Source: Cloacibacterium caeni (GTDB lineage Bacteria > Bacteroidota > Bacteroidia > Flavobacteriales > Weeksellaceae). Taken from it: DNA of 64,000 nucleotides. The translations under genes were made by a program, and so were the position numbers. Location: assembly GCF_907163125.1 (NCBI RefSeq), contig NZ_OU015319.1, positions 1,860,001-1,924,000 of the forward strand. Reading direction: 5' to 3'. The notes below the pieces were generated by a model. The model worked only from the letters and a program-made list of their open reading frames with translations. It searched no databases and had not been told where the DNA came from. This document shows, piece after piece, positions 1 to 64,000 of the stretch. The first letter of the stretch is position 1. Every line of letters starts with the position of its first letter.

Positions 1-47
1 AAACATTCTTACCTCAATTTAAATTATAATCACAAAAATTTAATACA

Positions 48-1406
48 ATGAAAACACTTATTTCTATGGTGCTAATTTTATTAGCACAGACTTTTTACGC
101 CCAAGAAATCATAGGTCCTTGGCAAGGCGAATTAGATATTCAAGGAATGAAACTACCTCTAATTCTGCATGTTAATAAAGATGGAGAAAATTTAAAATCT
201 ACTCTAGACAGTCCAAAACAAGGCGCAAAAGATTTACCTGTTTCTAAAACCGAATTTGTAAACAATGAACTAAAATTTGAAGCAACCAATCTTGGAGTTT
301 CTTACAAAGGAACTCTAAAAGATGGAAAAATTGAAGGCACTTTTTCGCAAGGCGGAATGCAATTGCCTCTAACTTTTGTAAAATCAACTGGCGAAAACAA
401 AACCGTTTTCAATCGTCCACAAACTCCAAAAGAACCTTTTGATTATAAGACAGAAGAAGTAACTTTCGTGAATCCAATCGATAAAAATACTTTGGCTGGA
501 ACGATTTCAATCCCTAAAAATTTTAAAAATTCTGATAAAATTTTGGTAATGATTACAGGTTCTGGAAAACAAAACCGCGACGAAGAACTTTTCGGACACA
601 AACCTTTTGCTGTAATTGCTGATGATTTTGCCAAAAAAGGAATTGCTACTTTGCGACTAGATGACAGAGGAATTGGTGGTTCTTCCAAGGGAAAAGATGA
701 CGACACTTCTGCAAATTATGCAACCGATATTTCTACAGCAGTTGATTTTTTGGTGAAAAAAGGGTATAAAAATATTGGTTTAATTGGTCATTCTGAAGGT
801 GGAATGATTGCACCAATAGTTTCAACTACAAATAAAAATGTGAAATTTTTAGTTTTAATGGCAGGTCCTGGAACTCAATTAGATGAACTATTATTGAAAC
901 AAAATGAATCGGCTGGAAAATTAGCAGGAATGTCTGACAAAGATTTGGCTGAAGCAAAAATCGGTAATCAAAAAATATATAATTTCATCAAAAATTACAA
1001 AGGAAACAACTATGAAACAGATTTGAAAAATTTCATGACAGAAAATTTCAAAGGAAAGATGACAGATGCAGAAATTAATCAAACTGTAAATCAAACCAAG
1101 AAAAATTGGTTCAGATATTTTATCAAATTCAATCCTGATCATTATCTATCTAAAATTAAAATTCCTGTTTTAGCATTGAATGGAAGTAAAGATTTTCAAG
1201 TTCCTGCAAAAGATAATTTAGCAGCCATCAAAAAATCTTTAACAAAAGCAGGAAACAAAAACTTTGAAATTGCAGAAATGGAAGGTCTTAATCATCTCTT
1301 CCAAGAATGTAAAACGGGAGCATTTTCAGAATATGCAGACATAGAACAAACTATTTCTCCGAAAGTGTTAGAAAAGATGAGTTCTTGGATTTTGAAAAGA
1401 AAATAG
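48..1406 (+). CDS. Secreted alpha/beta hydrolase with N-terminal beta domain
   Basis: A signal peptide (residues 1-18, ending at YA|QE) precedes a region of about 100 residues rich in beta strand, then an alpha/beta-hydrolase domain from about residue 130. The nucleophile elbow GHSEGG places Ser249. Asp382 (NGSKDF) and His416 (GLNHLF) complete a plausible catalytic triad, and RLDDRGIGGSS matches the region after strand 4. The likely place is the periplasm or cell surface, and the substrate is unknown (ester or peptide bonds fit the family). The gene stands alone and converges on the decarboxylase gene with a shared terminator between them. The fold call is firm; specificity is not. Confidence 0.85.
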   Translation: MKTLISMVLILLAQTFYAQEIIGPWQGELDIQGMKLPLILHVNKDGENLKSTLDSPKQGAKDLPVSKTEFVNNELKFEATNLGVSYKGTLKDGKIEGTFSQGGMQLPLTFVKSTGENKTVFNRPQTPKEPFDYKTEEVTFVNPIDKNTLAGTISIPKNFKNSDKILVMITGSGKQNRDEELFGHKPFAVIADDFAKKGIATLRLDDRGIGGSSKGKDDDTSANYATDISTAVDFLVKKGYKNIGLIGHSEGGMIAPIVSTTNKNVKFLVLMAGPGTQLDELLLKQNESAGKLAGMSDKDLAEAKIGNQKIYNFIKNYKGNNYETDLKNFMTENFKGKMTDAEINQTVNQTKKNWFRYFIKFNPDHYLSKIKIPVLALNGSKDFQVPAKDNLAAIKKSLTKAGNKNFEIAEMEGLNHLFQECKTGAFSEYADIEQTISPKVLEKMSSWILKRK

Positions 1407-1412
1407 CAATAA

Positions 1413-1440
1413 AAAAGGTTCAGAAATTTCTGAACCTTTT
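1413..1440. terminator. Bidirectional terminator between hydrolase and speA
   Basis: A near-perfect palindrome (AAAAGGTTCAGAAA / TTTCTGAACCTTTT) has A and T tracts on both sides. It sits between two convergent stop codons, so it can serve both strands. Confidence 0.85.
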
Positions 1441-1443
1441 CTT

Positions 1444-2838
1444 TTATTTATAACCTAAAAGTTTTAGAACATCTTCAGGTTTTTGTTCTTCCGAAAATAC
1501 TTCGTATTGTAATTTTCCGTTTTTAGCTTTTTGGATGAGAATATGTTTCGGCTGAGGCAATAAACAGTGATGAACACCACCAAAACCAGCAATACTCTCT
1601 TGATAAGCTCCTGTGTTAAAGAAACCGATGTACAAAGGCTTGGTATCGCTGAACACTGGCAAATAAATCGCATTGGCATGTTGCTCAGAATTGTAATAAT
1701 CATCTGAATCACAAGTTAATCCGCCCAAGAAAACTCTTTCATAAGAATCTTCCCAACGATTCAGCGGAAACATAATAAAACGCTTTGAAATTGCCCAAGA
1801 ATCTGGAAGTGTAGTCATGAAAGAAGAGTCTATCATGTTCCATTTTTCTCTATCGTTTTGGCGTTTTTGAGAAATGATTTTGTATAAATTCCCAGCACTT
1901 TCACCTACGGTAAAACTACCAAATTCAGTATAGATGTTTGGTTCTTCTACTCCTTCTTCTTCACAGAATTTTTTAATTTGATACACGATTTCATTTGCCA
2001 TGTATTCATAATCATAATCAAATTGAAGAGAATTTTTAATTGGGAAACCTCCACCAATATTTAGTGAATCTACTTCAGGAGCAATTTTTTTCAATCTTGC
2101 ATATACTCTCAAACATTTGAAAAGCTCGTTCCAATAATACGCAGTATCTTTAATTCCGGTATTGATGAAAAAGTGAAGCATTTTCAACCTTGCATTCGGG
2201 TGTTCTGCAATTTTTTGGCTGTAATAAGGGATAATATCTTTGTACCCAATTCCTAATCTGCTGGTATAAAATTCGAATTTCGGCTCTTCTTCCGAAGCAA
2301 TTCTAATTCCAATGTCAAAGGTAGTATCTATACTTTCGGTCAGTTTATCTAATTCTCTGTAATTATCTAAAACAGGAATCACATTTTCAAAACCATTATT
2401 GATTAAATCTGAAATTTTAGCCAAATAATCATCGGTTTTGAAACCATTACAAACCACTTCTATCGTCTTGTCAATTTTCCCTGTTTCGAATAGATTTTTA
2501 ACAATGTTCATGTCAAAAGCAGAAGACGTTTCAATAGAAATATCATTCTTAAGTGCTTCTTCTAATACGAAAGAAAAATGCGATGATTTGGTACAGTAAC
2601 AGTATCTGTAAGAATTTTTATATTCATTCTTTTTGATGGCATCTTTAAACCACGTTTTTGCGCGCTGAATGTTTTGCGAAATCTTTGGTAAATAACTGAA
2701 CTTCAAAGGAGTTCCGAATTTTTCTACCAAGTCCATCAAAGGAATATCATGAAAGTACAACTGTTGATCCTCATACTTAAATTCCTCTTGCGGAAAGTAA
2801 AGTGTTTGGTCAATAAGTTCAGCATATTTTATCTTCAT
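1444..2838 (-). CDS. speA: Arginine decarboxylase (SpeA-like, PLP fold III)
   Basis: Makes agmatine from arginine, the first step of a putrescine/spermidine route. PLP-dependent fold III enzymes have an N-terminal TIM barrel and a C-terminal beta domain; here the PLP lysine is probably Lys84 in YCTKSSHF, the glycine-rich phosphate-binding loop is LNIGGGFP, TEFGSFTVGESAG lies in the barrel, and GLTCDSDDY is the C-terminal active-site cysteine region. At 464 residues it is far shorter than E. coli SpeA (about 658) and is the compact form usual in Bacteroidota. It lies at the end of a minus-strand run of metabolic genes. Related decarboxylases (ornithine, carboxynorspermidine) are possible alternatives, but arginine is the usual assignment for this Flavobacteriia form. 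Confidence 0.85.
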   Translation of the reverse strand: MKIKYAELIDQTLYFPQEEFKYEDQQLYFHDIPLMDLVEKFGTPLKFSYLPKISQNIQRAKTWFKDAIKKNEYKNSYRYCYCTKSSHFSFVLEEALKNDISIETSSAFDMNIVKNLFETGKIDKTIEVVCNGFKTDDYLAKISDLINNGFENVIPVLDNYRELDKLTESIDTTFDIGIRIASEEEPKFEFYTSRLGIGYKDIIPYYSQKIAEHPNARLKMLHFFINTGIKDTAYYWNELFKCLRVYARLKKIAPEVDSLNIGGGFPIKNSLQFDYDYEYMANEIVYQIKKFCEEEGVEEPNIYTEFGSFTVGESAGNLYKIISQKRQNDREKWNMIDSSFMTTLPDSWAISKRFIMFPLNRWEDSYERVFLGGLTCDSDDYYNSEQHANAIYLPVFSDTKPLYIGFFNTGAYQESIAGFGGVHHCLLPQPKHILIQKAKNGKLQYEVFSEEQKPEDVLKLLGYK

Positions 2839-2908
2839 TTATTGCAAAAATTTAAGACTACAAAAATGCGAAAAAAGATTGAATTTTTTAAGTTAAAAAA
2901 TCACAAAT

Positions 2909-3523
2909 TTAGTTTCCGATAAAAATCAATACATCACCTTTTTCATACGTGATTTCTACAGTGTTTTCTCGGGCAAAATTTCGGGTTCCTACTCTTTTGG
3001 TTAAGCTCAATTCTTCGTTAAAGAGCTCCCAGTTAAGACCTTTAGTCGAAATTTTTTCTACAAAAGGAAATGGTAAAAGCGAAATCATCTTTCCTTCTAC
3101 CTCGTGAATTTTAAAATTTTTTGGGATGAAAAAATATCTGGAAAACTCGTCAAAAAAAGTGATTTCCATTTCATTTTTAAAGAGAAAAGCTACGTGAAGA
3201 TTTCCTAAAAAGTGGTCTTGTTCACCACCGCTTCCTCCGTAAACGTCTACTTTTTGTACACCATGATTTTTGAGAATATCTAAAGCTTTTTGAAAATCGG
3301 TAAAATCTTGATCTGGAGTATGAATGAATTTTTCGTGGTAAATATTTTCGTCACTGCCTTCATGAGAATCAAAATCTCCTGAAATAAAATCTAGTTTATC
3401 TAGCGGGAAATTTTTGTCTTTTAAATAATGAAAAGCCCCATCACTACAAGCAATCACATCATAATCTTCCGTTTTGGGAAGGTTTTCTGGAGGAGTTCCG
3501 TTGATGAAAAGGAGTGCGTTCAT
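2909..3523 (-). CDS. thiN: Thiamine pyrophosphokinase
   Basis: Transfers pyrophosphate from ATP to thiamine to make thiamine pyrophosphate. Family signatures are visible: an N-terminal CSDGAFHYL segment, the acidic metal/ATP motif GDFDSH, HTPDQDFTDFQKAL and the YGGSGGEQDHFLGNL stretch. The start chosen is the ATG at 3523 (MNALLFING...). An in-frame TTG at 3544 would add only seven residues and has no support. It follows the cobalamin adenosyltransferase gene on the same strand after about 70 bases. That gap carries a GCAGATTACGCAGATT-like word that looks like a dispersed intergenic repeat. No TPP riboswitch is visible upstream. Confidence 0.9.
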   Translation of the reverse strand: MNALLFINGTPPENLPKTEDYDVIACSDGAFHYLKDKNFPLDKLDFISGDFDSHEGSDENIYHEKFIHTPDQDFTDFQKALDILKNHGVQKVDVYGGSGGEQDHFLGNLHVAFLFKNEMEITFFDEFSRYFFIPKNFKIHEVEGKMISLLPFPFVEKISTKGLNWELFNEELSLTKRVGTRNFARENTVEITYEKGDVLIFIGN

Positions 3524-3593
3524 ATTTTCTCGCTGATTTGGCAAATTAAGCAGATCATAAAAAGCAAAATAAAAATCTGCGTAATCTGCGGGA

Positions 3594-4163
3594 TTATCTT
3601 TCCGAAGGATTCCAGTATTCTTCTTTTTCTCCAGAAACTTTAGAAATATATCTTGCCAAAATAAAAAGATAATCAGACAATCTATTGAGATATTTGATGA
3701 GTTCTGGTCTTACTTCTTCAGTTTCATTGAGATGAACCATAGCGCGTTCTGCTCTTCTGCAAACTGTTCTACAAACGTGAATAGATGCAGCTGCTTTTCC
3801 GCCGCTTGGTAAAATGAAGAATTTTAGAGGTTCTAATTCTGCATTTAAATCATCCATCCAAAGTTCTAATTCTGATATTTCCTTTTCGGAAATCATTAAA
3901 TCTAAGCGACTTTTACCATTGGCTAAAATCAGTTTATCTGTTGGCGTTGCTGCTTCTGAACCTACGGTAAATAAATCAAACTGAATTTTCTGCAGTTGAT
4001 TCAATACTTTTTCATCAGAAATTTCGGCTTTTGCCAAACCAATGAACGCATTGAGTTCGTCTAAAGTTCCATAAGATTCTACTCTTGCAGCAGCTTTAGA
4101 AACTCTAGTTCCTCCGTATAAAGAAGTTTCGCCTTTATCGCCAGTTTTGGTGTATATTTTCAT
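3594..4163 (-). CDS. Cob(I)yrinic acid a,c-diamide / cob(I)alamin adenosyltransferase, PduO type
   Basis: Adenosylates cob(I)alamin with ATP to give coenzyme B12. The N-terminal MKIYTKTGDKGETSLYGG motif and the ESYGTLDELNA segment are the ATP-binding signature of PduO-type enzymes. The C-terminal FILPSGGKAAASIHVCRTVCRRAERAM helix is also characteristic. At 189 residues it is a complete single-domain trimeric-type enzyme. It lies between lptB (upstream) and thiN on the same strand. The spacer before its ATG holds a copy of the AACATCCATCATCTAAC word also found before the ABC-F gene. No cobalamin riboswitch is seen. Confidence 0.9.
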   Translation of the reverse strand: MKIYTKTGDKGETSLYGGTRVSKAAARVESYGTLDELNAFIGLAKAEISDEKVLNQLQKIQFDLFTVGSEAATPTDKLILANGKSRLDLMISEKEISELELWMDDLNAELEPLKFFILPSGGKAAASIHVCRTVCRRAERAMVHLNETEEVRPELIKYLNRLSDYLFILARYISKVSGEKEEYWNPSER

Positions 4164-4170
4164 AAAATTG

Positions 4171-4200
4171 ATGGATGTTGGAAGTTAGATGATGGATGTT
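4171..4200. repeat. Short dispersed repeat (ATGGATGTTGG family)
   Basis: Minus-strand word AACATCCATCATCTAAC upstream of the adenosyltransferase start. The same 17 bases occur at 12280-12296 upstream of the ABC-F gene in the same orientation relative to the following gene. Confidence 0.6.
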
Positions 4201-4928
4201 TAGAATTTTTCAAATCTAAAATTCTCACCCAAATAAGCTTGTCTTACTTGTGGATCATTAGCTAAATCTTCTGGAACACCTTCTTTTAGGATGTTTCCTT
4301 CGAACATGATGTAAGTTTTATTGGTAATCGCTAAAGTTTGTTGAACATTGTGGTCGGTTATCAAAACCCCGATATCTTTTTTCACCAAACTTCTGATAAT
4401 TTTCTGAATATCCTCCACAGCAATTGGGTCTACTCCTGCAAAAGGTTCGTCTAAAAGAATAAAATCTGGGTCTGTTGCGAGACAACGTGCAATTTCGGTT
4501 CTACGTCTTTCACCACCAGAAAGTAAATCTCCACGGTTTTTACGAACGTGCTCTAGTGAAAATTCTTCAATCAGTTCGTTGGTTCTGCGGATTTGCTCTT
4601 CTTTAGATTTATTGGTGAGTTGCAAAACGCCTAAAATATTATCTTCTACTGACAATTTTCTGAAAACAGATGCTTCCTGAGCCAAATAACCAATTCCTTT
4701 TTGCGCACGTTTATACATGGCATCATTGGTAATATCTTTTCCGTCAAGCGTAATTTTGCCAGAAGTAGGTTTTACCAATCCCACAATCATATAGAAAGTA
4801 GTAGTTTTTCCTGCACCATTTGGTCCGAGTAAACCTACAATTTCTCCTTTTTTTACTTCTACGGAAACGCCTTTTACTACTTTTTTGGGTCCGTATTCTT
4901 TAATTAAATTTTCGCCACGTAAAATCAT
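4200..4928 (-). CDS. lptB: LPS export ABC transporter ATP-binding protein
   Basis: Cytoplasmic ATPase of the LptBFG complex that extracts lipopolysaccharide from the inner membrane and pushes it across the periplasm. It has Walker A GPNGAGKT (residues 35-42), Q-loop region [16 protein letters not shown], signature [14 protein letters not shown], Walker [14 protein letters not shown] and H-loop ITDHNV. The segment GENFRFEKF at the C terminus is the usual LptB tail. The 242-residue length is standard. Its -7 box lies five bases before the ATG, so the mRNA may be leaderless. The membrane partners LptF/G are not in the window. Confidence 0.93.
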
Positions 4929-4933
4929 AGAGA

Positions 4934-4941
4934 CAAAGATA
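4934..4941 (-). promoter_or_regulatory. -7 box TATCTTTG of lptB
   Basis: Perfect Bacteroidota TAnnTTTG element on the minus strand, ending five bases before the lptB ATG. No clear -33 TTG is present at 17-23 bases because that stretch is a TTGGATG tandem repeat. Confidence 0.55.
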
Positions 4942-4947
4942 TGAAAA

Positions 4948-4978
4948 ATGTTGGATGTTGGATGTTGGATGTTGGAAG
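4948..4978. repeat. Tandem heptamer repeat (TTGGATG)
   Basis: Three exact TTGGATG units and one degenerate unit lie just upstream of the lptB promoter box. They belong to the same word family as the repeats at 4171 and 12280. Confidence 0.75.
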
Positions 4979-5029
4979 TCTTAAAATTGCAAATCTTAAG
5001 TTAAAAAAATGGAAGTTTTCAAATTACGA

Positions 5030-5075
5030 AACCCTTTCTGCGTTTTTTGTATGTGCATAAAACGCAGAAAGGGTT
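5030..5075. repeat. Perfect 17-bp inverted repeat hairpin
   Basis: Arms AACCCTTTCTGCGTTTT and AAAACGCAGAAAGGGTT are perfectly complementary, with a 12-base loop. The element lies in the 313-base gap between hemB and lptB. A plus-strand T tract (ATTTTTTTA) follows, but no plus-strand gene precedes it. It may stabilise the hemB 3' end or be a small mobile palindrome. Confidence 0.75.
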
Positions 5076-5135
5076 GGTTATATTTTTTTACTGTAAGTTA
5101 TTTTTAGAAAAATAGGTTCTAAAAATCCTGAACTT

Positions 5136-5241
5136 GCGCCCCGACTTGAGTGGAGCTCTTTTTGTTTTTTTTTGATTCTTCGACTTCGCTCAGAATGACA
5201 AAAAAACAAAAAAGCGGGAACGGAAGGCGGATTAAGGCGCC
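5136..5241. repeat. Dispersed intergenic repeat downstream of hemB
   Basis: Contains CTTCGACTTCGCTCAGAATG, a word whose close variant CTTCGACTCCGCTCAGTGTG occurs inside the ABC-F gene near 13932. Flanking GCGCCCCGACTTGAG and GGCGCC segments are much richer in GC than their surroundings. This looks like a composite of small dispersed repeats; no gene is seen. Confidence 0.6.
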
Positions 5242-6234
5242 CTAATTATTTAATAAAATGGCAGCTTCTTTGGCAGCATAGGTGAAAATCATATCTGCAC
5301 CAGCTCTTTTAATACAAGTAAGGCTTTCTATAATGGCTTTGTCATTATCTAACCAACCGTTTTGAGCAGCCGCTTTCAACATTGCGTATTCTCCGCTTAC
5401 ATTATAAACTGCGATGGGCAAATCTATTTCCTGACGAACTTTTGCTACAATATCTAAATACGGAAGACCCGGTTTTATCATAATAATATCTGCGCCTTCT
5501 TCGATGTCTTTGTACACTTCATTTAAGGCCTCTCTAGAATTATGAAAATCCATTTGGTAGGTCTTTTTATCTTTCGGGATTTCTTGTAAATCTTTTGGAG
5601 CAGAATCTAAAGCACTTCTAAAAGGCCCGTAAAATGAACTTGCGTATTTTGCAGCGTAGCTCAAAATTCCTACGCTGGTATGACCCGTTTCTTCTAAAGC
5701 TTGACGAATTGCAGCAACTCTACCATCCATCATATCACTTGGCGCTACAATATCTGCACCAGCTTCTGCAAGTGAAACCGACATTCTAGCCAAAGCTTCA
5801 TTGGTAGCATCATTGTCTACTTGTCCGTTGGTAATAATTCCGTCGTGACCATAGATTGAATAAGGGTCTAATGCAACATCTGGCATTACAATCATCTCAG
5901 GAATGGCATTTTTAATTTCTCTGATGGTTCTTTGCATCAAACCATGCGGATTCCAAGCTTCGGTTCCGAGATTGTCTTTTAAATTTTCTGGAACTTTCAT
6001 GTAGATATTCACCGCTTTCACTCCCAGTGAAAAAAGTTCTTTACATTCTTTCACCGTTAAGTCTACTGTTCTGCGGAAAATTCCCGGCATTGATGGAATA
6101 GCTTCTTGTGCGTTTTCGCCTTCCATTACGAACATTGGCATTACAAAATCATTGGTAGTGAGTACTGTTTCTCTCACAAGACTTCTGATGCTTTCGTTAG
6201 TACGTAATCTTCTATTTCTTGAAAAAATTATCAT
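5242..6234 (-). CDS. hemB: Porphobilinogen synthase (delta-aminolevulinate dehydratase)
   Basis: Condenses two 5-aminolevulinate molecules to porphobilinogen in heme synthesis. The Schiff-base lysines are Lys196 (AAKYASSFYGPF) and Lys254 (MIKPGLPYLD), and SDMMDGRVAAIR is the conserved loop. The metal-site segment reads DVALDPYSIYGHDG: the three cysteines of zinc-type enzymes are replaced by Ala/Asp residues, which points to a magnesium-type enzyme. Length (330) is standard. It is divergent from the small T9SS-tail protein gene. HemH, the last step of the pathway, lies 15 kb away. Confidence 0.95.
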   Translation of the reverse strand: MIIFSRNRRLRTNESIRSLVRETVLTTNDFVMPMFVMEGENAQEAIPSMPGIFRRTVDLTVKECKELFSLGVKAVNIYMKVPENLKDNLGTEAWNPHGLMQRTIREIKNAIPEMIVMPDVALDPYSIYGHDGIITNGQVDNDATNEALARMSVSLAEAGADIVAPSDMMDGRVAAIRQALEETGHTSVGILSYAAKYASSFYGPFRSALDSAPKDLQEIPKDKKTYQMDFHNSREALNEVYKDIEEGADIIMIKPGLPYLDIVAKVRQEIDLPIAVYNVSGEYAMLKAAAQNGWLDNDKAIIESLTCIKRAGADMIFTYAAKEAAILLNN

Positions 6235-6263
6235 TTTTGGAACAAAGTTTGTTTTATACTCTG

Positions 6264-6271
6264 CAAATTTA
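6264..6271 (-). promoter_or_regulatory. -7 box TAAATTTG of hemB
   Basis: Perfect TAnnTTTG match on the minus strand, 29 bases before the hemB ATG. The nearest upstream TTG is 24 bases away, slightly outside the usual spacing. Confidence 0.5.
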
Positions 6272-6285
6272 GTTATTTATAACTA

Positions 6286-6316
6286 TTGTGTATATCAATT
6301 CGTTTAAATAAATTTG
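6286..6316 (+). promoter_or_regulatory. Promoter TTG-N20-TAAATTTG
   Basis: A -33 TTG (6286-6288), a 20-base spacer and a -7 box TAAATTTG (6309-6316) match the Bacteroidota sigma consensus. It drives the small T9SS-tail protein 33 bases downstream. Confidence 0.7.
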
Positions 6317-6349
6317 TATATTCTTTGAGATAAGAATGTTTTAAGTAAA

Positions 6350-6709
6350 ATGAAAAGAACTTTATATTTTATATTATTTTCGGTAGGTCTATTAATGTTT
6401 TCGGGCGAAGCAAAAGCTCAACAAACATTAAGAGAACCTCTTTCTGATTCTCAAAAATCTGATGATGGAGTTTTAGTCGCTTATCCTAATCCTACAAGAG
6501 ATTTTATCATTGTAAAAGCTAAAAACCCAATGCTAAAGGTAAAATCCGTAACTTTTTACTCTATTATCGGGACTCAAGTTTCAGAAACAATGGTGAACAT
6601 GAATACCGCCGAAATTAGATTAGACAAACTGAAACCTGGCAAATATTTAATGAAATACACTTTATCAGACAATACCCAAAAGGTAACGCAAGTGGTAAAA
6701 CAGCAATAA
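6350..6709 (+). CDS. Mini-protein: signal peptide plus T9SS C-terminal sorting domain
   Basis: A signal peptide (residues 1-24, ending at KAQ) and a short linker lead directly into a type A T9SS sorting domain of about 75 residues. The hallmarks are VAYPNPTRDFIIV, VTFYSIIGTQV, IRLDKLKPGKYLMKY and a C-terminal KVTQVVKQ strand. Such domains normally sit at the end of large secreted enzymes or adhesins and direct export through the T9SS. Here there is no cargo domain: the whole protein is 119 residues. It may be a free sorting-domain protein with a structural or competitor role, or a stand-alone surface peptide. Not truncated: it has its own promoter and terminator. Confidence 0.8.
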   Translation: MKRTLYFILFSVGLLMFSGEAKAQQTLREPLSDSQKSDDGVLVAYPNPTRDFIIVKAKNPMLKVKSVTFYSIIGTQVSETMVNMNTAEIRLDKLKPGKYLMKYTLSDNTQKVTQVVKQQ

Positions 6710-6730
6710 TTTTTTTAATCATAAAAAAGA

Positions 6731-6757
6731 AAAACCATCGAAGTTCGATGGTTTTTT
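6731..6757. terminator. Bidirectional terminator
   Basis: Hairpin AAAACCATCGA / TCGATGGTTTT followed by T tracts on both strands, between the T9SS-tail gene and the convergent deoC. Confidence 0.85.
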
Positions 6758-6778
6758 ATTTTTGGAAATTTCTAAAGA

Positions 6779-7522
6779 TTAGTAACCTCCAGAAACTTCT
6801 TCGTTTTTAATTAATGCTTTTGCAGAAGATGTTCCTATTCTTTTTACGCCTAGGTTAATCATATATTCTGCTTCTTCTGGCGTTCTAACACCACCTGCAG
6901 CTTTTACAGGAAGTGAACCTGCGTTTTCTAGCATGATTTTAATTCCTTCTACAGTTGCTCCATTTGGTTTTCCGCCTTCAGTTTGGTAGAAACCTGTAGA
7001 TGATTTCACAAATATTCTGTGTAAATCTTCTGCTTTGAAGTTTTCTTCAGCCCAAGTTGAGATGTTTTTGGTAATATCTGCAATTTGCTCATCGGTAAGC
7101 GCTGCGATTTCAATAATCCATTTTGCAATTTTACCATTATCTAAGCAAAGTTTTGTACAATCTAAAAATTCTGATTTCACAGCATCTACTTCACCATTTT
7201 TGTACGCTTCATAATTGATTACGAAATCTAATTCATCTACACCGTCTTCGATTGCTTTTTGAGCTTCAGCTAATTTATGTTCTTTAGAATAAGTTCCTTC
7301 GTGGAAACCGATTACAGTACCGATTACTACGTTAGAATTTTGTTCTGTAAGGAATTGCTTCATTTTTTTAACATAATCAGGTCTTATCATTACTGCAAAA
7401 ATGTCATTTTCGATGGCTTCTTTGGCAAGATTAATTACCGTTTCTAGCGTTTGTTCTTCGGTAAGACCAGATTGAGCTGGAGTTTTTAGATAAGTAGAAT
7501 CTAAATAAGTGTTGATTTTCAT
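6779..7522 (-). CDS. deoC: Deoxyribose-phosphate aldolase
   Basis: Reversibly splits 2-deoxyribose-5-phosphate into glyceraldehyde-3-phosphate and acetaldehyde in deoxynucleoside catabolism. The Schiff-base lysine is Lys173 in IFVKSSTGFY. The conserved second lysine lies in LPVKAAGGVRTPEEA, and DELDFVINY holds the usual aspartate region. At 247 residues the class I aldolase is complete. The gene starts four bases after the stop of an Lrp/AsnC regulator, so the two are almost certainly cotranscribed. Purine-nucleoside phosphorylase in this window (punA) can feed the same salvage pathway. Confidence 0.93.
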   Translation of the reverse strand: MKINTYLDSTYLKTPAQSGLTEEQTLETVINLAKEAIENDIFAVMIRPDYVKKMKQFLTEQNSNVVIGTVIGFHEGTYSKEHKLAEAQKAIEDGVDELDFVINYEAYKNGEVDAVKSEFLDCTKLCLDNGKIAKWIIEIAALTDEQIADITKNISTWAEENFKAEDLHRIFVKSSTGFYQTEGGKPNGATVEGIKIMLENAGSLPVKAAGGVRTPEEAEYMINLGVKRIGTSSAKALIKNEEVSGGY

Positions 7523-7526
7523 AATG

Positions 7527-7997
7527 TTACACTTTTAATTGTCTGTTAATACTTTGCTCCAAAGATATGAAAGTTTCTGTTCTTGTAACGCCTTTTAGCT
7601 TCTGTATTTTGCTTAAAATTTGCATGAGATGATCATTATCAATACAAAGTACTTTAAGGAAAACCGTCCAGTTTCCTGTAGTATAATGAGCTTCTACGAT
7701 TTCATTAATTTCGTTCAGAGATTTAATCAGTTCTTGGAAATGACTTGGTTGATCCATGTAAACGCCGATGTAAGAAACTACTTTGTAACCTATTTTTCTT
7801 GGATTAAGAAAAGATACAGAATTTTCTATTACGCCTGCGGTTTCTAGTTTTTTTATTCTCTGATGTACAGCAGTGGTAGAAATACCAATGTTTTTAGAAA
7901 TTTGAGCCAAAGATGTTTTGGCATTGTCCATGAGCATATAGATTATTTTTTTATCTATTGCATCTAGCTTGTAACCTACTTCTGTAACGCTTTTCAT
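7527..7997 (-). CDS. Lrp/AsnC family transcriptional regulator
   Basis: An N-terminal winged helix-turn-helix (DAIDKKIIYMLMDNAKTSLAQISKNIGISTTAVHQRIKKLE) is followed by a C-terminal RAM/effector domain (VVSYIGVYM ... VEAHYTTGNWTVFLKVLC). The length of 156 residues is typical. Family members bind amino acids or other small molecules and form octamers on DNA. It is immediately upstream of deoC (four-base gap), which suggests one operon. Whether deoC is its target or only a passenger cannot be told. Confidence 0.92.
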   Translation of the reverse strand: MKSVTEVGYKLDAIDKKIIYMLMDNAKTSLAQISKNIGISTTAVHQRIKKLETAGVIENSVSFLNPRKIGYKVVSYIGVYMDQPSHFQELIKSLNEINEIVEAHYTTGNWTVFLKVLCIDNDHLMQILSKIQKLKGVTRTETFISLEQSINRQLKV

Positions 7998-8004
7998 TTT
8001 TAAT

Positions 8005-8961
8005 TTAATTGTCTTTTGTTTCTAAAATTGTATAAACGGGATAATGATCACTATACCCACCAAGATATCTGGTCCCTGCAAAAGTTCTAAAAGGTCTTCC
8101 TTTAAACTTTTTGTCCCAATTACTTAATTTTTCTGAATTAAAGACTACAGCACTTTTAAATGCTAATGAAGAAATAGGCAAAAAGAAATGATTAGAAAAT
8201 AGAATCTGATCGAACAACAGTCCTTGGTTGTAGTGAAACGTAGAATAGATTTTATTATTGTATAATTCTATGTATGGATTCACTAAGATTTTATCAACTC
8301 CATTGTCATATAATAAATTATTTAGATTTTCTTCAATCGGGTCATCGTTAAAATCTCCACAAATTATTACAGGTTCTTCTTTTTCTAATAATGTAAGAAC
8401 TCTTTCTTTAATTGAATGAAGAATGTAATCTCTTTTGGGTTTGTTTACATCTTTTTCTCTTTTTGAAGGAAGATGTGCCACAAAAACATTGAGCAATTCA
8501 TCATTGTATTTCAATTTACAAAAAAGAACATCTCTGGTTGTATCATAATACTCATCTTGTTCTTCATTCACTCCTTCGAAAATAAAAGAAATGGCTTCAG
8601 AATCTACTAATTCTATTTTTCTCTTATCGTACAGAAGCGCTGTATCTACGCCTCTTTCATCTAAAGAATTATAATGAACAAAATCATAATTTTGTAGGGG
8701 CTCTTGTTGAATTAAGTCTTGTAAAACCTCTTCATTATTCACTTCACATAAACCTACAATCATCGGAAGCACCTCTTCTTTTTCTTCGATAAGCCTAAAA
8801 ACATTGGCAATTTTTCGAAGTTTATTCTGATACTTTCTTTCGTCCCAATTCCTTAATCCAGAAATGGTAGGATCTAAAAAATGTTTTGGTTTAGGGTCTG
8901 GAGAAAACAAGTTTTCTACATTATAGAACATGACAAGTTCTTTTTTCAAAAAATTCTCCAT
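8005..8961 (-). CDS. Endonuclease/exonuclease/phosphatase family protein
   Basis: A metal-dependent phosphoesterase fold. FYNVENLF near the N terminus carries the metal-binding Asn, GLCEVNNEEV has the catalytic Glu, VAHLPS follows, ICGDFNDDP holds the Asp-Asn pair, and GGYSDHYPV the final Asp-His pair. No signal peptide is visible, so it is probably cytoplasmic. Members cleave DNA, RNA, phospholipids or nucleotides; the substrate here is unknown. A later start at Met11 (MFYNVENLF) is possible. It ends seven bases before the Lrp gene on the same strand. Confidence 0.85.
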   Translation of the reverse strand: MENFLKKELVMFYNVENLFSPDPKPKHFLDPTISGLRNWDERKYQNKLRKIANVFRLIEEKEEVLPMIVGLCEVNNEEVLQDLIQQEPLQNYDFVHYNSLDERGVDTALLYDKRKIELVDSEAISFIFEGVNEEQDEYYDTTRDVLFCKLKYNDELLNVFVAHLPSKREKDVNKPKRDYILHSIKERVLTLLEKEEPVIICGDFNDDPIEENLNNLLYDNGVDKILVNPYIELYNNKIYSTFHYNQGLLFDQILFSNHFFLPISSLAFKSAVVFNSEKLSNWDKKFKGRPFRTFAGTRYLGGYSDHYPVYTILETKDN

Positions 8962-9014
8962 AGCCTTGCCTCAATTTTTCGGATTGTAAATTTAGTAAAA
9001 ATAATTTATTATGA

Positions 9015-9695
9015 TTAAAAATCTTTTAATAAGTCTGGTCTTTTCTGCTGGGTAATTTCTATTGCTTTCTGATGTCTCCATTCTTCAATTTTCCCAAAAT
9101 TACCGCTCAAAAGGACTTCTGGAACTCGCATTCCTTTGTAAACCTCTGGTTTAGTATAAATAGGTGGAGAAAGCAAATCATCTTGAAAACTATCCGTCAA
9201 AGCAGATTGTTCATCATTTAAAACGCCTGGCAAAAGACGAATAACAGCATCTGCAACTACACAAGCTGCCAGTTCGCCACCAGTTAGCACAAAATCACCA
9301 ATCGAAATTTCTCTGGTAATGTGTAAATCTCTAATTCTTTGGTCTATTCCTTTGTAATGACCACAAAGCAGAATTAAATTTTTCTTCAGCGAGTAAGAAT
9401 TCGCTATTTTTTGGTTAAAAGTTTCTCCATCTGGAGTTAGATAGATAATATCATCATATTCTCTCTCAGATTTCAACTGAGAAATACATAAGTCTAATGG
9501 TTCACACATCATTACCATTCCAGCGCCACCACCATACACAGTATCATCTATTTGACGATGTTTGTTAAATGCAAAATCACGAACATTATGAAAATGAACT
9601 TCTGCCAAACCTTTTTCCATTGCTCTTTTCAGGATGGAAGTTTTGAAAGGACTTTCTAATAAATCAGGAACTGCACTTATAATATCTATTCTCAT
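9015..9695 (-). CDS. trmD: tRNA (guanine37-N1)-methyltransferase
   Basis: Methylates G37 next to the anticodon of several tRNAs using S-adenosylmethionine, preventing +1 frameshifts. The SPOUT trefoil knot is seen as [30 protein letters not shown] and [15 protein letters not shown]. The N terminus [17 protein letters not shown] is the family start. It overlaps the upstream NADH dehydrogenase gene by four bases (ATGA), implying translational coupling. It is not in the usual rpsP-rimM-trmD-rplS cluster. Confidence 0.95.
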
Positions 9696-10957
9696 TGTTC
9701 GGTTTTATTTTTTTTATTCGGGATGATGATTAAGCGAAGCGAAGAATCTCTATTAATGTAACTCCACATCCAATTGAAGAAAATGGCAAGTTTATTTCTC
9801 ACACTTAAAATCAACATTAAATGAAGAAACATCCAAAAATACCACGCAAAAATCCCTTGAAATTTAAATTTTGGCAAATCTACTACTGCTCTATGTTTCC
9901 CGATGGTTGCCATGCTTCCTTTGTCATCATATTCGTATGGTTGCCATTCATTCTCTGATTTTTTTAAGAAATTTTTAGCCAAATTTTTCCCTTGATTAAT
10001 CGCTACATTCGCTACCTGAGGATGACCATTTGGATATTTTGGGGTTTCCATGTAGGCAATATCTCCTATCGCATAAATATCATCAAATCCTACTATTTTA
10101 TTATATCGGTCTACAATGTACCTGTTGTTTTTAATGGAATTTTCGGTTAATCCTTCAATAATATTACCAGTAACACCTGCTGCCCAAATCACATTATTGC
10201 TCGGAATGATATTACCCGAACTTAGATAAACTCTATCACCATCATAATCCGTAACTCTATCATTTGAGATAAATCTCACGCCCAAATCTTTCAAATATTT
10301 TTCTGATTTTTCTTGAGATTCTTCGCTCATTACCGCCAAAGGTTTTTCGGTAGAACTCACCAGAATAATTTCTAAATCATCAAAATTCATTCTAGGATAA
10401 TCTCTCGGCAAGATTTCTCTTTTCATTTCGGCAAAAGCACCCGCCAATTCCACACCAGTTGGTCCAGAACCTACGATTACGATGTTCCAATTGCCATCAT
10501 CACTTCTGCTTTTTTCAATGATGAGCTTTTCGAAAGTAAGCAAAACATGGTTTCTTATAGAAATCGCTTCCTGAGTATTTTTCATCCCAAAAGCCAAATT
10601 TTCCATTTTTTGATTTCCAAAGAAATTCGTTTTACAGCCAGTTGCAATCACCAATTTATCATAGTGAAAAACATGGTCTTCTGTAATAATTTTATTTTCT
10701 GAAGGAATAATCTGTTTCACTTCCGTCATTCTAAATTGAATATTTTTAGAACGCTGAAAAATCTTTCTAAACGGAAACGAAATATTAGAAGGCTCAATTC
10801 TTCCGCAAGCTACTTGATAAAATAATGGCTGAAACATATGATGATTCGCTTTGTCAATCATCACCAATTTCTTGGTACGATTGCCATTAAGTTTTTTAGC
10901 GAATTGCAATCCTGCAAAACCACCACCGATGACGATTATTTTATCTCTAATTTCCAT
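9692..10957 (-). CDS. ndh: Type II NADH:quinone oxidoreductase
   Basis: A single-subunit, non-proton-pumping NADH dehydrogenase passing electrons to (mena)quinone. The N-terminal FAD fold is [15 protein letters not shown]. The NADH-binding fold is [19 protein letters not shown] near residue 160, and [12 protein letters not shown] is the second flavin-binding segment. The C-terminal stretch [15 protein letters not shown] plus FNWMWSYI is hydrophobic and amphipathic, the usual membrane anchor. It is 421 residues and complete. It shares a short divergent promoter region with a GH25 lysozyme gene and is coupled to trmD. Confidence 0.92.
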
Positions 10958-10967
10958 AAGATTCTGG

Positions 10968-10975
10968 CAAAATTA
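10968..10975 (-). promoter_or_regulatory. -7 box TAATTTTG of ndh
   Basis: Perfect TAnnTTTG on the minus strand, ten bases before the ndh ATG. It allows only a very short leader. No TTG at the correct distance. Confidence 0.5.
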
Positions 10976-10998
10976 CTGAATTTATTTTCTAAAAATTT

Positions 10999-11006
10999 TA
11001 CTTTTG
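10999..11006 (+). promoter_or_regulatory. -7 box TACTTTTG of the GH25 lysozyme gene
   Basis: Perfect TAnnTTTG, eight bases before the chosen ATG at 11015. It faces the ndh box 24 bases away on the opposite strand, so the two divergent promoters would compete or be co-regulated. Confidence 0.5.
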
Positions 11007-11014
11007 CAAAACTT

Positions 11015-11878
11015 ATGTCAAAAACCAATCCAAAAGCTACCAAAAGAAAAAAAATCTATAAAACCAGACGAAAAAATTATCTTTTTCGCAGATATATTTT
11101 GTTGGCTATTTTAGGATTAACCTTGCTCGGAACTGGGCTTTACCTCAGAGACAAAGTGGCATTTTATTACGCCATGTATTTTGAGAAATTTGTACATAAA
11201 AATTTAAAAAATTCTGAAGAAGAAACCGCAAGAATCAACAAAATAGTCACGGAATATAATGACAAAATTTTTGGTTTCGACATTTCTCATTATCAGCACA
11301 AACGAGACATAAAATGGGACAGCCTCACTATAGCTAATGGTTCTATCCCGTTGGAATTTGTGATTATGAGAGCTTCTATGGGAAACCGAAAAAAAGATAA
11401 ACATTTTGATGATTTTTGGGAATTAGCCAAAGAAAATAATCTTACAAGAGGTGCTTATCATTTTTATCGTGCAGACGAAGACCCGATTTTACAAGCCAAT
11501 AATTTCTTAGAAAGTGTAAATCTAGAAAGCGGAGATTTACGACCTGTTTTAGACATCGAAAGAATTCCCAGAAGAAAATCTAAGGAAAAACTGATAGAAG
11601 ATTTGAAAGTTTGGTGCAAAATCATAGAAGAAAAATACGGTGAAAAACCCATTATTTACACCTATTACCATTATTATAAAGATTATTTGCGAGGCGAATT
11701 TGATGATTATCCACTTTGGTTAGCCAACTACAATGATGTTTTAGTTCCTTCGGAAGAAGACTCATGGAAAATGTGGCAATTCACGGAAAAAGGCATCGTA
11801 AAAGGAATTAATGTAAAAGTAGACCTTAATATTTACAACGGAAATTCTTGGAGTTTCAGCGAATTAAAACTTGATTAA
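11015..11878 (+). CDS. Membrane-anchored GH25 lysozyme (N-acetylmuramidase)
   Basis: A basic N terminus (residues 1-26) and one transmembrane segment (about 27-45) precede a GH25 domain from about residue 85. The active-site motifs are FGFDISHYQ (Asp89) and VLDIE (Asp180, Glu182). YTYYHYYKDYL, PLWLANYND and WKMWQFTEKG are the later conserved strands. It should cut the MurNAc-GlcNAc bond of peptidoglycan in the periplasm as a housekeeping remodelling enzyme. Longer in-frame starts upstream exist but read into the promoter, so the ATG at 11015 (MSKTNPKATKRKK) is preferred. It is followed by the HopJ gene after 11 bases. Confidence 0.88.
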   Translation: MSKTNPKATKRKKIYKTRRKNYLFRRYILLAILGLTLLGTGLYLRDKVAFYYAMYFEKFVHKNLKNSEEETARINKIVTEYNDKIFGFDISHYQHKRDIKWDSLTIANGSIPLEFVIMRASMGNRKKDKHFDDFWELAKENNLTRGAYHFYRADEDPILQANNFLESVNLESGDLRPVLDIERIPRRKSKEKLIEDLKVWCKIIEEKYGEKPIIYTYYHYYKDYLRGEFDDYPLWLANYNDVLVPSEEDSWKMWQFTEKGIVKGINVKVDLNIYNGNSWSFSELKLD

Positions 11879-11889
11879 AGAAAAATAAA

Positions 11890-12222
11890 ATGATAGTAGA
11901 ACAATTAAAAAATACACCAGAAGAATTGGTTTTCAGCAACGTAATTGCTTATATAGATGAGCATTACGAATTCACACCCACTAAATTCACTAACGGGAAT
12001 ACGGTAAACGAAGCCAATCAAAACAATGGTTCTTGCAAGGTTTTCAGTTTTGCCAAAATCAACCAACTTTCTAAAGAAGAGACGCTTTTATTATTTAGCG
12101 AGTTTTACAGAGAAGACGTTTTGAAAAATCCAGAAGGAACAGACCACCAAAATATTAGAAATTTCATGAAATTTGGCTGGGAAGGAATTGTTTTCGAAGG
12201 AGAAGCTTTGAAGAAAAAATAA
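11890..12222 (+). CDS. HopJ type III effector family protein
   Basis: A 110-residue protein with the family pattern: an N-terminal helix, IAYIDEHYEFTPTKFTNG, a glycine/asparagine turn NNGSCKVFSFAKI, LLLFSEFYREDVLKNPEGTDHQNIRNFM and FGWEGI. Despite the name, the family is widespread in bacteria without type III secretion and is thought to be a cytoplasmic housekeeping protein of unknown role. It probably shares a transcript with the lysozyme gene. Confidence 0.85.
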   Translation: MIVEQLKNTPEELVFSNVIAYIDEHYEFTPTKFTNGNTVNEANQNNGSCKVFSFAKINQLSKEETLLLFSEFYREDVLKNPEGTDHQNIRNFMKFGWEGIVFEGEALKKK

Positions 12223-12279
12223 ATCTTTCCACAATAAAATTTATTCCCATTTCATTTTTTGTACTTTCGCAACAGAAAA

Positions 12280-12314
12280 AACATCCATCATCTAACATCC
12301 ATCATCCAGCAATC
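12280..12314. repeat. Short dispersed repeat upstream of ABC-F gene
   Basis: Direct copies of AACATCCATCATC in tandem. The 17-base word AACATCCATCATCTAAC is shared with the spacer before the cobalamin adenosyltransferase gene (4184-4200, reverse strand). It ends a few bases before the ATG of the ABC-F gene. A variant -7 box, TACTTTCG, lies just upstream near 12262. Confidence 0.65.
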
Positions 12315-12316
12315 TA

Positions 12317-14203
12317 ATGAACTACGTTTCCGCAGAAAATCTGACCAAATCTTACGGCATCAAAACGCTTTTTAAGAATATTTCTTTCCATATTAATGAA
12401 GGAGACAAAATTGCGATTGTCGCCAAAAACGGCACTGGAAAATCTACGCTTTTGAAAATCCTTTTAGGAAAAGAAATTGCAGATTCTGGCGAAGTAGTGA
12501 TTAATAAAGATGTTCAGGTAGTTTTGTTCGACCAAGAAATTGAGTTTGAATCTCAACTTACTGTGGAAGAATTCATGATGACACTAGATTCTAAGCCTAT
12601 TCAAGCGCTTAAAAATTATCACAAATCGCTTCATTCTACTGACCAAAAATTCATAGAAAAAGCTTTGGCAGAAATGGAAATTCACAAAGCTTGGGATTTA
12701 GAAACCGAAATGAAACAAATTCTTTCGCAGCTAAAAATCACCAATTTAGAGGCGAAAATGGGAACGCTTTCTGGAGGACAAATCAAAAGAGTTGCCCTTG
12801 CAAAACTTCTCACCGAAACCAGAGCAGAACACAGACACGTCTTGCTGATTATGGACGAACCTACCAATCACCTAGACGTAGAAATGGTAGAATGGTTAGA
12901 AAATTATCTTTCTAAAGCCATGATTACTTTGCTTTTGGTAACGCACGACCGTTATTTTCTGGATTCTGTTTGCGACACCGTTTGGGAAATGGAAGACCAA
13001 AATCTGTATGTTCATAACGGAAGTTACGCAACTTATCTGGAAAACAAGATGATTCGAGAAGATAATCTGAACGCTACGATTGACAAAGCCAACAATCTTT
13101 ACCGAAAAGAATTAGAATGGATGCGCCGTCAACCAAAAGCGAGAACCACCAAATCAAAATCTAGAATTGATGCGTTCTACGACACCGAAAAAGTTGCGAA
13201 AACCAATACCAAAAAGCAATCTCTGGAACTCGATTTTGAGATGAAAAGATTGGGAAAAAAGATTTTGGAACTCAAAAATATCAATAAAAGTTATGGAGAT
13301 TTGGTTTTGCTCAAAGATTTTTCATATTCATTTCAACGAGGCGAAAAAGTAGGAATTGTAGGAAAAAATGGAGCAGGAAAATCTACACTTCTCAATATTA
13401 TTCAAGGTTTAGAACCCAAAGATTCTGGCGAAATAGAAACGGGAGAAACCATAAAATTTGGTTATTTTTCGCAAAAAGGGCTTCAATATAATGAAGAAGA
13501 AAGAGTGATTGATTTTATCAAAAATATTTCTGAAAATTTCCCATTAGCGAACGGAAGAACCATTTCTGCATCGCAGTTTTTAAGAATTTTCTTGTTTGAC
13601 GACCAAACGCAATATTCGCCGATTTCTAAACTTTCTGGTGGCGAAAAACGAAGATTGCACTTAATGTATGTGTTGTATCAGAATCCTAACTTCTTGATTT
13701 TTGATGAACCTACCAATGATTTAGACTTGCCAACATTGACGGTTTTGGAAAACTTTTTACAGAATTTCGCAGGTTGTCTCATCATTGTTTCTCACGACCG
13801 TTATTTTATGGATAGAATTGTAGACCATGTTTTGGCGTTTGAAGGCGATGGGAAAATCAAAGATTTTGTAGGGAATTTTTCGGAATATAGAGAATGGAAA
13901 AAGACTGAAATTGGAAGTCCAAAGTCTGACACTTCGACTCCGCTCAGTGTGACAAACCAACAACCAACAACCAACAACCAGCAACCAAAAAAGAAACTCT
14001 CTTTCAAAGAACAGCGCGAACTGGAAACGATAGAAAAAGAAATGCCTGAATTAGAAAAAAAACGTGCTGAAATTCTAGAAAAACTCAATAATCAAGCTCA
14101 TTATGAGAAAATCGCGACACTTTCTGCAGAGCTGGAAAAAGTCTCTGAAAAACTAGAAGAATACGAGATGCGTTGGCTGGAATTACAGGAAATTCTAAAT
14201 TAA
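12317..14203 (+). CDS. ABC-F family ATPase (Uup-like)
   Basis: Two ABC domains in one chain without membrane segments. Walker A 1 is AKNGTGKST, with Ala36 replacing the usual first Gly; Walker A 2 is GKNGAGKS (residues 349-356). Signatures LSGGQIKRVAL and LSGGEKRRLHL, and Walker B LLIMDEPTNHLD and FLIFDEPTNDLD are intact. The C-terminal coiled coil (about 560-628, ETIEKEMPELEKKRAEILEK) fits the Uup type. ABC-F proteins act on the ribosome or branched DNA. The linker at about residues 532-557 (TSTPLSVTNQQPTTNNQQP) is encoded by dispersed intergenic repeats, an unusual in-frame insertion. The stop overlaps the convergent helicase gene by four bases. Confidence 0.9.
   Translation: MNYVSAENLTKSYGIKTLFKNISFHINEGDKIAIVAKNGTGKSTLLKILLGKEIADSGEVVINKDVQVVLFDQEIEFESQLTVEEFMMTLDSKPIQALKNYHKSLHSTDQKFIEKALAEMEIHKAWDLETEMKQILSQLKITNLEAKMGTLSGGQIKRVALAKLLTETRAEHRHVLLIMDEPTNHLDVEMVEWLENYLSKAMITLLLVTHDRYFLDSVCDTVWEMEDQNLYVHNGSYATYLENKMIREDNLNATIDKANNLYRKELEWMRRQPKARTTKSKSRIDAFYDTEKVAKTNTKKQSLELDFEMKRLGKKILELKNINKSYGDLVLLKDFSYSFQRGEKVGIVGKNGAGKSTLLNIIQGLEPKDSGEIETGETIKFGYFSQKGLQYNEEERVIDFIKNISENFPLANGRTISASQFLRIFLFDDQTQYSPISKLSGGEKRRLHLMYVLYQNPNFLIFDEPTNDLDLPTLTVLENFLQNFAGCLIIVSHDRYFMDRIVDHVLAFEGDGKIKDFVGNFSEYREWKKTEIGSPKSDTSTPLSVTNQQPTTNNQQPKKKLSFKEQRELETIEKEMPELEKKRAEILEKLNNQAHYEKIATLSAELEKVSEKLEEYEMRWLELQEILN
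13914..13990 (+). repeat. Dispersed repeats inside the ABC-F coding sequence
   Basis: The word CTTCGACTCCGCTCAGTGTG is nearly the same as the intergenic one near 5178. It is followed by tandem CAACCAACAAC units like those at the 5' end of hemH. All are read in frame as a linker rich in S, T, N, Q and P. Confidence 0.7.
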
Positions 14204-16332
14204 TTTTGCTTCTTCAAAAAGAAATTCCAAAGCAATCTGATTTCGTGAAATTCAAAATCTTTTGGTAAAACTTTTAGCCAATCTTTCAATTCTTCTTGAG
14301 GATTTTCATCAAAAACTTTCTTGAATGTTTCTATTTTTTCGATAGGATAAATTCTTTTCATATCTTCAAAATCCAGAACTCCCTGTTCTGCAATTTTTGC
14401 CATGTGTGAAAAAATAGTAGACACTAGAACTCCCTTTGACAAAGCAATTTCGTTAAGCGTTTTTCCCTGTTCAAATAATTGATAAGATAAAAAATGAGAA
14501 GGAACTTTGGCAATTTTCACCGAAATTTTTTCGTCATTTTTTTCGTCAAAAAGAGGTTTCTCTAACAAGTGAACCTGCTTTAAATCGTTCAAATAATCTT
14601 CTAAATCATCCAGAAAAAGTCGCGTGTCTTCATTGTATTTTTTCATTCCTTTTACGCCTTTTGTTTCGGCATAAAATTCTCTAAATGGTTTAAAAATCTC
14701 TTCATTTACCTTGGTAAAAAAGAAATTTACCGCTCCAGATGATTTGGTTTCTATTTCTTCCCAATTTTCTTGCGTTTGAATGAATTTTCTGGTTTTTGGC
14801 CAAATAAATTTTTCAAATTTCAGGTAAATATCCGTGAGATTTTCGACCGATTTTTTGATGAGAAAATATAAATTTTGAGTTTTTTCTTTGTCTACAAATT
14901 TGCTTTCTTTAGAAGCCTTATTCCAAGTTTCCAAAGATTCTTTAGCCCAAGAAATATCTAAATAACGAAGCACTTTTCTGATGCTGTAATCGTATTTTTC
15001 GGCATGCAAAATTTCTTCTAATCGGTCATTTGCATGAGTCGCATCTTGAAATTCAGCCACTCTTCTGTCGCTGAAAATCACATCGCTAGAAATTTTAGAT
15101 TTCAAAACAATTCCTTCTAAAGTTCTACAGCGCGAAAGTGCCACGTAAACCTGACCAGAAGCGAAAGATTTCCCAGCATCTACAATTAATCGGTCAAAAG
15201 TAAGTCCTTGAGATTTATGAATCGTTACCGCCCAAGCTAAACGAATGGGATACTGCTCGAAACTTCCTAACACTTCTTCTTCGATGTTTTTTTCTGCATC
15301 GAGAGAGTATTTTTTCTGTTCCCAGTTTTCTTTTTTCAGTTTATAATCTTCATCATCTCCATCTATTCTCACCCAAATTTCATCAGCAGACAAGTCTAGC
15401 ACCTCTGCTAATTTTCCGTTGAAATATTTTTTTTCTTGAGTAGCGTCATTTCTGATGAACATGACTTGCGCGCCTACTTTGAGCTCTAGAACTTCTTCAT
15501 TTGGAAATTGAGATTCCTTGAAATCACCAACAATTTTAGCTTTAAACTGATACGTTTTTCCACCTAATTCATTGAGCTTTTTCGTGTTAATATCATCTGC
15601 AATTCTATTGTGAGAAGTGAGATAAACGTAGGCTTCTTCTTTTGGTTCAAAATCTGGAATGTATCTTTCGTGAAGTTTTTCGTAATGTTCCCTAGAAAGA
15701 TTTCCGTCTCTGATTTCATTTAAAATTTCTAGAAAATCTTCATCTTTTTGTCTGAAAACTTCGGTCAATTCCACCGTGAGAAGATTGGTGTTTTTTAAAA
15801 CAAAAGCATCGAAAAAAAATGGCGAAGCATAAAATTGCTTCATAATGTATTCATTTTCGTCTCTTACCACAGGCGGAAGTTGGTACAAATCACCAATAAA
15901 AAGCATCTGAACACCTCCGAATTTTTCTTGATTTCTGCGAATATGGCGCAGCGAAAAATCCATCATATCCAACACATCAGCTCTTAGCATAGAAACCTCA
16001 TCCACAATGATGACTTCTACTTCTCTTAGCAATTTTAGTTTATCTTTTCTGTACTTAAAATGCTGCATTAAATCTGGAATATTCATCGCCAGATTTTCAT
16101 TAATTCGGTCTAAAGTTGGGATAAAAGTTCTGAGTGGAAACCCGAACATAGAATGAATGGTAACACCACCAGCATTGATAGCAGCGATTCCAGTAGGCGC
16201 CACTACAATGTGTTTTTTACGAGTTTTTTTAACGAAATTATTCAGAAAAGTGGTTTTACCGGTTCCTGCTTTTCCTGTGAGGAAAATATTTCGTGAAGTG
16301 TTTTCTACGAGGTCAAAAAGTTGGTTATTCAT
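14200..16332 (-). CDS. PIF1/RecD2-like DNA helicase with C-terminal helix-turn-helix
   Basis: A superfamily 1B helicase. Walker A is GKAGTGKT (residues 20-27), Ia HIVVAPTGIAAINAGGVTIHSMF, Walker B VIIVDEVSML, motif III LFIGDLYQLPPV, and motifs V/VI AWAVTIHKSQGLTFDRLIVD and VYVALSRCRTLEGI. After residue about 420 there is a large accessory region. A C-terminal helix-turn-helix (HFLSYQLFEQGKTLNEIALSKGVLVSTIFSHMAKI), as in RecQ/HTH_40 proteins, probably contacts DNA. A role in replication-fork or G-quadruplex processing is inferred from the PIF1 family. The -7 box lies eight bases before the ATG. Confidence 0.88.
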   Translation of the reverse strand: MNNQLFDLVENTSRNIFLTGKAGTGKTTFLNNFVKKTRKKHIVVAPTGIAAINAGGVTIHSMFGFPLRTFIPTLDRINENLAMNIPDLMQHFKYRKDKLKLLREVEVIIVDEVSMLRADVLDMMDFSLRHIRRNQEKFGGVQMLFIGDLYQLPPVVRDENEYIMKQFYASPFFFDAFVLKNTNLLTVELTEVFRQKDEDFLEILNEIRDGNLSREHYEKLHERYIPDFEPKEEAYVYLTSHNRIADDINTKKLNELGGKTYQFKAKIVGDFKESQFPNEEVLELKVGAQVMFIRNDATQEKKYFNGKLAEVLDLSADEIWVRIDGDDEDYKLKKENWEQKKYSLDAEKNIEEEVLGSFEQYPIRLAWAVTIHKSQGLTFDRLIVDAGKSFASGQVYVALSRCRTLEGIVLKSKISSDVIFSDRRVAEFQDATHANDRLEEILHAEKYDYSIRKVLRYLDISWAKESLETWNKASKESKFVDKEKTQNLYFLIKKSVENLTDIYLKFEKFIWPKTRKFIQTQENWEEIETKSSGAVNFFFTKVNEEIFKPFREFYAETKGVKGMKKYNEDTRLFLDDLEDYLNDLKQVHLLEKPLFDEKNDEKISVKIAKVPSHFLSYQLFEQGKTLNEIALSKGVLVSTIFSHMAKIAEQGVLDFEDMKRIYPIEKIETFKKVFDENPQEELKDWLKVLPKDFEFHEIRLLWNFFLKKQN

Positions 16333-16340
16333 TCTAGGCT

Positions 16341-16348
16341 CAAAAATA
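16341..16348 (-). promoter_or_regulatory. -7 box TATTTTTG of the helicase gene
   Basis: Perfect TAnnTTTG on the minus strand, eight bases before the helicase ATG. The 304-base gap to norC otherwise contains only the norC control region. Confidence 0.45.
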
Positions 16349-16479
16349 GTGAAAAAAAAATCAAGATGTGATGATTTGAGAATTTAGCATTCTGAATATT
16401 TTAAATCTAATTTTTTAAAATTATTGATGTAAAAAATGGAGAAAGATTTAACGATATATAAAAACTATCAAGTTAATAG

Positions 16480-16493
16480 ATGACATAAATCAT
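16480..16493 (+). promoter_or_regulatory. FNR/CRP-type operator upstream of norCB
   Basis: ATGACATAAATCAT has the core TGAC-N4-ATCA of FNR/DNR sites (TTGAY-N4-ATCAA), differing only at the outer bases. Its centre (16486.5) lies about 41-43 bases before the start site expected from the -7 box at 16517-16524. That is the classical class II activator position. It suggests activation by an oxygen- or NO-sensing FNR/DNR-like regulator, which is not encoded in this window. Confidence 0.55.
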
Positions 16494-16516
16494 AAAAAAG
16501 ATATTGACCAAGAAAT

Positions 16517-16524
16517 TAACTTTG
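16517..16524 (+). promoter_or_regulatory. -7 box TAACTTTG of norCB
   Basis: Perfect TAnnTTTG and no TTG at -33, which fits an activator-dependent promoter. The leader of about 110 bases contains an ATTAGAA / TTCTAAT inverted repeat (16564-16585). Confidence 0.6.
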
Positions 16525-16636
16525 CACCAGAATTTTTAAGAAAAATCTTATGAAATCGCCATGATTAGAAAACACCAATTCTAATAATGATTAAGCGATT
16601 GCATATGACCTCTAAAAAAACAATAAATATCTACAT

Positions 16637-17023
16637 ATGAAAAAGATATGGATTTTTTTAACGCTCTTTTTTGCGTTTGCCACTTATTCTTCTTGGATTT
16701 ATACAGGCGCAACAGACTACGGAACCGTAATGACTACCCAACAACAATTGGGTAAAAAAATATATCAAGAGTACAATTGTCAATCTTGCCATCAGATTTT
16801 TGGTTTAGGAGGTTATTTAGGTCCAGAACTTACTACTGCTATTTCAGATAAAACTCGTGGAGAAGCCTACGTAAAAGCTTTTATAGAAAATGGAGGCGGA
16901 ACCAGAATGCCTAATTTTCATTTCAGTAAAGAACAAACAGAAGCATTGGTAGATTATTTAAAATATGTAGACGCAAATGCTTTTTCTTATAAAAACACTA
17001 CACCAAATGAAACTGAAAAATAA
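16637..17023 (+). CDS. norC: Nitric oxide reductase cytochrome c subunit
   Basis: An N-terminal uncleaved membrane anchor (about residues 4-22) is followed by a periplasmic cytochrome c domain. The heme c site is CQSCH (Cys48, Cys51, His52) and the likely axial methionine is Met91 in GGTRMPNF. It passes electrons to NorB for reduction of two NO to N2O. The 128-residue length is usual for NorC. The norB start lies inside its last codons (17-base overlap), so the two are translationally coupled. It is the first gene after an FNR-type operator. Confidence 0.93.
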   Translation: MKKIWIFLTLFFAFATYSSWIYTGATDYGTVMTTQQQLGKKIYQEYNCQSCHQIFGLGGYLGPELTTAISDKTRGEAYVKAFIENGGGTRMPNFHFSKEQTEALVDYLKYVDANAFSYKNTTPNETEK

Positions 17024-18341
17024 CATCATCGGAAGCTGGTTTATTATCATTGCCATTTTTTCGCTTTTCTTAGGACTTGTTTTTGGGATCTTGGGAGGAT
17101 TACAACATCTTTATCCTAATTTATTGAAAGATACATTGTCTTTCCAAAAAATGAGACCGCTTCATACTTATCTTTCTATCAACTGGATTTTTACAGCAGC
17201 AACAGGAATTATTTATTATTATTTACCAGAAGTTTCGGGTAGAAAAATTTATTCTGAAAAACTGGCAAAATTACAAATCGCTTTACAAATTTTAATACTA
17301 GTTTTGGTAACGGTTTTCTTTGTACTAGGAAAATTCGGAGGAAGAGAATATTTAGAATTCCCGCCATATATCGTGATTTTGATTGTGAGTTCTTGGTTGA
17401 TTTTCATGTATAATTTCTTCATGACGGTAAAACCCAATTACAAGACCGTTCCTGTTTACATTTGGAGTTGGAGTACAGGTTTAATTTTCTTTTTGATTAC
17501 TACAATAGAAGCTCAACTTTGGCAATTATCATTTTTTAATGACAATATCATTCGAGATGTAACCATTCAATGGAAAGCAATGGGTTCTATGGTAGGTTCT
17601 TGGAATATGCTGGTCTACGGAACCGCTATGTTTGCTATGGAAAAAATCTCTGGAGACCAAAAAATCAATCAATCTAAAATTGCATTTTTCTTTTATTTTC
17701 TTGGCTTAACGAATCTCATGTTCAACTGGGGACATCATACTTACATTGTTCCTGCTTCGCCAACGGTGAAACTGATTGCTTACAGTATCAGTATGACAGA
17801 ATTGCTTATTTTGGCGAATATTATTTACTCTTTTAGAAAAACTTATCTAAAAGCGAACCACCAAAATCACAAGCTTTCGTTTAAAATTCTTACTTATGCG
17901 GAAATTTGGATTTTGCTCAACTTGGTTCTTTCTATTTCTATATCTATCCCTGCTATAAATTTCTATACGCACGGAACACATATTACAGTGGCGCATGCAA
18001 TGGGTTCTACAATTGGCATCAATACTTTACTGTTATTAGCTTCAATCACTTTAATTGTAGATGATATGGCGCCGCATTTTTTAAATTGGAAAAGATACAA
18101 TTGGAGTCTTTTGATTTTCAATTTATCATTGGTTATATTTTGGGTTTGTTTAGTCGGAATGGGACTACAAAAAATTTCTGAAAAATTGCAAAACAAGAGT
18201 TTTTATGACATGATTAACGCCTTGAGCATTTATTTCAAAATTTTCACCAGTTCCGGCGCTGTACTTCTTTTGGCACTGATAGCGCTACTCTATCCTTTGT
18301 TCAAATTTAGTTGGCACTCTGTGACAAAGAAAATACAGTAA
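17007..18341 (+). CDS. norB: Nitric oxide reductase catalytic subunit
   Basis: A heme-copper oxidase superfamily protein with about 12 transmembrane segments. Histidine ligands are seen at His53 (RPLHTYL), His243-His244 (FNWGHHTYIVP) and in YTHGTHITVAHAMGS (322-330). Together they serve heme b, heme b3 and non-heme iron FeB. With NorC it forms the cNor complex in the inner membrane and reduces NO to N2O. The start ATG at 17007 (MKLKNNIIGSW) is chosen over an upstream in-frame start that would add ten non-conserved residues. No norD/norQ genes are adjacent; the transcript ends at a strong terminator. Confidence 0.93.
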   Translation: MKLKNNIIGSWFIIIAIFSLFLGLVFGILGGLQHLYPNLLKDTLSFQKMRPLHTYLSINWIFTAATGIIYYYLPEVSGRKIYSEKLAKLQIALQILILVLVTVFFVLGKFGGREYLEFPPYIVILIVSSWLIFMYNFFMTVKPNYKTVPVYIWSWSTGLIFFLITTIEAQLWQLSFFNDNIIRDVTIQWKAMGSMVGSWNMLVYGTAMFAMEKISGDQKINQSKIAFFFYFLGLTNLMFNWGHHTYIVPASPTVKLIAYSISMTELLILANIIYSFRKTYLKANHQNHKLSFKILTYAEIWILLNLVLSISISIPAINFYTHGTHITVAHAMGSTIGINTLLLLASITLIVDDMAPHFLNWKRYNWSLLIFNLSLVIFWVCLVGMGLQKISEKLQNKSFYDMINALSIYFKIFTSSGAVLLLALIALLYPLFKFSWHSVTKKIQ

Positions 18342-18343
18342 AA

Positions 18344-18374
18344 AAAAGCCTGATTCTCCACGAGTCAGGCTTTT
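18344..18374. terminator. Bidirectional terminator after norB
   Basis: Hairpin AAAAGCCTGA / TCAGGCTTTT with flanking A and T tracts between convergent norB and the acetyltransferase gene. Confidence 0.85.
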
Positions 18375-18378
18375 GAAT

Positions 18379-18936
18379 TTATTTTTCTGAATTTAAATAT
18401 TTGTCTTGAAAAATAGCATATCGGTGTAAATCTAAAAATTGACCATTTTTAAGAACTTCTTGCTTCAAAATTCCTTCAAATTCAAAACCGCTTTTCTGCA
18501 ATACTTTTCCCGAAGCAGGATTGTGCGGAAAATGAGAAGCATAAATTTTATTAAGATGTAACTCTTCGAAGCCAAATTGTAGAATTCTTTGTAATGCTTC
18601 AGAAACATAGCCTTTGTTCCAAAAAGATTTCCCGAGCCAATATCCAATTTCTGCTTTTCGATTTGCAAAATCCACATGAAGACCAATCGCACCAATTAGT
18701 TTTAAATTTTCTTTTTCACGAATAGCAAAAATGTAAGCATCTTTTTTCGCAAAACCGTCTTCAGCCATTTTTAGCCAAAAATGAGCATGCTTTTCTTCAT
18801 AAGGATAAGGAAAAGTAATCGTGTTTTCTGCAATTTCCGAAGTAGAATTGGCATGAAAAATAATGTCCTCCAAATCTGAAATCGTAGGCAAAGAAAGCAC
18901 TAATCTGGCAGTGGAAAACGTGGTGAAGTTTTGCAT
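18379..18936 (-). CDS. GNAT family N-acetyltransferase (RimJ/RimL-like)
   Basis: A 185-residue GNAT domain. The N-terminal TARLVLSLPTISDLEDI and GAIGLHVDFANRKAEIGYWLGKSFWNKGYVSEALQRIL contain the acetyl-CoA pyrophosphate-binding loop region. NKIYASHFPHNPASGKVLQKSGFEFEG is the RimJ/RimL-type C-terminal half. It transfers acetyl from acetyl-CoA to an amine; the substrate (ribosomal protein N terminus or small molecule) is not predictable. It stands alone. Confidence 0.9.
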   Translation of the reverse strand: MQNFTTFSTARLVLSLPTISDLEDIIFHANSTSEIAENTITFPYPYEEKHAHFWLKMAEDGFAKKDAYIFAIREKENLKLIGAIGLHVDFANRKAEIGYWLGKSFWNKGYVSEALQRILQFGFEELHLNKIYASHFPHNPASGKVLQKSGFEFEGILKQEVLKNGQFLDLHRYAIFQDKYLNSEK

Positions 18937-19028
18937 TTTAGTTCCGAGTTCCGATTTTTTTAATATTTTAACAAATTGTAGTATGATGAAGATTCTCTAT
19001 TTTTCTACCATTCTCCAACTCTACCACT

Positions 19029-19550
19029 CTATTTCTCCTCTTTATACCAAGAAGAATATTTCACGTAATTATTTGCGATTCTATCTATTTCACCAGAAAT
19101 AAGTTCTTGCGAAACGTCTTTTATTTTTTTTGCTGGAACACCTCCCCATAATTCACCTGCTCTAATGTGAGTTCCTTGTGTAACTACAGAACCAGCAGCT
19201 ACAATAGAATTGCTTTCTATCACACAATTATCCATTACAACAGAGCTCATCCCAATCAATACATTATCATGAATCGTACAACCATGAACACAAGCGTTAT
19301 GCCCAATAGAAACATTATTGCCAATCACTAAAGGAAATTTTTCATACGTACAATGCAGCATCACATTATCTTGCACATTGACTTTGTTACCTAATTTTAT
19401 ATAGTGTACATCTCCTCTGATTACCGCATTATACCAAATACTGCAATCTTTTCCCATTTCTACATCACCTATGATGACTGCAGTTTCTGCTAAAAAAGTA
19501 TTTTCCCCGATTTTGGGAGTTTTTCCTAAAAGTTCTCTTACTAAAGCCAT
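19029..19550 (-). CDS. Gamma-class carbonic anhydrase family protein (left-handed beta helix)
   Basis: Hexapeptide repeats form a left-handed beta helix. The metal-binding histidines are expected in NVMLHCTY and SIGHNACVHGC, the conserved pattern of gamma carbonic anhydrases. It is a trimer binding zinc or iron and probably interconverts CO2 and bicarbonate, though many members have unproven activity. Complete at 173 residues. It is divergent from the Nfu-type scaffold gene. Confidence 0.88.
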   Translation of the reverse strand: MALVRELLGKTPKIGENTFLAETAVIIGDVEMGKDCSIWYNAVIRGDVHYIKLGNKVNVQDNVMLHCTYEKFPLVIGNNVSIGHNACVHGCTIHDNVLIGMSSVVMDNCVIESNSIVAAGSVVTQGTHIRAGELWGGVPAKKIKDVSQELISGEIDRIANNYVKYSSWYKEEK

Positions 19551-19653
19551 ATTTTAATTGAAAATTATAGGTTGAAAATTGAAAATGTTTTTAAAAAATT
19601 CTATAGATAGAGAAAATCTAACATCTGATTCTTAAAACCTAAAACCTAATCCC

Positions 19654-19661
19654 TATTTTTG
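19654..19661 (+). promoter_or_regulatory. -7 box TATTTTTG of the Nfu-type gene
   Basis: Perfect TAnnTTTG 22 bases before the ATG at 19684. No good -33 TTG is visible. Confidence 0.45.
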
Positions 19662-19683
19662 TACTCTCAAATTTAAGTAAAAA

Positions 19684-20562
19684 ATGCATACAATTATTAT
19701 AGAACCTACTGCAAACCCAAATGTAATGAAGTTTGTAGCTGATTATACCCTGATTCCAGGTTCATTAGAACTGGATAGAACTTCTGATATTTCTGAAATT
19801 CCATTGGCTCAAGAACTTTTTAATTATCCTTTTGTTTCTAAGGTTTTTATCTCTGCTAATTTTGTAGCAGTTGCTAAAGAAGACCATGTAGAATGGGAGC
19901 ATATTGCAGAAAGTCTTAAAAACGTCATCGAAGACGAGCTTCTAGCAAATCCTAGAATTTATAGACAAAAACCTCAACAGAGATATGAAATTTTTGCCGA
20001 AATGACTCCGAATCCTGCTGTGATGAAATTCGGTGGGAACAGATTATTATTGGATGGTTTCGTAGAAGTAAAATCTAAAGAAGAAGCGGATGAAGTTCCT
20101 TTAGCAAAAGTACTTTATGATGAATTCAAATTTGTAAAAGAAGTTTTTGTCTCAGAAAATTTCGTGGCAGTAACCAAAGATGATTCTGTACAATGGCATG
20201 AAGTGATGACTGTAGTGAGAAATGTGATTGCCGAGTTTTTACAAAATGGCCACAAAATCACCAACAAAGAACCTCAGAAACACGAAAGTCCTGTAGAAAA
20301 AATTATCAATAGAGAATATACAGATGTTGAGCAAAAAATTTCTGATATTTTAACTGAATATGTTTCACCAGCTGTAGAAAACGATGGTGGGAAAATCTCA
20401 CTTTTAGAATATGATGCAGAAAATAAAACCGCAAAAATGCTTTTACAAGGTGCTTGCAGCGGTTGCCCAAGTTCTACGGCTACGTTAAAGGGAGGAATTG
20501 AGCAAGTGCTGAAAAATTTCTTGCCAGATTTAGTAGAGAAAGTAGAAGCTGTAAACGGATAA
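19684..20562 (+). CDS. Nfu/NifU-type Fe-S scaffold with duplicated N-terminal domain
   Basis: The C-terminal NifU domain (about residues 212-290) carries ACSGCPSS, whose CxxC pair assembles a shared 4Fe-4S cluster across a dimer. The N-terminal part is two copies of the Nfu_N domain: residues 1-85 (EPTANPNVMKFVADYTLIPG, FISANFVAVAKEDHVEW) and about 103-187 (EMTPNPAVMKFGGNRLLLDG, FVSENFVAVTKDDSVQW). It delivers clusters to apo-proteins in the cytoplasm. The duplication makes it about 290 residues against about 190 for single-copy Nfu. It lies upstream of hemH on the same strand. Confidence 0.9.
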   Translation: MHTIIIEPTANPNVMKFVADYTLIPGSLELDRTSDISEIPLAQELFNYPFVSKVFISANFVAVAKEDHVEWEHIAESLKNVIEDELLANPRIYRQKPQQRYEIFAEMTPNPAVMKFGGNRLLLDGFVEVKSKEEADEVPLAKVLYDEFKFVKEVFVSENFVAVTKDDSVQWHEVMTVVRNVIAEFLQNGHKITNKEPQKHESPVEKIINREYTDVEQKISDILTEYVSPAVENDGGKISLLEYDAENKTAKMLLQGACSGCPSSTATLKGGIEQVLKNFLPDLVEKVEAVNG

Positions 20563-20637
20563 TTAGTTTTTAGTGGATAGTTGTCAGTTGATAGTATTTA
20601 CACTGATAACTTTCGATAATATAAAAAAATCAAAGTT

Positions 20638-21681
20638 TTGAATACCAACAACCAACTACCAACAACCAACAACATAAAAAAAGGAATACTCCTCGTAAAT
20701 CTTGGTTCGCCGAAATCTACAAAAGTAGAAGACGTAAAAGAATATCTAGATGAATTCTTGATGGACGAACGCGTGATAGACTATCCATGGTTCTTTAGAG
20801 CGCTTTTAGTAAAAGGAATTATCCTCAATACTCGTCCTAAAAAGTCTGCGGCAGCTTACAAAACCGTTTGGACTGATGAAGGTTCGCCATTGATTGTCAT
20901 CACAAAACAGATTCAACAAAAATTGCAGAAATTAGTGGATATTCCTGTAGAAATCGGGATGAGATACGCTGAACCAAGCATAGAAACCGGAATCAGAAAA
21001 TTGGTGGAAAAAGGCGTAGAAGAAATAGCTCTTTTCCCTCTTTATCCGCAATATGCGATGAGTACTACAGAAACCGTAGTAGAAAAAGCGAAAGAAGTTC
21101 AAGCGAAACTCTTCCCAAACATCAAAATCAATTATGTAAAACCTTTCTACAATAGAGACCTTTACATCAATTGTTTGGCTGAAAGCATTAAAGAAAAATT
21201 GCCAGAAAATTTTGATTTGCTTCAGTTTTCGTATCACGGAGTTCCAGAAAGACATATTTACAAAACAGACCCTACCAAAACTTGCAAAATAGGCGATTGT
21301 TGCTTCAAAGAAGATCATCCTTCACATCAATATTGTTATAGACACCAATGTCTGAAAACCACCGAATTGGTAAGACAAAAATTAGGTTTGGAAGACAGCC
21401 AAGTGAAATCTACTTTCCAATCTAGATTAGGAAAAGACAAATGGATAGAGCCTTACACCGATGAAACGTTAGAAAATCTACCTAAAAATGGCGTAAAAAA
21501 CCTAGCGATTGTTTGTCCAGCTTTTGTAAGCGATTGTTTAGAGACCTTAGAAGAGATTTCTGTAGAAGGAAAAGAAGAATTTTTACACGCAGGTGGAGAA
21601 AACTTCCATTACGTTCCTTGTCTGAACGACGAAGACAGATGGATAGAAGTCGTAAAACAACTTTGCGAAGAAGAATTATAA
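20638..21681 (+). CDS. hemH: Ferrochelatase
   Basis: Inserts ferrous iron into protoporphyrin (or coproporphyrin) in heme synthesis. Motifs are KGILLVNLGSPKS, TDEGSPL, LFPLYPQYAMSTT, the catalytic histidine in FSYHGVPERH and FQSRLGKDKWIEPYTDE. It is also cysteine-rich at GDCCFKEDHPSHQYCYRHQC. The start is odd: there is no ATG near the conserved N terminus, only TTG at 20638, followed by codons made of ACCAACAACCAAC repeats (residues 2-12, NTNNQLPTTNN). An ATA codon stands where relatives have Met just before KKGILL. The true start is therefore uncertain (TTG at 20638 or a non-canonical site near 20674). Confidence 0.9.
   Translation: MNTNNQLPTTNNIKKGILLVNLGSPKSTKVEDVKEYLDEFLMDERVIDYPWFFRALLVKGIILNTRPKKSAAAYKTVWTDEGSPLIVITKQIQQKLQKLVDIPVEIGMRYAEPSIETGIRKLVEKGVEEIALFPLYPQYAMSTTETVVEKAKEVQAKLFPNIKINYVKPFYNRDLYINCLAESIKEKLPENFDLLQFSYHGVPERHIYKTDPTKTCKIGDCCFKEDHPSHQYCYRHQCLKTTELVRQKLGLEDSQVKSTFQSRLGKDKWIEPYTDETLENLPKNGVKNLAIVCPAFVSDCLETLEEISVEGKEEFLHAGGENFHYVPCLNDEDRWIEVVKQLCEEEL
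20641..20675 (+). repeat. CCAACAAC repeat at the 5' end of hemH
   Basis: Tandem ACCAACAACCAAC-like units, akin to those in the ABC-F linker (13955-13988), are read as the first residues of HemH or form its leader. Confidence 0.65.
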
Positions 21682-21702
21682 AAAATAAATACATTTTTTA
21701 AT

Positions 21703-21730
21703 AAATACCCCTAAAAAAATAGGGGTATTT
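21703..21730 (+). terminator. hemH terminator
   Basis: Hairpin AAATACCCCT / AGGGGTATTT with an A-rich loop, followed by TTATTTTATT. Confidence 0.8.
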
Positions 21731-21754
21731 TTATTTTATTACGTTTTTTATTCA

Positions 21755-21762
21755 TATTTTTG
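21755..21762 (+). promoter_or_regulatory. -7 box TATTTTTG of the toxin-antitoxin pair
   Basis: Perfect TAnnTTTG 36 bases before the antitoxin ATG. Confidence 0.45.
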
Positions 21763-21798
21763 ACTAAAAATAAGGGGCAATAAAAAAATAAATAAAAA

Positions 21799-22035
21799 AT
21801 GGAAAATAATTTAGATTCTTTAAAAAGCAAAATCAACTCACTTCCTGCTGAGTTTTTAGAAATGATTTCAAATTACTTTGAAAACCTAGAACCTAAAAAA
21901 AATTCAGGAATTTGCAATTATCAAATAGACGAAGTAAAAGAAAGGTTAGAATTTCATAGAGAAAATCCTAAAAGTAGACTAGATTTTTTTGAAAACATAA
22001 AAGAACTGGAACATTATCTTTACGCATCATTATGA
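21799..22035 (+). CDS. Putative antitoxin of a RelE/ParE-type pair
   Basis: A 78-residue, charged protein without a recognisable DNA-binding domain. N-terminal helices (LDSLKSKINSLPAEFLEMISNYF) are followed by VKERLEFHRENPKSRLDFFENIKELE, the pattern seen in small Bacteroidota antitoxins that wrap a ParE-like toxin. The assignment rests on position: its stop overlaps the start of a RelE/ParE-fold toxin by four bases (ATGA). Confidence 0.65.
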   Translation: MENNLDSLKSKINSLPAEFLEMISNYFENLEPKKNSGICNYQIDEVKERLEFHRENPKSRLDFFENIKELEHYLYASL

Positions 22036-22310
22036 AAATACAACTTTCATCAATCGCTAAAAACGATATTTTACTTTACGCCAGAAAATATAAATCTGAT
22101 GATTCTTCATTAGGTCAAAAATTCTTGGAAGAAATAAAACTAAAAGCCATTCAAATTTCTGAAAATCCAGAACAATCTGAAATCATCTACGAAAACATCA
22201 GAATCATAGAACTCGACAGTTTTCCTATTAATTTGCATTATACGTTCGAAAAAGAAACAGAGACCGTTTTTATCACCGCTGTTTTCGTCAAGAAAAATAT
22301 AGAAAATTAA
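22032..22310 (+). CDS. RelE/ParE-family toxin
   Basis: A 92-residue protein with the RelE/ParE layout. An N-terminal strand and helix (KIQLSSIAKNDILLYARKYKSDD) is followed by SLGQKFLEEIKLKAIQISENPEQSEIIYENIRIIELDSFPINLHYTFEKETETVFITAVF. Pattern and length fit plasmid-stabilisation ParE proteins, which poison gyrase, or RelE ribonucleases; which one cannot be told. It is coupled to the upstream antitoxin. Confidence 0.78.
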   Translation: MKIQLSSIAKNDILLYARKYKSDDSSLGQKFLEEIKLKAIQISENPEQSEIIYENIRIIELDSFPINLHYTFEKETETVFITAVFVKKNIEN

Positions 22311-22316
22311 ACAAAT

Positions 22317-23522
22317 TTATCTTTTTCTGGTTTCGCCGTAGCCAATTAAACCGTCATAATTTCTATCAAAAGGAGCGTAATATAAAAATGCCTGATATAA
22401 ATTTTCGGTTTGCCAAAAATTACCATTAATCTCACCTAAATCAATGAAGCCTTTCGCATCTTTGGTAGCCAAAATATAATTGTAAAAACCTTGTTTCAAA
22501 TAAATTCTGGCAATGTATTTTTTAGCATTTTCATCATAAGACATTTTATTTTCTTCTGAAGGAATGAAATCATTAAAAGCGCCTAAAACATAAATTTCCT
22601 TTTCTGTTTTTTCTGAATCCAAAGAAAAATACACCCAAGAATAATCCGCTTCTGTATCTGCATTTCTTTCAATTCCTAAATCATTTCTTCTGAAATAAAA
22701 CGCTCCGTTTACATCTGGCTGATATTGATAGTTAAGCGGAAAAGCCCAAACCGAATGCAAATAGGTATGATTTCCTTCGTCATTATTATTCGTTGCAGCT
22801 ACCATATCAAAAGGTTGATTCATATTTTTATTATCAAAATAATAGAACTCATTATTTCCCGGAAAAACCAAATTCATCTGCTGAAAAAGCAATTTATTTC
22901 CCATCGCTGCATTAGGTTTCTGATTATAAATTCCCAGTCCAAAATTATTATTTTGAATCACATTCAGACTAATGGAATTGAGGTTAGAAAACAAACTTGC
23001 TTGATTAGAAGTCGCAGAAACTTCTATTCTTTGATTAAGAGTTGGCGCTTTGCTATCTGCAAATCTGGTTACATTAATTCCCAAATTCGCACCATTTTCT
23101 ACCACACAAAACCTTTTCTTAAAAAGCGGTTTATTCACCGATTCATCAAAAACGATGATTTCATAATTTCCAGATATTTTCAGTTGAGTTTTTTCATTCG
23201 GGAATTTTAAAGTGTAGTGCGTATACTTTTGAACCGTATTAAAAGAGTATCTAAAATCTTGAATGTAAGAATTCACAGGACCTTTTGCATATTCTGTAAA
23301 AAACAAACCGTCATCTTTCCAATTCCTATCAAAATGTTTAAATGTATACCGATAAACGGTAGATTTATTTTCTAAATCATCAAAATTCAAAACCAATTGC
23401 TCCCCAAATTTGATTACAGGTGTTTCATCATTGGTTTGAGGATTAAAAAGCTGAACACTTTTAATTTTTTGACCAAAAACCAAAACAGAAAGCAATAAAA
23501 AAGTAAATTTTAGAAATTTCAT
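22317..23522 (-). CDS. Type IX secretion system plug protein (DUF5103)
   Basis: A signal peptide (1-17, VLVFGQ) is followed by IKSVQLFNPQTNDETPVIKFGEQLVLNFDDLE, the N-terminal beta domain of DUF5103. Further on are YRYTFKHFDRNW, NGANLGINVTRF, FPGNNEFYYFDNKNMN, SVWAFPLNYQYQPDVNGAFYFRR and a C-terminal WVYFSL ... YGETRKR beta region. The family protein seals the periplasmic side of the SprA outer-membrane translocon. Length (401) is normal. It lies alone between a toxin gene and a metallo-hydrolase, as T9SS genes are usually scattered. Confidence 0.85.
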   Translation of the reverse strand: MKFLKFTFLLLSVLVFGQKIKSVQLFNPQTNDETPVIKFGEQLVLNFDDLENKSTVYRYTFKHFDRNWKDDGLFFTEYAKGPVNSYIQDFRYSFNTVQKYTHYTLKFPNEKTQLKISGNYEIIVFDESVNKPLFKKRFCVVENGANLGINVTRFADSKAPTLNQRIEVSATSNQASLFSNLNSISLNVIQNNNFGLGIYNQKPNAAMGNKLLFQQMNLVFPGNNEFYYFDNKNMNQPFDMVAATNNNDEGNHTYLHSVWAFPLNYQYQPDVNGAFYFRRNDLGIERNADTEADYSWVYFSLDSEKTEKEIYVLGAFNDFIPSEENKMSYDENAKKYIARIYLKQGFYNYILATKDAKGFIDLGEINGNFWQTENLYQAFLYYAPFDRNYDGLIGYGETRKR

Positions 23523-23554
23523 ATCACGAAGATAACGAAAATCGAGCCAAAATA

Positions 23555-23588
23555 TTGAAAATTAAAACGCTGAAAATGATTAAATTTG
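23555..23588 (+). promoter_or_regulatory. Promoter TTG-N23-TAAATTTG
   Basis: -33 TTG (23555-23557) and -7 TAAATTTG (23581-23588) lie 26 bases before the ATG at 23615. This placement shows that the longer reading frame beginning at 23555 is not the true gene start. Confidence 0.6.
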
Positions 23589-23614
23589 AAAACTTAAAAT
23601 CTAAACTTCAAAAC

Positions 23615-24250
23615 ATGCTCCACATTCATATTTTCCGATTCAATCCTTTTTCAGAAAACACTTATGTTTTGTTTAATGACCAAAAAAACGGCGTCATTAT
23701 AGACCCGGGAAACTGGAACGAAAAAGAAAATGAAATTCTAGAAAATTTCATCAAAGAAAAAGAGATTTCTATTCAAAATATTTTACTGACTCACGCTCAC
23801 ATAGACCATGTTTTAGGCTTACAATGGGCTTTTGACACCTATAAAGTTGCAGTAAAAATGCACGAAGAAGAAAAAGATGTACTCGAAAGAAATCCGATGT
23901 CTGCCAGAAATTATGGCTTTGACTTCAAACCTTTTGTTGGCGACATCGAACTTATAAACGAAGGCGAAAAATATTTTATAGACGAAGATTCTTTTGAAAT
24001 TTTCCATGTTCCTGGACATTCTCCAGGAAGCATAGCCTTCTACAATGAAGCGCAGAAATTTATTATTTCAGGTGATGCGCTTTTCCAAGGAAGCATTGGC
24101 AGAACAGATTTATACAGAGGAAATCATGAGCAATTGTTAGAAAGCATTCGAACGAAACTTTTTACTTTACCCGAAGAAACAGAAGTGTATAGCGGTCACG
24201 GAAACGCAACACAAATCGGCTTTGAGAAAAATCACAATCCGTTTTTCTAA
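23615..24250 (+). CDS. MBL-fold metal-dependent hydrolase (glyoxalase II-like)
   Basis: The zinc motif THAHIDH, then HVPGHSPGS, ISGDALFQGSIGRTDL and the final SGHG histidine are all present, so a dinuclear metal site should form. IIDPGNW is the usual early aspartate segment. These features match small cytoplasmic glyoxalase-II-like thioester hydrolases. The start ATG at 23615 (MLHIHIFRFNPFSENTYVLF) fits the family N terminus and lies just after a promoter. At 212 residues it is complete. Confidence 0.9.
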   Translation: MLHIHIFRFNPFSENTYVLFNDQKNGVIIDPGNWNEKENEILENFIKEKEISIQNILLTHAHIDHVLGLQWAFDTYKVAVKMHEEEKDVLERNPMSARNYGFDFKPFVGDIELINEGEKYFIDEDSFEIFHVPGHSPGSIAFYNEAQKFIISGDALFQGSIGRTDLYRGNHEQLLESIRTKLFTLPEETEVYSGHGNATQIGFEKNHNPFF

Positions 24251-24259
24251 AAAATAAAA

Positions 24260-24287
24260 AAGAGTCAAGTTTAATGCTTGACTCTTT
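24260..24287. terminator. Bidirectional terminator
   Basis: Hairpin AGAGTCAAG / CTTGACTCT with flanking A and T tracts between convergent genes. Confidence 0.85.
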
Positions 24288-24309
24288 GCTTTTTATGAGG
24301 TAATTTTAA

Positions 24310-24867
24310 TTATTTCCATTTGATATTACAACCCATGCTTGGTTTTTGTAATTCTTCCTGTGGATTTCCTGACAGTAGATTTTCAAAAGCGATAATCAAA
24401 TCTTCACCTGTGATTTCTTTTTGATTTCCTGGTCTAGAATCATCCATTTGTCCACGGTAAACCAAGTCTAATTTTTCATCAAAGAAATAAAAATCTGGCG
24501 TACAAGCTGCGTCATAAGCTTTTGCTACTGCTTGACTTTCGTCAAACAAATAAGGAAATTCAAATTTTCTTTCGATTTGAAATTCTATCATTTTTTCTGG
24601 AGAATCTGCTGGATATTTTTCTACATCATTCGCATTAATTGCGATAAATTCTATCCCTTGCGTATGATAATCTTCGTATAATTCCGTCAATTTATCGATA
24701 ACGTGTAACACAAACGGACAGTGATTGCACATGAAAATCACCAATGTTCCTTTTTCTCCTTTTAAATCTTCTAAAGATTGAATTTCGTTGCTGTGAGAAG
24801 GATTTGGGAGTTCAAAAAAAGGAGCTCTAGTTCCTAAAGCGAGCATATTGGAAGGTGTATTTGCCAT
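24310..24867 (-). CDS. Thioredoxin-fold protein (AhpC/TSA, redoxin type) with CNHC motif
   Basis: A cytoplasmic redoxin of 185 residues without signal peptide. The active-site CNHCPF (Cys47, Cys50) follows GTLVIFM. IEFIAINANDVEKYPADSPEKM, AKAYDAACTPDFYFFDEKLDLVYRGQMDDSRPGNQ and the cis-proline TPD complete the fold. It is close to thiol-disulfide or peroxide-reducing proteins often found as single genes in Flavobacteriia. The physiological partner is unknown. Confidence 0.85.
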   Translation of the reverse strand: MANTPSNMLALGTRAPFFELPNPSHSNEIQSLEDLKGEKGTLVIFMCNHCPFVLHVIDKLTELYEDYHTQGIEFIAINANDVEKYPADSPEKMIEFQIERKFEFPYLFDESQAVAKAYDAACTPDFYFFDEKLDLVYRGQMDDSRPGNQKEITGEDLIIAFENLLSGNPQEELQKPSMGCNIKWK

Positions 24868-24898
24868 AACTATTGATTTATCATTAATTTATTGACTG

Positions 24899-24906
24899 CA
24901 AAATTA
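24899..24906 (-). promoter_or_regulatory. -7 box TAATTTTG of the redoxin gene
   Basis: Perfect TAnnTTTG on the minus strand 31 bases before the ATG, directly after the miaA stop region. Confidence 0.45.
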
Positions 24907-24912
24907 CGGAAT

Positions 24913-25818
24913 TTATTTTTCTATCTTCGATAAAATCTCATGAAGCTGCTCTTCTGAATAATCATACGGAAGCCAAGTCACATTTTCTACTTTTCTATTC
25001 CAAGTTTCCTGTCGTTTTGCATATCTGCGAGAGTTTTTCTTGATTTCTTCTACAGCAAAATCTAAATCCCAAGTTCCTTCTAAATATTTAAAAATTTCGG
25101 TGTAACCTACGGTTTGTAGCGGAACAAGTTTTTGATATTCCGTCAAAGATTTCACCTCATCTATCAACCGATTTTCCAGCATTTTATCTACTCGAAGATT
25201 AATTCTTTCGTACATGATTTCTCTAGGTGCGGTAATTCCTATTCGTATTACTTTAAAATCTCTTTTATGCTTAGGTTCTGCAATAATTTCAGAATATTTT
25301 CTGCCTGTTTGCCAAATCACATCTATGGCTCGTAATAATCTTCTGGGATTTTCTTTGTGAACTACATTATAATATTCTTCGTCTAGATTTTTGAGAATTT
25401 CTTGGAGTTTTTCCAAACCTTCTTCGTCCAAAATTTTCTGTAACTTTTCTTGGTTTTCAGCGTTGGCTTCAGGCAAATCATTCAGTCCTTCTACAACTGC
25501 TTTTTCATACATCATACTTCCCCCAACTAAAACTGCAAAATCATTTTTCTCAAAAATTTCTTCAATCTTTTCCAAAGCATCTTCTTCATATTGACCTATG
25601 GAATAGTATTCTTGAACCGAAAGATGACCAATAAAATGATGTTTAACCTGTGCTAATTCTTCATCTGTAGGAGTTGCAGTTCCTATTTTCATTTCCTTAA
25701 AAAACTGTCTAGAATCACAAGAAATAATCTCTGTACCGAAATGTTTTGCCATTTCTATGGCCAGTTTTGTCTTGCCAATTCCTGTAGAGCCAATGATAGA
25801 AATGAGTGTTTTCTGCAT
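24913..25818 (-). CDS. miaA: tRNA dimethylallyltransferase
   Basis: Adds a dimethylallyl group to N6 of A37 in tRNAs reading UNN codons. P-loop GSTGIGKT (residues 10-17), SCDSRQFFKEMKIGTATP, VGGSMMYEKAVVEGL and RRYAKRQETWNRK are the family motifs. It is 301 residues and complete. Because the P-loop begins nine residues from the chosen Met, the start at 25818 is secure. The -7 box ends four bases before this ATG, so a leaderless mRNA is likely. Confidence 0.95.
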   Translation of the reverse strand: MQKTLISIIGSTGIGKTKLAIEMAKHFGTEIISCDSRQFFKEMKIGTATPTDEELAQVKHHFIGHLSVQEYYSIGQYEEDALEKIEEIFEKNDFAVLVGGSMMYEKAVVEGLNDLPEANAENQEKLQKILDEEGLEKLQEILKNLDEEYYNVVHKENPRRLLRAIDVIWQTGRKYSEIIAEPKHKRDFKVIRIGITAPREIMYERINLRVDKMLENRLIDEVKSLTEYQKLVPLQTVGYTEIFKYLEGTWDLDFAVEEIKKNSRRYAKRQETWNRKVENVTWLPYDYSEEQLHEILSKIEK

Positions 25819-25822
25819 AGTG

Positions 25823-25850
25823 CAAATTTATTCAAAAAAAATCGTCCCAA
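25823..25850 (-). promoter_or_regulatory. miaA promoter TTG-N17-TAAATTTG
   Basis: -7 TAAATTTG (25823-25830) and -33 TTG (25848-25850), 17 bases apart, on the minus strand. The -33 element lies inside the hairpin of the upstream gene's terminator. Confidence 0.65.
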
Positions 25851-25868
25851 GAAAATCTCGGAACGATT
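25840..25868 (-). terminator. Terminator of the YkvA-family gene
   Basis: Minus-strand hairpin AATCGTTCC / GGACGATT followed by a T8 tract. It overlaps the miaA promoter. Confidence 0.75.
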
Positions 25869-25896
25869 AAAAAAAACACAAATGAAATTATTTTAT

Positions 25897-26220
25897 TTAC
25901 TCTATTATTTCTGCATCGATAACTTTATTATCTTTCTTTACCGCATTTTTTTCGTTTTCCCAAATGATGAATCGGTCTACTTCTTTTAAAACCATTGGTA
26001 AAACCAATGCTAGAATTCCTAAATCATCTAAGAAAATTCCTGGTAAAAAATCTAATGGCGAAATGATATATACAAATGCTGCCAGTGGAATGATTACATT
26101 CTTAAGGTCCATTTGAAATTCGCCTTTTTTGTACGCTTTAAACATTTTTAAAATTTTCGGAAACTTAGAAAGCAATCCGTCTTTTTTAAATGCTTGAAAC
26201 AGCAATGCTATTTTTTTCAT
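25897..26220 (-). CDS. YkvA family (DUF1232) small membrane protein
   Basis: A 107-residue protein with the DUF1232 core LAAFVYIISPLDFLPGIFLDDLGILALVLPMVL, two short hydrophobic segments around the SPLDFLP motif. The function of the family is not known. The ATG at 26220 (MKKIALLFQAF) is chosen; a TTG 18 codons upstream extends the frame without conserved sequence. It stands alone between miaA and a TlpA-like gene. Confidence 0.85.
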   Translation of the reverse strand: MKKIALLFQAFKKDGLLSKFPKILKMFKAYKKGEFQMDLKNVIIPLAAFVYIISPLDFLPGIFLDDLGILALVLPMVLKEVDRFIIWENEKNAVKKDNKVIDAEIIE

Positions 26221-26335
26221 TTTAATATTTTGAGTTTTTAGGTGTTGTAATTTAGATTTCAAAATCTTTGCCAATTTAAATTAAAAACTCTTTGCTTATT
26301 CTATTTTAATAGATTTTAACTTTATTTAATATTTC

Positions 26336-26893
26336 TTAAGGATTTACAGATTCTAAAAACTGATGCACAGATTCTGAATTCCAATCTTTTGCCGCGTCTT
26401 CTTTCATCAAAATCCTTCCATTTTTGCCCAAAATAAAAGTCGTAGGAAATACTTTTGGTAACATTTTTTCAGAAAGTGGCGATGTAGCAAAATAAACCGG
26501 CGTAGTATAATTGTTATCTGCTAAGAATTTTTTGACTTTTTCCTCCTCATCTTGCATGGCAATCAGTACGAAAGCCACTTTATTTTTTTTGGCTTCGTAC
26601 AATTTTTGAATACTCGGATATTCTGCTCTACAAGGAGGACACCAACTTCCCCAAAAATTTAAGAAAACGACTTTGTCCTTAAAATCTGCCAAATTCGCAT
26701 CAGGAACATTCACTCCTTTTAGTTGAATATTCATTTCCTCAGCTGTAAAAGTGACGTCTTTTTCTACTTTTTCTAAAGAAGGTTTCATCAAAATTTGTCG
26801 CTGAACAAACGCTCTAAAATCTGGAAACAAAAACATAGAAACAAGAAACACCGAAAGCAATAATGTGAGCCAGTTTTTTCTTAAAAAGTTCAT
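26336..26893 (-). CDS. TlpA/ResA-like membrane-anchored thiol-disulfide oxidoreductase
   Basis: One N-terminal transmembrane anchor (about 7-24) and a periplasmic thioredoxin fold. The active site is WCPPC (Cys85, Cys88), preceded by VVFLNFWGS and followed by the cis-Pro segment VFPTTFILGKNGRI. Such proteins reduce apocytochromes or other periplasmic thiols; norC in this window would need such a system, but linkage is only inference. Complete at 185 residues. Confidence 0.88.
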   Translation of the reverse strand: MNFLRKNWLTLLLSVFLVSMFLFPDFRAFVQRQILMKPSLEKVEKDVTFTAEEMNIQLKGVNVPDANLADFKDKVVFLNFWGSWCPPCRAEYPSIQKLYEAKKNKVAFVLIAMQDEEEKVKKFLADNNYTTPVYFATSPLSEKMLPKVFPTTFILGKNGRILMKEDAAKDWNSESVHQFLESVNP

Positions 26894-26990
26894 AAATTGA
26901 TGTGTTGATGTGATAATTTGTTGATGTGATAATATTTATTTTGACACCCCGACTTCGCTTTGCGAAGCCACCCCTCTAAAAGAGGGGAAC
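26894..26990. repeat. Intergenic repeats: TTGATGTGATAA direct repeats and two GC-rich hairpins
   Basis: Repeated TGTTGATGTGATAA units (26900-26931) are followed by hairpin CTTCGCTTTGCGAAG (26953-26967) and hairpin CCCCTCTAAAAGAGGGG (26971-26987). The GC-rich block resembles other dispersed elements in this genome and lies between two thioredoxin-fold genes. The second hairpin may terminate the upstream minus-strand transcript. Confidence 0.6.
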
Positions 26991-26998
26991 TCTTCTAA

Positions 26999-27556
26999 CT
27001 ACAGTAGTTCTAAAATTTCTTGAATCGCGTCTTTTCCTTTATTTTTAGCGTAATACACTTGTAAATCGTTATAAAACTCTTCACGAGGATATGTTTCTGT
27101 ATTTTCCTTGAATTTTTTCAACAATTCTGTTCCATATTGTGGTCTTGGTCCCCAAACATTTTTCAGAGAAAAATCTTCATTCAAGATTAAAATTTTAGGA
27201 ATAGATTGAGTTCCGTTCGTTAGGAATTGGTCAATTAAAGAAATATCAGAATCACGATAGAAAATTCTCACGTCATTATGCCCTTCAAAAAATTTAGAAA
27301 CCGCAGGAACGGTTGCACTTGCATCTCCGCACCAAGGTTCTGTGATGATAAGGATTTTACCATTGAAGTTTTTAGATTTCAGCGTTTCTAATTGCTCTTC
27401 ATCTACTTTATAGGTTTTCAAAGTTCTGTTCATTCTCTGAAGCCCCAATTCATAATATTCATTATGGTCGTCTTCAGGATTTTGAACTTCAATTCTGCGT
27501 TCAGTTTCTTTAATATATTCGTCAAAAGTGACTGCGTTTTGCCAGTAATTTTTCAT
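26999..27556 (-). CDS. Thioredoxin family protein with WCGD motif
   Basis: A cytoplasmic protein of 185 residues. The centre ILIITEPWCGDASATVPAVSKFFEG is a thioredoxin fold with the active site degenerate to a single cysteine (WCGDA). SIPKILILNEDF holds the cis-proline, and WGPRPQ follows. The family is common in Bacteroidota and Firmicutes (a thioredoxin-like protein with WCGDS/A). With one Cys it cannot form the usual internal disulfide, so it may be a bacilliredoxin-like or binding protein. Confidence 0.82.
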   Translation of the reverse strand: MKNYWQNAVTFDEYIKETERRIEVQNPEDDHNEYYELGLQRMNRTLKTYKVDEEQLETLKSKNFNGKILIITEPWCGDASATVPAVSKFFEGHNDVRIFYRDSDISLIDQFLTNGTQSIPKILILNEDFSLKNVWGPRPQYGTELLKKFKENTETYPREEFYNDLQVYYAKNKGKDAIQEILELL

Positions 27557-27587
27557 TTTAAATATAGATTGTTTTTTTTGACAGAGA

Positions 27588-28481
27588 TTATTTTACCGCA
27601 TTTTCAAAATACATTTGCCATAATTCATAATCACTTCTATGATATTCACTTAATTTATTATGTATTAAATCTTCAATAAAATTTTTATAATCTTCATTAT
27701 CACCATTTCTTTCACCTACAAAATGTTTTTTTTCATAATGCCAAAAAAGAGATTTTGGATTTAGAAAACTCAACTCAAAATCATTTTCCAATTTATAAGG
27801 GTTTTCTTCCTCACCATTGAAATATTTATAAATTGAATAATCACTCTCATTGAAAAAAATCTTTCTTAGAGCTTTAGCATGAGGAACTCCTGAACCATCA
27901 TAAGCAATGTTATCTTTATTAAAATTTAAAGTTATATTATTTTTTAATTTCAGGTTTCCTTTAGTAAATTCAATGAATCTTTCAGCATTTACTTTAAATC
28001 CAAAAGCAATTTTTAAATTTTTCGACAACCTCAATTCTTCTTGATTTAATTTTTCAATAAACCATTCAAAAGAATTTTTTAATAAGTTATAATAATTTTT
28101 ATTCTTCCTCTTATTTTGAAAAAACATCGAATAAGGTAGAGTATCAATAATTAAAAAACCTACTTCTACTAATTTATTAAAATAATATTCTTTATCATTT
28201 GGAAATATTTCATTTGGATAAAAGGTCTTCCATATTTCTTTATTAAAATTTTTATTGTGATAGTTGTAAAAATATTTTGGAGGTTTTATTTCGCTAAAAG
28301 GTGGTGCTTCACAAATTAACAAATATCTTATTTCGGAATTTTTCAACAACTTCAAATTTTCCGCCCATTTTTCTTCTGTATTTTCAAAAATATATTTTAA
28401 TCTATCCAACTTCACTGAAACTTCTTCTTTACCAAAAAGTTCTTCAAGAATAAAAAGATTTTTATCAAATACTCTATTCAT
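27588..28481 (-). CDS. Uncharacterised AT-rich protein
   Basis: Not recognised. It is 297 residues, soluble, rich in Asn, Lys, Phe and Tyr, with no signal peptide or membrane segment. Noticeable stretches are YLLICEAPPFSEIKPPKYFYN (about 52-72), GFLIIDTLPYSMFF (about 107-120) and YDGSGVPHAKALRKIF (about 193-208). The layout of a Glu/Pro-rich loop after a hydrophobic strand and a later small-residue/His motif vaguely recalls uracil-DNA-glycosylase-like folds, but no diagnostic motif is present. Codon use is more AT-rich than the flanking thioredoxin and aroC genes, which suggests horizontal origin. Confidence 0.7.
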   Translation of the reverse strand: MNRVFDKNLFILEELFGKEEVSVKLDRLKYIFENTEEKWAENLKLLKNSEIRYLLICEAPPFSEIKPPKYFYNYHNKNFNKEIWKTFYPNEIFPNDKEYYFNKLVEVGFLIIDTLPYSMFFQNKRKNKNYYNLLKNSFEWFIEKLNQEELRLSKNLKIAFGFKVNAERFIEFTKGNLKLKNNITLNFNKDNIAYDGSGVPHAKALRKIFFNESDYSIYKYFNGEEENPYKLENDFELSFLNPKSLFWHYEKKHFVGERNGDNEDYKNFIEDLIHNKLSEYHRSDYELWQMYFENAVK

Positions 28482-28528
28482 TTTTATCCAAATTTAGATT
28501 CTTTCAGAATGACAACTGTACGTAAAAA

Positions 28529-28554
28529 ACTCGTGTCTCGCGACTCGTATCAAA
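28529..28554. repeat. Short repeat at aroC 3' end (ACTCGTrTC...CTCrTATCAAA)
   Basis: ACTCGTGTCTCGCGACTCGTATCAAA-type unit, similar to 29678-29704. The TCA within it forms the TGA stop of aroC on the minus strand. Confidence 0.6.
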
Positions 28555-29611
28555 TTCTTCTAATCTGATTCATCAAAAATAAGTCCGCAAGAACAAATGC
28601 TGCCAAATTTTCCACTACGGGAACTGCTCTTGGCAAAACACAAGGATCATGTCTTCCTTTTCCTTCTACAATAACTAAATTTCCGTCTTTATCTACACTT
28701 TCTTGAGGTCTAAGAATCGTAGCAATTGGCTTAAAGGCTACACGGAAATAAATGTCCATTCCGTTTGAAATTCCACCTTGAATTCCTCCAGAAAGATTGG
28801 TTTTCGTAGTAAAATCTTCATTGAACAAATCATTATGCTCTTTTCCGGTCATCGTTGCTCCACAAAAACCGCTTCCGTACTCAAAACCTTTTGCAGCATT
28901 GATATTCATCATCGCTTTTGCCAATTCTGCCTGTAATTTTAGAAAAACAGGTTCGCCAATTCCTACAGGAAGATTTTTGATGACACAAGTAATGGTTCCA
29001 CCGATGGTATTTCCTTCTTTTTTGATTTCCTTGATTTTAGAAATCATCTTTTCGGCGGTTTCTTCATCTGGACAACGAACATCATTGCTTTCAATTTTAG
29101 AAAAATCTAAATCCTGATAAGGTTTCATGCAAAAAATATCTCCCACTGAAGAAACATAAGCATGAATTTCAACATTTTCGGGTAAAATATGTTTCGCCAA
29201 AGCTCCTGCAGCAACCCAGTTGATAGTTTCTCGCGCAGAAGATTTTCCACCACCTCTGTAATCTCTGATTCCAAATTTTTGATCATAGGTAAAATCTGCA
29301 TGAGAAGGTCTGTAAGCTGCGGCAATATGTTCGTAATCTTTCGATTTTTGATTTTCATTATAAATCACAAATCCAATCGGAGTTCCTGTAGATTTCCCCT
29401 CAAAAGTTCCCGAAAGAAACTGTACAGTATCACTTTCTTTTCTTTGGGTAACGATAGAACTTTGACCAGGTTTTCTGCGGTCAAGTTGATGCTGAATTTC
29501 TTCAAAATTAATTTCAATTCCTGCTGGAAAATTGGTGATGATTCCACCATAAGCTATTCCGTGACTTTCGCCAAAGGTAGAAAGCGTGAGAAAATTTCCT
29601 AAATTGTTCAT
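28550..29611 (-). CDS. aroC: Chorismate synthase
   Basis: Converts EPSP to chorismate, the last shikimate step, using reduced FMN. Diagnostic motifs are [41 protein letters not shown], and the C-terminal [17 protein letters not shown]. The 353-residue length is normal. The -7 box is five bases before the ATG. The stop codon is supplied by a short dispersed repeat. Confidence 0.96.
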
Positions 29612-29616
29612 AAAAG

Positions 29617-29624
29617 CAAAGTTA
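29617..29624 (-). promoter_or_regulatory. -7 box TAACTTTG of aroC
   Basis: Perfect TAnnTTTG on the minus strand, five bases before the aroC ATG, implying a leaderless or nearly leaderless mRNA. Confidence 0.55.
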
Positions 29625-29677
29625 ATGAAAAGGTTCGAGTTGCGAGTTGCGAGTTGTGAGATTTTTGAAACATAAGA

Positions 29678-29704
29678 ACTCGTATCACGTAACTCATATC
29701 AAAA
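29678..29704. repeat. Short repeat at the 3' end of the membrane protein gene
   Basis: Second copy of the ACTCGTATCACGTAACTCAT-type unit; its TCA provides the TGA stop of the adjacent minus-strand gene. A preceding run of GAGTTGCGAGTTGCGAGTTG (29635-29660) is related. Confidence 0.6.
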
Positions 29705-31306
29705 TTTAGAGATAATTCCCTTCAATTTTTCTTTATCTTTAGTTGACAGTTTCTTCCAAACGAAACCATCTTTTATGTTCTTTGATATTTTTTGCGGAAA
29801 AATTCCTGCTTCGTAATATTTTTTTACTGAATATGGAGCAATCGATGGATGTGGCGTATCATAAGCCAAATGATGATGTGGTACGTAAAATTTAAGGTTA
29901 CCTATTTTAAACTCAGAATATTTAAAAGACGCAAAAGAAGCTGGTCTATATATCTGTTTTTGAGTAAAGCCTTGCATATAATATCCTGATTTAAAAGAAA
30001 TAAAATTATTCTGCAACAATTTGGGAAATGATAATGATATAATTATTAAAAAAATTTCTAAAGAAAAACCAATATAAGATATTTTTTCTTGGATAATAGA
30101 TTTGAAATTAATGAGAAAAAAAACAAAAAACACTCCCATGAAAAAACGGTATTGCGCAGAGAACATTAGCACTAAAAAACTTTTTATAACGATAGAAACA
30201 AATAAAGCAGTAGTTAATCTATCTTTTTTAATAAAAGTAAACACAACGAATGATAGCATCACCAAAACAAATGCAAAATGGATATATTTTTTATATGAAT
30301 TTATTGTGAACCAATTGTAAACATAATCCCAAACTGTAAATTTTTCAATTTCTGAAATAGAAAATTTTAAGTCATATGCTTTCATTATTGCAAGCTCAGC
30401 AGATTCTTTTAGAACCTCGCTGTGTGGCATCCAATAAAGTTTTAAATCACCAATCTGAATAGGAAAAAAAGGATAACCAAAGACTAGAATATTCTTAAAA
30501 ATATAAATCCCGAGAACCACAATCCCTAATCCTGCATATTTAAAATTCTCCTTTTTAAAAAAATATATAGCAACAAATAACAATACCCAAACAATAGTAG
30601 GTTTTATGGTAAAAACAAAAGCAGAAAAAGCAAAAAGTAATTTAACATTTTTATTTCCACTCATTACTTCATTTAAAATAACAAGCGATAATGCAATAGC
30701 AGGTAAATCTGAGTTGGGAGACTGTATAAAAAATAAAAATACAGGCAAAATAAACAACATTGCCCAAGCTTTTTTTTCTAAAATATAAAGTAAAAAAACT
30801 AGTAAAAAAATGACATTTATTCTTAGAAAAACATCTGAAAAATTAGAGAGTCCTGCTTGAAATATATGCCAAACAGACATTTGCGCATATATCAACTCAA
30901 TATTAGCCAAACCCTTAGTTAAACCAAACTCTCTTAACCAGTGAATACTTGGAACGTAATACCCAAAATGATCAATAATGAAAGGATAATAAGTTCCTGC
31001 AAAAATTATAATAAGACTAGGAATCGAAAATTTTACAATCTCTTCCTTTCTGTAATTAAGAAAATCTTTATAACTTCTAAAGTAAAGAAATGACAAGACC
31101 CCAATTAGGATACTTATACTTTCTATCCAAATATTTAAAGGAACAAAAAAAGCTAATACTTGCCAAATTATTGCTAGTAAAAACATCCCTGAAAAAAGCT
31201 TTGCAGAAAGACCAGACCAAATCCTCCCAAACAACTTTTGGAAAATCTCACCAAAACCCATTAAAACAGGAAAAATAACCAATAAAGAAAGTAAAATTTT
31301 AAGCAT
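29699..31306 (-). CDS. Polytopic membrane protein, probably GT-C-like (LIC_10190-type)
   Basis: 535 residues with about 11-13 transmembrane segments. A conserved-looking loop, DHFGYYVPSIHWLREFGLTKGLANIE, follows the fourth or fifth segment. SPNSDLPAIALSLVILNE and MPHSEVLKESAE are other polar loops. The Asp-plus-Tyr loop and GLAN motif recall the LIC_10190 group of GT-C-fold membrane proteins that transfer sugars from lipid carriers, but that is judged by eye only. It is AT-rich. It sits alone next to tRNA-Cys. Confidence 0.6.
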   Translation of the reverse strand: MLKILLSLLVIFPVLMGFGEIFQKLFGRIWSGLSAKLFSGMFLLAIIWQVLAFFVPLNIWIESISILIGVLSFLYFRSYKDFLNYRKEEIVKFSIPSLIIIFAGTYYPFIIDHFGYYVPSIHWLREFGLTKGLANIELIYAQMSVWHIFQAGLSNFSDVFLRINVIFLLVFLLYILEKKAWAMLFILPVFLFFIQSPNSDLPAIALSLVILNEVMSGNKNVKLLFAFSAFVFTIKPTIVWVLLFVAIYFFKKENFKYAGLGIVVLGIYIFKNILVFGYPFFPIQIGDLKLYWMPHSEVLKESAELAIMKAYDLKFSISEIEKFTVWDYVYNWFTINSYKKYIHFAFVLVMLSFVVFTFIKKDRLTTALFVSIVIKSFLVLMFSAQYRFFMGVFFVFFLINFKSIIQEKISYIGFSLEIFLIIISLSFPKLLQNNFISFKSGYYMQGFTQKQIYRPASFASFKYSEFKIGNLKFYVPHHHLAYDTPHPSIAPYSVKKYYEAGIFPQKISKNIKDGFVWKKLSTKDKEKLKGIISKF

Positions 31307-31327
31307 TATGTGAATATAAATAAAAAA

Positions 31328-31355
31328 AATCCTGAAAATTTAAATTTTCAGGATT
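31328..31355 (-). terminator. Terminator after tRNA-Cys
   Basis: Perfect 28-base palindrome AATCCTGAAAATTT / AAATTTTCAGGATT followed on the minus strand by a T8 tract. Confidence 0.85.
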
Positions 31356-31372
31356 TGTGTTGTTGTTTGTTG

Positions 31373-31443
31373 AGGTACCTAGCGGATTCGAACCGCTGTA
31401 GATGGTGTTGCAGACCACTGCCTAGCCGCTCGGCCAAAGTACC
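31373..31443 (-). tRNA. tRNA-Cys (GCA)
   Basis: 71 bases. The acceptor stem GGTACTT / AGGTACC forms seven pairs with discriminator U, a cysteine identity element. The anticodon loop is CTGCAAC (anticodon GCA). The T-arm is GCGGTTCGAATCCGC. CCA is not encoded. Confidence 0.95.
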
Positions 31444-31458
31444 ATGTGTTTCGGAGTG

Positions 31459-31466
31459 CAAATATA
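31459..31466 (-). promoter_or_regulatory. -7 box TATATTTG of tRNA-Cys
   Basis: Perfect TAnnTTTG on the minus strand, 15 bases before the mature tRNA 5' end. Confidence 0.55.
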
Positions 31467-31506
31467 GGGATTTTTCAGATTTTTAAAAATTTTAGAAATA
31501 GATTTT

Positions 31507-31866
31507 TTAAAAATTTTCTTCAAATTCTACACTTACGCCTTTCATTTCGCCTTTCATTGGCGGTTTGGTTTTGGTTATTTTTACTTTAACCTTCTGAACT
31601 TGAAGAAATTCTGATTTTATTTTTTTGATAATTCTTCCTGCTACATGTTCTAATAATTCTGAAGAAATTTTCATCTCTGCATGAATAATATCGTTAATCA
31701 AAGCGTAATTAATGGTATCATTCAAATTATCGGTCTCTGCAGCTTTGGAAATATCTGCTACAATCTCTGCATTCACAATGTAATACGTTCCCAAAATTTT
31801 CTCTTCTGGCAAAACACCGTGATATGCGTAGATTTTAATATCTTCTAAAAGGATTTTACTTTTCAT
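31507..31866 (-). CDS. folB: Dihydroneopterin aldolase
   Basis: Cleaves dihydroneopterin to 6-hydroxymethyl-dihydropterin in folate synthesis. The family pattern is ILLEDIKIYAYHGVLPEEKILGTYYIVNAEI at the N terminus, TINYALINDIIHAEM and LLEHVAGRI in the middle (Glu/His/Lys active-site region) and VKVKITKTKPPMKGEMKGVSVEF at the end. 119 residues is the normal subunit size of the octamer. Other folate genes are not adjacent. Confidence 0.92.
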   Translation of the reverse strand: MKSKILLEDIKIYAYHGVLPEEKILGTYYIVNAEIVADISKAAETDNLNDTINYALINDIIHAEMKISSELLEHVAGRIIKKIKSEFLQVQKVKVKITKTKPPMKGEMKGVSVEFEENF

Positions 31867-31869
31867 TTT

Positions 31870-31945
31870 AATAAATTTTGGCTAAAGCCAATTAGATTTT
31901 CGTTTTTTCTAAAATGGACTAAAGTCCGTTCCTATTGATTTTCGA
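31870..31945. repeat. REP-like intergenic hairpins (GGCTAAAGCC and GGACTAAAGTCC)
   Basis: Two related imperfect palindromic units, TTGGCTAAAGCCAATT and ATGGACTAAAGTCCGTTCC, each followed by similar A/T and GATTTTCG words. The tandem arrangement resembles small dispersed palindromic repeats. Confidence 0.55.
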
Positions 31946-31955
31946 TTACTATCCA

Positions 31956-31963
31956 CAAATGTA
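31956..31963 (-). promoter_or_regulatory. -7 box TACATTTG of folB
   Basis: Perfect TAnnTTTG on the minus strand, just after the nadA terminator. The folB leader of about 85 bases contains the REP-like hairpins. Confidence 0.45.
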
Positions 31964-31969
31964 AAGAAA

Positions 31970-31994
31970 AACGTCCAGAAAAATTCTGAACGTT
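31970..31994 (-). terminator. nadA terminator
   Basis: Minus-strand hairpin AACGTTCAG / CTGGACGTT followed by TTTTC. Confidence 0.75.
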
Positions 31995-32038
31995 CATTCT
32001 TTAAAATTTTTAAATTATCTCATTTTCAAATTTTCAAA

Positions 32039-33055
32039 TTACTTAATCGTTTTACTCAACTCCAGCATAGCTTCGATTGGTTTTAAAGCTTTTAAACGAA
32101 GTTCTTCGTCCATAGTAATCTCTGGCAATTCGTATTTCATGCACAAATACAACTTTTCTAGTGTATTTCTCTTCATGAAGAAACATTCTGAACAGTTGCA
32201 ACTTTCGTCAAAAACCAAAGCCGGAATCAATTCTTTATGAGGAGCACGCTTTTTCATTTCGTGAAGAATTCCTTCTTCTGTAGCGATGATAAACTTCTGA
32301 CAATCATCTTTTTCTACATAATTTAGCAAAGCTGAAGTAGAACCAATAAAATGCGCCAATTCTAGTACTGGAGTTTCAGATTCTGGGTGTGCAATTAATT
32401 TAGCATCAGGATTTTCTGCCAATTGTTTCGCTATTCTTTCCATAGAAAATGCTTCGTGAACAATGCAACTTCCATCCCACAAAATCATATCTCTTCCTGT
32501 CTTCTTCATCAAATATCTTCCCAAATTTTTATCTGGTGCGAAAATAATCGGTTGATCTTTTGGCAATGCATTGATAATGGTTTCTGCATTAGAACTGGTA
32601 ACAATAATATCAGATTCTGCCTTGGTTTCTGCGTTACAATTGATATAAGTTGCCACCAAAGCTCCAGGATGCTGTTCACGCATTTTTCTAAGACCTTCTC
32701 CACTGCAACCATCTGCAAGTGAACAACCAGCCAAAGTATCTGGAAGAACTACTTTTTTTGTAGGATTAAGGATTTTTGCAGCTTCAGCCATAAAATGTAC
32801 CCCACAAAAAGCAATCATATCTGCATCTGTATCTTTTGCAGCTCTGGCTAATTGTAGAGAATCTCCCAAATAATCTGCAATATCTTGAATTTCTCCTGGC
32901 TGATAATAATGTGCCAAAATCACGGCATTTTTTTCTTTTTTGAGCTTTAAAATCGCATCAATTAAATCTTGACCTTGCGGAATTTGAATATCTTTCAAAT
33001 CCAAAAATCCTTTTACTGGAAGGTTATTTTTTGCTATATCTAATATTTTCTCCAT
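32039..33055 (-). CDS. nadA: Quinolinate synthase
   Basis: Condenses iminoaspartate with dihydroxyacetone phosphate to quinolinate for NAD synthesis; it needs a 4Fe-4S cluster. [57 protein letters not shown] and the C-terminal [18 protein letters not shown] give substrate and cluster-binding cysteines. The ATG at 33055 ([12 protein letters not shown]) is used; the longer frame begins with TTG inside gmk. No nadB is nearby. It is 25 bases downstream of gmk on the same strand. Confidence 0.94.
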
Positions 33056-33080
33056 AATGTAATCGTATTTGGTGTTGGTT

Positions 33081-33644
33081 TTATTCTTCAATAAAATTTC
33101 TTACAATTCGCTCAATTTCTTTCTGAGCTGTTTCTAAATCATCATTAATGATAATTTGGTCAAATTCTTCAGCATACGTCATTTCTTCTTTAGCTTTTGC
33201 TACTCTGGTTTTGATGGTTTCTAAATCATCTGTAGCTCTAGATATCAATCTTCGTTCCAATTCGTCTATAGAAGGTGGTGCAATAAAAATAGAAAGGGCA
33301 TTTTCTCCGAAAATTTTCTTCAGATTTACGCCACCTTTTACATCTACATCGAAGATGACCACTTTTCCTTCTTGCCAAATTCTTTCTACTTCAGATTTTA
33401 AGGTTCCATAGAATTTATCTTGATAAACTTCTTCGTATTCTACAAAAGCATCTTCTGCAATCAGATTTTTAAATTCTTCTACCGAAAGAAAAAAATAGTC
33501 TTTCCCATGAATTTCTTCACCTCTCAATGCTCTGGTTGTAGCAGAAATGGAAAATTGAAGTTCAGGAAAAACACCTAAACAATATTTTACCAGAGTGGTT
33601 TTTCCACTTCCTGAAGGTGCTGAAAATATAATTACTTTGTTCAT
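33081..33644 (-). CDS. gmk: Guanylate kinase
   Basis: Phosphorylates GMP to GDP. P-loop [10 protein letters not shown] (8-17), the GMP-binding [20 protein letters not shown] and [14 protein letters not shown], and [14 protein letters not shown] are standard. Length 187 is normal. It lies between yicC (upstream, same strand) and nadA. The yicC-gmk pairing is conserved widely in bacteria. Confidence 0.95.
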
Positions 33645-33672
33645 TTTTAATAGTTATGAGTGATGAATTATG

Positions 33673-33733
33673 AATGATGAGTTATTTAGAGACTAAAAAA
33701 CAACTTATAACTCATGACTTATAACTCATCATT
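33673..33733 (-). terminator. Inverted repeat between yicC and gmk
   Basis: 13-base arms AATGATGAGTTAT and ATAACTCATCATT enclose 35 bases that hold further ACTTATAACTCATGACTTATAAC repeats. It reaches the yicC stop codon. It may attenuate transcription into gmk; no T tract follows, so it could simply be a repeat. Confidence 0.4.
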
Positions 33734-34589
33734 ACAATACGTTTAACGTTTGTTCTTTAATTTTTTCTAAATCGTCTTTCATCATCACTACCAGTTTTTG
33801 GATTTCGTGGTGATTGGCTTTTGAACCAAGAGTATTGATTTCTCTGCCGATTTCTTGAGAGATAAATCCTAATTTTTTCCCGTTGAAAGTTTCGTTTTGC
33901 ATCACTTCAAGATAATATTTCAAGTGCTGTGTCAAACGTACTTTTTCTTCGGAAATATCTAATTTTTCGGTGTAATATGCCAGTTCTTGATAGAATCTTG
34001 TCTCATCTACGTTTTCAAATTCTTTCAAAGTATTCTGATAACGTTCTTTTACCGCTACCATTCTGTCGTCTTCGTAAGGAATGACTTTGAGAAGATTTTC
34101 TTCAATATTTTTAAGATTTTTAGCCAGTTCTTCGTGTAAAATTGCGCCTTCTGTCTTTCTGAAATCTACAAATTTTGCTAAAGCTTCTTTAATCAAGTTT
34201 TCCAAAGATTTCCACTCTTCTTCATTTAATTCTGCAGGTTTACCGTTTATTGCTTCAGGCATTCTGATGGCCATTTTCAGATATTCGAACTCTTCTGCAT
34301 TGGGAGAAATCTCACGCAGCTGATTCATGTATGCTTTTACAATGTCTTGGTTGATTTTTACATCATTGCAGTCATCGATGGTTTCGCAATTGATATAGCA
34401 ATCTACTTTTCCACGGAGAATGGTGTCATTTAACAATTTTCTTACTTCGAATTCTTTCTCTTTGTAACGAAGCGGAATTCTAAGATTCAAGTCAAATGAT
34501 TTGCTGTTAAGCGATTTGAGTTCGATGCTAATTTTTTTTCCTTCAAAAATACCTTCGGCTCTTCCGAAGCCTGTCATTGATAAAATCAT
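33732..34589 (-). CDS. YicC family endoribonuclease
   Basis: N-terminal MILSMTGFGRAEG and SLNSKSFDLNLRIPLRYKEKEFEVRKLL, with the C-terminal DUF1732 segment EVMQNETFNGKKLGFISQEIGREINTLGSKANH ... MKDDLEKIKEQTLNVL, define the family. YicC of E. coli is an RNase implicated in turnover of a small RNA. The ATG at 34589 matches the family N terminus; a TTG seven codons upstream is rejected. It precedes gmk, as is common. Confidence 0.93.
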   Translation of the reverse strand: MILSMTGFGRAEGIFEGKKISIELKSLNSKSFDLNLRIPLRYKEKEFEVRKLLNDTILRGKVDCYINCETIDDCNDVKINQDIVKAYMNQLREISPNAEEFEYLKMAIRMPEAINGKPAELNEEEWKSLENLIKEALAKFVDFRKTEGAILHEELAKNLKNIEENLLKVIPYEDDRMVAVKERYQNTLKEFENVDETRFYQELAYYTEKLDISEEKVRLTQHLKYYLEVMQNETFNGKKLGFISQEIGREINTLGSKANHHEIQKLVVMMKDDLEKIKEQTLNVL

Positions 34590-34607
34590 AATGTGTATAT
34601 GTAAGCA

Positions 34608-34615
34608 CAAAGATA
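34608..34615 (-). promoter_or_regulatory. -7 box TATCTTTG of yicC
   Basis: Perfect TAnnTTTG on the minus strand, 18 bases before the yicC ATG. Confidence 0.55.
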
Positions 34616-34720
34616 AGAAAAGATGCTGAAAGTTAATTTTTTCTTAAAACTTAAAAAGGCTAAGACTTCTCATTGTTAATAAGTAGATGAAATAGTCCCA
34701 AAAAATCCTTAAAAATTTCG

Positions 34721-34728
34721 TAAATTTG
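34721..34728 (+). promoter_or_regulatory. -7 box TAAATTTG of lpxK-punA
   Basis: Perfect TAnnTTTG 49 bases before the lpxK ATG at 34778; it also excludes the longer in-frame TTG start at 34733. Confidence 0.5.
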
Positions 34729-34777
34729 CCCCTTGATTAAATGGCGAATTTCAGTCGTCAGAAAGAAAATTTATTGC

Positions 34778-35809
34778 ATGAAAAGATGGTATCTCTACCC
34801 TTTTTCCTTGGTTTATCATTTTGTTACTGCCCTCAGAAACAGAATGTACGATTGGGGAATTTTTTCTTCTACGAAATTTAAAACTCCTATGATTGGCGTA
34901 GGAAATTTATCTGTTGGAGGCAGTGGAAAATCACCTATGGTAATGTATTTGGCAGATTTTCTTGCTAAAAATTTTAGAACAGGCGTTCTATCTCGTGGCT
35001 ACGGAAGAAAAACCAAAGGTTATGTTATTGTAAATTACGACAGTAATTTTAAAATGGTGGGTGATGAAGCCATGCAACTCTTTGAAAGATTTAAAAACAG
35101 ATTTGTCATCGGCGTTTGTGAAGACCGCGTTTTTGGGGCAAAAAAAATCATCGAAGACATGGATTTAGATGTACTTCTATTAGATGACAGCTACCAACAC
35201 CGTAGAATAAAACCAGGTTTCAATATTCTTTTGACGGATTATAATGATCCATATTTTAAAGATTTTGTTTTACCTGCAGGAAATCTTAGAGAATCAAGAC
35301 GTGGCGCAAAACGTGCTGACATCATTGTAGTAACCAAGTGTCCAGAAAATATTACCGAAGAAAAAAAACAATTCTATATTTCTAGAATTAAACCTAGATA
35401 TTACCAAAAAGTGTTCTTCTCTACCATCAATTATGATGAAGAAATTTTCTGTTTTGACCCAAAATTGAAACTTCCAGATAACAACATGAGTTATTATGAC
35501 ATTCTCCTCATAACAGGAATTGCCAACCCCAAAACCTTTGTGGAAGAAGTAAAAAGATACAGTTCCAATGTAAAACACTTACGATTCAAGGATCATCATA
35601 GTTTCACCACAGAAGATATTTCTCTCATCAAAAAAGAATACGAAAAACTTGGAGAATATAAATTGATTTTAACCACAGAAAAAGATTATGTTCGCCTAAA
35701 AGGTTTCGATTATTTAAGAGAAAAATTATATTATTGGCCGATTAATGTAGAAATAGACCGCGCAGAAGAATTTAATCAAATCATTCAAGATTATGTTAGA
35801 AAAAATTAA
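34778..35809 (+). CDS. lpxK: Tetraacyldisaccharide 4'-kinase
   Basis: Phosphorylates the 4' position of the lipid A disaccharide at the inner membrane. MKRWYLYPFSLVYHFVTALRN is the amphipathic membrane-binding N terminus. The P-loop is GNLSVGGSGKSP (42-53), followed by GVLSRGYGRKTKGY, DEAMQLFERF, VLLLDDSYQHRRI and the C-terminal LTTEKDYVRL. The ATG at 34778 gives the family N terminus. The stop overlaps punA by 17 bases. Together with lptB it shows LPS biogenesis functions in this window. Confidence 0.93.
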   Translation: MKRWYLYPFSLVYHFVTALRNRMYDWGIFSSTKFKTPMIGVGNLSVGGSGKSPMVMYLADFLAKNFRTGVLSRGYGRKTKGYVIVNYDSNFKMVGDEAMQLFERFKNRFVIGVCEDRVFGAKKIIEDMDLDVLLLDDSYQHRRIKPGFNILLTDYNDPYFKDFVLPAGNLRESRRGAKRADIIVVTKCPENITEEKKQFYISRIKPRYYQKVFFSTINYDEEIFCFDPKLKLPDNNMSYYDILLITGIANPKTFVEEVKRYSSNVKHLRFKDHHSFTTEDISLIKKEYEKLGEYKLILTTEKDYVRLKGFDYLREKLYYWPINVEIDRAEEFNQIIQDYVRKN

Positions 35810-36608
35810 ACAAACCGCCGAATTCATCCAAAATATTATTCAAGAAACTCCTGATTTCGCCATCGTTTTGGGTTCTGGTTTAGGTAAGTTACAAGAAGAA
35901 GTAGAGGCTATTCACACTTTAGAATATCACGAAATTCCTAATTTCCCGCAAACTACAGTAGTAGGACACGGTGGAAAATTGATTTACGGGATTTTAGAAG
36001 GCAAAAAAGTATTGATGATGAGTGGCAGATTTCACTATTACGAAGGTCATTCTATGGAAACAGTAACTTTTCCTTTCAGAGTTTTTAAATTGTTGGGAAT
36101 TCAGAATTTAATCGTTTCTAATGCTTCTGGAGGAGTAAATCCTAATTTCAGAGTGGCAGATATTATGATTATCGAAGACCATATCAATATGATGCCAGAA
36201 CATCCGCTTCGTGGTAAAAACATTGATGAATTGGGACCAAGATTCGTAGATATGAGCGAACCTTACAACCGAAAAATGATTGCTGTAGCAGAAGAAGTGG
36301 CAAAAAATTTAGAAATTAAAGTGCACAAAGGTTGTTATGTTGCACTTCAAGGTCCAACTTTCGAAACGCCTGCGGAATACGGAATGGTAAGAGCAATTGG
36401 CGGAGATGCAGTAGGAATGAGTACCGTTCCAGAAGTGATTGTAGCGAAACACATGGGAATGGATTGTTTCGGAATTTCTATCATTACGGATGTTGGCGGA
36501 CCAGAAATCGCTTTCACCGTTTCTCACGAAGAGGTTTTACAGGCTGCCAATAAAGCAATGCCAAATGTGATTAAAATTGTAAAAGGCTTGGTGAAAAATT
36601 ATCAATAA
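35793..36608 (+). CDS. punA: Purine-nucleoside phosphorylase (trimeric class)
   Basis: Phosphorolyses purine (deoxy)nucleosides to base plus (deoxy)ribose-1-phosphate. FAIVLGSGLGKL is the phosphate loop. VVGHGGKLIYG, MSGRFHYYEGHSMETVTFPFRV, SNASGGVNP, ALQGPTFETPAEYGM and MSTVPEVIVAKHMG, SIITDVGG are all intact. 271 residues is typical of the mammalian-like trimeric class. It is translationally coupled to lpxK by a 17-base overlap. Its product could flow to deoC. Confidence 0.94.
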   Translation: MLEKIKQTAEFIQNIIQETPDFAIVLGSGLGKLQEEVEAIHTLEYHEIPNFPQTTVVGHGGKLIYGILEGKKVLMMSGRFHYYEGHSMETVTFPFRVFKLLGIQNLIVSNASGGVNPNFRVADIMIIEDHINMMPEHPLRGKNIDELGPRFVDMSEPYNRKMIAVAEEVAKNLEIKVHKGCYVALQGPTFETPAEYGMVRAIGGDAVGMSTVPEVIVAKHMGMDCFGISIITDVGGPEIAFTVSHEEVLQAANKAMPNVIKIVKGLVKNYQ

Positions 36609-36644
36609 ATGAATTTTTGCTTCGCAGTGAATTTTTAAAATATT

Positions 36645-36673
36645 ACGCTTCAGTTTTTTTGAAGCGTTTTTTT
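36645..36673 (+). terminator. punA terminator
   Basis: Hairpin ACGCTTCA / TGAAGCGT followed by a T7 tract. Confidence 0.85.
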
Positions 36674-36731
36674 ATGAAAATTCTATAACGTTACTATAAA
36701 ATTCTGTAAAAACTTAATGGCAGTCTTAGCC

Positions 36732-36739
36732 TAATTTTG
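36732..36739 (+). promoter_or_regulatory. -7 box TAATTTTG before the candidate small RNA
   Basis: Perfect TAnnTTTG downstream of the punA terminator with no open reading frame after it, predicting a transcript start near 36744. Confidence 0.6.
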
Positions 36740-36743
36740 CTTT

Positions 36744-36884
36744 AAAGTAAAAAAGGGAAAAAATAAATACATTTAGATTAGTTGCCTTTAAAGTAGCCTA
36801 TTTCCTTCTCAAGAGGAAAGATAACTATACCTAATCTAAATATTTTTCATAGGAAGCACCTCGATTTTCGAGGTGTTTTTTTTG
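36744..36884 (+). ncRNA. ssrS: Candidate 6S-like regulatory RNA (6S-Flavo type)
   Basis: A non-coding unit of about 140 bases with its own -7 box and a strong terminator (CACCTCGA / TCGAGGTG then T8, 36857-36883). The core folds as one long rod. The closing stem ATTTAGATTAG (36771-36781) pairs with CTAATCTAAAT (36831-36841). Both sides of the middle are unpaired (36782-36800 and 36820-36830), and the rod is capped by hairpin TTTCCT / AGGAAA (36801-36819). A closing helix, central bubble and apical helix are the 6S RNA plan, in which the RNA mimics an open promoter and binds RNA polymerase. The class assignment is by structure only; a different small RNA is possible. Confidence 0.6.
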
Positions 36885-36910
36885 TTTCTAAGTTTTTAAA
36901 AAAAATTTTC

Positions 36911-36931
36911 ATACATAAGAAAATTATGTAT
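36911..36931 (+). promoter_or_regulatory. Probable PadR operator
   Basis: Perfect inverted repeat ATACATAA-N5-TTATGTAT, containing the ACAT/ATGT half sites typical of PadR operators. It abuts the -7 box of the padR gene. A second overlapping repeat AAATTATG / CATAATTT spans 36921-36951. Binding would block RNA polymerase, giving autorepression. Confidence 0.6.
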
Positions 36932-36938
36932 ATATTTG
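36931..36938 (+). promoter_or_regulatory. -7 box TATATTTG of the padR operon
   Basis: Perfect TAnnTTTG 21 bases before the padR ATG, overlapped by the inverted repeats. Confidence 0.6.
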
Positions 36939-36959
36939 TAATGCATAATTTATTTAGGT

Positions 36960-37283
36960 ATGAAGAAAAACGCATTATATAAAGGAACTTTACAAAATAT
37001 TATTCTGAAACTTCTCGCTTCAGAAGTAAAAATGTATGGTTATCAGTTGACGCAACGTGCTAAAGAACTTACAAAAGGTGAACTGGAAATGACAGAAGGT
37101 GCGCTTTATCCTTTGTTACACAAATTAGAAAATGAAGGAGTTATTTACTCAGAAATGCAACAAGTAAATGGTAGAGATAGAAAATATTATTTGCTAACCG
37201 AAAAAGGCAAAAAACAACAAGCCTTACAAGAAGAAGAAATGAAATCTTACCTATTTAATCTGAATGCAATTTTTAATATTTAA
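36960..37283 (+). CDS. PadR family transcriptional regulator
   Basis: A 107-residue winged helix-turn-helix of the short PadR class. LYKGTLQNIILKLLASEVKMYGYQLTQRAKELTKGELEMTEGALYPLLHKLENEGVI is the DNA-binding domain and RKYYLLTEKGKKQQALQEE the wing and dimerisation helix. PadR proteins are mostly repressors released by a ligand or stress. It heads an operon with three tandem membrane-protein paralogs starting 11 bases after its stop; PadR linked to HAAS-domain membrane proteins is a known pairing. Confidence 0.93.
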   Translation: MKKNALYKGTLQNIILKLLASEVKMYGYQLTQRAKELTKGELEMTEGALYPLLHKLENEGVIYSEMQQVNGRDRKYYLLTEKGKKQQALQEEEMKSYLFNLNAIFNI

Positions 37284-37294
37284 AAACAACAACC

Positions 37295-38011
37295 ATGATT
37301 ATCGAACAACAAGAATCAGAAATCCGCAATTATCTGCTCTCAAAAAAACTGCCAATTGATATTCTCATCGAAGTAAATGACCATTTTGTTTCTCAAATTT
37401 CAGATTTGCAAAGAGAAGAAAATTTGAGTTTTGAAGAGGCTTTTTTAAAAGTAAAAACAAGATGGAATTTTGAATTTATTATGGTTAGAAAAAACTTTTT
37501 TTCTTCAAAAAAAATCCCAAAAATAATTTACGAAATCAATAAAACTCAAAATATTAATAACTTTAAAAAGAGTTTTTATATTGTTCTCTCTTTTATTGCT
37601 TTAGAATTCATTACTGCAAAACTTTTCCCAGAAAATATTTATCTTCTTATCTTGTCATTATTATTCATAGTAATAGCGATTTACCCTTTAAGAATGATAT
37701 CTCTATACATAAAACAGCAAAGATTGCTTTTTGAAAACAGAAGAAAAAATCCGATTATCAATAATTTTATACATCCTTTGCTTTCATTTGTTATTGGTTT
37801 TTCTTTAGATCAAATGATGCATTATCCAAAAAATACCAAACATCTTATTTATGATTTTATAAATTTTGGAGCTGATGAAAAAGTAAGCACAGCAATGTTT
37901 GTTTCTAATCTATTTTTTGGAATAATAATTCTTACATTTTATGTTTATGCCTTTCTTTCACTTGAAAAAAATGTAAAAAAACTTGAAAAATATAACCAAT
38001 TTGTTTTATAA
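37295..38011 (+). CDS. PadR-linked membrane protein, copy 1 of 3
   Basis: 238 residues. The soluble N-terminal module (about residues 5-50, SEIRNYLLSKKLPIDILIEV and ISDLQREENLSFEEAF) is helical and resembles a HAAS-type domain. After it come polar residues and about five transmembrane segments (about 95-115, 118-140, 160-180, 205-228). The N-terminal module is identical in amino acids to copies 2 and 3, while the membrane part is quite different. The function is unknown; regulation or signalling in the membrane under PadR control is an inference. Confidence 0.8.
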   Translation: MIIEQQESEIRNYLLSKKLPIDILIEVNDHFVSQISDLQREENLSFEEAFLKVKTRWNFEFIMVRKNFFSSKKIPKIIYEINKTQNINNFKKSFYIVLSFIALEFITAKLFPENIYLLILSLLFIVIAIYPLRMISLYIKQQRLLFENRRKNPIINNFIHPLLSFVIGFSLDQMMHYPKNTKHLIYDFINFGADEKVSTAMFVSNLFFGIIILTFYVYAFLSLEKNVKKLEKYNQFVL

Positions 38012-38012
38012 A

Positions 38013-38729
38013 ATGTTTACAGATTCTCAACTCTCAGAAATCCGTAATTATCTACTTTCTAAAAAATTGCCTATTGACATTTTAATAGAAGTAAATGATC
38101 ATTTTGTTTCTCAAATTTCAGATTTACAGAGAGAAGAGAATTTGAGTTTTGAGGAAGCTTTTGAAAGAACAAAATTAAGTTGGGAGAAAGAATTGAAACC
38201 TTATTGGAGAGGAAATTTAAATCTTGAGGATATTTCTGATTTTATGGTTAAAACTAAAAAGGAAATTGACAAGACTAATTTGTTTTTCGCATTAAAATAT
38301 TCAACTATTCCTACCCTTTTAATTTTTATCATTGCTTTCAATTTTAAAGCAGAAACTTTTGGATATTTAACCTTGTCAATAGTATTTGGATTGACGTTTT
38401 ATACTTTAATAAAATATTTTTCAAATTCCCAAGATTTCAAATTAGCTAAAAAATATAAAAAGTATGTTCTCACTTTACATCAACATTCTGTTGTTATTTT
38501 TGTAATTATTTTTTCTCCTTTAATGAATATTAATACAAGGTTAATAGACAATCCAGAGAAATACCAAAAAATCATCACCTTCCAAAGTGATAAACCAATT
38601 TTCATAGAAATCGCATTCATCTTTATGTCAATTTACTTAATTATTTTTGGTGTATTTTATTCATTATCAGCTCAAAAAAATTATTTAAAACAAATCGAAA
38701 AAGTAAAACCTTTCTTAAAATATTTATAA
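38013..38729 (+). CDS. PadR-linked membrane protein, copy 2 of 3
   Basis: 238 residues, starting with MFTDSQLSEIRNYLLSKK; the ATG at 38013 lies one base after the stop of copy 1, and the in-frame TTG at 37983 is rejected. It has the same N-terminal module as the other copies with many synonymous codon differences. The four-to-five transmembrane C-terminal part is similar to copy 3 (ending KQIEKVKPFLKYL in both) but diverged. Confidence 0.8.
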   Translation: MFTDSQLSEIRNYLLSKKLPIDILIEVNDHFVSQISDLQREENLSFEEAFERTKLSWEKELKPYWRGNLNLEDISDFMVKTKKEIDKTNLFFALKYSTIPTLLIFIIAFNFKAETFGYLTLSIVFGLTFYTLIKYFSNSQDFKLAKKYKKYVLTLHQHSVVIFVIIFSPLMNINTRLIDNPEKYQKIITFQSDKPIFIEIAFIFMSIYLIIFGVFYSLSAQKNYLKQIEKVKPFLKYL

Positions 38730-38730
38730 A

Positions 38731-39447
38731 ATGTTTACAGATTCTCAACTCACAGAAATCCGCAATTATCTGCTCTCAAAAAAACTGCCGATTGATATTC
38801 TCATCGAAGTAAATGACCATTTTGTTTCCCAGATTTCTGATTTGCAGAGAGAAGAAAATTTGAGTTTTGAGGAGGCTTTTGAGAAAACCAAAGAAAATTG
38901 GAAAGAAGAGTTAACACTTTCTTGGAACGGAAGCATAGACTTATTAGATACGAATCCATTTATTAGAGATGTAAGACAACAACTTGCTATAGAAAATCTT
39001 ATTTCAGCATCAAAATATACAATTTTAACAATCAGTTTAATTATTATATCTGCATTGATATTTAATAAAAATATTTTTAAATACTTTTGCCTTTTAACAT
39101 TTTTATCTTTTTCAATATTTCCTTTATTTGTTTATATTAAAAATTTTAAAAAATTTCAGCTAGCGAGAAAATATAGCAATTATATTTTAACACTTCATCA
39201 AGGTGGCTCCTTTTTATTCTTAGGAATACTTGGTTTATCATTACAATTTACGGCAAAATTTTTCGACTATTCTGATGAAGTTCAAAAATTAATTATTTCG
39301 GAGAAAACTAATTTTGAAACAAAACAAATAATACTATTAATAATTGGAACATTAACTCTTACATTAATTAGTTTTTTTAGTATTATCTCCCAAACTAAAT
39401 ATATCAAACAAATAGAAAAAGTAAAACCTTTCTTAAAATATTTATAA
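38731..39447 (+). CDS. PadR-linked membrane protein, copy 3 of 3
   Basis: 238 residues, beginning one base after the copy 2 stop. N terminus MFTDSQLTEIRNYLLSKK and the shared module are as in copies 1 and 2. The C terminus (IKQIEKVKPFLKYL) is nearly the same as in copy 2, but the intervening membrane region differs. It is the last gene of the operon, followed by a strong palindromic terminator. Confidence 0.8.
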   Translation: MFTDSQLTEIRNYLLSKKLPIDILIEVNDHFVSQISDLQREENLSFEEAFEKTKENWKEELTLSWNGSIDLLDTNPFIRDVRQQLAIENLISASKYTILTISLIIISALIFNKNIFKYFCLLTFLSFSIFPLFVYIKNFKKFQLARKYSNYILTLHQGGSFLFLGILGLSLQFTAKFFDYSDEVQKLIISEKTNFETKQIILLIIGTLTLTLISFFSIISQTKYIKQIEKVKPFLKYL

Positions 39448-39454
39448 TATTTTC

Positions 39455-39487
39455 AAACCTTAAAGGATTTAAAATCCTTTAAGGTTT
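39455..39487. terminator. Terminator of the PadR operon
   Basis: Near-perfect 33-base palindrome AAACCTTAAAGGATTT / AAATCCTTTAAGGTTT followed by CATTTTTATA. Confidence 0.8.
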
Positions 39488-39523
39488 CATTTTTATAATA
39501 ATTTTCTAAAATCCCCAATTCCT

Positions 39524-39531
39524 TATCTTTG
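39524..39531 (+). promoter_or_regulatory. -7 box TATCTTTG of dinB
   Basis: Perfect TAnnTTTG ending three bases before the dinB ATG at 39535, the shortest such distance in the window. Confidence 0.55.
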
Positions 39532-39534
39532 TGT

Positions 39535-40626
39535 ATGCAAATTCCACAGAGAAAAATCATACATGTAGATATGGATGCGTTTTACGCTTCTGTGGAACAG
39601 CACGATAATCCTGAACTTAAAGGAAAACCCATTGCAGTAGGCGGTGAACATAGAGGTGTGGTAGCCGCAGCAAGTTACGAAGCCCGAAAATTTGGCGTAC
39701 GTTCTGCAATGTCGAGCAAAATTGCCAAAGAAAAATGTCCGCATCTGATTTTTGTAAAGCCAAGATTTCATCGTTACAAAGAAATTTCACAGAAAATCAG
39801 AGAAATTTTTCATGAATATACTGACTTGGTAGAACCTCTTTCTCTTGACGAAGCCTATTTAGATGTTACCGAAAACAAAAAAAACATAGAATCTGCCAAT
39901 GAAATAGCAAGAGAAATTCGTCAAAAAATTTTTGAAGAAACAGGGCTCACTGCTTCTGCAGGAATTTCGGTGAATAAATTTTTGGCCAAAGTAGCTTCGG
40001 ATATCAATAAACCCAACGGACAAAAAACCATTCATCCTACTCAGATTATAGATTTTTTAGAAGAACTTCCGATTGAAAAATTCTACGGAATCGGAAAAGT
40101 TACGGCCAATAAAATGTACAGTTTACAGATTTTCAAAGGCAAAGATTTGAAGGCAAAATCTATGGAAGAATTGGCAAGACTTTTCGGGAAATCTGGAATT
40201 TATTATTACAATGTGGTTCGTGGAATTCATCATGGAGAAGTAAAACCCCACCGAATTCAAAAAAGTGTAGGTGTAGAACATACTTTTTGGGATGACATCA
40301 ACGAAGATGAAGAACTTTACCAAAAACTAAAATCACTAAGCGAAGAACTAGAATCTAGACTTTCGAAAAGAGAAATTAAGGGCAAAACCTTGACTTTAAA
40401 AATAAAATACAAGGATTTTTCTCAATATACGCGTAGCAAAACACAAGAAGTATATTATGAAAACGCTGAAGATTTCTACGAAACCGCCCAGAAACTTTGG
40501 GAACTAAGACCTTATAATAAAGCGATTCGTTTGTTAGGTTTATCGCTTTCTAACCTCAACACAGAAGAGAAAAAACAAATTTCTGTACAACTCAAAATTC
40601 CTTTTGAAGAATTCGAAAAAGAATAA
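39535..40626 (+). CDS. dinB: DNA polymerase IV (Y family)
   Basis: Translesion polymerase. KIIHVDMDAFYASVEQHDNP holds the catalytic Asp and steric-gate region. VAAASYEARKFGVRSAM, YKEISQKIREIFHEYTDLVEPLSLDEAYLDVTE contains the SLDEAYLD catalytic pair, and ASAGISVNKFLAKVASDINKP and FYGIGKVTANKM (helix-hairpin-helix) follow. The little-finger domain is at the C terminus. 363 residues from the ATG at 39535; a TTG two codons upstream overlaps the promoter. The likely mRNA is leaderless. The window holds a second Y-family enzyme (57188-58459). Confidence 0.94.
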   Translation: MQIPQRKIIHVDMDAFYASVEQHDNPELKGKPIAVGGEHRGVVAAASYEARKFGVRSAMSSKIAKEKCPHLIFVKPRFHRYKEISQKIREIFHEYTDLVEPLSLDEAYLDVTENKKNIESANEIAREIRQKIFEETGLTASAGISVNKFLAKVASDINKPNGQKTIHPTQIIDFLEELPIEKFYGIGKVTANKMYSLQIFKGKDLKAKSMEELARLFGKSGIYYYNVVRGIHHGEVKPHRIQKSVGVEHTFWDDINEDEELYQKLKSLSEELESRLSKREIKGKTLTLKIKYKDFSQYTRSKTQEVYYENAEDFYETAQKLWELRPYNKAIRLLGLSLSNLNTEEKKQISVQLKIPFEEFEKE

Positions 40627-40676
40627 TTATAAAATAATTCCCTGAAAATCTGTAAATTAATTTCTGGTCATCGTTC

Positions 40677-40684
40677 TAATTTTG
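40677..40684 (+). promoter_or_regulatory. -7 box TAATTTTG of the amylase gene
   Basis: Perfect TAnnTTTG 17 bases before the ATG at 40702. Confidence 0.5.
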
Positions 40685-40701
40685 CAATATCAAAAACAGA
40701 A

Positions 40702-42180
40702 ATGATGAACGGAACTATGATTCAATATTTCCATTGGTACACAGAAGGCGATGGAAAACTTTGGGAAGAAGTACAACAAAACGCAGAATATTTAGCAGAA
40801 CTTGGCATTACAATGGTTTGGTTACCACCTGCTTACAAAGCTAATGGTGGCGGATTTTCTGTGGGTTATGATCCCTATGATTTATTTGATTTGGGAGAAT
40901 TTGACCAAAAAGGTGGAATTCCCACCAAATATGGAACTAAAGAACAATATATTTCTGCCATCAATGCGCTTCGTGAAAAAGGAATTGGAACAATTGTAGA
41001 TATTGTGCTGAATCACAAAGCTGGCGGTGATGAAAAAGAACGTTTTCAAGTGTACAAAGTAGATCCAAACAATCGACAGAACTTCATTTCTGAGCCTTTT
41101 GAAATAGAAAGTTACACTAAATTCACTTTTCCGGGAAGAAATAAAAAATATTCGGATTTCGAATGGAATTTCACTTGTTTTACAGGCGTAGATTTTGCCG
41201 AAGGTGAAGAAGGAGATTTCATTTATCAAATTATTACCGAACATGGTGATGGTTGGGAAGAAATGACCAGCGATGAAAAAGGAAATTACGATTTTTTGAT
41301 GTACAATGACATCGAACATCGAAATCCTCATGTAAGAGAAGAACTCAATTATTGGGGAAAATGGTATCATGAAACCGTAGGTTTTGAAGGTGTTCGTTTA
41401 GATGCTGTGAAACATCAATCTCCAGAATTTTATAAAGAATGGCTTCAGTTATTACGCGCCAATACTGGTAAAAACCTCTTTGCAGTAGGAGAATTTTGGG
41501 CTCCCGGTGAATTGCCACTTTTAGAAAAATATATTGAAGAAACCGAAGGTTGTATGAGCCTTTTTGATGCTTCTTTGCATCATAATTTGCATACTGCATC
41601 ACAATCGGGAAGCGAATTTGACTTGCGAACTATTTTCGACAACACTTTGGTTCAATCTCAACCCAATTTATCAGTTACAGTGGTTGATAACCATGACACT
41701 CAACCTTTGCAAGCTTTAGAAGCTCCTGTAGAACCTTGGTTTAAACCGATTGCTTATGCATTAATTTTGCTGAGACAAGAAGGTTTTCCTTGTGTTTTCT
41801 ATCCAGATTTATTTGGAGCCACTTACAAAGATTATGGAAGTGATGGCAATGAACACGAAATTTTCTTAGAAAAAGTAGACCAAATAGAAGAACTTTTGAA
41901 ATTGAGAAAAACTAATGCTTACGGAATGCAAAGAGATTATTTCGAAGATGCTAATTGCATCGGTTGGACTCGAGAAGGTGATGAAGAACATAAAGGTTGT
42001 GCAGTAGTGATAAGCAATAAAGACCAATACGAAAAACCTATGGAAATGGGAACGCAATATACTGGTCAGTATTTTTATGACGCATTAGGAAGATTCGAAC
42101 ATACTGTTCAAATTGATGAAAATGGCTGGGGAAATTTCACTGTTCCCGCTGGAAATGTAAGCGTTTGGGTTCCTGAATAG
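40702..42180 (+). CDS. Cytoplasmic alpha-amylase (GH13)
   Basis: Hydrolyses internal alpha-1,4 bonds of glucans. The catalytic residues are Asp234 (GVRLDAVKH), Glu264 (AVGEFW) and Asp332 (VDNHDTQP). TIVDIVLNHKAGGDE is conserved region I with calcium ligands, and WLPPAYKANGGGFSVGYDPYDLFDLGEF leads the barrel. There is no signal peptide, so it should act on intracellular glycogen or maltodextrin, like GH13 subfamily 5 enzymes of bacilli and E. coli AmyA. 492 residues, complete. A second ATG (codon 2) is an equally good start. Confidence 0.93.
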   Translation: MMNGTMIQYFHWYTEGDGKLWEEVQQNAEYLAELGITMVWLPPAYKANGGGFSVGYDPYDLFDLGEFDQKGGIPTKYGTKEQYISAINALREKGIGTIVDIVLNHKAGGDEKERFQVYKVDPNNRQNFISEPFEIESYTKFTFPGRNKKYSDFEWNFTCFTGVDFAEGEEGDFIYQIITEHGDGWEEMTSDEKGNYDFLMYNDIEHRNPHVREELNYWGKWYHETVGFEGVRLDAVKHQSPEFYKEWLQLLRANTGKNLFAVGEFWAPGELPLLEKYIEETEGCMSLFDASLHHNLHTASQSGSEFDLRTIFDNTLVQSQPNLSVTVVDNHDTQPLQALEAPVEPWFKPIAYALILLRQEGFPCVFYPDLFGATYKDYGSDGNEHEIFLEKVDQIEELLKLRKTNAYGMQRDYFEDANCIGWTREGDEEHKGCAVVISNKDQYEKPMEMGTQYTGQYFYDALGRFEHTVQIDENGWGNFTVPAGNVSVWVPE

Positions 42181-42181
42181 T

Positions 42182-43459
42182 CTATTTCAAAGCTTTTTTA
42201 ACCTCTGAAAATTTCCCATCAATAGGTTCTGAAATTTTTAAACCGAGAATTTCCGCAACCAAAGGATAAACACTCACATTCTGAAATTCATCGATTTCTA
42301 AATTATTTTTGAAAACATTTCCCCAAGCGTAAAAAGTGGCTTTCATTTCTGGTGTTTTTCTAGGATTGTAGCCATGTTTTCCTGCAGAAGTAGATTTTCC
42401 TTTTTCTAAAAATATTTTTGGTGCATTCGGAACTAATAAAATCTGACCGATGCGGTTATATTGGTCATCTTTTGTTCCATAATGCAGTTTTCTAGGAAAT
42501 TTTTTGGTCAAAAAAACTTGGTAATCTTCAGTTTTTGAGTTTTTCAATTCACGATATGTAGATTTTACCTCATCAGGATTTTTAACCACTACTCTGAGTA
42601 AGGTTTGAGAATTATAAATATCAAATCTTTCTTTATTGAGAAGCATTTCTGGAATAGAAAGCGGATTTTCTTTATCTACTTTAATCATTCCATGGTCTGA
42701 AACGAAGATGAAATTCACGTTTTTCAAACCCAATTGATTCACTTTTTCCACCAAATTACCGATGGCGTTATCTACCAATTGTACAGATTTTTCGGCTTCT
42801 GGAGATTCTGGTCCAAATCGATGACCTGCTCCATCTACTTCTGGAAAATACAGTGAAATAAAGTGCGGACGAACATTTTCTGGCAATTTTAACCAGTTCA
42901 CTACTTTATTAATTTTTTCTTCAGGTGAAAATTTTTCGTGATAGTGATAATAGTAAGTTGGTCTTGTTTTTCCAGCGTCACTTGCAGAACCAACCCATTG
43001 CAGAGAAGCGGTAACCATTCCTTGTTGCTCTGCCAAACTCCAAAGCGGAATTCCGCCGTACCAAGAACCATCTTCTGCATTTTCTTTTTTATTCATTGCA
43101 TAGGCTTTTTTTCTGGAGTAATCATAGAAAAAATTATCTACCAAACCGTGATGAGAAGGATATAAACCTGTAATAATAGACCAATGATTCGGGAAAGTGA
43201 TGCTGGGGTAACTTGGCAACATGGCTTTTGCTTTTACACCTTCATTTGAAAATTTTTGAAGATTTTGAGCATTATATTTTTCGGTATAATCATATCTGTA
43301 ACCGTCTGCAGAAATAAAAATAAGGTATGGCTTTTCTAGTGCTTCTGTTGAATTAAATCTATTAGGAGTAATAACTTGGGCTGTATCAACCGCGAGATTA
43401 TGTTGAGCAAAAAAGAGAGAAAACAGAAAAATACTGAAACCCGAAAATATTTTTTTCAT
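42182..43459 (-). CDS. Exported NPP-type phosphodiesterase / alkaline phosphatase superfamily
   Basis: A signal peptide (MKKIFSGFSIFLFSLFFAQ) is followed by the nucleotide pyrophosphatase/phosphodiesterase fold. ISADGYRYDYTEKY has the first metal-binding Asp. The catalytic Thr is expected in YPSITFPNHWSIITGLYPSHHG. FPEVDGAGHRFGPES, VSDHGMIKV and GKHGYNP supply the remaining Asp/His ligands. It cleaves phosphodiester or pyrophosphate bonds in the periplasm. The ATG at 43459 is chosen for the signal peptide; a longer frame overlaps the promoter. Complete at 425 residues. Confidence 0.9.
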   Translation of the reverse strand: MKKIFSGFSIFLFSLFFAQHNLAVDTAQVITPNRFNSTEALEKPYLIFISADGYRYDYTEKYNAQNLQKFSNEGVKAKAMLPSYPSITFPNHWSIITGLYPSHHGLVDNFFYDYSRKKAYAMNKKENAEDGSWYGGIPLWSLAEQQGMVTASLQWVGSASDAGKTRPTYYYHYHEKFSPEEKINKVVNWLKLPENVRPHFISLYFPEVDGAGHRFGPESPEAEKSVQLVDNAIGNLVEKVNQLGLKNVNFIFVSDHGMIKVDKENPLSIPEMLLNKERFDIYNSQTLLRVVVKNPDEVKSTYRELKNSKTEDYQVFLTKKFPRKLHYGTKDDQYNRIGQILLVPNAPKIFLEKGKSTSAGKHGYNPRKTPEMKATFYAWGNVFKNNLEIDEFQNVSVYPLVAEILGLKISEPIDGKFSEVKKALK

Positions 43460-43475
43460 TGCAGATGATTTGCTA

Positions 43476-43483
43476 CAAAAATA
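43476..43483 (-). promoter_or_regulatory. -7 box TATTTTTG of the phosphodiesterase gene
   Basis: Perfect TAnnTTTG on the minus strand, 16 bases before the ATG at 43459. Confidence 0.5.
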
Positions 43484-43501
43484 CACGTTTTTTGCAAAAA
43501 A

Positions 43502-43533
43502 AAATCCTAGCCATTTTAAAATGGCTAGGATTT
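43502..43533. terminator. Terminator after the DUF3467 gene
   Basis: Perfect 32-base palindrome AAATCCTAGCCATTTT / AAAATGGCTAGGATTT followed on the minus strand by T9. It ends the long ribosomal/RNA polymerase transcript. Confidence 0.85.
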
Positions 43534-43555
43534 AGAATATTTTATTAAGTTTTGA

Positions 43556-43858
43556 TTATGCTTGAGCATTACCAGCACCTACTACGAAAGGTTCAACTTC
43601 TTTGATTTCTCCGAATTGAGCTTCATAGTTTTGGATATTTTGTTGAAGAGCAGCTAAAACTCTTTTTGCATGAAGAGGAGCAAGGATTACTCTGCTTCTT
43701 ACTTGAGCTTGTTGAACTCCTGGCATTAATTGAATGAAATCTAATACAAACTCAGATGGAGAGTGGTTTACTAATGCAAGATTGCAATAAGCACCAGCTG
43801 CTACCATTTCGTTTAATTGAATATTGATGTTTTGATCTTGGTTTTGGTTGTTATCCAT
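43556..43858 (-). CDS. DUF3467 family protein
   Basis: A 100-residue protein with the family core INIQLNEMVAAGAYCNLALVNHSPSEFVLDFIQLMPG and AQVRSRVILAPLHAKRVLAALQQNIQNYEAQFG. The function is unknown; the gene commonly follows rpoC in Bacteroidota. It is soluble, with an acidic/Asn-rich N terminus. It is separated from rpoC by a hairpin and ends at a strong terminator. Confidence 0.88.
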   Translation of the reverse strand: MDNNQNQDQNINIQLNEMVAAGAYCNLALVNHSPSEFVLDFIQLMPGVQQAQVRSRVILAPLHAKRVLAALQQNIQNYEAQFGEIKEVEPFVVGAGNAQA

Positions 43859-43901
43859 TTGTATAAGTTTTAATAAGTTAATATTTTACATTCAAAAAAA
43901 G

Positions 43902-43937
43902 AAGGTTTAAAGAACAGTAAAACTGTCTTTAAACCTT
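43902..43937 (-). terminator. rpoC terminator or attenuator
   Basis: Minus-strand hairpin AAGGTTTAAAG-ACAG / CTGT-CTTTAAACCTT followed by a CTTTTTTT tract. Confidence 0.8.
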
Positions 43938-43946
43938 ACATTCATA

Positions 43947-46900
43947 TTAATTTAAATCCTCGAATTCTTTTTTAGAACCCACGATTACACTTTGATAATC
44001 TTTAAGACCTGTACCAGCAGGAATTCTGTGACCTACGATTACATTTTCTTTAAGACCGTTTAGTTCGTCTACTTTACCAGACACTGCTGCTTCGTTTAGA
44101 ACTTTTGTAGTCTCTTGGAATGATGCTGCAGACATGAAAGACTTAGTCTGTAAAGCTGCTCTGGTAATACCTTGTAAAACAGGTGTTGCAGTTGCGGTAA
44201 GTGCTTCACGAACTTCTACTAATTGAAGATCTTCTCTCTTCAGTTTAGAATTTTCGTCTCTCAATTCTCTAGCGGTAATCATTTGACCAGCTTTGAAAAT
44301 TTTAGAATCTCCTGGTTCAGTTACAACTTTCAATCCGAAAACTCTGTTGTTTTCTTCAAGGAAATCATATTTATGTTCTAGACTGTTTTCAAGGAATTGG
44401 GTATCACCTCCGTCTACGATTTCTACTTTAGTCATCATCTGTCTTACGATGATTTCGAAATGCTTATCGTCAATTTTTACCCCTTGTAAACGGTAAACTT
44501 CTTGAATTTCGTTTACTAAGTACTCTTGAACAGCTGTTGGACCTTTGATTCTTAAGATATCATCTGGTGTTACAGAACCGTCAGAAAGTGGCGAACCAGC
44601 TCTCACGAAGTCGTTTTCTTGAACTAAGATTTGATTAGAAAGTTTTACTAAATATTTCTTAATCTCACCTGTTTTAGATTCTACGATTAATTCACGGTTA
44701 CCTCTCTTAATTTTACCATAAGAAACTACCCCGTCAATTTCTGTAACTACAGCAGGATTAGAAGGATTTCTCGCTTCGAATAATTCGGTTACTCTTGGTA
44801 AACCTCCTGTGATATCCCCTGCTTTTGCAGATTTTCTAGGAATTTTGATTAAGACTTTACCCGCCTTAATTTTTTCACCATCATTTACCATTAAGTGAGC
44901 TCCTACTGGTAAGTTGTATGCTTTTTGCTCAACTCCTTTAGAATCTACCACTTTCAAGGTAGGAATGGCTTTCTTATTTCTAGATTCTGAGATTACTTTT
45001 TCTTCGAAACCTGTTTGTTCGTCGATTTCCAATTGGAAAGAAACCCCTTGAATAATATCTTCGTATTCTACTTTACCAGCAGTTTCTGCAATGATAACCG
45101 CGTTATATGGATCCCATTTTGCAATAAGGTCTCCTTTTTTCACTTTATCACCAGGTTTTACAGAAAGTGCAGAACCATAAGGTACGTTTGCTACCATTAA
45201 TGGAGTTCTCGCTGCATTATCTGCTACTAAACGGAATTCTGTAGAACGAGAAATTACGATATCTGCTTCATTACCATTTTCATCTTCAGAAATAATGGTT
45301 CTTAATTCGTCAAATTCTACGATACCATCTCTCTTAGCAACGATAGTAGGATTTTCTGAAACGTTTCCTGCAGTTCCCCCTTGGTGGAAAGTTCTCAGTG
45401 TAAGCTGAGTACCTGGTTCCCCAATTGATTGTGCTGCAATTACACCTACAGCTTCTCCCATGTGAATCATCTTACCTGTAGCTAGGTTACGTCCGTAACA
45501 TTTCGCACAGATACCTTTTTTAGCTTCACAAGTTAATGGTGAACGAACTTCTACAGTTTCTATACCCGCTTCTTCTACTTTTTTAGCAAGCTCTTCGTTA
45601 ATCAACTCATCTGCGTGAACTAAAATTTCGTCGTTTTCTGGATTATAGATGTCGTGAAGAGAAACTCTACCAAGAATTCTTTCTGATAGTTTTTCTACTA
45701 TTTCATCATTTTTCTTCAATGCAGCTACTTCTGTACCTCTTAATGTACCACAATCATCTTCTGTAATGATTACGTCTTGAGCTACGTCTACTAATCTTCT
45801 TGTTAAGTAACCAGCATCCGCAGTTTTAAGAGCGGTATCCGCAAGACCTTTACGAGCACCGTGGGTAGAGATAAAGTATTCCAAAATTGATAAACCTTCT
45901 TTAAAGTTCGCAATAATTGGGTTTTCGATGATCTCTGCTCCTACTGCACCAGCTTTTTGTGGTTTTGCCATCAAACCTCTCATACCAGATAACTGACGAA
46001 TCTGTTCTTTAGAACCCCTCGCTCCAGAATCTAGCATCATATATACAGAGTTAAATCCACCTTGGTCAGATTTCATTCTGCTCATAATCATCTCAGTAAG
46101 ACCAGCATTGGTATTGGTCCAAACGTCGATTACTTGGTTATAACGTTCTGTATCTGTGATAAGACCCATGTTATAGTTCCCTTTAATCTCGTCTACTGTT
46201 TCAATTGCTTGAGCAATCATGGTTTTCTTTTCTGCTGGTACTACAATATCAGCCAGTGAGAAAGATAGACCGCCTTTGAAAGCGTTCATATAACCAAGAT
46301 TTTTCATATCATCAAGGAACTTAACAGTAGTTGGGAAATCTGTATCTGCTAAGATTTTACCAATTACGTTTCTTAATGATTTTTTAGTCAATAATTCATC
46401 AATATAACCTACTTGTTTAGGAACAATTTGGTTAAATAAAATTCTACCAACTGTAGTATCTTGAAGTTTAGTTACGATTTCTCCTTCTTCTGTTTTAAAT
46501 GGAAGTCTACATCTTACTTTAGCGTTAAGAGAAACTTGACCTTCAGAGTAAGCAATTTCTACTTCTTCTGGAGAATAGAATACTAAACCTTCACCTTTTA
46601 CCTTGTGCGTTTCTGTAGAATGCGCTTCTTTGGTCATGAAATATAGACCAAGAACCATGTCCTGAGAAGGTACGGTAATAGGAGAACCATTTGCAGGGTT
46701 CAAGATATTCTGAGAACCTAGCATTAATAACTGAGCTTCTAGAATCGCTTCTGGGCCTAAAGGTAAGTGTACCGCCATCTGGTCACCATCGAAGTCGGCG
46801 TTGAATGCCGTAGTTACTAACGGGTGAAGTTGGATAGCTTTACCTTCAATCATTTTAGGCTGAAATGCTTGGATACCCAATCTGTGAAGGGTAGGTGCAC

Positions 46901-48212
46901 GGTTCAATAGAACTGGGTGACCTTTCATCACGTTTTCTAGAATATCATAAACTACTGGTTCTTTTCTATCGATAATTCTTTTAGCAGATTTTACTGTTTT
47001 TACAATACCTCTTTCAATTAACTTTCTAATGATAAATGGTTTGTAAAGTTCTGCTGCCATATCTTTAGGAATACCACACTCGTGTAATTGTAAGTTAGGA
47101 CCTACAACAATAACCGAACGTGCAGAGTAGTCTACCCTTTTCCCTAATAAGTTCTGACGGAAACGACCTTGTTTTCCTTTCAATGAATCAGAAAGCGATT
47201 TCAATGGTCTGTTAGATTCTGATTTTACAGCAGATGATTTTCTAGTGTTATCAAATAATGAATCTACCGCTTCCTGAAGCATACGCTTCTCATTTCTCAA
47301 GATAACTTCTGGAGCTTTAATCTCTAAAAGTCTCTTTAGACGGTTGTTTCTAATGATAACTCTTCTGTATAAATCATTTAAATCTGATGTAGCGAATCTA
47401 CCACCATCTAGTGGAACTAGTGGTCTTAATTCTGGTGGAATTACAGGAAGAACACGCATTACCATCCATTCTGGGCGGTTAATCATTCTAGTATTAGCAC
47501 CTCTAAGAGCTTCTACTACAGATAATCTTTTTAATGCTTCAGTTCTTCTTTGTTTAGAAGATTCATTGTGAGCTTTGTGACGAAGATCGTAAGAAAGAGC
47601 ATCTAAATCAATTCTCTTTAACAATTCTTCCACTGCTTCAGCACCCATTTTAGCAACAAATTTGTTAGGGTCTGTATCTTCTAAATATTGGTTTTCAATA
47701 GGAAGGGTTTCTAAAACATCTAGATATTCTTCTTCTGTTAAGAATTCTTTGTCTTCGAAATCAGAACCGTCTGCTTTTTTAGCGATACCTTGTTGGATTA
47801 CTACATATCTTTCGTAGTAGATAATCATATCTAATTTCTTAGAAGGTAATCCTAAAAGGTAACCAATTTTGTTTGGAAGTGAGCGGAAATACCAGATGTG
47901 AGCTACTGGAACCACTAAATTAATGTGTCCAATTCTCTCTCTACGTACTTTTTTCTCGGTAACTTCTACACCACAACGGTCACAAACGATGCCTTTGTAT
48001 CGAATTCTCTTATATTTTCCACAAGCACATTCGTAATCCTTTACAGGACCGAAGATTTTCTCGCAGAATAAACCATCTCTTTCTGGTTTGTGAGTTCTAT
48101 AGTTAATCGTTTCTGGTTTTAGCACCTCTCCTTTTGACTCTTGAAGAATAATTTCAGGAGAAGCTAAACCGATGGTGATTTTACTAAATCTACTTGTTTT
48201 ATTTTTTGACAT
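43947..48212 (-). CDS. rpoC: DNA-directed RNA polymerase subunit beta'
   Basis: Catalytic subunit carrying the active-site magnesium triad [12 protein letters not shown] (about residues 470-481). The N-terminal zinc-binding cysteines are in [24 protein letters not shown] and the second zinc site in [30 protein letters not shown] lies near the trigger-loop region, and the C-terminal [25 protein letters not shown] is conserved. 1421 residues is the normal Bacteroidota size. It is coupled to rpoB with a 33-base gap. Confidence 0.98.
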
Positions 48213-48245
48213 AATCTGTTCAAATAAAAATTAAAAAAATGAGGA

Positions 48246-51200
48246 TTACTCTTCCAATCTTATATCAAGACCTAGACCTTGTAATTCGTGTAACAATACG
48301 TTGAAAGATTCTGGAATACCAGGTTCTGGCATAGCCTCACCTTTTGCGATTGCTTCATACGTTTTCGCTCTACCGATTACGTCGTCTGATTTCACGGTTA
48401 AGATTTCTCTCAAGATGTTAGACGCTCCGAATGCTTCTAGAGCCCAAACCTCCATCTCTCCGAATCTCTGTCCACCGAATTGTGCTTTACCTCCTAATGG
48501 TTGCTGAGTAATTAATGAATAAGGACCGATAGAACGTGCGTGCATCTTATCATCTACCATGTGTCCTAGTTTCAACATATAAATTACCCCAACTGTAGCA
48601 GGCTGAGTAAATCTCTCACCAGTACCACCATCATATAAATAAGTACTTCCGTAGATAGGAAGACCTGCTTTTTCGGTGTATTCTGTGATTTGTTCTAAGC
48701 TTGCACCATCAAAGATAGGAGTAGCAAATTTTAATCCTAATTTTTTACCAGCCCATCCTAAAACGGTTTCGTAAATCTGACCGATGTTCATACGAGAAGG
48801 TACACCTAGTGGATTCAATACGATATCTACAGGAGTTCCGTCTTCTAAGAATGGCATATCTTCTTCTCTTACAATTCTAGACACGATACCTTTGTTACCG
48901 TGACGACCTGCCATTTTATCACCTACGTTTAATTTACGTTTTTTAGCGATGTATACTTTAGCTAGTTTAATGATACCTGCTGGAAGTTCGTCTCCGATAG
49001 AAATAGCATATTTCTCACGGTTTTTAACTCCTTGAATATCATTATATTTAATTTTATAATTATGAATTAACTGTTTAATTAAATCATTTTTATCAGCATC
49101 TACAGTCCAATCTGCACCACTTACGTTTACATAATCTTCTACAGATTGAAGAAGTTTTAGCGTAAACTTAGCTCCTTTTGGAATGATTTCTTCTTCTAAG
49201 TCGTTATTAACACCTTGAGAAGTTTTACCATTAACAAGAGTATTTAATTTTTCAAGAAGGGTATTTCTTAATTCATCGAATTGAGCTTTGTATCTGTTTT
49301 CGATTTCTTCAAGTTTTAACTTCTCTTCAGTTCTTTTCTTCTTGTCTTTGATGTTTCTTGAGAATAATTTTTTGTTGATAACAACACCTCTTAGTGAAGA
49401 GTCTGCTTTTAATGAAGCATCTTTTACATCACCAGCTTTGTCACCAAAGATTGCTCTCAATAGTTTTTCTTCTGGAGTAGGATCAGATTCACCTTTTGGG
49501 GTAATTTTACCGATTAAGATATCACCAGGTTTCACTTCTGCACCAATTCTAATCATACCGTTTTCATCAAGGTCTTTAGTAGCCTCTTCTGAAACGTTAG
49601 GAATATCTGCAGTTAGTTCTTCCATACCTAGTTTGGTATCTCTTACCTCTAGTGAATACTCATCTACGTGAATAGAAGTAAACCAGTCTTCTCTTACTAC
49701 TTTCTCGTTGATTACAATCGCATCCTCGAAGTTATACCCTTTCCAAGGCATGAAGGCTACAGTAAGGTTTCTACCAATAGCTAATTCTCCTTTTTCGGTA
49801 GCGTAACCATCACAAAGCACTTGTCCTTTTACTACGGCATCACCCACTCTTACGTTTGGTCTAAGAGTAATGGTAGTAGATTGGTTGGTTTTTCTGAACT
49901 TAGTTAAGTTATATGTTTTAGTAGCAGATTCGAATTGTACTAAATCCTCATCTTCGCTTCTTTCGTATTTTATAACGATTTTGTCTGCATCTACATATTC
50001 TACTACCCCATTTCCTTCAGCATTAATTAAGATTCTAGAATCTGTAGCCACTTGTTTTTCTAAACCTGTACCTACAATTGGAGCTTCTGGTTTTAACAAT
50101 GGAACAGCCTGACGCATCATGTTAGATCCCATCAATGCACGGTTCGCATCATCATGCTCCAAGAAAGGAATTAAAGATGCAGAAATACCAGCAATCTGGT
50201 TAGGTGCAATATCTAATAAGTCTACTTGACTAGGCTCTACTACTGGATAGTCACCATCAAGACGAGCAATAACTCTTTCTGTATTGAAACTTCCATCTTC
50301 TGCTAAATCTACGTTTGCCTGAGCAATGATTTTAGATTCTTCATCTTCTGCATTTAAATAGATTGGTGCTGCAGAGAAATCTACTTTACCATTTTCTACT
50401 TTTCTATATGGAGTTTCGATGAAACCTAAATTATTGATTTTAGCATAACATCCTAGTGAAGAAATCAAACCAATGTTTGGTCCTTCTGGAGTTTCAATCG
50501 GGCAAATTCTTCCGTAGTGAGTATGGTGAACGTCACGCACCTCGAAACCCGCTCTTTCTCTTGATAAACCACCAGGTCCTAAAGCTGAAAGTCTTCTCTT
50601 GTGAGTGATTTCAGATAGTGGGTTGGTTTGGTCCATGAACTGAGAAAGCTGGTTGGTACCAAAGAATGAGTTGATAACTGATGTTAATGTTTTTGCATTT
50701 ACTAAGTCTAGCGGCGTAAAGATTTCGTTATCTCTTACGTTCATTCTTTCTTTAATTGTTCTCGCAATTCTAGAAAGACCTACACCAAACTGACCAGCTA
50801 ATTGCTCACCAACAGTTTTAATTCTTCTGTTTGATAAGTGGTCGATATCATCTACTTCAGTTTTAGAGTTTGCAAGCTCTATTAAGTGTCTTACGATAGA
50901 GATAATATCTTCTTTAGTAAGAACTTCTGTAGTAGTAGGGATGTTAAGACCTAGTTTTTTGTTCAATCTGTAACGACCAACTTCACCTAATGAATATCTT
51001 TGTTCAGAGAAGAATAATTTTTCAATAATTCCTCTTGCTGTTTCTTCATCTGGTGGATCTGCGTTACGTAACTGACGATAAATGTATTCTACCGCTTCTT
51101 TTTCTGAGTTGGTAGGGTCTTTTTGTAATGTATTTTGAATGATAGAGAATTCACCGCTATTTTCGTTGTGAATTAAGATAGACTTAACACCAGCATCTAA

Positions 51201-52073
51201 AATAAGGTCTAAGTGTTCTTTTTCAAGAACAGTTTCTCTGTCAAGGATAATTTCATTTCTTTCGATAGAAACTACTTCACCTGTATCTTCGTCTACGAAA
51301 TCTTCGAACCAAGTATTCAATACTCTAGCTGCTAAAGTTCTACCTTGAACTTTTTTAAGATTCGCTTTAGATACTTTTACTTCTTCTGCAAGGTCAAAGA
51401 TCTGAAGAATTTCTTTATCAGACTCATAACCGATTGCTCTAAGTAATGTAGTTAAAGGTAATTTCTTTTTACGGTCAATATACGCATACATTACGTTATT
51501 GATATCCGTAGTAAATTCCATCCAAGAACCTTTGAAAGGGATAATTCTTGAATAGTATAATTTAGTTCCGTTTGCGTGATACGTCTGTCCAAAGAATACA
51601 CCTGGAGATCTGTGTAACTGTGTTACAATTACACGTTCTGCACCATTGATGATGAATGAACCAGAAGGAGTCATGTAAGGAACTGGACCTAAATATACAT
51701 CTTGAATTACTGTCTGGAAATCTTCATGTTCCGGGTCAGTACAGTATAGTTTAAGTCTTGCTTTAAGAGGCACACTGTAAGTAAGACCTCTTTCCACGCA
51801 TTCGTCAATAGAATAACGAGGAGAATCTACCAAATAATCTAGAAATTCTAATACGAATTGATTTCTAGAATCTGTAATAGGAAAGTTTTCTTGAAAAGTC
51901 TTGTAAAGACCCTCATTCACTCTGTCCTCAGGAAGTGTATCTAACTGGAAAAACTCTTTGAAAGATTGCAACTGGATATCTAAGAAATCCGGAGTCACAA
52001 CGTTTCCTTTCGCAGAAGAAAAGTTAATTCTTTGATTTTCCTGAGTGCTTGTGATAGCTTTTGATTTACTCAT
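48246..52073 (-). CDS. rpoB: DNA-directed RNA polymerase subunit beta
   Basis: Core catalytic subunit. The rifampicin pocket region is [102 protein letters not shown] and the C-terminal [23 protein letters not shown] are conserved. 1275 residues. Its 267-base leader from rplL carries hairpins that may act as an attenuator. The rifampicin-pocket residues appear wild type ([16 protein letters not shown]). Confidence 0.98.
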
Positions 52074-52138
52074 AAAATGGTAAGAAAAGTTGGGTTAAAA
52101 AATATTTTACTTTATTTTGAAAAATATCAGCAAGATTA

Positions 52139-52200
52139 AAGACTAAGGTCTTGGCTCTTAACTAACTGCAACACTGGTATATCTTTTCACAGTGTAGTGC
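52139..52200 (-). promoter_or_regulatory. Structured rpoB leader
   Basis: Two hairpins in the rplL-rpoB gap: AAGAC-TAAG-GTCTT (52139-52152) and ACACTG / CAGTGT with GCA / TGC flanks (52168-52200). No perfect -7 box is seen, so they probably belong to the read-through transcript. Confidence 0.4.
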
Positions 52201-52285
52201 AAAATATTTTTTCTTTAGAATTTAAAATTTTCAAATAATTGAAAATCAATGAGTTATAATTTTAAAACAATTTAACTCTTAAAAT

Positions 52286-52323
52286 AGACATAGACCTACC
52301 CAATTCTGGGAAGGTCTAAGTCT
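52286..52323 (-). terminator. Attenuator-like hairpin after rplL
   Basis: Minus-strand stem AGAC..AGACCT.CCCA / TGGG.AGGTCT..GTCT with only a short T tract (ATTTTAA) after it. It lies 18 bases downstream of the rplL stop. This suggests partial termination between ribosomal and RNA polymerase genes, as known for the rplL-rpoB gap in E. coli. Confidence 0.6.
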
Positions 52324-52340
52324 TATACGGTGTAAATAGA

Positions 52341-52709
52341 TTATTTTAATTCTACTTCTGCACCAGCTTCTTCTAATTGCTTCTTAAGAGCTTCAGCTTC
52401 ATCTTTAGATGCACCTTCTTTAATAGCAGTTGGAGCACCATCTACCATATCTTTAGCTTCTTTAAGACCAGCACCAGTTAAATCTTTTACTAATTTAACG
52501 ATAGCTAATTTAGAAGCACCAGCTGATTTAAGGATTACGTCGAATTCAGTTTTTTCTTCAGCAGCATCAGCAGCTCCACCAGCAGCTACAACTACAGCAG
52601 CAGCAGCAGGCTCAATTCCGTACTCATCCTTAAGGATAGCAGCAAGTTCGTTTACGTCTTTTACAGTTAAGTTTACTAGCGTTTCAGCTAAATTTTTTAA
52701 ATCTGACAT
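52341..52709 (-). CDS. rplL: 50S ribosomal protein L7/L12
   Basis: Stalk protein that recruits translation factors. N-terminal dimerisation helices ([29 protein letters not shown]), an Ala-rich hinge, then the globular domain [71 protein letters not shown]. 122 residues. Confidence 0.98.
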
Positions 52710-52775
52710 TGTATTAATGTTTAAATTGTTGAACGATTTATGTTATTTTTTTGAGTGTCTATTGAGACGGTTTAA

Positions 52776-53336
52776 TTATTCAGCAGCAGGAGCTTCACCT
52801 TCAGCTGCAGGAGCTTCTACTTCTGGAGCAGCTTCTTCAGTTTTAGCACCTTTTGCTTCTTCTTTATTTTGTAAAGCAGAAATTAATCTTTGGATAGGAG
52901 ATTGAAGTAATCCGATGATTTCACCAATCATTTCTTCTCTAGACTTGATATTTGCAAGAGTATCTAGGTTGTTATCTCCAACGTAGAACGTTTCTTGTAA
53001 ATAAGCAGACTTAAGAGCTGGGAAAGCTTCTTTCTTTCTGAATCCTTGAATTAATTTAGCAGGAGCATTAGCAGTTTCTGCAATCATTACAGCAGTATTC
53101 CCTTTGAAAGTTGGGAACATTTCTGAATAATCTACACCTTCAATTTGCTCCATAGCTTTTTGTAATAAAGTATTCTTTACTACTTTAAGCTTAATATTAT
53201 TTTTAAATGCTTGTCTTCTAAAATCTGAAGTCTGAGCAGCATTCAATCCTTCAAGATTTGCTACATACACTACTTTAGCGTCTTGTAACATATCTTTAAT
53301 CTCTTGTATTACTAATACTTTTTCTTCTTTTGTCAT
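52776..53336 (-). CDS. rplJ: 50S ribosomal protein L10
   Basis: Anchors L7/L12 dimers to the ribosome. TKEEKVLVIQEIKDMLQDAKVVYVANLEGLNAAQTSDFRRQAFKNNIKLKVVKNTLLQKAME is the rRNA-binding N-terminal domain. The C-terminal helix (MIGEIIGLLQSPIQRLISAL) binds L12. It then carries a low-complexity tail rich in Ala, Glu and Pro (EEAAPEVEAPAAEGEAPAAE) that is common in Bacteroidota. There is a 13-base gap from rplA. Confidence 0.97.
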   Translation of the reverse strand: MTKEEKVLVIQEIKDMLQDAKVVYVANLEGLNAAQTSDFRRQAFKNNIKLKVVKNTLLQKAMEQIEGVDYSEMFPTFKGNTAVMIAETANAPAKLIQGFRKKEAFPALKSAYLQETFYVGDNNLDTLANIKSREEMIGEIIGLLQSPIQRLISALQNKEEAKGAKTEEAAPEVEAPAAEGEAPAAE

Positions 53337-53349
53337 TGTCTTTCAGATT

Positions 53350-54042
53350 TTAGTTAACAGATTTAGTATCAATTGCAATCCCCGGACTCATTGTAGAAGA
53401 AAGATAGATAGATTTTACGTAAGTACCTTTAGCAGCGGTAGGCTTAAGCTTAATTAATGTATGAATTAATTCAGCAGCGTTTTCTTTCAATTGTTCTGGA
53501 GAGAAAGAAACTTTACCAATACCAGCGTGTACAATACCGTATTTATCTACTTTGAAATCAATTTTACCAGCTTTTACTTCTGCAACAGCTTTACCTACTT
53601 CCATAGTTACAGTACCTGATTTAGGGTTTGGCATTAAACCTCTAGGACCTAAAATTCTTCCTAATGGACCTAATTTACCCATTACAGCAGGCATAGTAAC
53701 GATTACGTCTACATCTGTCCAACCGTCTTTGATTTTTTGTAAATACTCATCAAGACCTACATAATCAGCACCAGCTTCTTTAGCTTCTGCTTCTTTATCT
53801 GGAGTTACTAATGCTAATACTTTAACATCTTTACCAGTTCCGTGAGGAAGAGATACTACACCTCTTACCATTTGGTTTGCTTTTCTAGGATCTACCCCTA
53901 ATCTAACTGCAAGGTCAACAGAAGCATCAAACTTAGCATAGTTTAATTCTTTTACTAATGCAGAAGCTTCATCAAGGTTATATACCTTGTTTTTCTCTAC
54001 TTTGCTCGCAACTTCTTTTTGCTTTTTCGTTAATTTTGCCAT
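53350..54042 (-). CDS. rplA: 50S ribosomal protein L1
   Basis: Binds the L1 stalk of 23S rRNA and, in many bacteria, represses its own m[84 protein letters not shown] and [21 protein letters not shown] are the usual motifs. 230 residues. It follows rplK after 11 bases. Confidence 0.98.
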
Positions 54043-54053
54043 TTCAATAAGTT

Positions 54054-54497
54054 TTAAGCGTTAGACGGTTTAGTTCCAGTTACTCTCAATCCCATAGATC
54101 TTGCAGTTCCTGCAACCATTGATAATGCAGAATCCATTGTAAAGCAGTTCAAATCAGCCATTTTATCTTCAGCGATTTTTTTCACTTGTTCCCAAGTTAC
54201 AGAACCTACTTTTACTCTGTTTGGTTCTCCAGAACCTCCTTTTACCTTAGCAGCTTCCATTAATTGGATTGCAGCTGGTGGAGTTTTAATTACGAATTCG
54301 AAAGACTTATCTTCATAAACAGTAATTAGAACCGGTAAAACTTGCCCTGGCTTGTCTTGTGTTCTTCCATTAAATTGTTTACAAAACTCCATAATGTTTA
54401 CCCCAGCAGAACCTAAAGCAGGACCAACTGGTGGTGAAGGGTTAGCAGCGCCACCTTTCACTTGGAGTTTCACCATTTTAAAGACTTTTTTAGCCAT
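54054..54497 (-). CDS. rplK: 50S ribosomal protein L11
   Basis: Part of the GTPase-associated centre. [41 protein letters not shown] is the conserved N-terminal domain, and the C-terminal RNA-binding domain ends in [21 protein letters not shown]. 147 residues. It is the first gene after an independent promoter: unlike the common arrangement, nusG is not directly upstream. Confidence 0.98.
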
Positions 54498-54552
54498 TTT
54501 TTAATTTTTAAAAATTTTTAATTTATGAATGTGGAAGCATTTATAAATCAGC

Positions 54553-54580
54553 AAGTTAGATTATCTCACCTTCCTAACTT
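54553..54580 (-). promoter_or_regulatory. Hairpin in the rplK leader (possible L1 autoregulatory site)
   Basis: Stem AAGTTAG / CTAACTT with loop GAAGGTGAGATAAT on the mRNA, starting about 55 bases before the rplK ATG. It lies between promoter and start codon, where L1 binds the rplKA mRNA in other bacteria; the purine-rich GGTGAGAT loop resembles the L1-stalk rRNA only loosely. Confidence 0.4.
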
Positions 54581-54594
54581 ACTTTTTGTGGGTG

Positions 54595-54624
54595 CAAAAT
54601 TAAGATTTTTTTTGGAATCTGCAA
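54595..54624 (-). promoter_or_regulatory. rplKAJL promoter TTG-N19-TAATTTTG
   Basis: -33 TTG (54622-54624), exactly 19 bases, and -7 TAATTTTG (54595-54602) on the minus strand. It gives a leader of about 90 bases. This is one of the best promoter matches in the window. Confidence 0.75.
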
Positions 54625-54848
54625 TACTTAATGTACTGATTTTTAGAAAGAATTTGATTTTTCTTTAAAATAAAAAGCTAACTTATTAAAAGTTGGTTAT
54701 TGTTATATTTATCTGCTCCGAAGTTGCAAACTTAGGAGAGTGGGAGCATATTCCTTCCTTTTATCTTTATTATTCAGTGGTTTTATATGCCTAAGAAAAC
54801 CCCACAAAGTTTTGCAAATTTCATTTGGTTATGTCATAGTAATCGGGA
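54625..54848. other. Non-coding gap upstream of the rplK promoter
   Basis: No gene. It holds one imperfect two-armed structure (TGCTCC / GGAGCA at 54714-54748 enclosing AAGTT-GCA-AACTT), without a T tract, which may mark the 3' end of the accessory operon. Confidence 0.5.
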
Positions 54849-55493
54849 TTAATTTTCCCACTTTTTAATTAGCTCAAATGGTGATCTATTTAAAAAAATA
54901 TCAACGGGAATATATTTTAAAGTATCTCTTTTAAGATAAATAGAATCAAGACCAGATAATTTTTTCTTTGTTATTATAAAATTAAATTTTTTAGTAGAAT
55001 TTAAGATTTCACAAACAAACTCTGAGCAATAATACATATTATCTTTTATTGTGTAAAAATTATTATCAAAAACAATATTTTTGTTTTTCATACTAATAAT
55101 TTTATTCTGAATTTTAACAAAATCATTATTATTCATATTTTTAACAATTAATATTTCTCCAGATTTGATTTCATCATTAATAGGATTATAGAATTCTTTT
55201 ACAGATTGCTCTAATAAACAATTTTTTAAAGATGTACTATTAGGTAGAACATGAAAAACTTTAAATTTTTTTTCATAAAAAAAACCAACTCCAACATGAG
55301 AAAATTTTGAACCATTTATATTATATGGTTGTATAAATTTTCCCATTTTAGAATCAGTTTCTCTATATAGAATATAAACTTTTTTATCTTTTAAACTTAC
55401 ATCTTTATATTTTTCAATTAATGGTTCTTTTTTACATGAAAAACTAAATAATAAAATTATGTAAAAATATATTTTATTGCTTTTTAAAAACAT
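54849..55493 (-). CDS. Lipoprotein, YiiX-like (permuted NlpC/P60) cysteine hydrolase
   Basis: 214 residues. A hydrophobic signal ends in FSFSC (Cys20), a probable lipoprotein site. The rest matches the YiiX/YebB-type permuted papain fold by eye. The catalytic His is likely His66 in SKFSHVGVGFFY, and the catalytic Cys is Cys156 in MYYCSEFVCEIL, with the CSE context typical of that group. Members act on amide bonds in cell wall or lipid substrates. Very AT-rich. Its start lies inside the last codons of the upstream barrel-like gene (20-base overlap), so they are coupled. Confidence 0.65.
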   Translation of the reverse strand: MFLKSNKIYFYIILLFSFSCKKEPLIEKYKDVSLKDKKVYILYRETDSKMGKFIQPYNINGSKFSHVGVGFFYEKKFKVFHVLPNSTSLKNCLLEQSVKEFYNPINDEIKSGEILIVKNMNNNDFVKIQNKIISMKNKNIVFDNNFYTIKDNMYYCSEFVCEILNSTKKFNFIITKKKLSGLDSIYLKRDTLKYIPVDIFLNRSPFELIKKWEN

Positions 55494-56058
55494 TCAAACC
55501 TAAGGTTAAATTAATTTGATTATTAATTTTTGTTTTATTTGTATACCCTGATTGTAATAAATCACTATAGTAGTTAAGCCCAATAAAAAATTTTAAATTA
55601 GAACTAATCTCAGTATTAAAACCAAATTCCGCATAAGACCCCATATTATAGCCCTTATCTCCTTTTATTGTAGAATTTTGGCTACTATTATATATTTCAT
55701 TATTTACCATAATCTTATTGTTAATGCCCAATCCCGAATAAAAACTTGATGGATTGTTTCTAGATACATATAATCTATAACCAATAGGAATATCTATAAA
55801 AGATGATTTGTCATGCAAATTATTATAATCATAAAAATAATTTCCATAACCAACATTTATGATAACTGCGGATTTTTCAAAACTAAACTCTTTCCCAAGA
55901 TAAACTGTATAGTTTAATGCATTAACCTTAAAATTATTTTCTACTTCAAATTCAGAAAAACCAAGATGATTAGAAAACTGAAAAAAATTTTGATTTATTT
56001 TTTGGCTATAGACATCATCATAATTAATTAAAATTAATAACAATAATAGTTTTTTCAT
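55474..56058 (-). CDS. Small exported beta-strand-rich (barrel-like) protein
   Basis: 194 residues. A signal peptide (MKKLLLLLILINYDDVYSQ) is followed by alternating hydrophobic/polar strands rich in Tyr, Asn, Gly and Phe (VIINVGYGNYFYDYNN, IPIGYRLYVSRNNPS, YSGLGINNKIMVNN, GSYAEFGFNTEIS, FFIGLNYYSDLL, INLTLGLNVFKKQ). This pattern fits a small outer-membrane beta barrel. The family is not recognised. It lies between a lipoprotein with a glycine-zipper tail and a cysteine hydrolase, forming a three-gene operon. Confidence 0.6.
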   Translation of the reverse strand: MKKLLLLLILINYDDVYSQKINQNFFQFSNHLGFSEFEVENNFKVNALNYTVYLGKEFSFEKSAVIINVGYGNYFYDYNNLHDKSSFIDIPIGYRLYVSRNNPSSFYSGLGINNKIMVNNEIYNSSQNSTIKGDKGYNMGSYAEFGFNTEISSNLKFFIGLNYYSDLLQSGYTNKTKINNQINLTLGLNVFKKQ

Positions 56059-56079
56059 ATTTTAAATTTTATTTAATAA

Positions 56080-56757
56080 TTATTTCAATGCATCACCTAA
56101 TATTCCACCAATAATCCAGCCAGCTATTCCACATGGTGGACCGCAAAGAACATTTCCAATTGCATTTCCTACAGACGAACCAACGCAAAAACCTTCAGAC
56201 ATAAATTCTATTCGATAAGTTTGTGCTATTTGATTATTGTAAATATCCATTGTTTCATTGACATTTATTAACATATTTTGATCATTGCTCGTTAAACTCA
56301 AAAATTCTGGCTGACTTGTTAAATCCTCTATAGGTTCTGTTTCATTAATAAAACTTTGTAAATAAGATTTTGTTGTTTCTGAATAATTCATATTATCAAT
56401 ATAATCTCCATATCCAATTTCTCTGGCTTCTAGATTCTCTGCAATAATCAAATTTACTTGTTCTAAATTTATATCAACATCACTTATCCCTCCTATATCT
56501 TTAATATAATCTAATGTTTCTTGATCAATATATTGTACACTTCTTCCATTAATCTTTGCATTATTTCTAATTCTACTTAATAATTTATCATTACTTTTCA
56601 ATTCTTTCTGAATTAAAAAAGCACTTTTCATAAGTTTCTTTATTTGTTTACTATTCGAACTTTTAATTGTTTTATTTTCAACAATTTCAGAAGAATCACA
56701 AGAGTTATTCACAATTAATGAACTAAATAACATCACTCCTAATAATAATTTTTTCAT
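56080..56757 (-). CDS. Lipoprotein with C-terminal glycine-zipper, bacteriocin-like tail
   Basis: 225 residues. A signal peptide ends at SC (Cys20), a likely lipoprotein. The middle is hydrophilic and helical. The last 34 residues (GFCVGSSVGNAIGNVLCGPP and CGIAGWIIGGILGDALK) form a hydrophobic Gly-zipper segment with three cysteines and repeated GxxxG-like spacing, as in class II bacteriocins and pore-forming peptides. It is the first gene of the accessory operon. A membrane-active toxin or surface anchor is inferred only from composition. AT-rich, with no recognised family. Confidence 0.6.
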   Translation of the reverse strand: MKKLLLGVMLFSSLIVNNSCDSSEIVENKTIKSSNSKQIKKLMKSAFLIQKELKSNDKLLSRIRNNAKINGRSVQYIDQETLDYIKDIGGISDVDINLEQVNLIIAENLEAREIGYGDYIDNMNYSETTKSYLQSFINETEPIEDLTSQPEFLSLTSNDQNMLINVNETMDIYNNQIAQTYRIEFMSEGFCVGSSVGNAIGNVLCGPPCGIAGWIIGGILGDALK

Positions 56758-56782
56758 GGCATATAATTTTAAATTAGTGCGA

Positions 56783-56807
56783 CTAAACTAAAACTAAAAC
56801 TAAAACT
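56783..56807. repeat. Tandem hexanucleotide repeat (CTAAAA)
   Basis: One CTAAA and three CTAAAA units directly upstream of the glycine-zipper lipoprotein gene (about 26-50 bases before its ATG). Copy-number change would alter promoter spacing. Confidence 0.65.
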
Positions 56808-56862
56808 ATGCAACTTTTTTTTAAAAAAAAATCGCAAAAACATTAAAATTTAGAAATCTTCT

Positions 56863-57030
56863 AAATAAAATTTGAATGTCCGTTTTAAAGCATAATTGTA
56901 ATTTTGAAACAATTTTGAAGATTTATAAAAATTAAATATTATTGAAAATCAATCAGTTACTTTTGTCAAATTTTTCTAAACCATAAAATTTAGTGCTTTA
57001 TGACACTAAACGGACATTCAAAAAATAAAA
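56863..57030. mobile_element. MITE-like element with 15-bp inverted repeats and 8-bp flanking direct repeat
   Basis: Termini TTTGAATGTCCGTTT (56871-56885) and AAACGGACATTCAAA (57008-57022) are perfect inverted repeats, and the pairing continues inward (TAAAGCA / TGCTTTA) after a 7-base interruption. AAATAAAA flanks the 152-base element on both sides (56863-56870 and 57023-57030), as a target-site duplication would. It has no coding capacity. The AT-rich context makes the 8-bp repeat less decisive. Confidence 0.55.
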
Positions 57031-57131
57031 AAATGTCACCAAAAATTTGTGAAACTCGCTGTAGAAAACCCGTTGATCTAGTTGTTTTTATTAAAACTAA
57101 GTATTTTATTTGTTATGCAAATCTAAAGGAT

Positions 57132-57154
57132 GTCGCGGATTTGCAATCCGTGAC
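57132..57154. repeat. REP-like hairpin GTCGCGGATT / AATCCGTGAC
   Basis: A ten-pair stem (one G-T pair) with a TGC loop lies in AT-rich DNA between the umuC-like gene and the MITE-like element. It has no T tract, so it is a REP-like palindrome rather than a terminator. Confidence 0.55.
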
Positions 57155-57187
57155 TATTTTCCCACTATAAAACTACAAAAGATGTTT

Positions 57188-58459
57188 CTAATGAAACCTA
57201 AAATTAGCTTCGGGTAAAGTATTGCTTTTCAGAAATTCTTCATATTCTGGCGAAAGCAATTTTCTTTCGTAGGTAGGCTTTCCGTTTTGTGAGGCCAATC
57301 TTATTTTATTTTTGCCATATTTCTTGTTCAGAGAATCCATGGCTTTCATAATCGGAAGGTGTTTATTTTCCACATCTTCTTCAAAAATATTAATCAGTCT
57401 TTGATTTTCTGGCACAAAATCAGATACCATTACACCAGCCTTTTTATACAAAAAACCATCTTTATAAATGGCTTCAAAAATAGCATTTGCTGCTTTAGAC
57501 AAAACAATGGAAGAACTACTTGGGTTAGGCAAAACCACAGAAAATCCGTTTTTATATTCTGGCAAATCTTTTCTAAATCTATTCGTTTGTAGAAATACGG
57601 AGATTACTTTACAGCAACTGTTTTGTTTCCTTAACTTTTCGGCACAAGAGAAAGCAAAGGTTTCTACGCGTTCTCTCAGCATTTCTTTATCAGATATCAT
57701 CTCCATAAAACTTCTGGTAGTTGCAATAGATTGTTTAGGGGAAGGTTGTTCTAATTCTAATTGTTTAATTCCTTTTAATTCATTAATCATTCTCACGCCG
57801 TGAATTCCCATCAATTTTCTAACCCAAATTTCTGGTTTTTTGAGCAAATCTGCCGCTTTATAAACGCCAGCGTCTTTCATCTTGTTTCCCAATCTTCTAC
57901 CAATCCCCCAAACATCACCAATCTCTAACCACTGAAGTGCTTTTTCTATTTTTTCTGGAGTATCAAGTGTGCAAACTCCTTGAAACTTATCTGGATATTT
58001 CTTGGCAATTCTATTGGCTACTTTTGCCAATGTTTTGGTAGGCGCAATTCCTATACTCACGGGAATTTTTGTTTTCTGTAAAATAAGGTCTTTGATATTT
58101 TGAGAGTACTCTTCCAAATTAAAATATTTGAAGCCATGAAAATCTAGAAATAGTTCATCTATACTGTAAATTTCAAAATTGGGAGAAAACTCACTGGCAA
58201 TCGCAGAAACTTGTTGACTTTTGAAATTATAATATTCAAATTTAGCGGAGAAGCATTTCACTCCATGTTGTTCAAATAAGTCTCTATATTTAAAGACTGG
58301 CGCTCCCATAGGAATCCCTAAAGCTTTTGCCTCGTTACTTCTAGAAACTACACATCCGTCATTATTAGACAAAACCACCACTGGAACCTCCTGTAAAGAA
58401 GGGTCTAAAACTCTTTCGCAACTCACAAAAAAATTATTACAGTCTAATAGCGCAAACAT
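57188..58459 (-). CDS. umuC: Y-family DNA polymerase, UmuC type
   Basis: 423 residues. [22 protein letters not shown] holds the catalytic Asp and steric gate. [28 protein letters not shown] is the UmuC hallmark, and [12 protein letters not shown] gives the catalytic Asp-Glu pair. [21 protein letters not shown] and [11 protein letters not shown] follow, then the little-finger and UmuC C-terminal (DUF4113-like) part. The steric gate is Phe11 where E. coli UmuC has Tyr. No umuD/S24 peptidase gene is next to it, so it is an orphan here. It is bounded by the nusG terminator upstream and a repeat-rich gap downstream. Confidence 0.9.
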
Positions 58460-58563
58460 AATAGAAGAAATTTAGAAGAATTAAACGCTAAAAATGAGAA
58501 CGTAAAATTAGAAAGATTGCACGACAAAAGAGGGCGTTTTCAGAAAGACTTATCCACAAAAAA

Positions 58564-58585
58564 AGCCACTCTGTTTAGAGTGGCT
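58564..58585 (-). terminator. nusG terminator
   Basis: Minus-strand hairpin AGCCACTCT / AGAGTGGCT followed by T7. It ends the tuf-secE-nusG transcript before the accessory segment, so rplK depends on its own promoter. Confidence 0.9.
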
Positions 58586-58606
58586 CATTATATTGTATAA
58601 TAAATT

Positions 58607-59149
58607 TTACAATTTTTCTACTTGCATGTAAGAAAGTTCCATAGGAGTTTTTCTACCGAAAATCATTACAGAAACTTCTAATTTCTTCTTGTCTTCTAAG
58701 ATTTTTTCTACAGTACCATTGAATCCATTGAAAGGACCATCGATTACTTTTACGCTTTCTCCTACTACGAAAGGAATTTCCATTTCTGTAGCAAATTCAG
58801 AGAGTTCATCCATTTTACCAAGCATTCTGTTTACTTCAGATTTACGCATCGGAACAGGATCACCACCTTTTGTAAGACTTAAAAAAGAAATTACACCAGG
58901 TAAATTTTTAATAATATGTGGGATTTCTCCTATCAGATTAGCTTCTACCATTAAGTAACCAGGGTAAAAAGGCTTTTCTTTAGGCACTTTTTTACCATTT
59001 CTTACTTGGATTACTTTTTCCATAGGAATAACTACTTGAGTAACGTAATCTTCAAGATTTAATCTTTTAACTTCGCTCTCAATATAGGCCTTAACTTTAT
59101 TTTCCTGGCCACTAATAGCTTTTAATACATACCATTTTAAATCGCTCAT
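58607..59149 (-). CDS. nusG: Transcription termination/antitermination factor NusG
   Basis: The NGN domain (KWYVLKAISGQENKVKAYIESEV, PFYPGYLMVEANL) binds RNA polymerase. The C-terminal KOW domain (FVVGESVKVIDGPFNGFNGTVEKILEDKKKLEVSVMIFGRKTPMELSYMQVEKL) binds Rho or S10. 180 residues. It follows secE after ten bases. Confidence 0.97.
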   Translation of the reverse strand: MSDLKWYVLKAISGQENKVKAYIESEVKRLNLEDYVTQVVIPMEKVIQVRNGKKVPKEKPFYPGYLMVEANLIGEIPHIIKNLPGVISFLSLTKGGDPVPMRKSEVNRMLGKMDELSEFATEMEIPFVVGESVKVIDGPFNGFNGTVEKILEDKKKLEVSVMIFGRKTPMELSYMQVEKL

Positions 59150-59159
59150 GGAAAAATTT

Positions 59160-59366
59160 TTAATTAAAGAAACCTATGAAAATTGCTAATATATTTTTAA
59201 TAGCTGTGCTAAATAATGAATCTACTCCGAAAGTAAACAATGCTAATATAACAGTAGCTACAGCCACTACTATTGTAGAAGATTGTAAATCAGCCCACTT
59301 TGGCCATTCTACTTTATATCTAAATTCTGAATAAGAATCTTTTAAAAAATTGATAAGTGAGTTCAT
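59160..59366 (-). CDS. secE: Preprotein translocase subunit SecE
   Basis: 68 residues with the conserved amphipathic region NFLKDSYSEFRYKVEWPKWADLQSSTIVV and one transmembrane helix (about 38-62). It is the small single-helix form of SecE, part of SecYEG. Its ATG is 12 bases after tRNA-Trp, so the two share a transcript. Confidence 0.95.
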   Translation of the reverse strand: MNSLINFLKDSYSEFRYKVEWPKWADLQSSTIVVAVATVILALFTFGVDSLFSTAIKNILAIFIGFFN

Positions 59367-59378
59367 AATTTATATTTG

Positions 59379-59449
59379 CACGGGCACAAGGATTCGAACC
59401 CTGATCAACGGTTTTGGAGACCGGTATCCTACCATTGGACGATGCCCGT
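59379..59449 (-). tRNA. tRNA-Trp (CCA)
   Basis: 71 bases. Acceptor ACGGGCA / TGCCCGT, D-stem GTCC / GGAT, anticodon loop CTCCAAA (CCA), T-arm CAGGGTTCGAATCCTTG. The top pair of the anticodon stem (C27-U43) is unpaired. It lies between tuf and secE, as in many bacteria. Confidence 0.95.
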
Positions 59450-59458
59450 AGTTAAAAA

Positions 59459-59485
59459 AGCTCCGTAAGTTTCCTTACGGAAGCT
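59459..59485 (-). terminator. tuf terminator
   Basis: Minus-strand hairpin AGCTTCCGTAAG / CTTACGGAGCT followed by T6. No -7 box lies between it and tRNA-Trp, so tRNA-Trp-secE-nusG probably depends on read-through. Confidence 0.8.
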
Positions 59486-59502
59486 TTATTTATTTAAGAT
59501 GA

Positions 59503-60690
59503 TTAATCTAAGATTTCAGTAACCTGACCAGCACCTACTGTTCTACCACCTTCTCTGATCGCAAATCTAAGACCTACGTTAAGAGCGATTGGTTGTAACA
59601 ATTCTACAGTGATCGTTAAGTTATCACCAGGCATTACCATCTCTACACCTTCTGGTAAGAAGATTTCACCTGTTACGTCAGTAGTTCTTACATAGAACTG
59701 AGGACGATATTTGTTGTGGAATGGAGTGTGTCTACCACCTTCTTCTTTAGAAAGAACGTAAACCTCAGCTTTGAATTTCTTGTGTGGTTTCACAGAATCT
59801 TTCTTAGCGATTACCATACCTCTCTTGATATCAGTTTTCTCGATACCTCTTAATAATAGACCTACGTTATCACCAGCTTCACCTCTATCTAAGATTTTTC
59901 TAAACATCTCAACACCAGTGATAGTAGAAGTTAACTTCTCATCACCCATACCTACGATGTCTACTGGATCACCTGTATTGATAACACCTGATTCAATTCT
60001 ACCAGTTGCTACAGTACCTCTACCTGTAATAGAGAATACGTCTTCGATTGGCATTAAGAATGGCTTATCTTGATCTCTAACTGGTAATTCAATCCAGTTA
60101 TCAACAGCATCCATAAGAGCTTCTACAGTTTCAACCCATTTTGGTTCACCGTTAAGTGCACCTAGAGCAGAACCTTGAATTACTGGAGAGTTATCACCAT
60201 CATATTCGTAAGAAGATAATAAATCTCTTACTTCTAATTCTACTAATTCTAATAATTCAGCATCGTCTACCATGTCAACTTTGTTCATGAAAACAACGAT
60301 TCTTGGTACGTTTACCTGACGGCAAAGTAAGATGTGCTCTCTAGTTTGTGGCATTGGACCATCAGTAGCAGCAACTACTAAGATAGCTCCATCCATTTGA
60401 GCAGCACCAGTAACCATGTTTTTAACATAATCGGCGTGACCTGGACAGTCTACGTGAGCATAGTGTCTATTTACAGTTTCATACTCTACGTGAGCAGTAT
60501 TAATAGTAATACCTCTTTCTTTTTCTTCTGGAGCAGAGTCAATTGAAGAGAAGTCTTTCATTTCAGCTAATCCTTTCTCAGCTAATACTTTAGTAATAGC
60601 AGCAGTAAGGGTAGTTTTACCATGGTCAACGTGACCAATAGTACCAATGTTTAAGTGTGGTTTGTTACGATTAAACGTTTCCTTTGCCAT
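59503..60690 (-). CDS. tuf: Elongation factor Tu
   Basis: Delivers aminoacyl-tRNA to the ribosome. G1 [10 protein letters not shown]2 RGITI, G3 DCPGHADY, G4 MNKVDMVD and G5 GSALGAL are intact, followed by beta-barrel domains 2 and 3 ([23 protein letters not shown]). 395 residues. It lies directly after four tRNA genes, the conserved thrU-tyrU-glyT-thrT-tuf order. Confidence 0.98.
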
Positions 60691-60733
60691 GATTTTAATA
60701 TTTAATTTATTAACTATTGAAATTTTCAGTGCG

Positions 60734-60741
60734 CAAATATA
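60734..60741 (-). promoter_or_regulatory. -7 box TATATTTG of tuf
   Basis: Perfect TAnnTTTG on the minus strand, 43 bases before the tuf ATG. A TTG (60758-60760) lies 16 bases upstream, one base under the usual range. Confidence 0.55.
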
Positions 60742-60902
60742 GTGATTTTTTGAATATCAAAATCTTTTTATTAAAAAAAATTTCAACATTCAGTTTCAAT
60801 ACGTTTGACGCTATGATATTATCTTATTTTTGAGGGTACAAATTTAAGAATATATTTTAAATAAAAAAGTCTCTCAAAATATTTTGAGAGACTTTTATTT
60901 TG

Positions 60903-60974
60903 AGCCAACTATGAGATTTGAACTCACGACCTCTTCCTTACCAAGGAAGCGCTCTACCCCTGAGCTAAGTCGGC
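60903..60974 (-). tRNA. tRNA-Thr (GGT)
   Basis: 72 bases. Acceptor GCCGACT / AGTTGGC, discriminator U, anticodon loop TTGGTAA (GGT) on stem CTTCC / GGAAG, T-arm GTGAGTTCAAATCTCAT. Confidence 0.95.
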
Positions 60975-61023
60975 TTGGAAAAAAAAATCACATACCGCTT
61001 ATTTGGAATGTGATTTTTTTTAG

Positions 61024-61096
61024 AGCGGAAGACGGGGGTCGAACCCGCGACATTCAGCTTGGAAGGCTGACGCTCTACCAACTGAGCTACTTCCGC
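61024..61096 (-). tRNA. tRNA-Gly (TCC)
   Basis: 73 bases. Acceptor GCGGAAG / CTTCCGC, anticodon loop CTTCCAA (TCC) on stem TCAGC / GCTGA, T-arm GCGGGTTCGACCCCCGT. Confidence 0.95.
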
Positions 61097-61181
61097 AATT
61101 TGTGTTTACAAATTATTGTTGGTAAACGGTGTGCAAATTTATAAAATTTTTCTAAACCTGCAAATTAAATTTATAAAAAAG

Positions 61182-61264
61182 TGGGGAGAGCAGGATTCGA
61201 ACCTGCGAAGTCGTAAGACAGCAGAGTTACAGTCTGATCCATTTGGCCACTCTGGAATCTCCCC
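61182..61264 (-). tRNA. tRNA-Tyr (GTA)
   Basis: 83 bases with the long variable arm of class II tRNAs. Acceptor GGGGAGA / TCTCCCC, discriminator A, anticodon GTA in CTGTAACT. Confidence 0.95.
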
Positions 61265-61285
61265 GCTTGTTTTTTATAAATTATG

Positions 61286-61359
61286 AGCCTCCAGAGGGAT
61301 TCGAACCCACGACCCCGAGATTACAAATCACGTGCTCTGGCCAACTGAGCTATGGAGGC
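61286..61359 (-). tRNA. tRNA-Thr (TGT)
   Basis: 74 bases. Acceptor GCCTCCA / TGGAGGC, discriminator U, anticodon loop TTTGTAA (TGT). The anticodon stem CGTGA / TCTCG carries a central U-U mismatch. First gene of the tRNA-tuf transcript. Confidence 0.93.
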
Positions 61360-61404
61360 AAAATTTGAGATTTCAAAAGAACTGTTATTCCCTTTTTGCG
61401 AGTG

Positions 61405-61436
61405 CAAATATAATACAGTTTTTTTGAAATCCACAA
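61405..61436 (-). promoter_or_regulatory. tRNA-tuf promoter TTG-N21-TATATTTG
   Basis: -33 TTG (61434-61436) and -7 TATATTTG (61405-61412), 21 bases apart, on the minus strand, 45 bases before tRNA-Thr(TGT). Confidence 0.7.
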
Positions 61437-61466
61437 ATATTTTTTAAAAAATTTTTAATTATTTTT

Positions 61467-61757
61467 CTATGCCATTTCTTTTTTCTTGATTAACAGTTTC
61501 TTAGCAGTATCATAACACTGGTCTAAACTTTCTTCAAAACTAGCACTTGTCTTCTTTACCACAATATCATCACCTGGAACATGTAATCTAATCTCAGCAG
61601 TCTTATTTTCTTTTTCAGAAGAATTCTCTACTTTTAAGAAAACTTCGCACTCGATAATTTTATCATAAAAGGTTTCTAACTTATTTAATTTTTTGTCTAA
61701 ATACTCTTCTAGTGGTGCATGTGGTGTTAAACCGATTGATTGTACTGTAATTTTCAT
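61467..61757 (-). CDS. hpf: Ribosome hibernation-promoting factor (HPF/RaiA)
   Basis: A 96-residue short-form HPF that binds the 30S subunit and silences ribosomes in stationary phase. The beta-alpha-beta fold is seen as ITVQSIGLTPHAPLEEYLDKKLNKLETFYDKIIECEVFLKVE, EIRLHVPGDDIVVKKTSASFEESLDQCYDTAKKLLIKKKEM. It lies 34 bases after xerC on the same strand. Confidence 0.93.
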   Translation of the reverse strand: MKITVQSIGLTPHAPLEEYLDKKLNKLETFYDKIIECEVFLKVENSSEKENKTAEIRLHVPGDDIVVKKTSASFEESLDQCYDTAKKLLIKKKEMA

Positions 61758-61791
61758 AACGCTAACATTTTTTTTAATTAAAAAAGAAAAA

Positions 61792-62676
61792 CTAATCTTC
61801 TTTTTTATAGGCTCTGGGATGAGCCTGATTAAACACTCTTTTTAATTGCTCTATATTGCCATTCGTGTAAACTTGTGTAGAAGCTAAACTAGAATGACCT
61901 AATATTTTTTTAACTTTAGAAATTTCCGCGCCATTATTCAAAACATGAGTAGCAAAGCTATGCCTTAAAATATGTGGGCTCTTTTTTTTCTTTAAAGTTA
62001 TAAGACTAAGGTAGCGATTTACCACTGAATACACAAATTTTTCGGATAGTTTTTTTCCATTTTCACGAACGAAAAAATAAATACCAGAATCTTCATTAGG
62101 CTTTCTAATTGCTACATATTCCTGCATCCTTTTTAGTAGATTTTCAGAAACAGGAACTACTCTTTGCTTATTTCCTTTCCCTTTGACAAAGATTTCAGAT
62201 TTTGAAAAATCTACTTGCTCTAATAATATATTGCAGAGTTCCGATTTTCTCATTCCAGTTTGGTAAAGCGTTTCTATAATAAGCTTTTCTAAAGAATTCT
62301 CTGATTCACTTTCTAAAATCTCTCCTAAATTTTCCATCTCCTCTTCAGAAATAGGAATTTGTTTTTCGGCATAAAATTTAAGAGAAGGTATCGTTTCTAA
62401 AGGAGAGACTTGAATTTCACCTATTTTCAGAAGATATAAATAAAAACTCCTTAAGCTAGAAAGTTTACGGTTAATGCTTCTTTTTTGGATTTTTTTCTGA
62501 GAAAGTGAGACGATGAAATTACGAATGATTTTTTTATCTACCTTTTTTAAATCTTCCGTTCCTTCTGTTTCCGAAATGAACAGTAGCAAGTCTTCTAAAT
62601 CTTTTTTATAACTCACCAGCGTATTCTGAGAATAGCGCTTCTCTACTGAAATATAATCTAGAAACTTGTTAATCAT
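61792..62676 (-). CDS. xerC: Tyrosine recombinase XerC
   Basis: Site-specific recombinase that, with its partner, resolves chromosome dimers at dif. An N-terminal SAM-like DNA-binding domain is followed by the catalytic domain with YQTGMRKSELCN (Arg), FVKGKGNKQR (Lys), HILRHSFATH (His-x-x-Arg), LGHSSLASTQVYT (His and nucleophile Tyr). 294 residues, complete. The rpsU-xerC-hpf order in front of tuf is conserved in Flavobacteriia, so this is the chromosomal Xer rather than a phage integrase. Confidence 0.93.
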   Translation of the reverse strand: MINKFLDYISVEKRYSQNTLVSYKKDLEDLLLFISETEGTEDLKKVDKKIIRNFIVSLSQKKIQKRSINRKLSSLRSFYLYLLKIGEIQVSPLETIPSLKFYAEKQIPISEEEMENLGEILESESENSLEKLIIETLYQTGMRKSELCNILLEQVDFSKSEIFVKGKGNKQRVVPVSENLLKRMQEYVAIRKPNEDSGIYFFVRENGKKLSEKFVYSVVNRYLSLITLKKKKSPHILRHSFATHVLNNGAEISKVKKILGHSSLASTQVYTNGNIEQLKRVFNQAHPRAYKKED

Positions 62677-62699
62677 GAATTAATAGGTATATAAAACAA

Positions 62700-62737
62700 A
62701 AATCACTTCTCAAATATAAGAATTTGAAAAGTGATTT
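62700..62737 (-). terminator. rpsU terminator overlapping the xerC promoter
   Basis: Minus-strand stem AAATCACTTTTCAAAT / ATTTGAGAAGTGATTT (one mismatch) followed by TTTG-TTTTAT. The -7 box for xerC lies in its 3' arm. Confidence 0.7.
62711..62718 (-). promoter_or_regulatory. -7 box TATATTTG of xerC
   Basis: Perfect TAnnTTTG on the minus strand, inside the rpsU terminator hairpin, 34 bases before the xerC ATG. Confidence 0.5.
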
Positions 62738-62761
62738 CGATATTTTTTAAAGAAAAACTAA

Positions 62762-62959
62762 TTAAGCTTGTTCTTCTTTGCTTAATTCTCTTTGCTTATG
62801 AGCTGCTTTAAGTTTTGATTGTCTTAAAGTCACAGAAGGTTTTGTGAACTGTTGTCTAGATCTTAACGCTCTTACAACACCAGTTTTATCAAATTTTCTT
62901 TTATACTTCTTAAGTGCTCTGTCGATAGACTCTCCGTCTTTTACTGGAATTATTAACAT
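62762..62959 (-). CDS. rpsU: 30S ribosomal protein S21
   Basis: 65 residues, highly basic. MLIIPVKDGESIDRALKKYKRKFDKTGVVRALRSRQQFTKPSVTLRQSKLKAAHK is the S21 fold. S21 contacts the anti-Shine-Dalgarno end of 16S rRNA; in Bacteroidota this end is sequestered. It has its own near-ideal promoter. Confidence 0.96.
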   Translation of the reverse strand: MLIIPVKDGESIDRALKKYKRKFDKTGVVRALRSRQQFTKPSVTLRQSKLKAAHKQRELSKEEQA

Positions 62960-62983
62960 ATATTACATCTCATTTTGTGGTTG

Positions 62984-63013
62984 CAAAAGTATAAAAATTT
63001 TTAAACTCCACAA
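62984..63013 (-). promoter_or_regulatory. rpsU promoter TTG-N19-TACTTTTG
   Basis: -33 TTG (63011-63013), 19-base spacer and -7 TACTTTTG (62984-62991) on the minus strand, 24 bases before the ATG. Confidence 0.75.
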
Positions 63014-63029
63014 AATTTAATTACAAAAA

Positions 63030-64000
63030 TTAAAAAATTTCTTTGTGAAGTTGTGCTTTATACAGATTTGCATAATATCCATTTTTCGCAAGCAACTCTT
63101 CGTGTTTGCCTTCTTCTACTAATTTACCAGAATCCATCACGAGAATTTTATCGGCTTTTTCTATGGTTGACAATCTATGCGCAATGATAATTGAAGTTCT
63201 GTTTTGAGTAATTTTCTCAGTAGCTTTCTGTATCAATTTTTCACTTTCTGGGTCTATAGAAGAAGTTGCTTCGTCTAAAATCAAAATCTTAGGATCAGAA
63301 AGATAAGCTCTTAAGAAAGATAACAACTGTCGCTGACCAAGAGAAATACTACTTCCTCTCTCGCTTACAACAAAGTCATAACCTCCCGGTAATCGCTCAA
63401 TAAATTCATCTACTTCAATATCTTGAGCAACTTTTTTAATTTTTTCAAGCGGAATAGTGTCCCCCAAAGTAAGATTTTCATAAATACTCCCATGAAAAAG
63501 GAAAACATCTTGTAGAACTACACCTACTTTGCTTCGCAAATCGTACAACTCATAATCTCTGATATCAATATCATCCAGTAAAATTTTACCTGAGTTAATA
63601 TCATAAAATCTTGTAATCAACTGAATAATGGTAGATTTCCCAGCACCTGTTGCTCCAACTATCGCCACTGTTTCGCCCGGATTCACTTTGAAATCGACTC
63701 CTTTCAGAACTTCTTGCTTTTCATCATAAGAAAATCTCACATTTTGGAATTCTATTTTTCCTTCGATATGATCTTTTTTGATGGTTCCGAGATTCGGCAT
63801 TGAGTTTTCTTCGTCCATAATTCCTAAAACTCTTTCTGCACCTACCAAACCACGCTGAATATTATTAAATCTATCTGCAATCTGACGAAGCGGACGAATC
63901 AACATATTAATATAAGAAATAAACGCAATCACTTGTCCCGGAGAAATATCTCTCGCCGTCAATGCATTATATCCTGCCACAAAAAGAATCAGTCCAATGA
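63030..64000 (-). CDS. ABC exporter (MsbA-like), C-terminal part, truncated by the window
   Basis: The reading frame stays open to the last base; the GTG at 63980 is an internal valine, not a start. The visible part begins in the last transmembrane region (AGYNALTARDISPGQVIAFISYINMLIRPLRQIADRFNNIQRGLVGAERV) and continues into a full nucleotide-binding domain. Walker A is VGATGAGKST, the Q loop VVLQDVFLFHGSIYENLTLG, the signature ISLGQRQLLSF, Walker B ILILDEATSSID and the switch IIIAHRLST. The degenerate signature (SLGQ for SGGQ) is typical of this exporter branch. It exports lipids or drugs; the substrate is unknown. Confidence 0.9.
   Translation of the reverse strand, partial: IGLILFVAGYNALTARDISPGQVIAFISYINMLIRPLRQIADRFNNIQRGLVGAERVLGIMDEENSMPNLGTIKKDHIEGKIEFQNVRFSYDEKQEVLKGVDFKVNPGETVAIVGATGAGKSTIIQLITRFYDINSGKILLDDIDIRDYELYDLRSKVGVVLQDVFLFHGSIYENLTLGDTIPLEKIKKVAQDIEVDEFIERLPGGYDFVVSERGSSISLGQRQLLSFLRAYLSDPKILILDEATSSIDPESEKLIQKATEKITQNRTSIIIAHRLSTIEKADKILVMDSGKLVEEGKHEELLAKNGYYANLYKAQLHKEIF

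Follow-up and report, generated by a model that had tools for sequence, protein, structure and literature searches.

Within the window (the whole stretch of 64,000 nucleotides of DNA that was analysed, from the sewage-type bacterium Cloacibacterium caeni) lies an operon comprising a padR gene (36960–37283) followed by three membrane-protein genes in tandem, each encoding 238 amino acids: membrane protein 1 (37295–38011), membrane protein 2 (38013–38729), and membrane protein 3 (38731–39447), all on the + strand. The copies are separated by a single base, exactly as described in the first-pass annotation of this DNA. For copy 2, the listed open reading frame begins at a TTG (37983); the ATG at 38013 yields the 238-residue protein that matches the other copies. 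Each of the three proteins has a constant N-terminal module (codons 9–50, located at 37319–37444, 38037–38162, and 38755–38880, +, in copies 1, 2, and 3, respectively) and a body, which is of type M in copy 1, type C in copy 2, and type D in copy 3. A simple hydropathy scan finds four membrane segments in each of copies 2 and 3 and three in copy 1, which corrects the “four to five” originally proposed. Terminator-like hairpins occur on both sides of the operon: an intrinsic-terminator-like one at 36851–36881 (+) on the 5′ side, from a scan for terminator-like sites, and one at the operon end at 39455–39487 (+), which has a 15-pair stem (−17.4 kcal/mol, z −6.3). Five terminator-like sites were found in the region, against 1.0 expected from shuffles.

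The first gene encodes a regulator of 107 amino acids, which belongs to the PadR family (profile PF03551, 75.1 bits against a curated cut-off of 27) and is 100% identical in three sister species and 91% identical in a fourth. Upstream of it is a predicted operator (operator 1), a perfect palindrome of 21 bp, ATACATAA-GAAAA-TTATGTAT, at 36911–36931 (unstranded). The start coordinate given in the first-pass annotation, 36911, is precisely the first base of this palindrome. The site is highly conserved: among 62 loci, it is present with at most two mismatches in all 62 and with at most one in 61, whereas control stretches have four to seven mismatches (61/61). The exact palindrome is present in 122 of 316 genomes of the family, one per genome (control columns: zero), and lies just upstream of padR at all 121 checkable sites. 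In its own genome it is the sole site with fewer than two mismatches. The end of operator 1 is overlapped by TAnnTTTG (36931–36938, +), which is the consensus of the Bacteroidota −7 promoter box in the cited part of PMC2483708, and this box follows the operator in 60 of the 62 loci. A possible second operator, an imperfect palindrome with two mismatches (36941–36961, unstranded), reaches into the start codon of padR. With up to two mismatches allowed, the genome has five such places, compared with 14 for the reversed control pattern, which is the chance level; for operator 2, it is position alone that favours it, and weaker operators may be present elsewhere in the genome.

The membrane-protein family is found in 151 of 320 genomes of the bacterial family, and the identical 151 carry this PadR, once each. 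In two overlapping genome sets, padR is directly upstream of the membrane-protein genes in 62/62 and 54/54 loci. Outside the bacterial family there are 18 matching genomes, with padR directly upstream in all 10 loci that were read. The arrays comprise up to four membrane-protein genes, although the “four copies” of two loci (L051 and L061) include fragments, since a membrane gene in each is interrupted and reads as two frames; broken copies are present in some loci. Copy 3 has no match in plasmid or phage records and viral contigs hold no confirmed relative, the searches for mobile elements having used copy 3 or the alignment only. The operon was not found in the titles and abstract openings of the literature searched, within one limited collection.

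Two known systems can be compared with this operon. The first is the HAAS–PadR dyad, in which, in the cited part of PMC11237479, a standalone PadR is paired with proteins that begin with a cytosolic helical domain and then span the membrane several times (FtsX-like, FtsW-like, and uncharacterised 2TM, 4TM and 6TM partners); a GxP motif belongs to the HAAS groove, and the pair is proposed there as an alternative to two-component systems. The present operon shares the coupling of a membrane-protein gene to a standalone padR gene, seen as adjacency only, at the 62 and 54 loci mentioned above. Unlike the HAAS domain, the module here is without the GxP kink motif and is missed by the HAAS profile, and, also unlike the dyad, the arrays reach four genes with exchangeable bodies. 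Elsewhere in the same genome there is a PspC–PadR–HAAS/PspC arrangement. The second system is the Listeria operon LltR (lmo0599)–lmo0600–lmo0601, which is repressed by its own PadR and in which a DUF1700 membrane protein is the effector, its overproduction impairing growth in the cold (PMC6624303, in the cited part). The present operon is likewise a padR operon with a membrane protein, for which self-repression is predicted from the operator, but the Listeria operon, from another phylum, encodes a single membrane protein and an exoprotein and has neither an array nor a constant module.

The first-pass annotation had set this locus beside the known PadR-coupled HAAS proteins. A broad kinship with that group is supported, and so is the architecture of a PadR operon whose variable membrane domains are preceded by a non-membrane module at the N-terminus; a match of the module to HAAS itself was not found. 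The HAAS profile PF22564 gave no match in any of the three window proteins up to an E of 1 and was absent from the best 25 of the 68 families matched by 71 members. The GxP motif expected in the third helix is missing: G-x-P was found in one of 147 rows over residues 41–78, there after the module. Homology to HAAS (PF22564) was not supported by profile–profile comparison (hhalign) either, the module giving scores within those of shuffles against seven PspC-type HAAS domains. W57 is invariant in 71 rows; E26, D29, and H30 are invariant as well. No curated family matched the module above its cut-off, and family scans with the three membrane proteins and 71 relatives gave below-cut-off, inconsistent matches only, the most frequent being DUF7219 (12/71, best E 7.9e-5; at residues 32–59 in copy 3). 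Searching solved structures with a profile built from the 71-row alignment brought up no convincing match (best E 0.14).

The module does look like a distant relative of permease prefix domain 1 (NF038403), with which it has a similar pattern (E..DH..QI....e..S.eeAF in the module versus E.esHL.d.I..L...G.s.eeAF). The joint alignment of the module, compared with 15 permease-prefix rows out of 21 hits, gave an hhalign probability of 88% (E 3.2e-6, 54 columns) and a score of 33.0; the highest of 100 column shuffles reached 14.7. Weeksellaceae rows alone gave 77% and a score of 28.6, slightly over the top shuffle of 100 (25.7), and the signal was weak (11.7%) when only other families supplied the rows. 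With the NF038403 profile itself (cut-off 30 bits, E up to 0.5), four of 10 proteins from the order's other families matched, at best with 22 bits, and three of the 71 members matched, at best with E 0.029, all below the cut-off. The permease prefix domain 1 hits used for this comparison stand at the head of open frames mostly 870–960 codons long, presumably FtsX-type permeases, whereas the module here fronts a body of about 180 residues; fusion to a large permease was not found, no permease family scoring above cut-off for the window proteins.

Beyond the module, the three proteins have diverged strongly, as first reported, and residues 51–238 are just 16% (copy 1 v 2), 17% (1 v 3), and 33% (2 v 3) identical. 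Copies 2 and 3 share 44 of 48 bases in their last 16 codons (38679–38726 and 39397–39444, both +). The remainder of copy 1 (37445–38008, +) includes a segment, 37481–38008, that is near-identical to a gene of another species (G001; 99.6% DNA identity, 2 mismatches in 528), while the three flanking genes are 95.8–96.9% identical to those of that genome. The body of copy 1 is 100% identical to its counterpart in G001 and that of copy 2 has a match of 96%; the body of copy 3 is without a close relative among the other loci of the set (best 35%). Arrays in this genome and its sister species read M-C-D, G-M-C, Q-G-C, and T-C between flanking genes that are 95.5–97.0% identical, which indicates that the locus is conserved while its set of bodies changes from one sister species to the next.

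These observations are, with somewhat better than even confidence, those of a one-operon, self-repressing membrane switch with bodies that turn over. A dimer of PadR would bind the palindrome on its own promoter, thereby keeping the level of padR and of the membrane-protein array low. The N-terminal module of each membrane protein would be cytosolic and is probably helical, and the body behind it would cross the membrane about four times. By analogy with the HAAS–PadR dyad, a disturbance felt by the body would be passed on via the module, PadR would be released, and the membrane would be flooded with these proteins; the same analogy suggests the contact between PadR and the module. Elsewhere in the genome there is no good operator for PadR, which makes it probable that the membrane proteins serve as sensor and effector alike; the bodies may also do no more than sense, with an output that escaped notice. 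Related species would keep the locus and the PadR, and would differ in the choice and order of bodies. Perhaps, and this is put forward tentatively, the genes form a cassette system, in which the module at the 5′ end, joined in some genes by the 3′ end, would serve as the PadR-reading domain and as a homology arm for body swaps between copies and species. Each strain would then have a set of membrane effectors open to change, all governed by a single self-contained PadR switch, and the probable driver would be a shifting range of membrane-active antagonists.

A doubtful possibility is that the bodies are effectors of defence or immunity against membrane-active antagonists (antimicrobial peptides, bacteriocins, phage lysis proteins), diversified by cassette exchange, with PadR as the alarm. 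The repertoire of bodies is combinatorial, with 37 clusters in 149 open reading frames (a few of them fragments; some single-member clusters are pieces of split genes such as those at L051 and L061), one body is near-identical between two species, some loci hold broken copies, and a regulon of one target would make the membrane proteins the output. Against this, matches to defence and immunity models are only weak and inconsistent, and some arrays look stable, e.g. J-K-L, which is found in three Elizabethkingia loci.

The constancy of the module requires its own explanation. Residues 9–50, i.e., 42 consecutive residues, are identical across all three window proteins, in agreement with the first-pass annotation, and over these codons the copies differ by synonymous changes only (15 codons for 1 v 2, 6 for 1 v 3, 16 for 2 v 3; amino-acid changes 0), which bears out the many synonymous differences reported for copy 2. 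The annotation took this to mean selection rather than very recent duplication or conversion alone. Accordingly, one might propose that binding to one common partner (PadR or one another) puts the module under selection so strong that it stays invariant with no help from recombination, and dN is indeed about 0 where dS (Nei-Gojobori) is 1.23 (1 v 2) and 1.47 (2 v 3), with a pooled module pN/pS of 0.071 in Cloacibacterium. This reading is unlikely. The modules of copies 1 and 3 have a dS of 0.28 (95.2% DNA identity), although the bodies are near saturation (body dN among the three copies 0.63–1.14), and so were homogenised more recently. The differences between copy 2 and its orthologues cluster in a tract of about 160 bp (38045–38204, +). 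Against G001 there are 51 mismatches over 1416 bp, and 25 of them fall in the tract, where 5.8 would be expected; of the 32 positions that set copy 2 apart from every one of the three sisters, the tract has 18 (expected 7.2, P 3.5e-5), counts and P to be read with the tract borders having been chosen after seeing the data. The tract is a mark of recombination, with the amino acids of the module unchanged. It may have been imported into this genome; just as compatible with the data is an overwriting of the sisters' copy, the version kept here being the older one; a donor search with the DNA of the copy 2 module in 320 genomes gave nothing above 88% apart from itself.

Selection for one partner also fits poorly with the wider family. 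In a sister species with 100% identical PadR, the module of the first copy is only 43% identical to those of its other copies; thus, sharing a PadR does not require an invariant module. Among within-genome pairs (122 counted by module alone; 118 with enough overlap in another comparison), modules are less than 60% identical in 96 and at least 80% identical in 21. In orthologous pairs (n = 66), pN/pS is similar for module (0.169) and body (0.223), close to the equal divergence that the first-pass annotation had itself named as speaking against its view. In quartets (n = 84), module sites side with the orthologue in 78 cases and with the genome in 4, and are tied in 2, the sole Cloacibacterium quartet being one of the ties and holding no informative module site; general concerted evolution of the module is rejected by this test. 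Hence, the constant/variable design is not supported as a layout for the family at large, and the constant module is a local feature. Selection has its part, as identical amino acids in three copies despite recombination, together with the Cloacibacterium pN/pS, point to a need for constraint; selection and recombination both act, and the original claim is half right. Recombination in the shared 5′ module and the partly shared 3′ end would homogenise some neighbouring copies, while purifying selection would restrain amino-acid change in the module.

It is very unlikely that ordinary tandem duplication, with the membrane segments diverging faster and the module as the left-over of a recent event, explains the array: copies 2 and 3 do have a module, a 3′ end, and 33% of the body in common, and near-identical neighbouring copies exist at one locus (L060), but bodies 1 and 2 are far closer to those of other species than to any in their own genome and so are not recent duplicates of each other (an argument that fails for copy 3), and the copy 2 module is nearly saturated with synonymous change relative to copies 1 and 3.

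PadR-coupled membrane proteins are widespread, and the logic of their circuits is mostly guessed. The proposed self-repressing switch with its changing bodies would be a known type of membrane-stress switch in an unusually mixable form. With one repressor and one strong predicted operator per genome, its circuit logic is cleanly testable, and near-identical species with differing sets of bodies make every body a ready-made swap experiment. The constant-plus-variable layout can arise partly by recombination within a gene array, and not by selection for one partner alone.

The window spans G000:C1:1860001-1924000 in a genome of 2.98 Mb. The operon lies between a gene at 35793-36608, which from its sequence we take to be purine-nucleoside-phosphorylase-like, and an ORF at 39529-40626, presumably DinB-like. 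There is a terminator-like hairpin upstream of the operon (36851-36881) and another at its end (39455-39487), and the stretch from hairpin to hairpin between these neighbours reads as a closed, bounded operon unit. In order, it holds a predicted operator (36911-36931), a -7 box (36931-36938), a possible second operator (36941-36961), padR (36960-37283) and three membrane-protein genes (37295-39447). The three proteins (copies 1-3) comprise 238 amino acids each, identical over residues 9-50 (the module) and 16-33% identical over the remainder (the body). A hydropathy scan, which is crude and not a topology model, gives three to four membrane segments starting after about 90 residues, and it puts the Lys/Arg-richer loops of copies 2 and 3 on the same side as the N-terminus. 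The 3′ ends of copies 2 and 3 have 44 of 48 bases in common, so that these copies share sequence at both ends.

By gene content and gene order, PadR and the membrane family are strictly paired. Among 320 Weeksellaceae genomes, the membrane family is present in 151, from 18 of 33 genera, and a PadR of the window's type (E <=1e-25) gives a single match in each of 151; the two sets of genomes are identical. Of seven Cloacibacterium genomes, five carry both and two lack both. At 62 loci (61 fetched and that of the window), padR immediately precedes one (10 loci), two (23), three (23) or four (6) membrane ORFs, where two of the six four-ORF loci include one gene split into two frames. A separate search, mostly of the same species, found padR directly upstream at 54/54 loci. 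Across the order, the membrane profile matches 57 of 395 genomes, 18 of these outside Weeksellaceae, and a padR-family ORF adjoins the membrane ORFs at all ten loci read from these 18.

One conserved palindrome sits on the promoter, as comparison of upstream regions indicates. Within the 200 bp ahead of padR, ATRCATAA-N5-TTATRYAT is matched at best with no mismatches at 49 of the 62 loci, with one at 12 and with two at one, against four to seven in 61/61 control stretches 700-900 bp upstream; TAnnTTTG, given as the Bacteroidota -7 consensus in PMC2483708, follows the operator at 60/62. Of 316 genomes, 122 contain the exact form ATRCATAAGAAAATTATRYAT, at one site each, and the reversed-pattern control has zero sites. 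Where a padR position is listed, every exact site (121/121) falls upstream of it at a distance of 15-176 bp, 107 of them at 25-29 bp; for the remaining one, in genome G007, the coordinates of locus L081 put it about 17 bp ahead of padR. A search of the window's whole genome found no further operator site with zero or one mismatch; two-mismatch sites occur at four further places, including the possible second operator, and are not commoner than those of the reversed control pattern. The simplest reading is that PadR would be a repressor acting on its own promoter, with this operon as its sole strong target.

The bodies, compared from genome to genome, turn over. The genes flanking the array are 95.5-97.0% identical in DNA between the window and three sister species (G001, G002 and G005). 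Single-linkage clustering of the bodies at 35% identity gives the arrays as M-C-D in the window, G-M-C in G001, Q-G-C in G002, T-C in G005 and R-S in the more distant G004. Body M stands first in the window's array and second in that of G001, yet the two versions differ at 2 of 528 bases (99.6% DNA identity), which exceeds the identity of the flanks; this agrees with recent exchange, with the reservation that 528 bp is a short stretch. Throughout Weeksellaceae there are 37 body clusters in 149 ORFs, some being fragments, in many orders (e.g. F-A-B, B-A-E, A-B, B-A, M-A-B), and order is kept in some genera: J-K-L at three Elizabethkingia loci, J-K-x-L at a fourth. Searches with copy 3 or the alignment as query found no relatives in plasmids, phages or viral contigs. 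Cluster A is a class of short proteins, about 204 residues long, with 27 members (e.g. L068:3267-3875, L088:3239-3856), first in 13 multi-copy arrays and in the middle of 12; its module wording is distinct, often FQEAF or FPEAF. Split-frame or shortened copies (L051:2900-3594, L061:2095-2807, possibly in L132, L149 and L153) fit birth and death of cassettes, though some may be sequencing errors. Beyond W57, the alignment of 71 otherwise divergent proteins has a single residue with conservation of 90% or more: the glutamine numbered 157 in copy 3, which directly precedes the third predicted membrane segment and is a candidate functional site.

The module is probably distantly related to permease prefix domain 1, a PadR-associated prefix domain. 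A family scan matched no curated family above cut-off in the window's membrane proteins, and hits among the 71 relatives were weak and inconsistent. Permease prefix domain 1 was weakly matched over the module in 4/10 proteins of the order that belong to families other than Weeksellaceae (best E 1e-4; 22 bits against a cut-off of 30), and still more weakly in 3/71 members of the main alignment. In profile-profile comparison with 15 permease-prefix rows and 100 column-shuffled controls, the joint module alignment scored 33.0 (88%, E 3.2e-6; shuffled maximum 14.7), Weeksellaceae rows alone 28.6 (77%; shuffled maximum 25.7), rows of other families alone 19.9 (12%) and PadR, an unrelated control, 15.8. 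DUF7219 (PF23856) gave weak matches in 12/71 relatives (best E 7.9e-5), at residues 32-59 in copy 3. Homology to HAAS (PF22564) was not supported, as scores against seven HAAS domains, all of PspC type, did not exceed those of shuffles. The GxP motif, given as a HAAS feature in PMC11237479, is absent from the module. The operon may work like the HAAS-PadR dyad, but its module, given the shuffle-level HAAS scores and the lack of GxP, is not classed as a HAAS domain. A second padR in this genome, outside the window (G000:C1:1681850-1684363; L171:2851-5364), is flanked by a small PspC-like gene and the gene of a 578-residue protein that matches PspC and LiaI-LiaF-TM and, weakly, HAAS and toastrack; HAAS-PadR-PspC systems are described as having this layout. 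Genome G003 has this layout too, yet is without the window's operon.

The constancy of the module is local. Of 118 comparable within-genome pairs, only 18 combine module identity of 80% or more with body identity below 50%, and modules are less than 60% identical in 96/122. Orthologous bodies in two genomes allowed 84 quartets to be formed, from 62 genome pairs that are not independent of one another. Body sites back orthology in all 84; module sites back the orthologue grouping in 78, the genome grouping in four and neither in two. The four are neighbouring gene pairs from two lineages (L052/L053 and L071/L073/L091). The sole Cloacibacterium quartet, one of the two ties, has zero informative module sites, so the test is silent on this genus. 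Two other constant-module arrays, L055 and L060, have no orthologous partner in the set. All four modules of L060 are 95-100% identical, and two adjacent copies (L060:3047-4485) are 99% identical beyond the module; that array is a young expansion in one genome.

In the window, module dS is 1.23 (copies 1 and 2), 0.28 (1 and 3) and 1.47 (2 and 3) with dN about 0, and body dN is 0.63-1.14; the low value for copies 1 and 3 shows that these were homogenised more recently. The tract 38045-38204 of copy 2 marks recombination in the module, in a direction that it does not indicate. It holds 25 of the 51 mismatches in the 1416-bp alignment with the G001 orthologue (expected 5.8, binomial P 2.7e-11), with zero in the 135 bp before and 83 bp after; so far as can be judged from G002, seven of the 25 are changes on the G001 side. 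Of the 32 positions that set copy 2 apart from all three sisters, the tract holds 18 (7.2 expected, P 3.5e-5); both P values are too small, since the borders were chosen after the data were seen. Either the tract was imported into the window's genome from a donor, for which the best match among 320 genomes was 88% and no donor was found, or the sisters' copy was replaced and an older version survives in the window. Under either direction, the window's three modules encode the same residues. Constraint on the module is real in Cloacibacterium (pN/pS 0.071, pooled over 45 pairs); across Weeksellaceae it is not special, as pN/pS in 66 pairs with orthologous bodies is 0.169 for module and 0.223 for body, and module pN is below body pN in only 38/66.

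The nearest tested precedent for the operon is Listeria LltR, described in PMC6624303 as repressing its own operon, in which a DUF1700 membrane protein is the effector. The present operon is probably a self-repressing membrane switch: PadR would repress its operon, a signal would pass from body to module to PadR, and the bodies may act as effector as well as sensor. A reasonable guess for the trigger is membrane or envelope stress.
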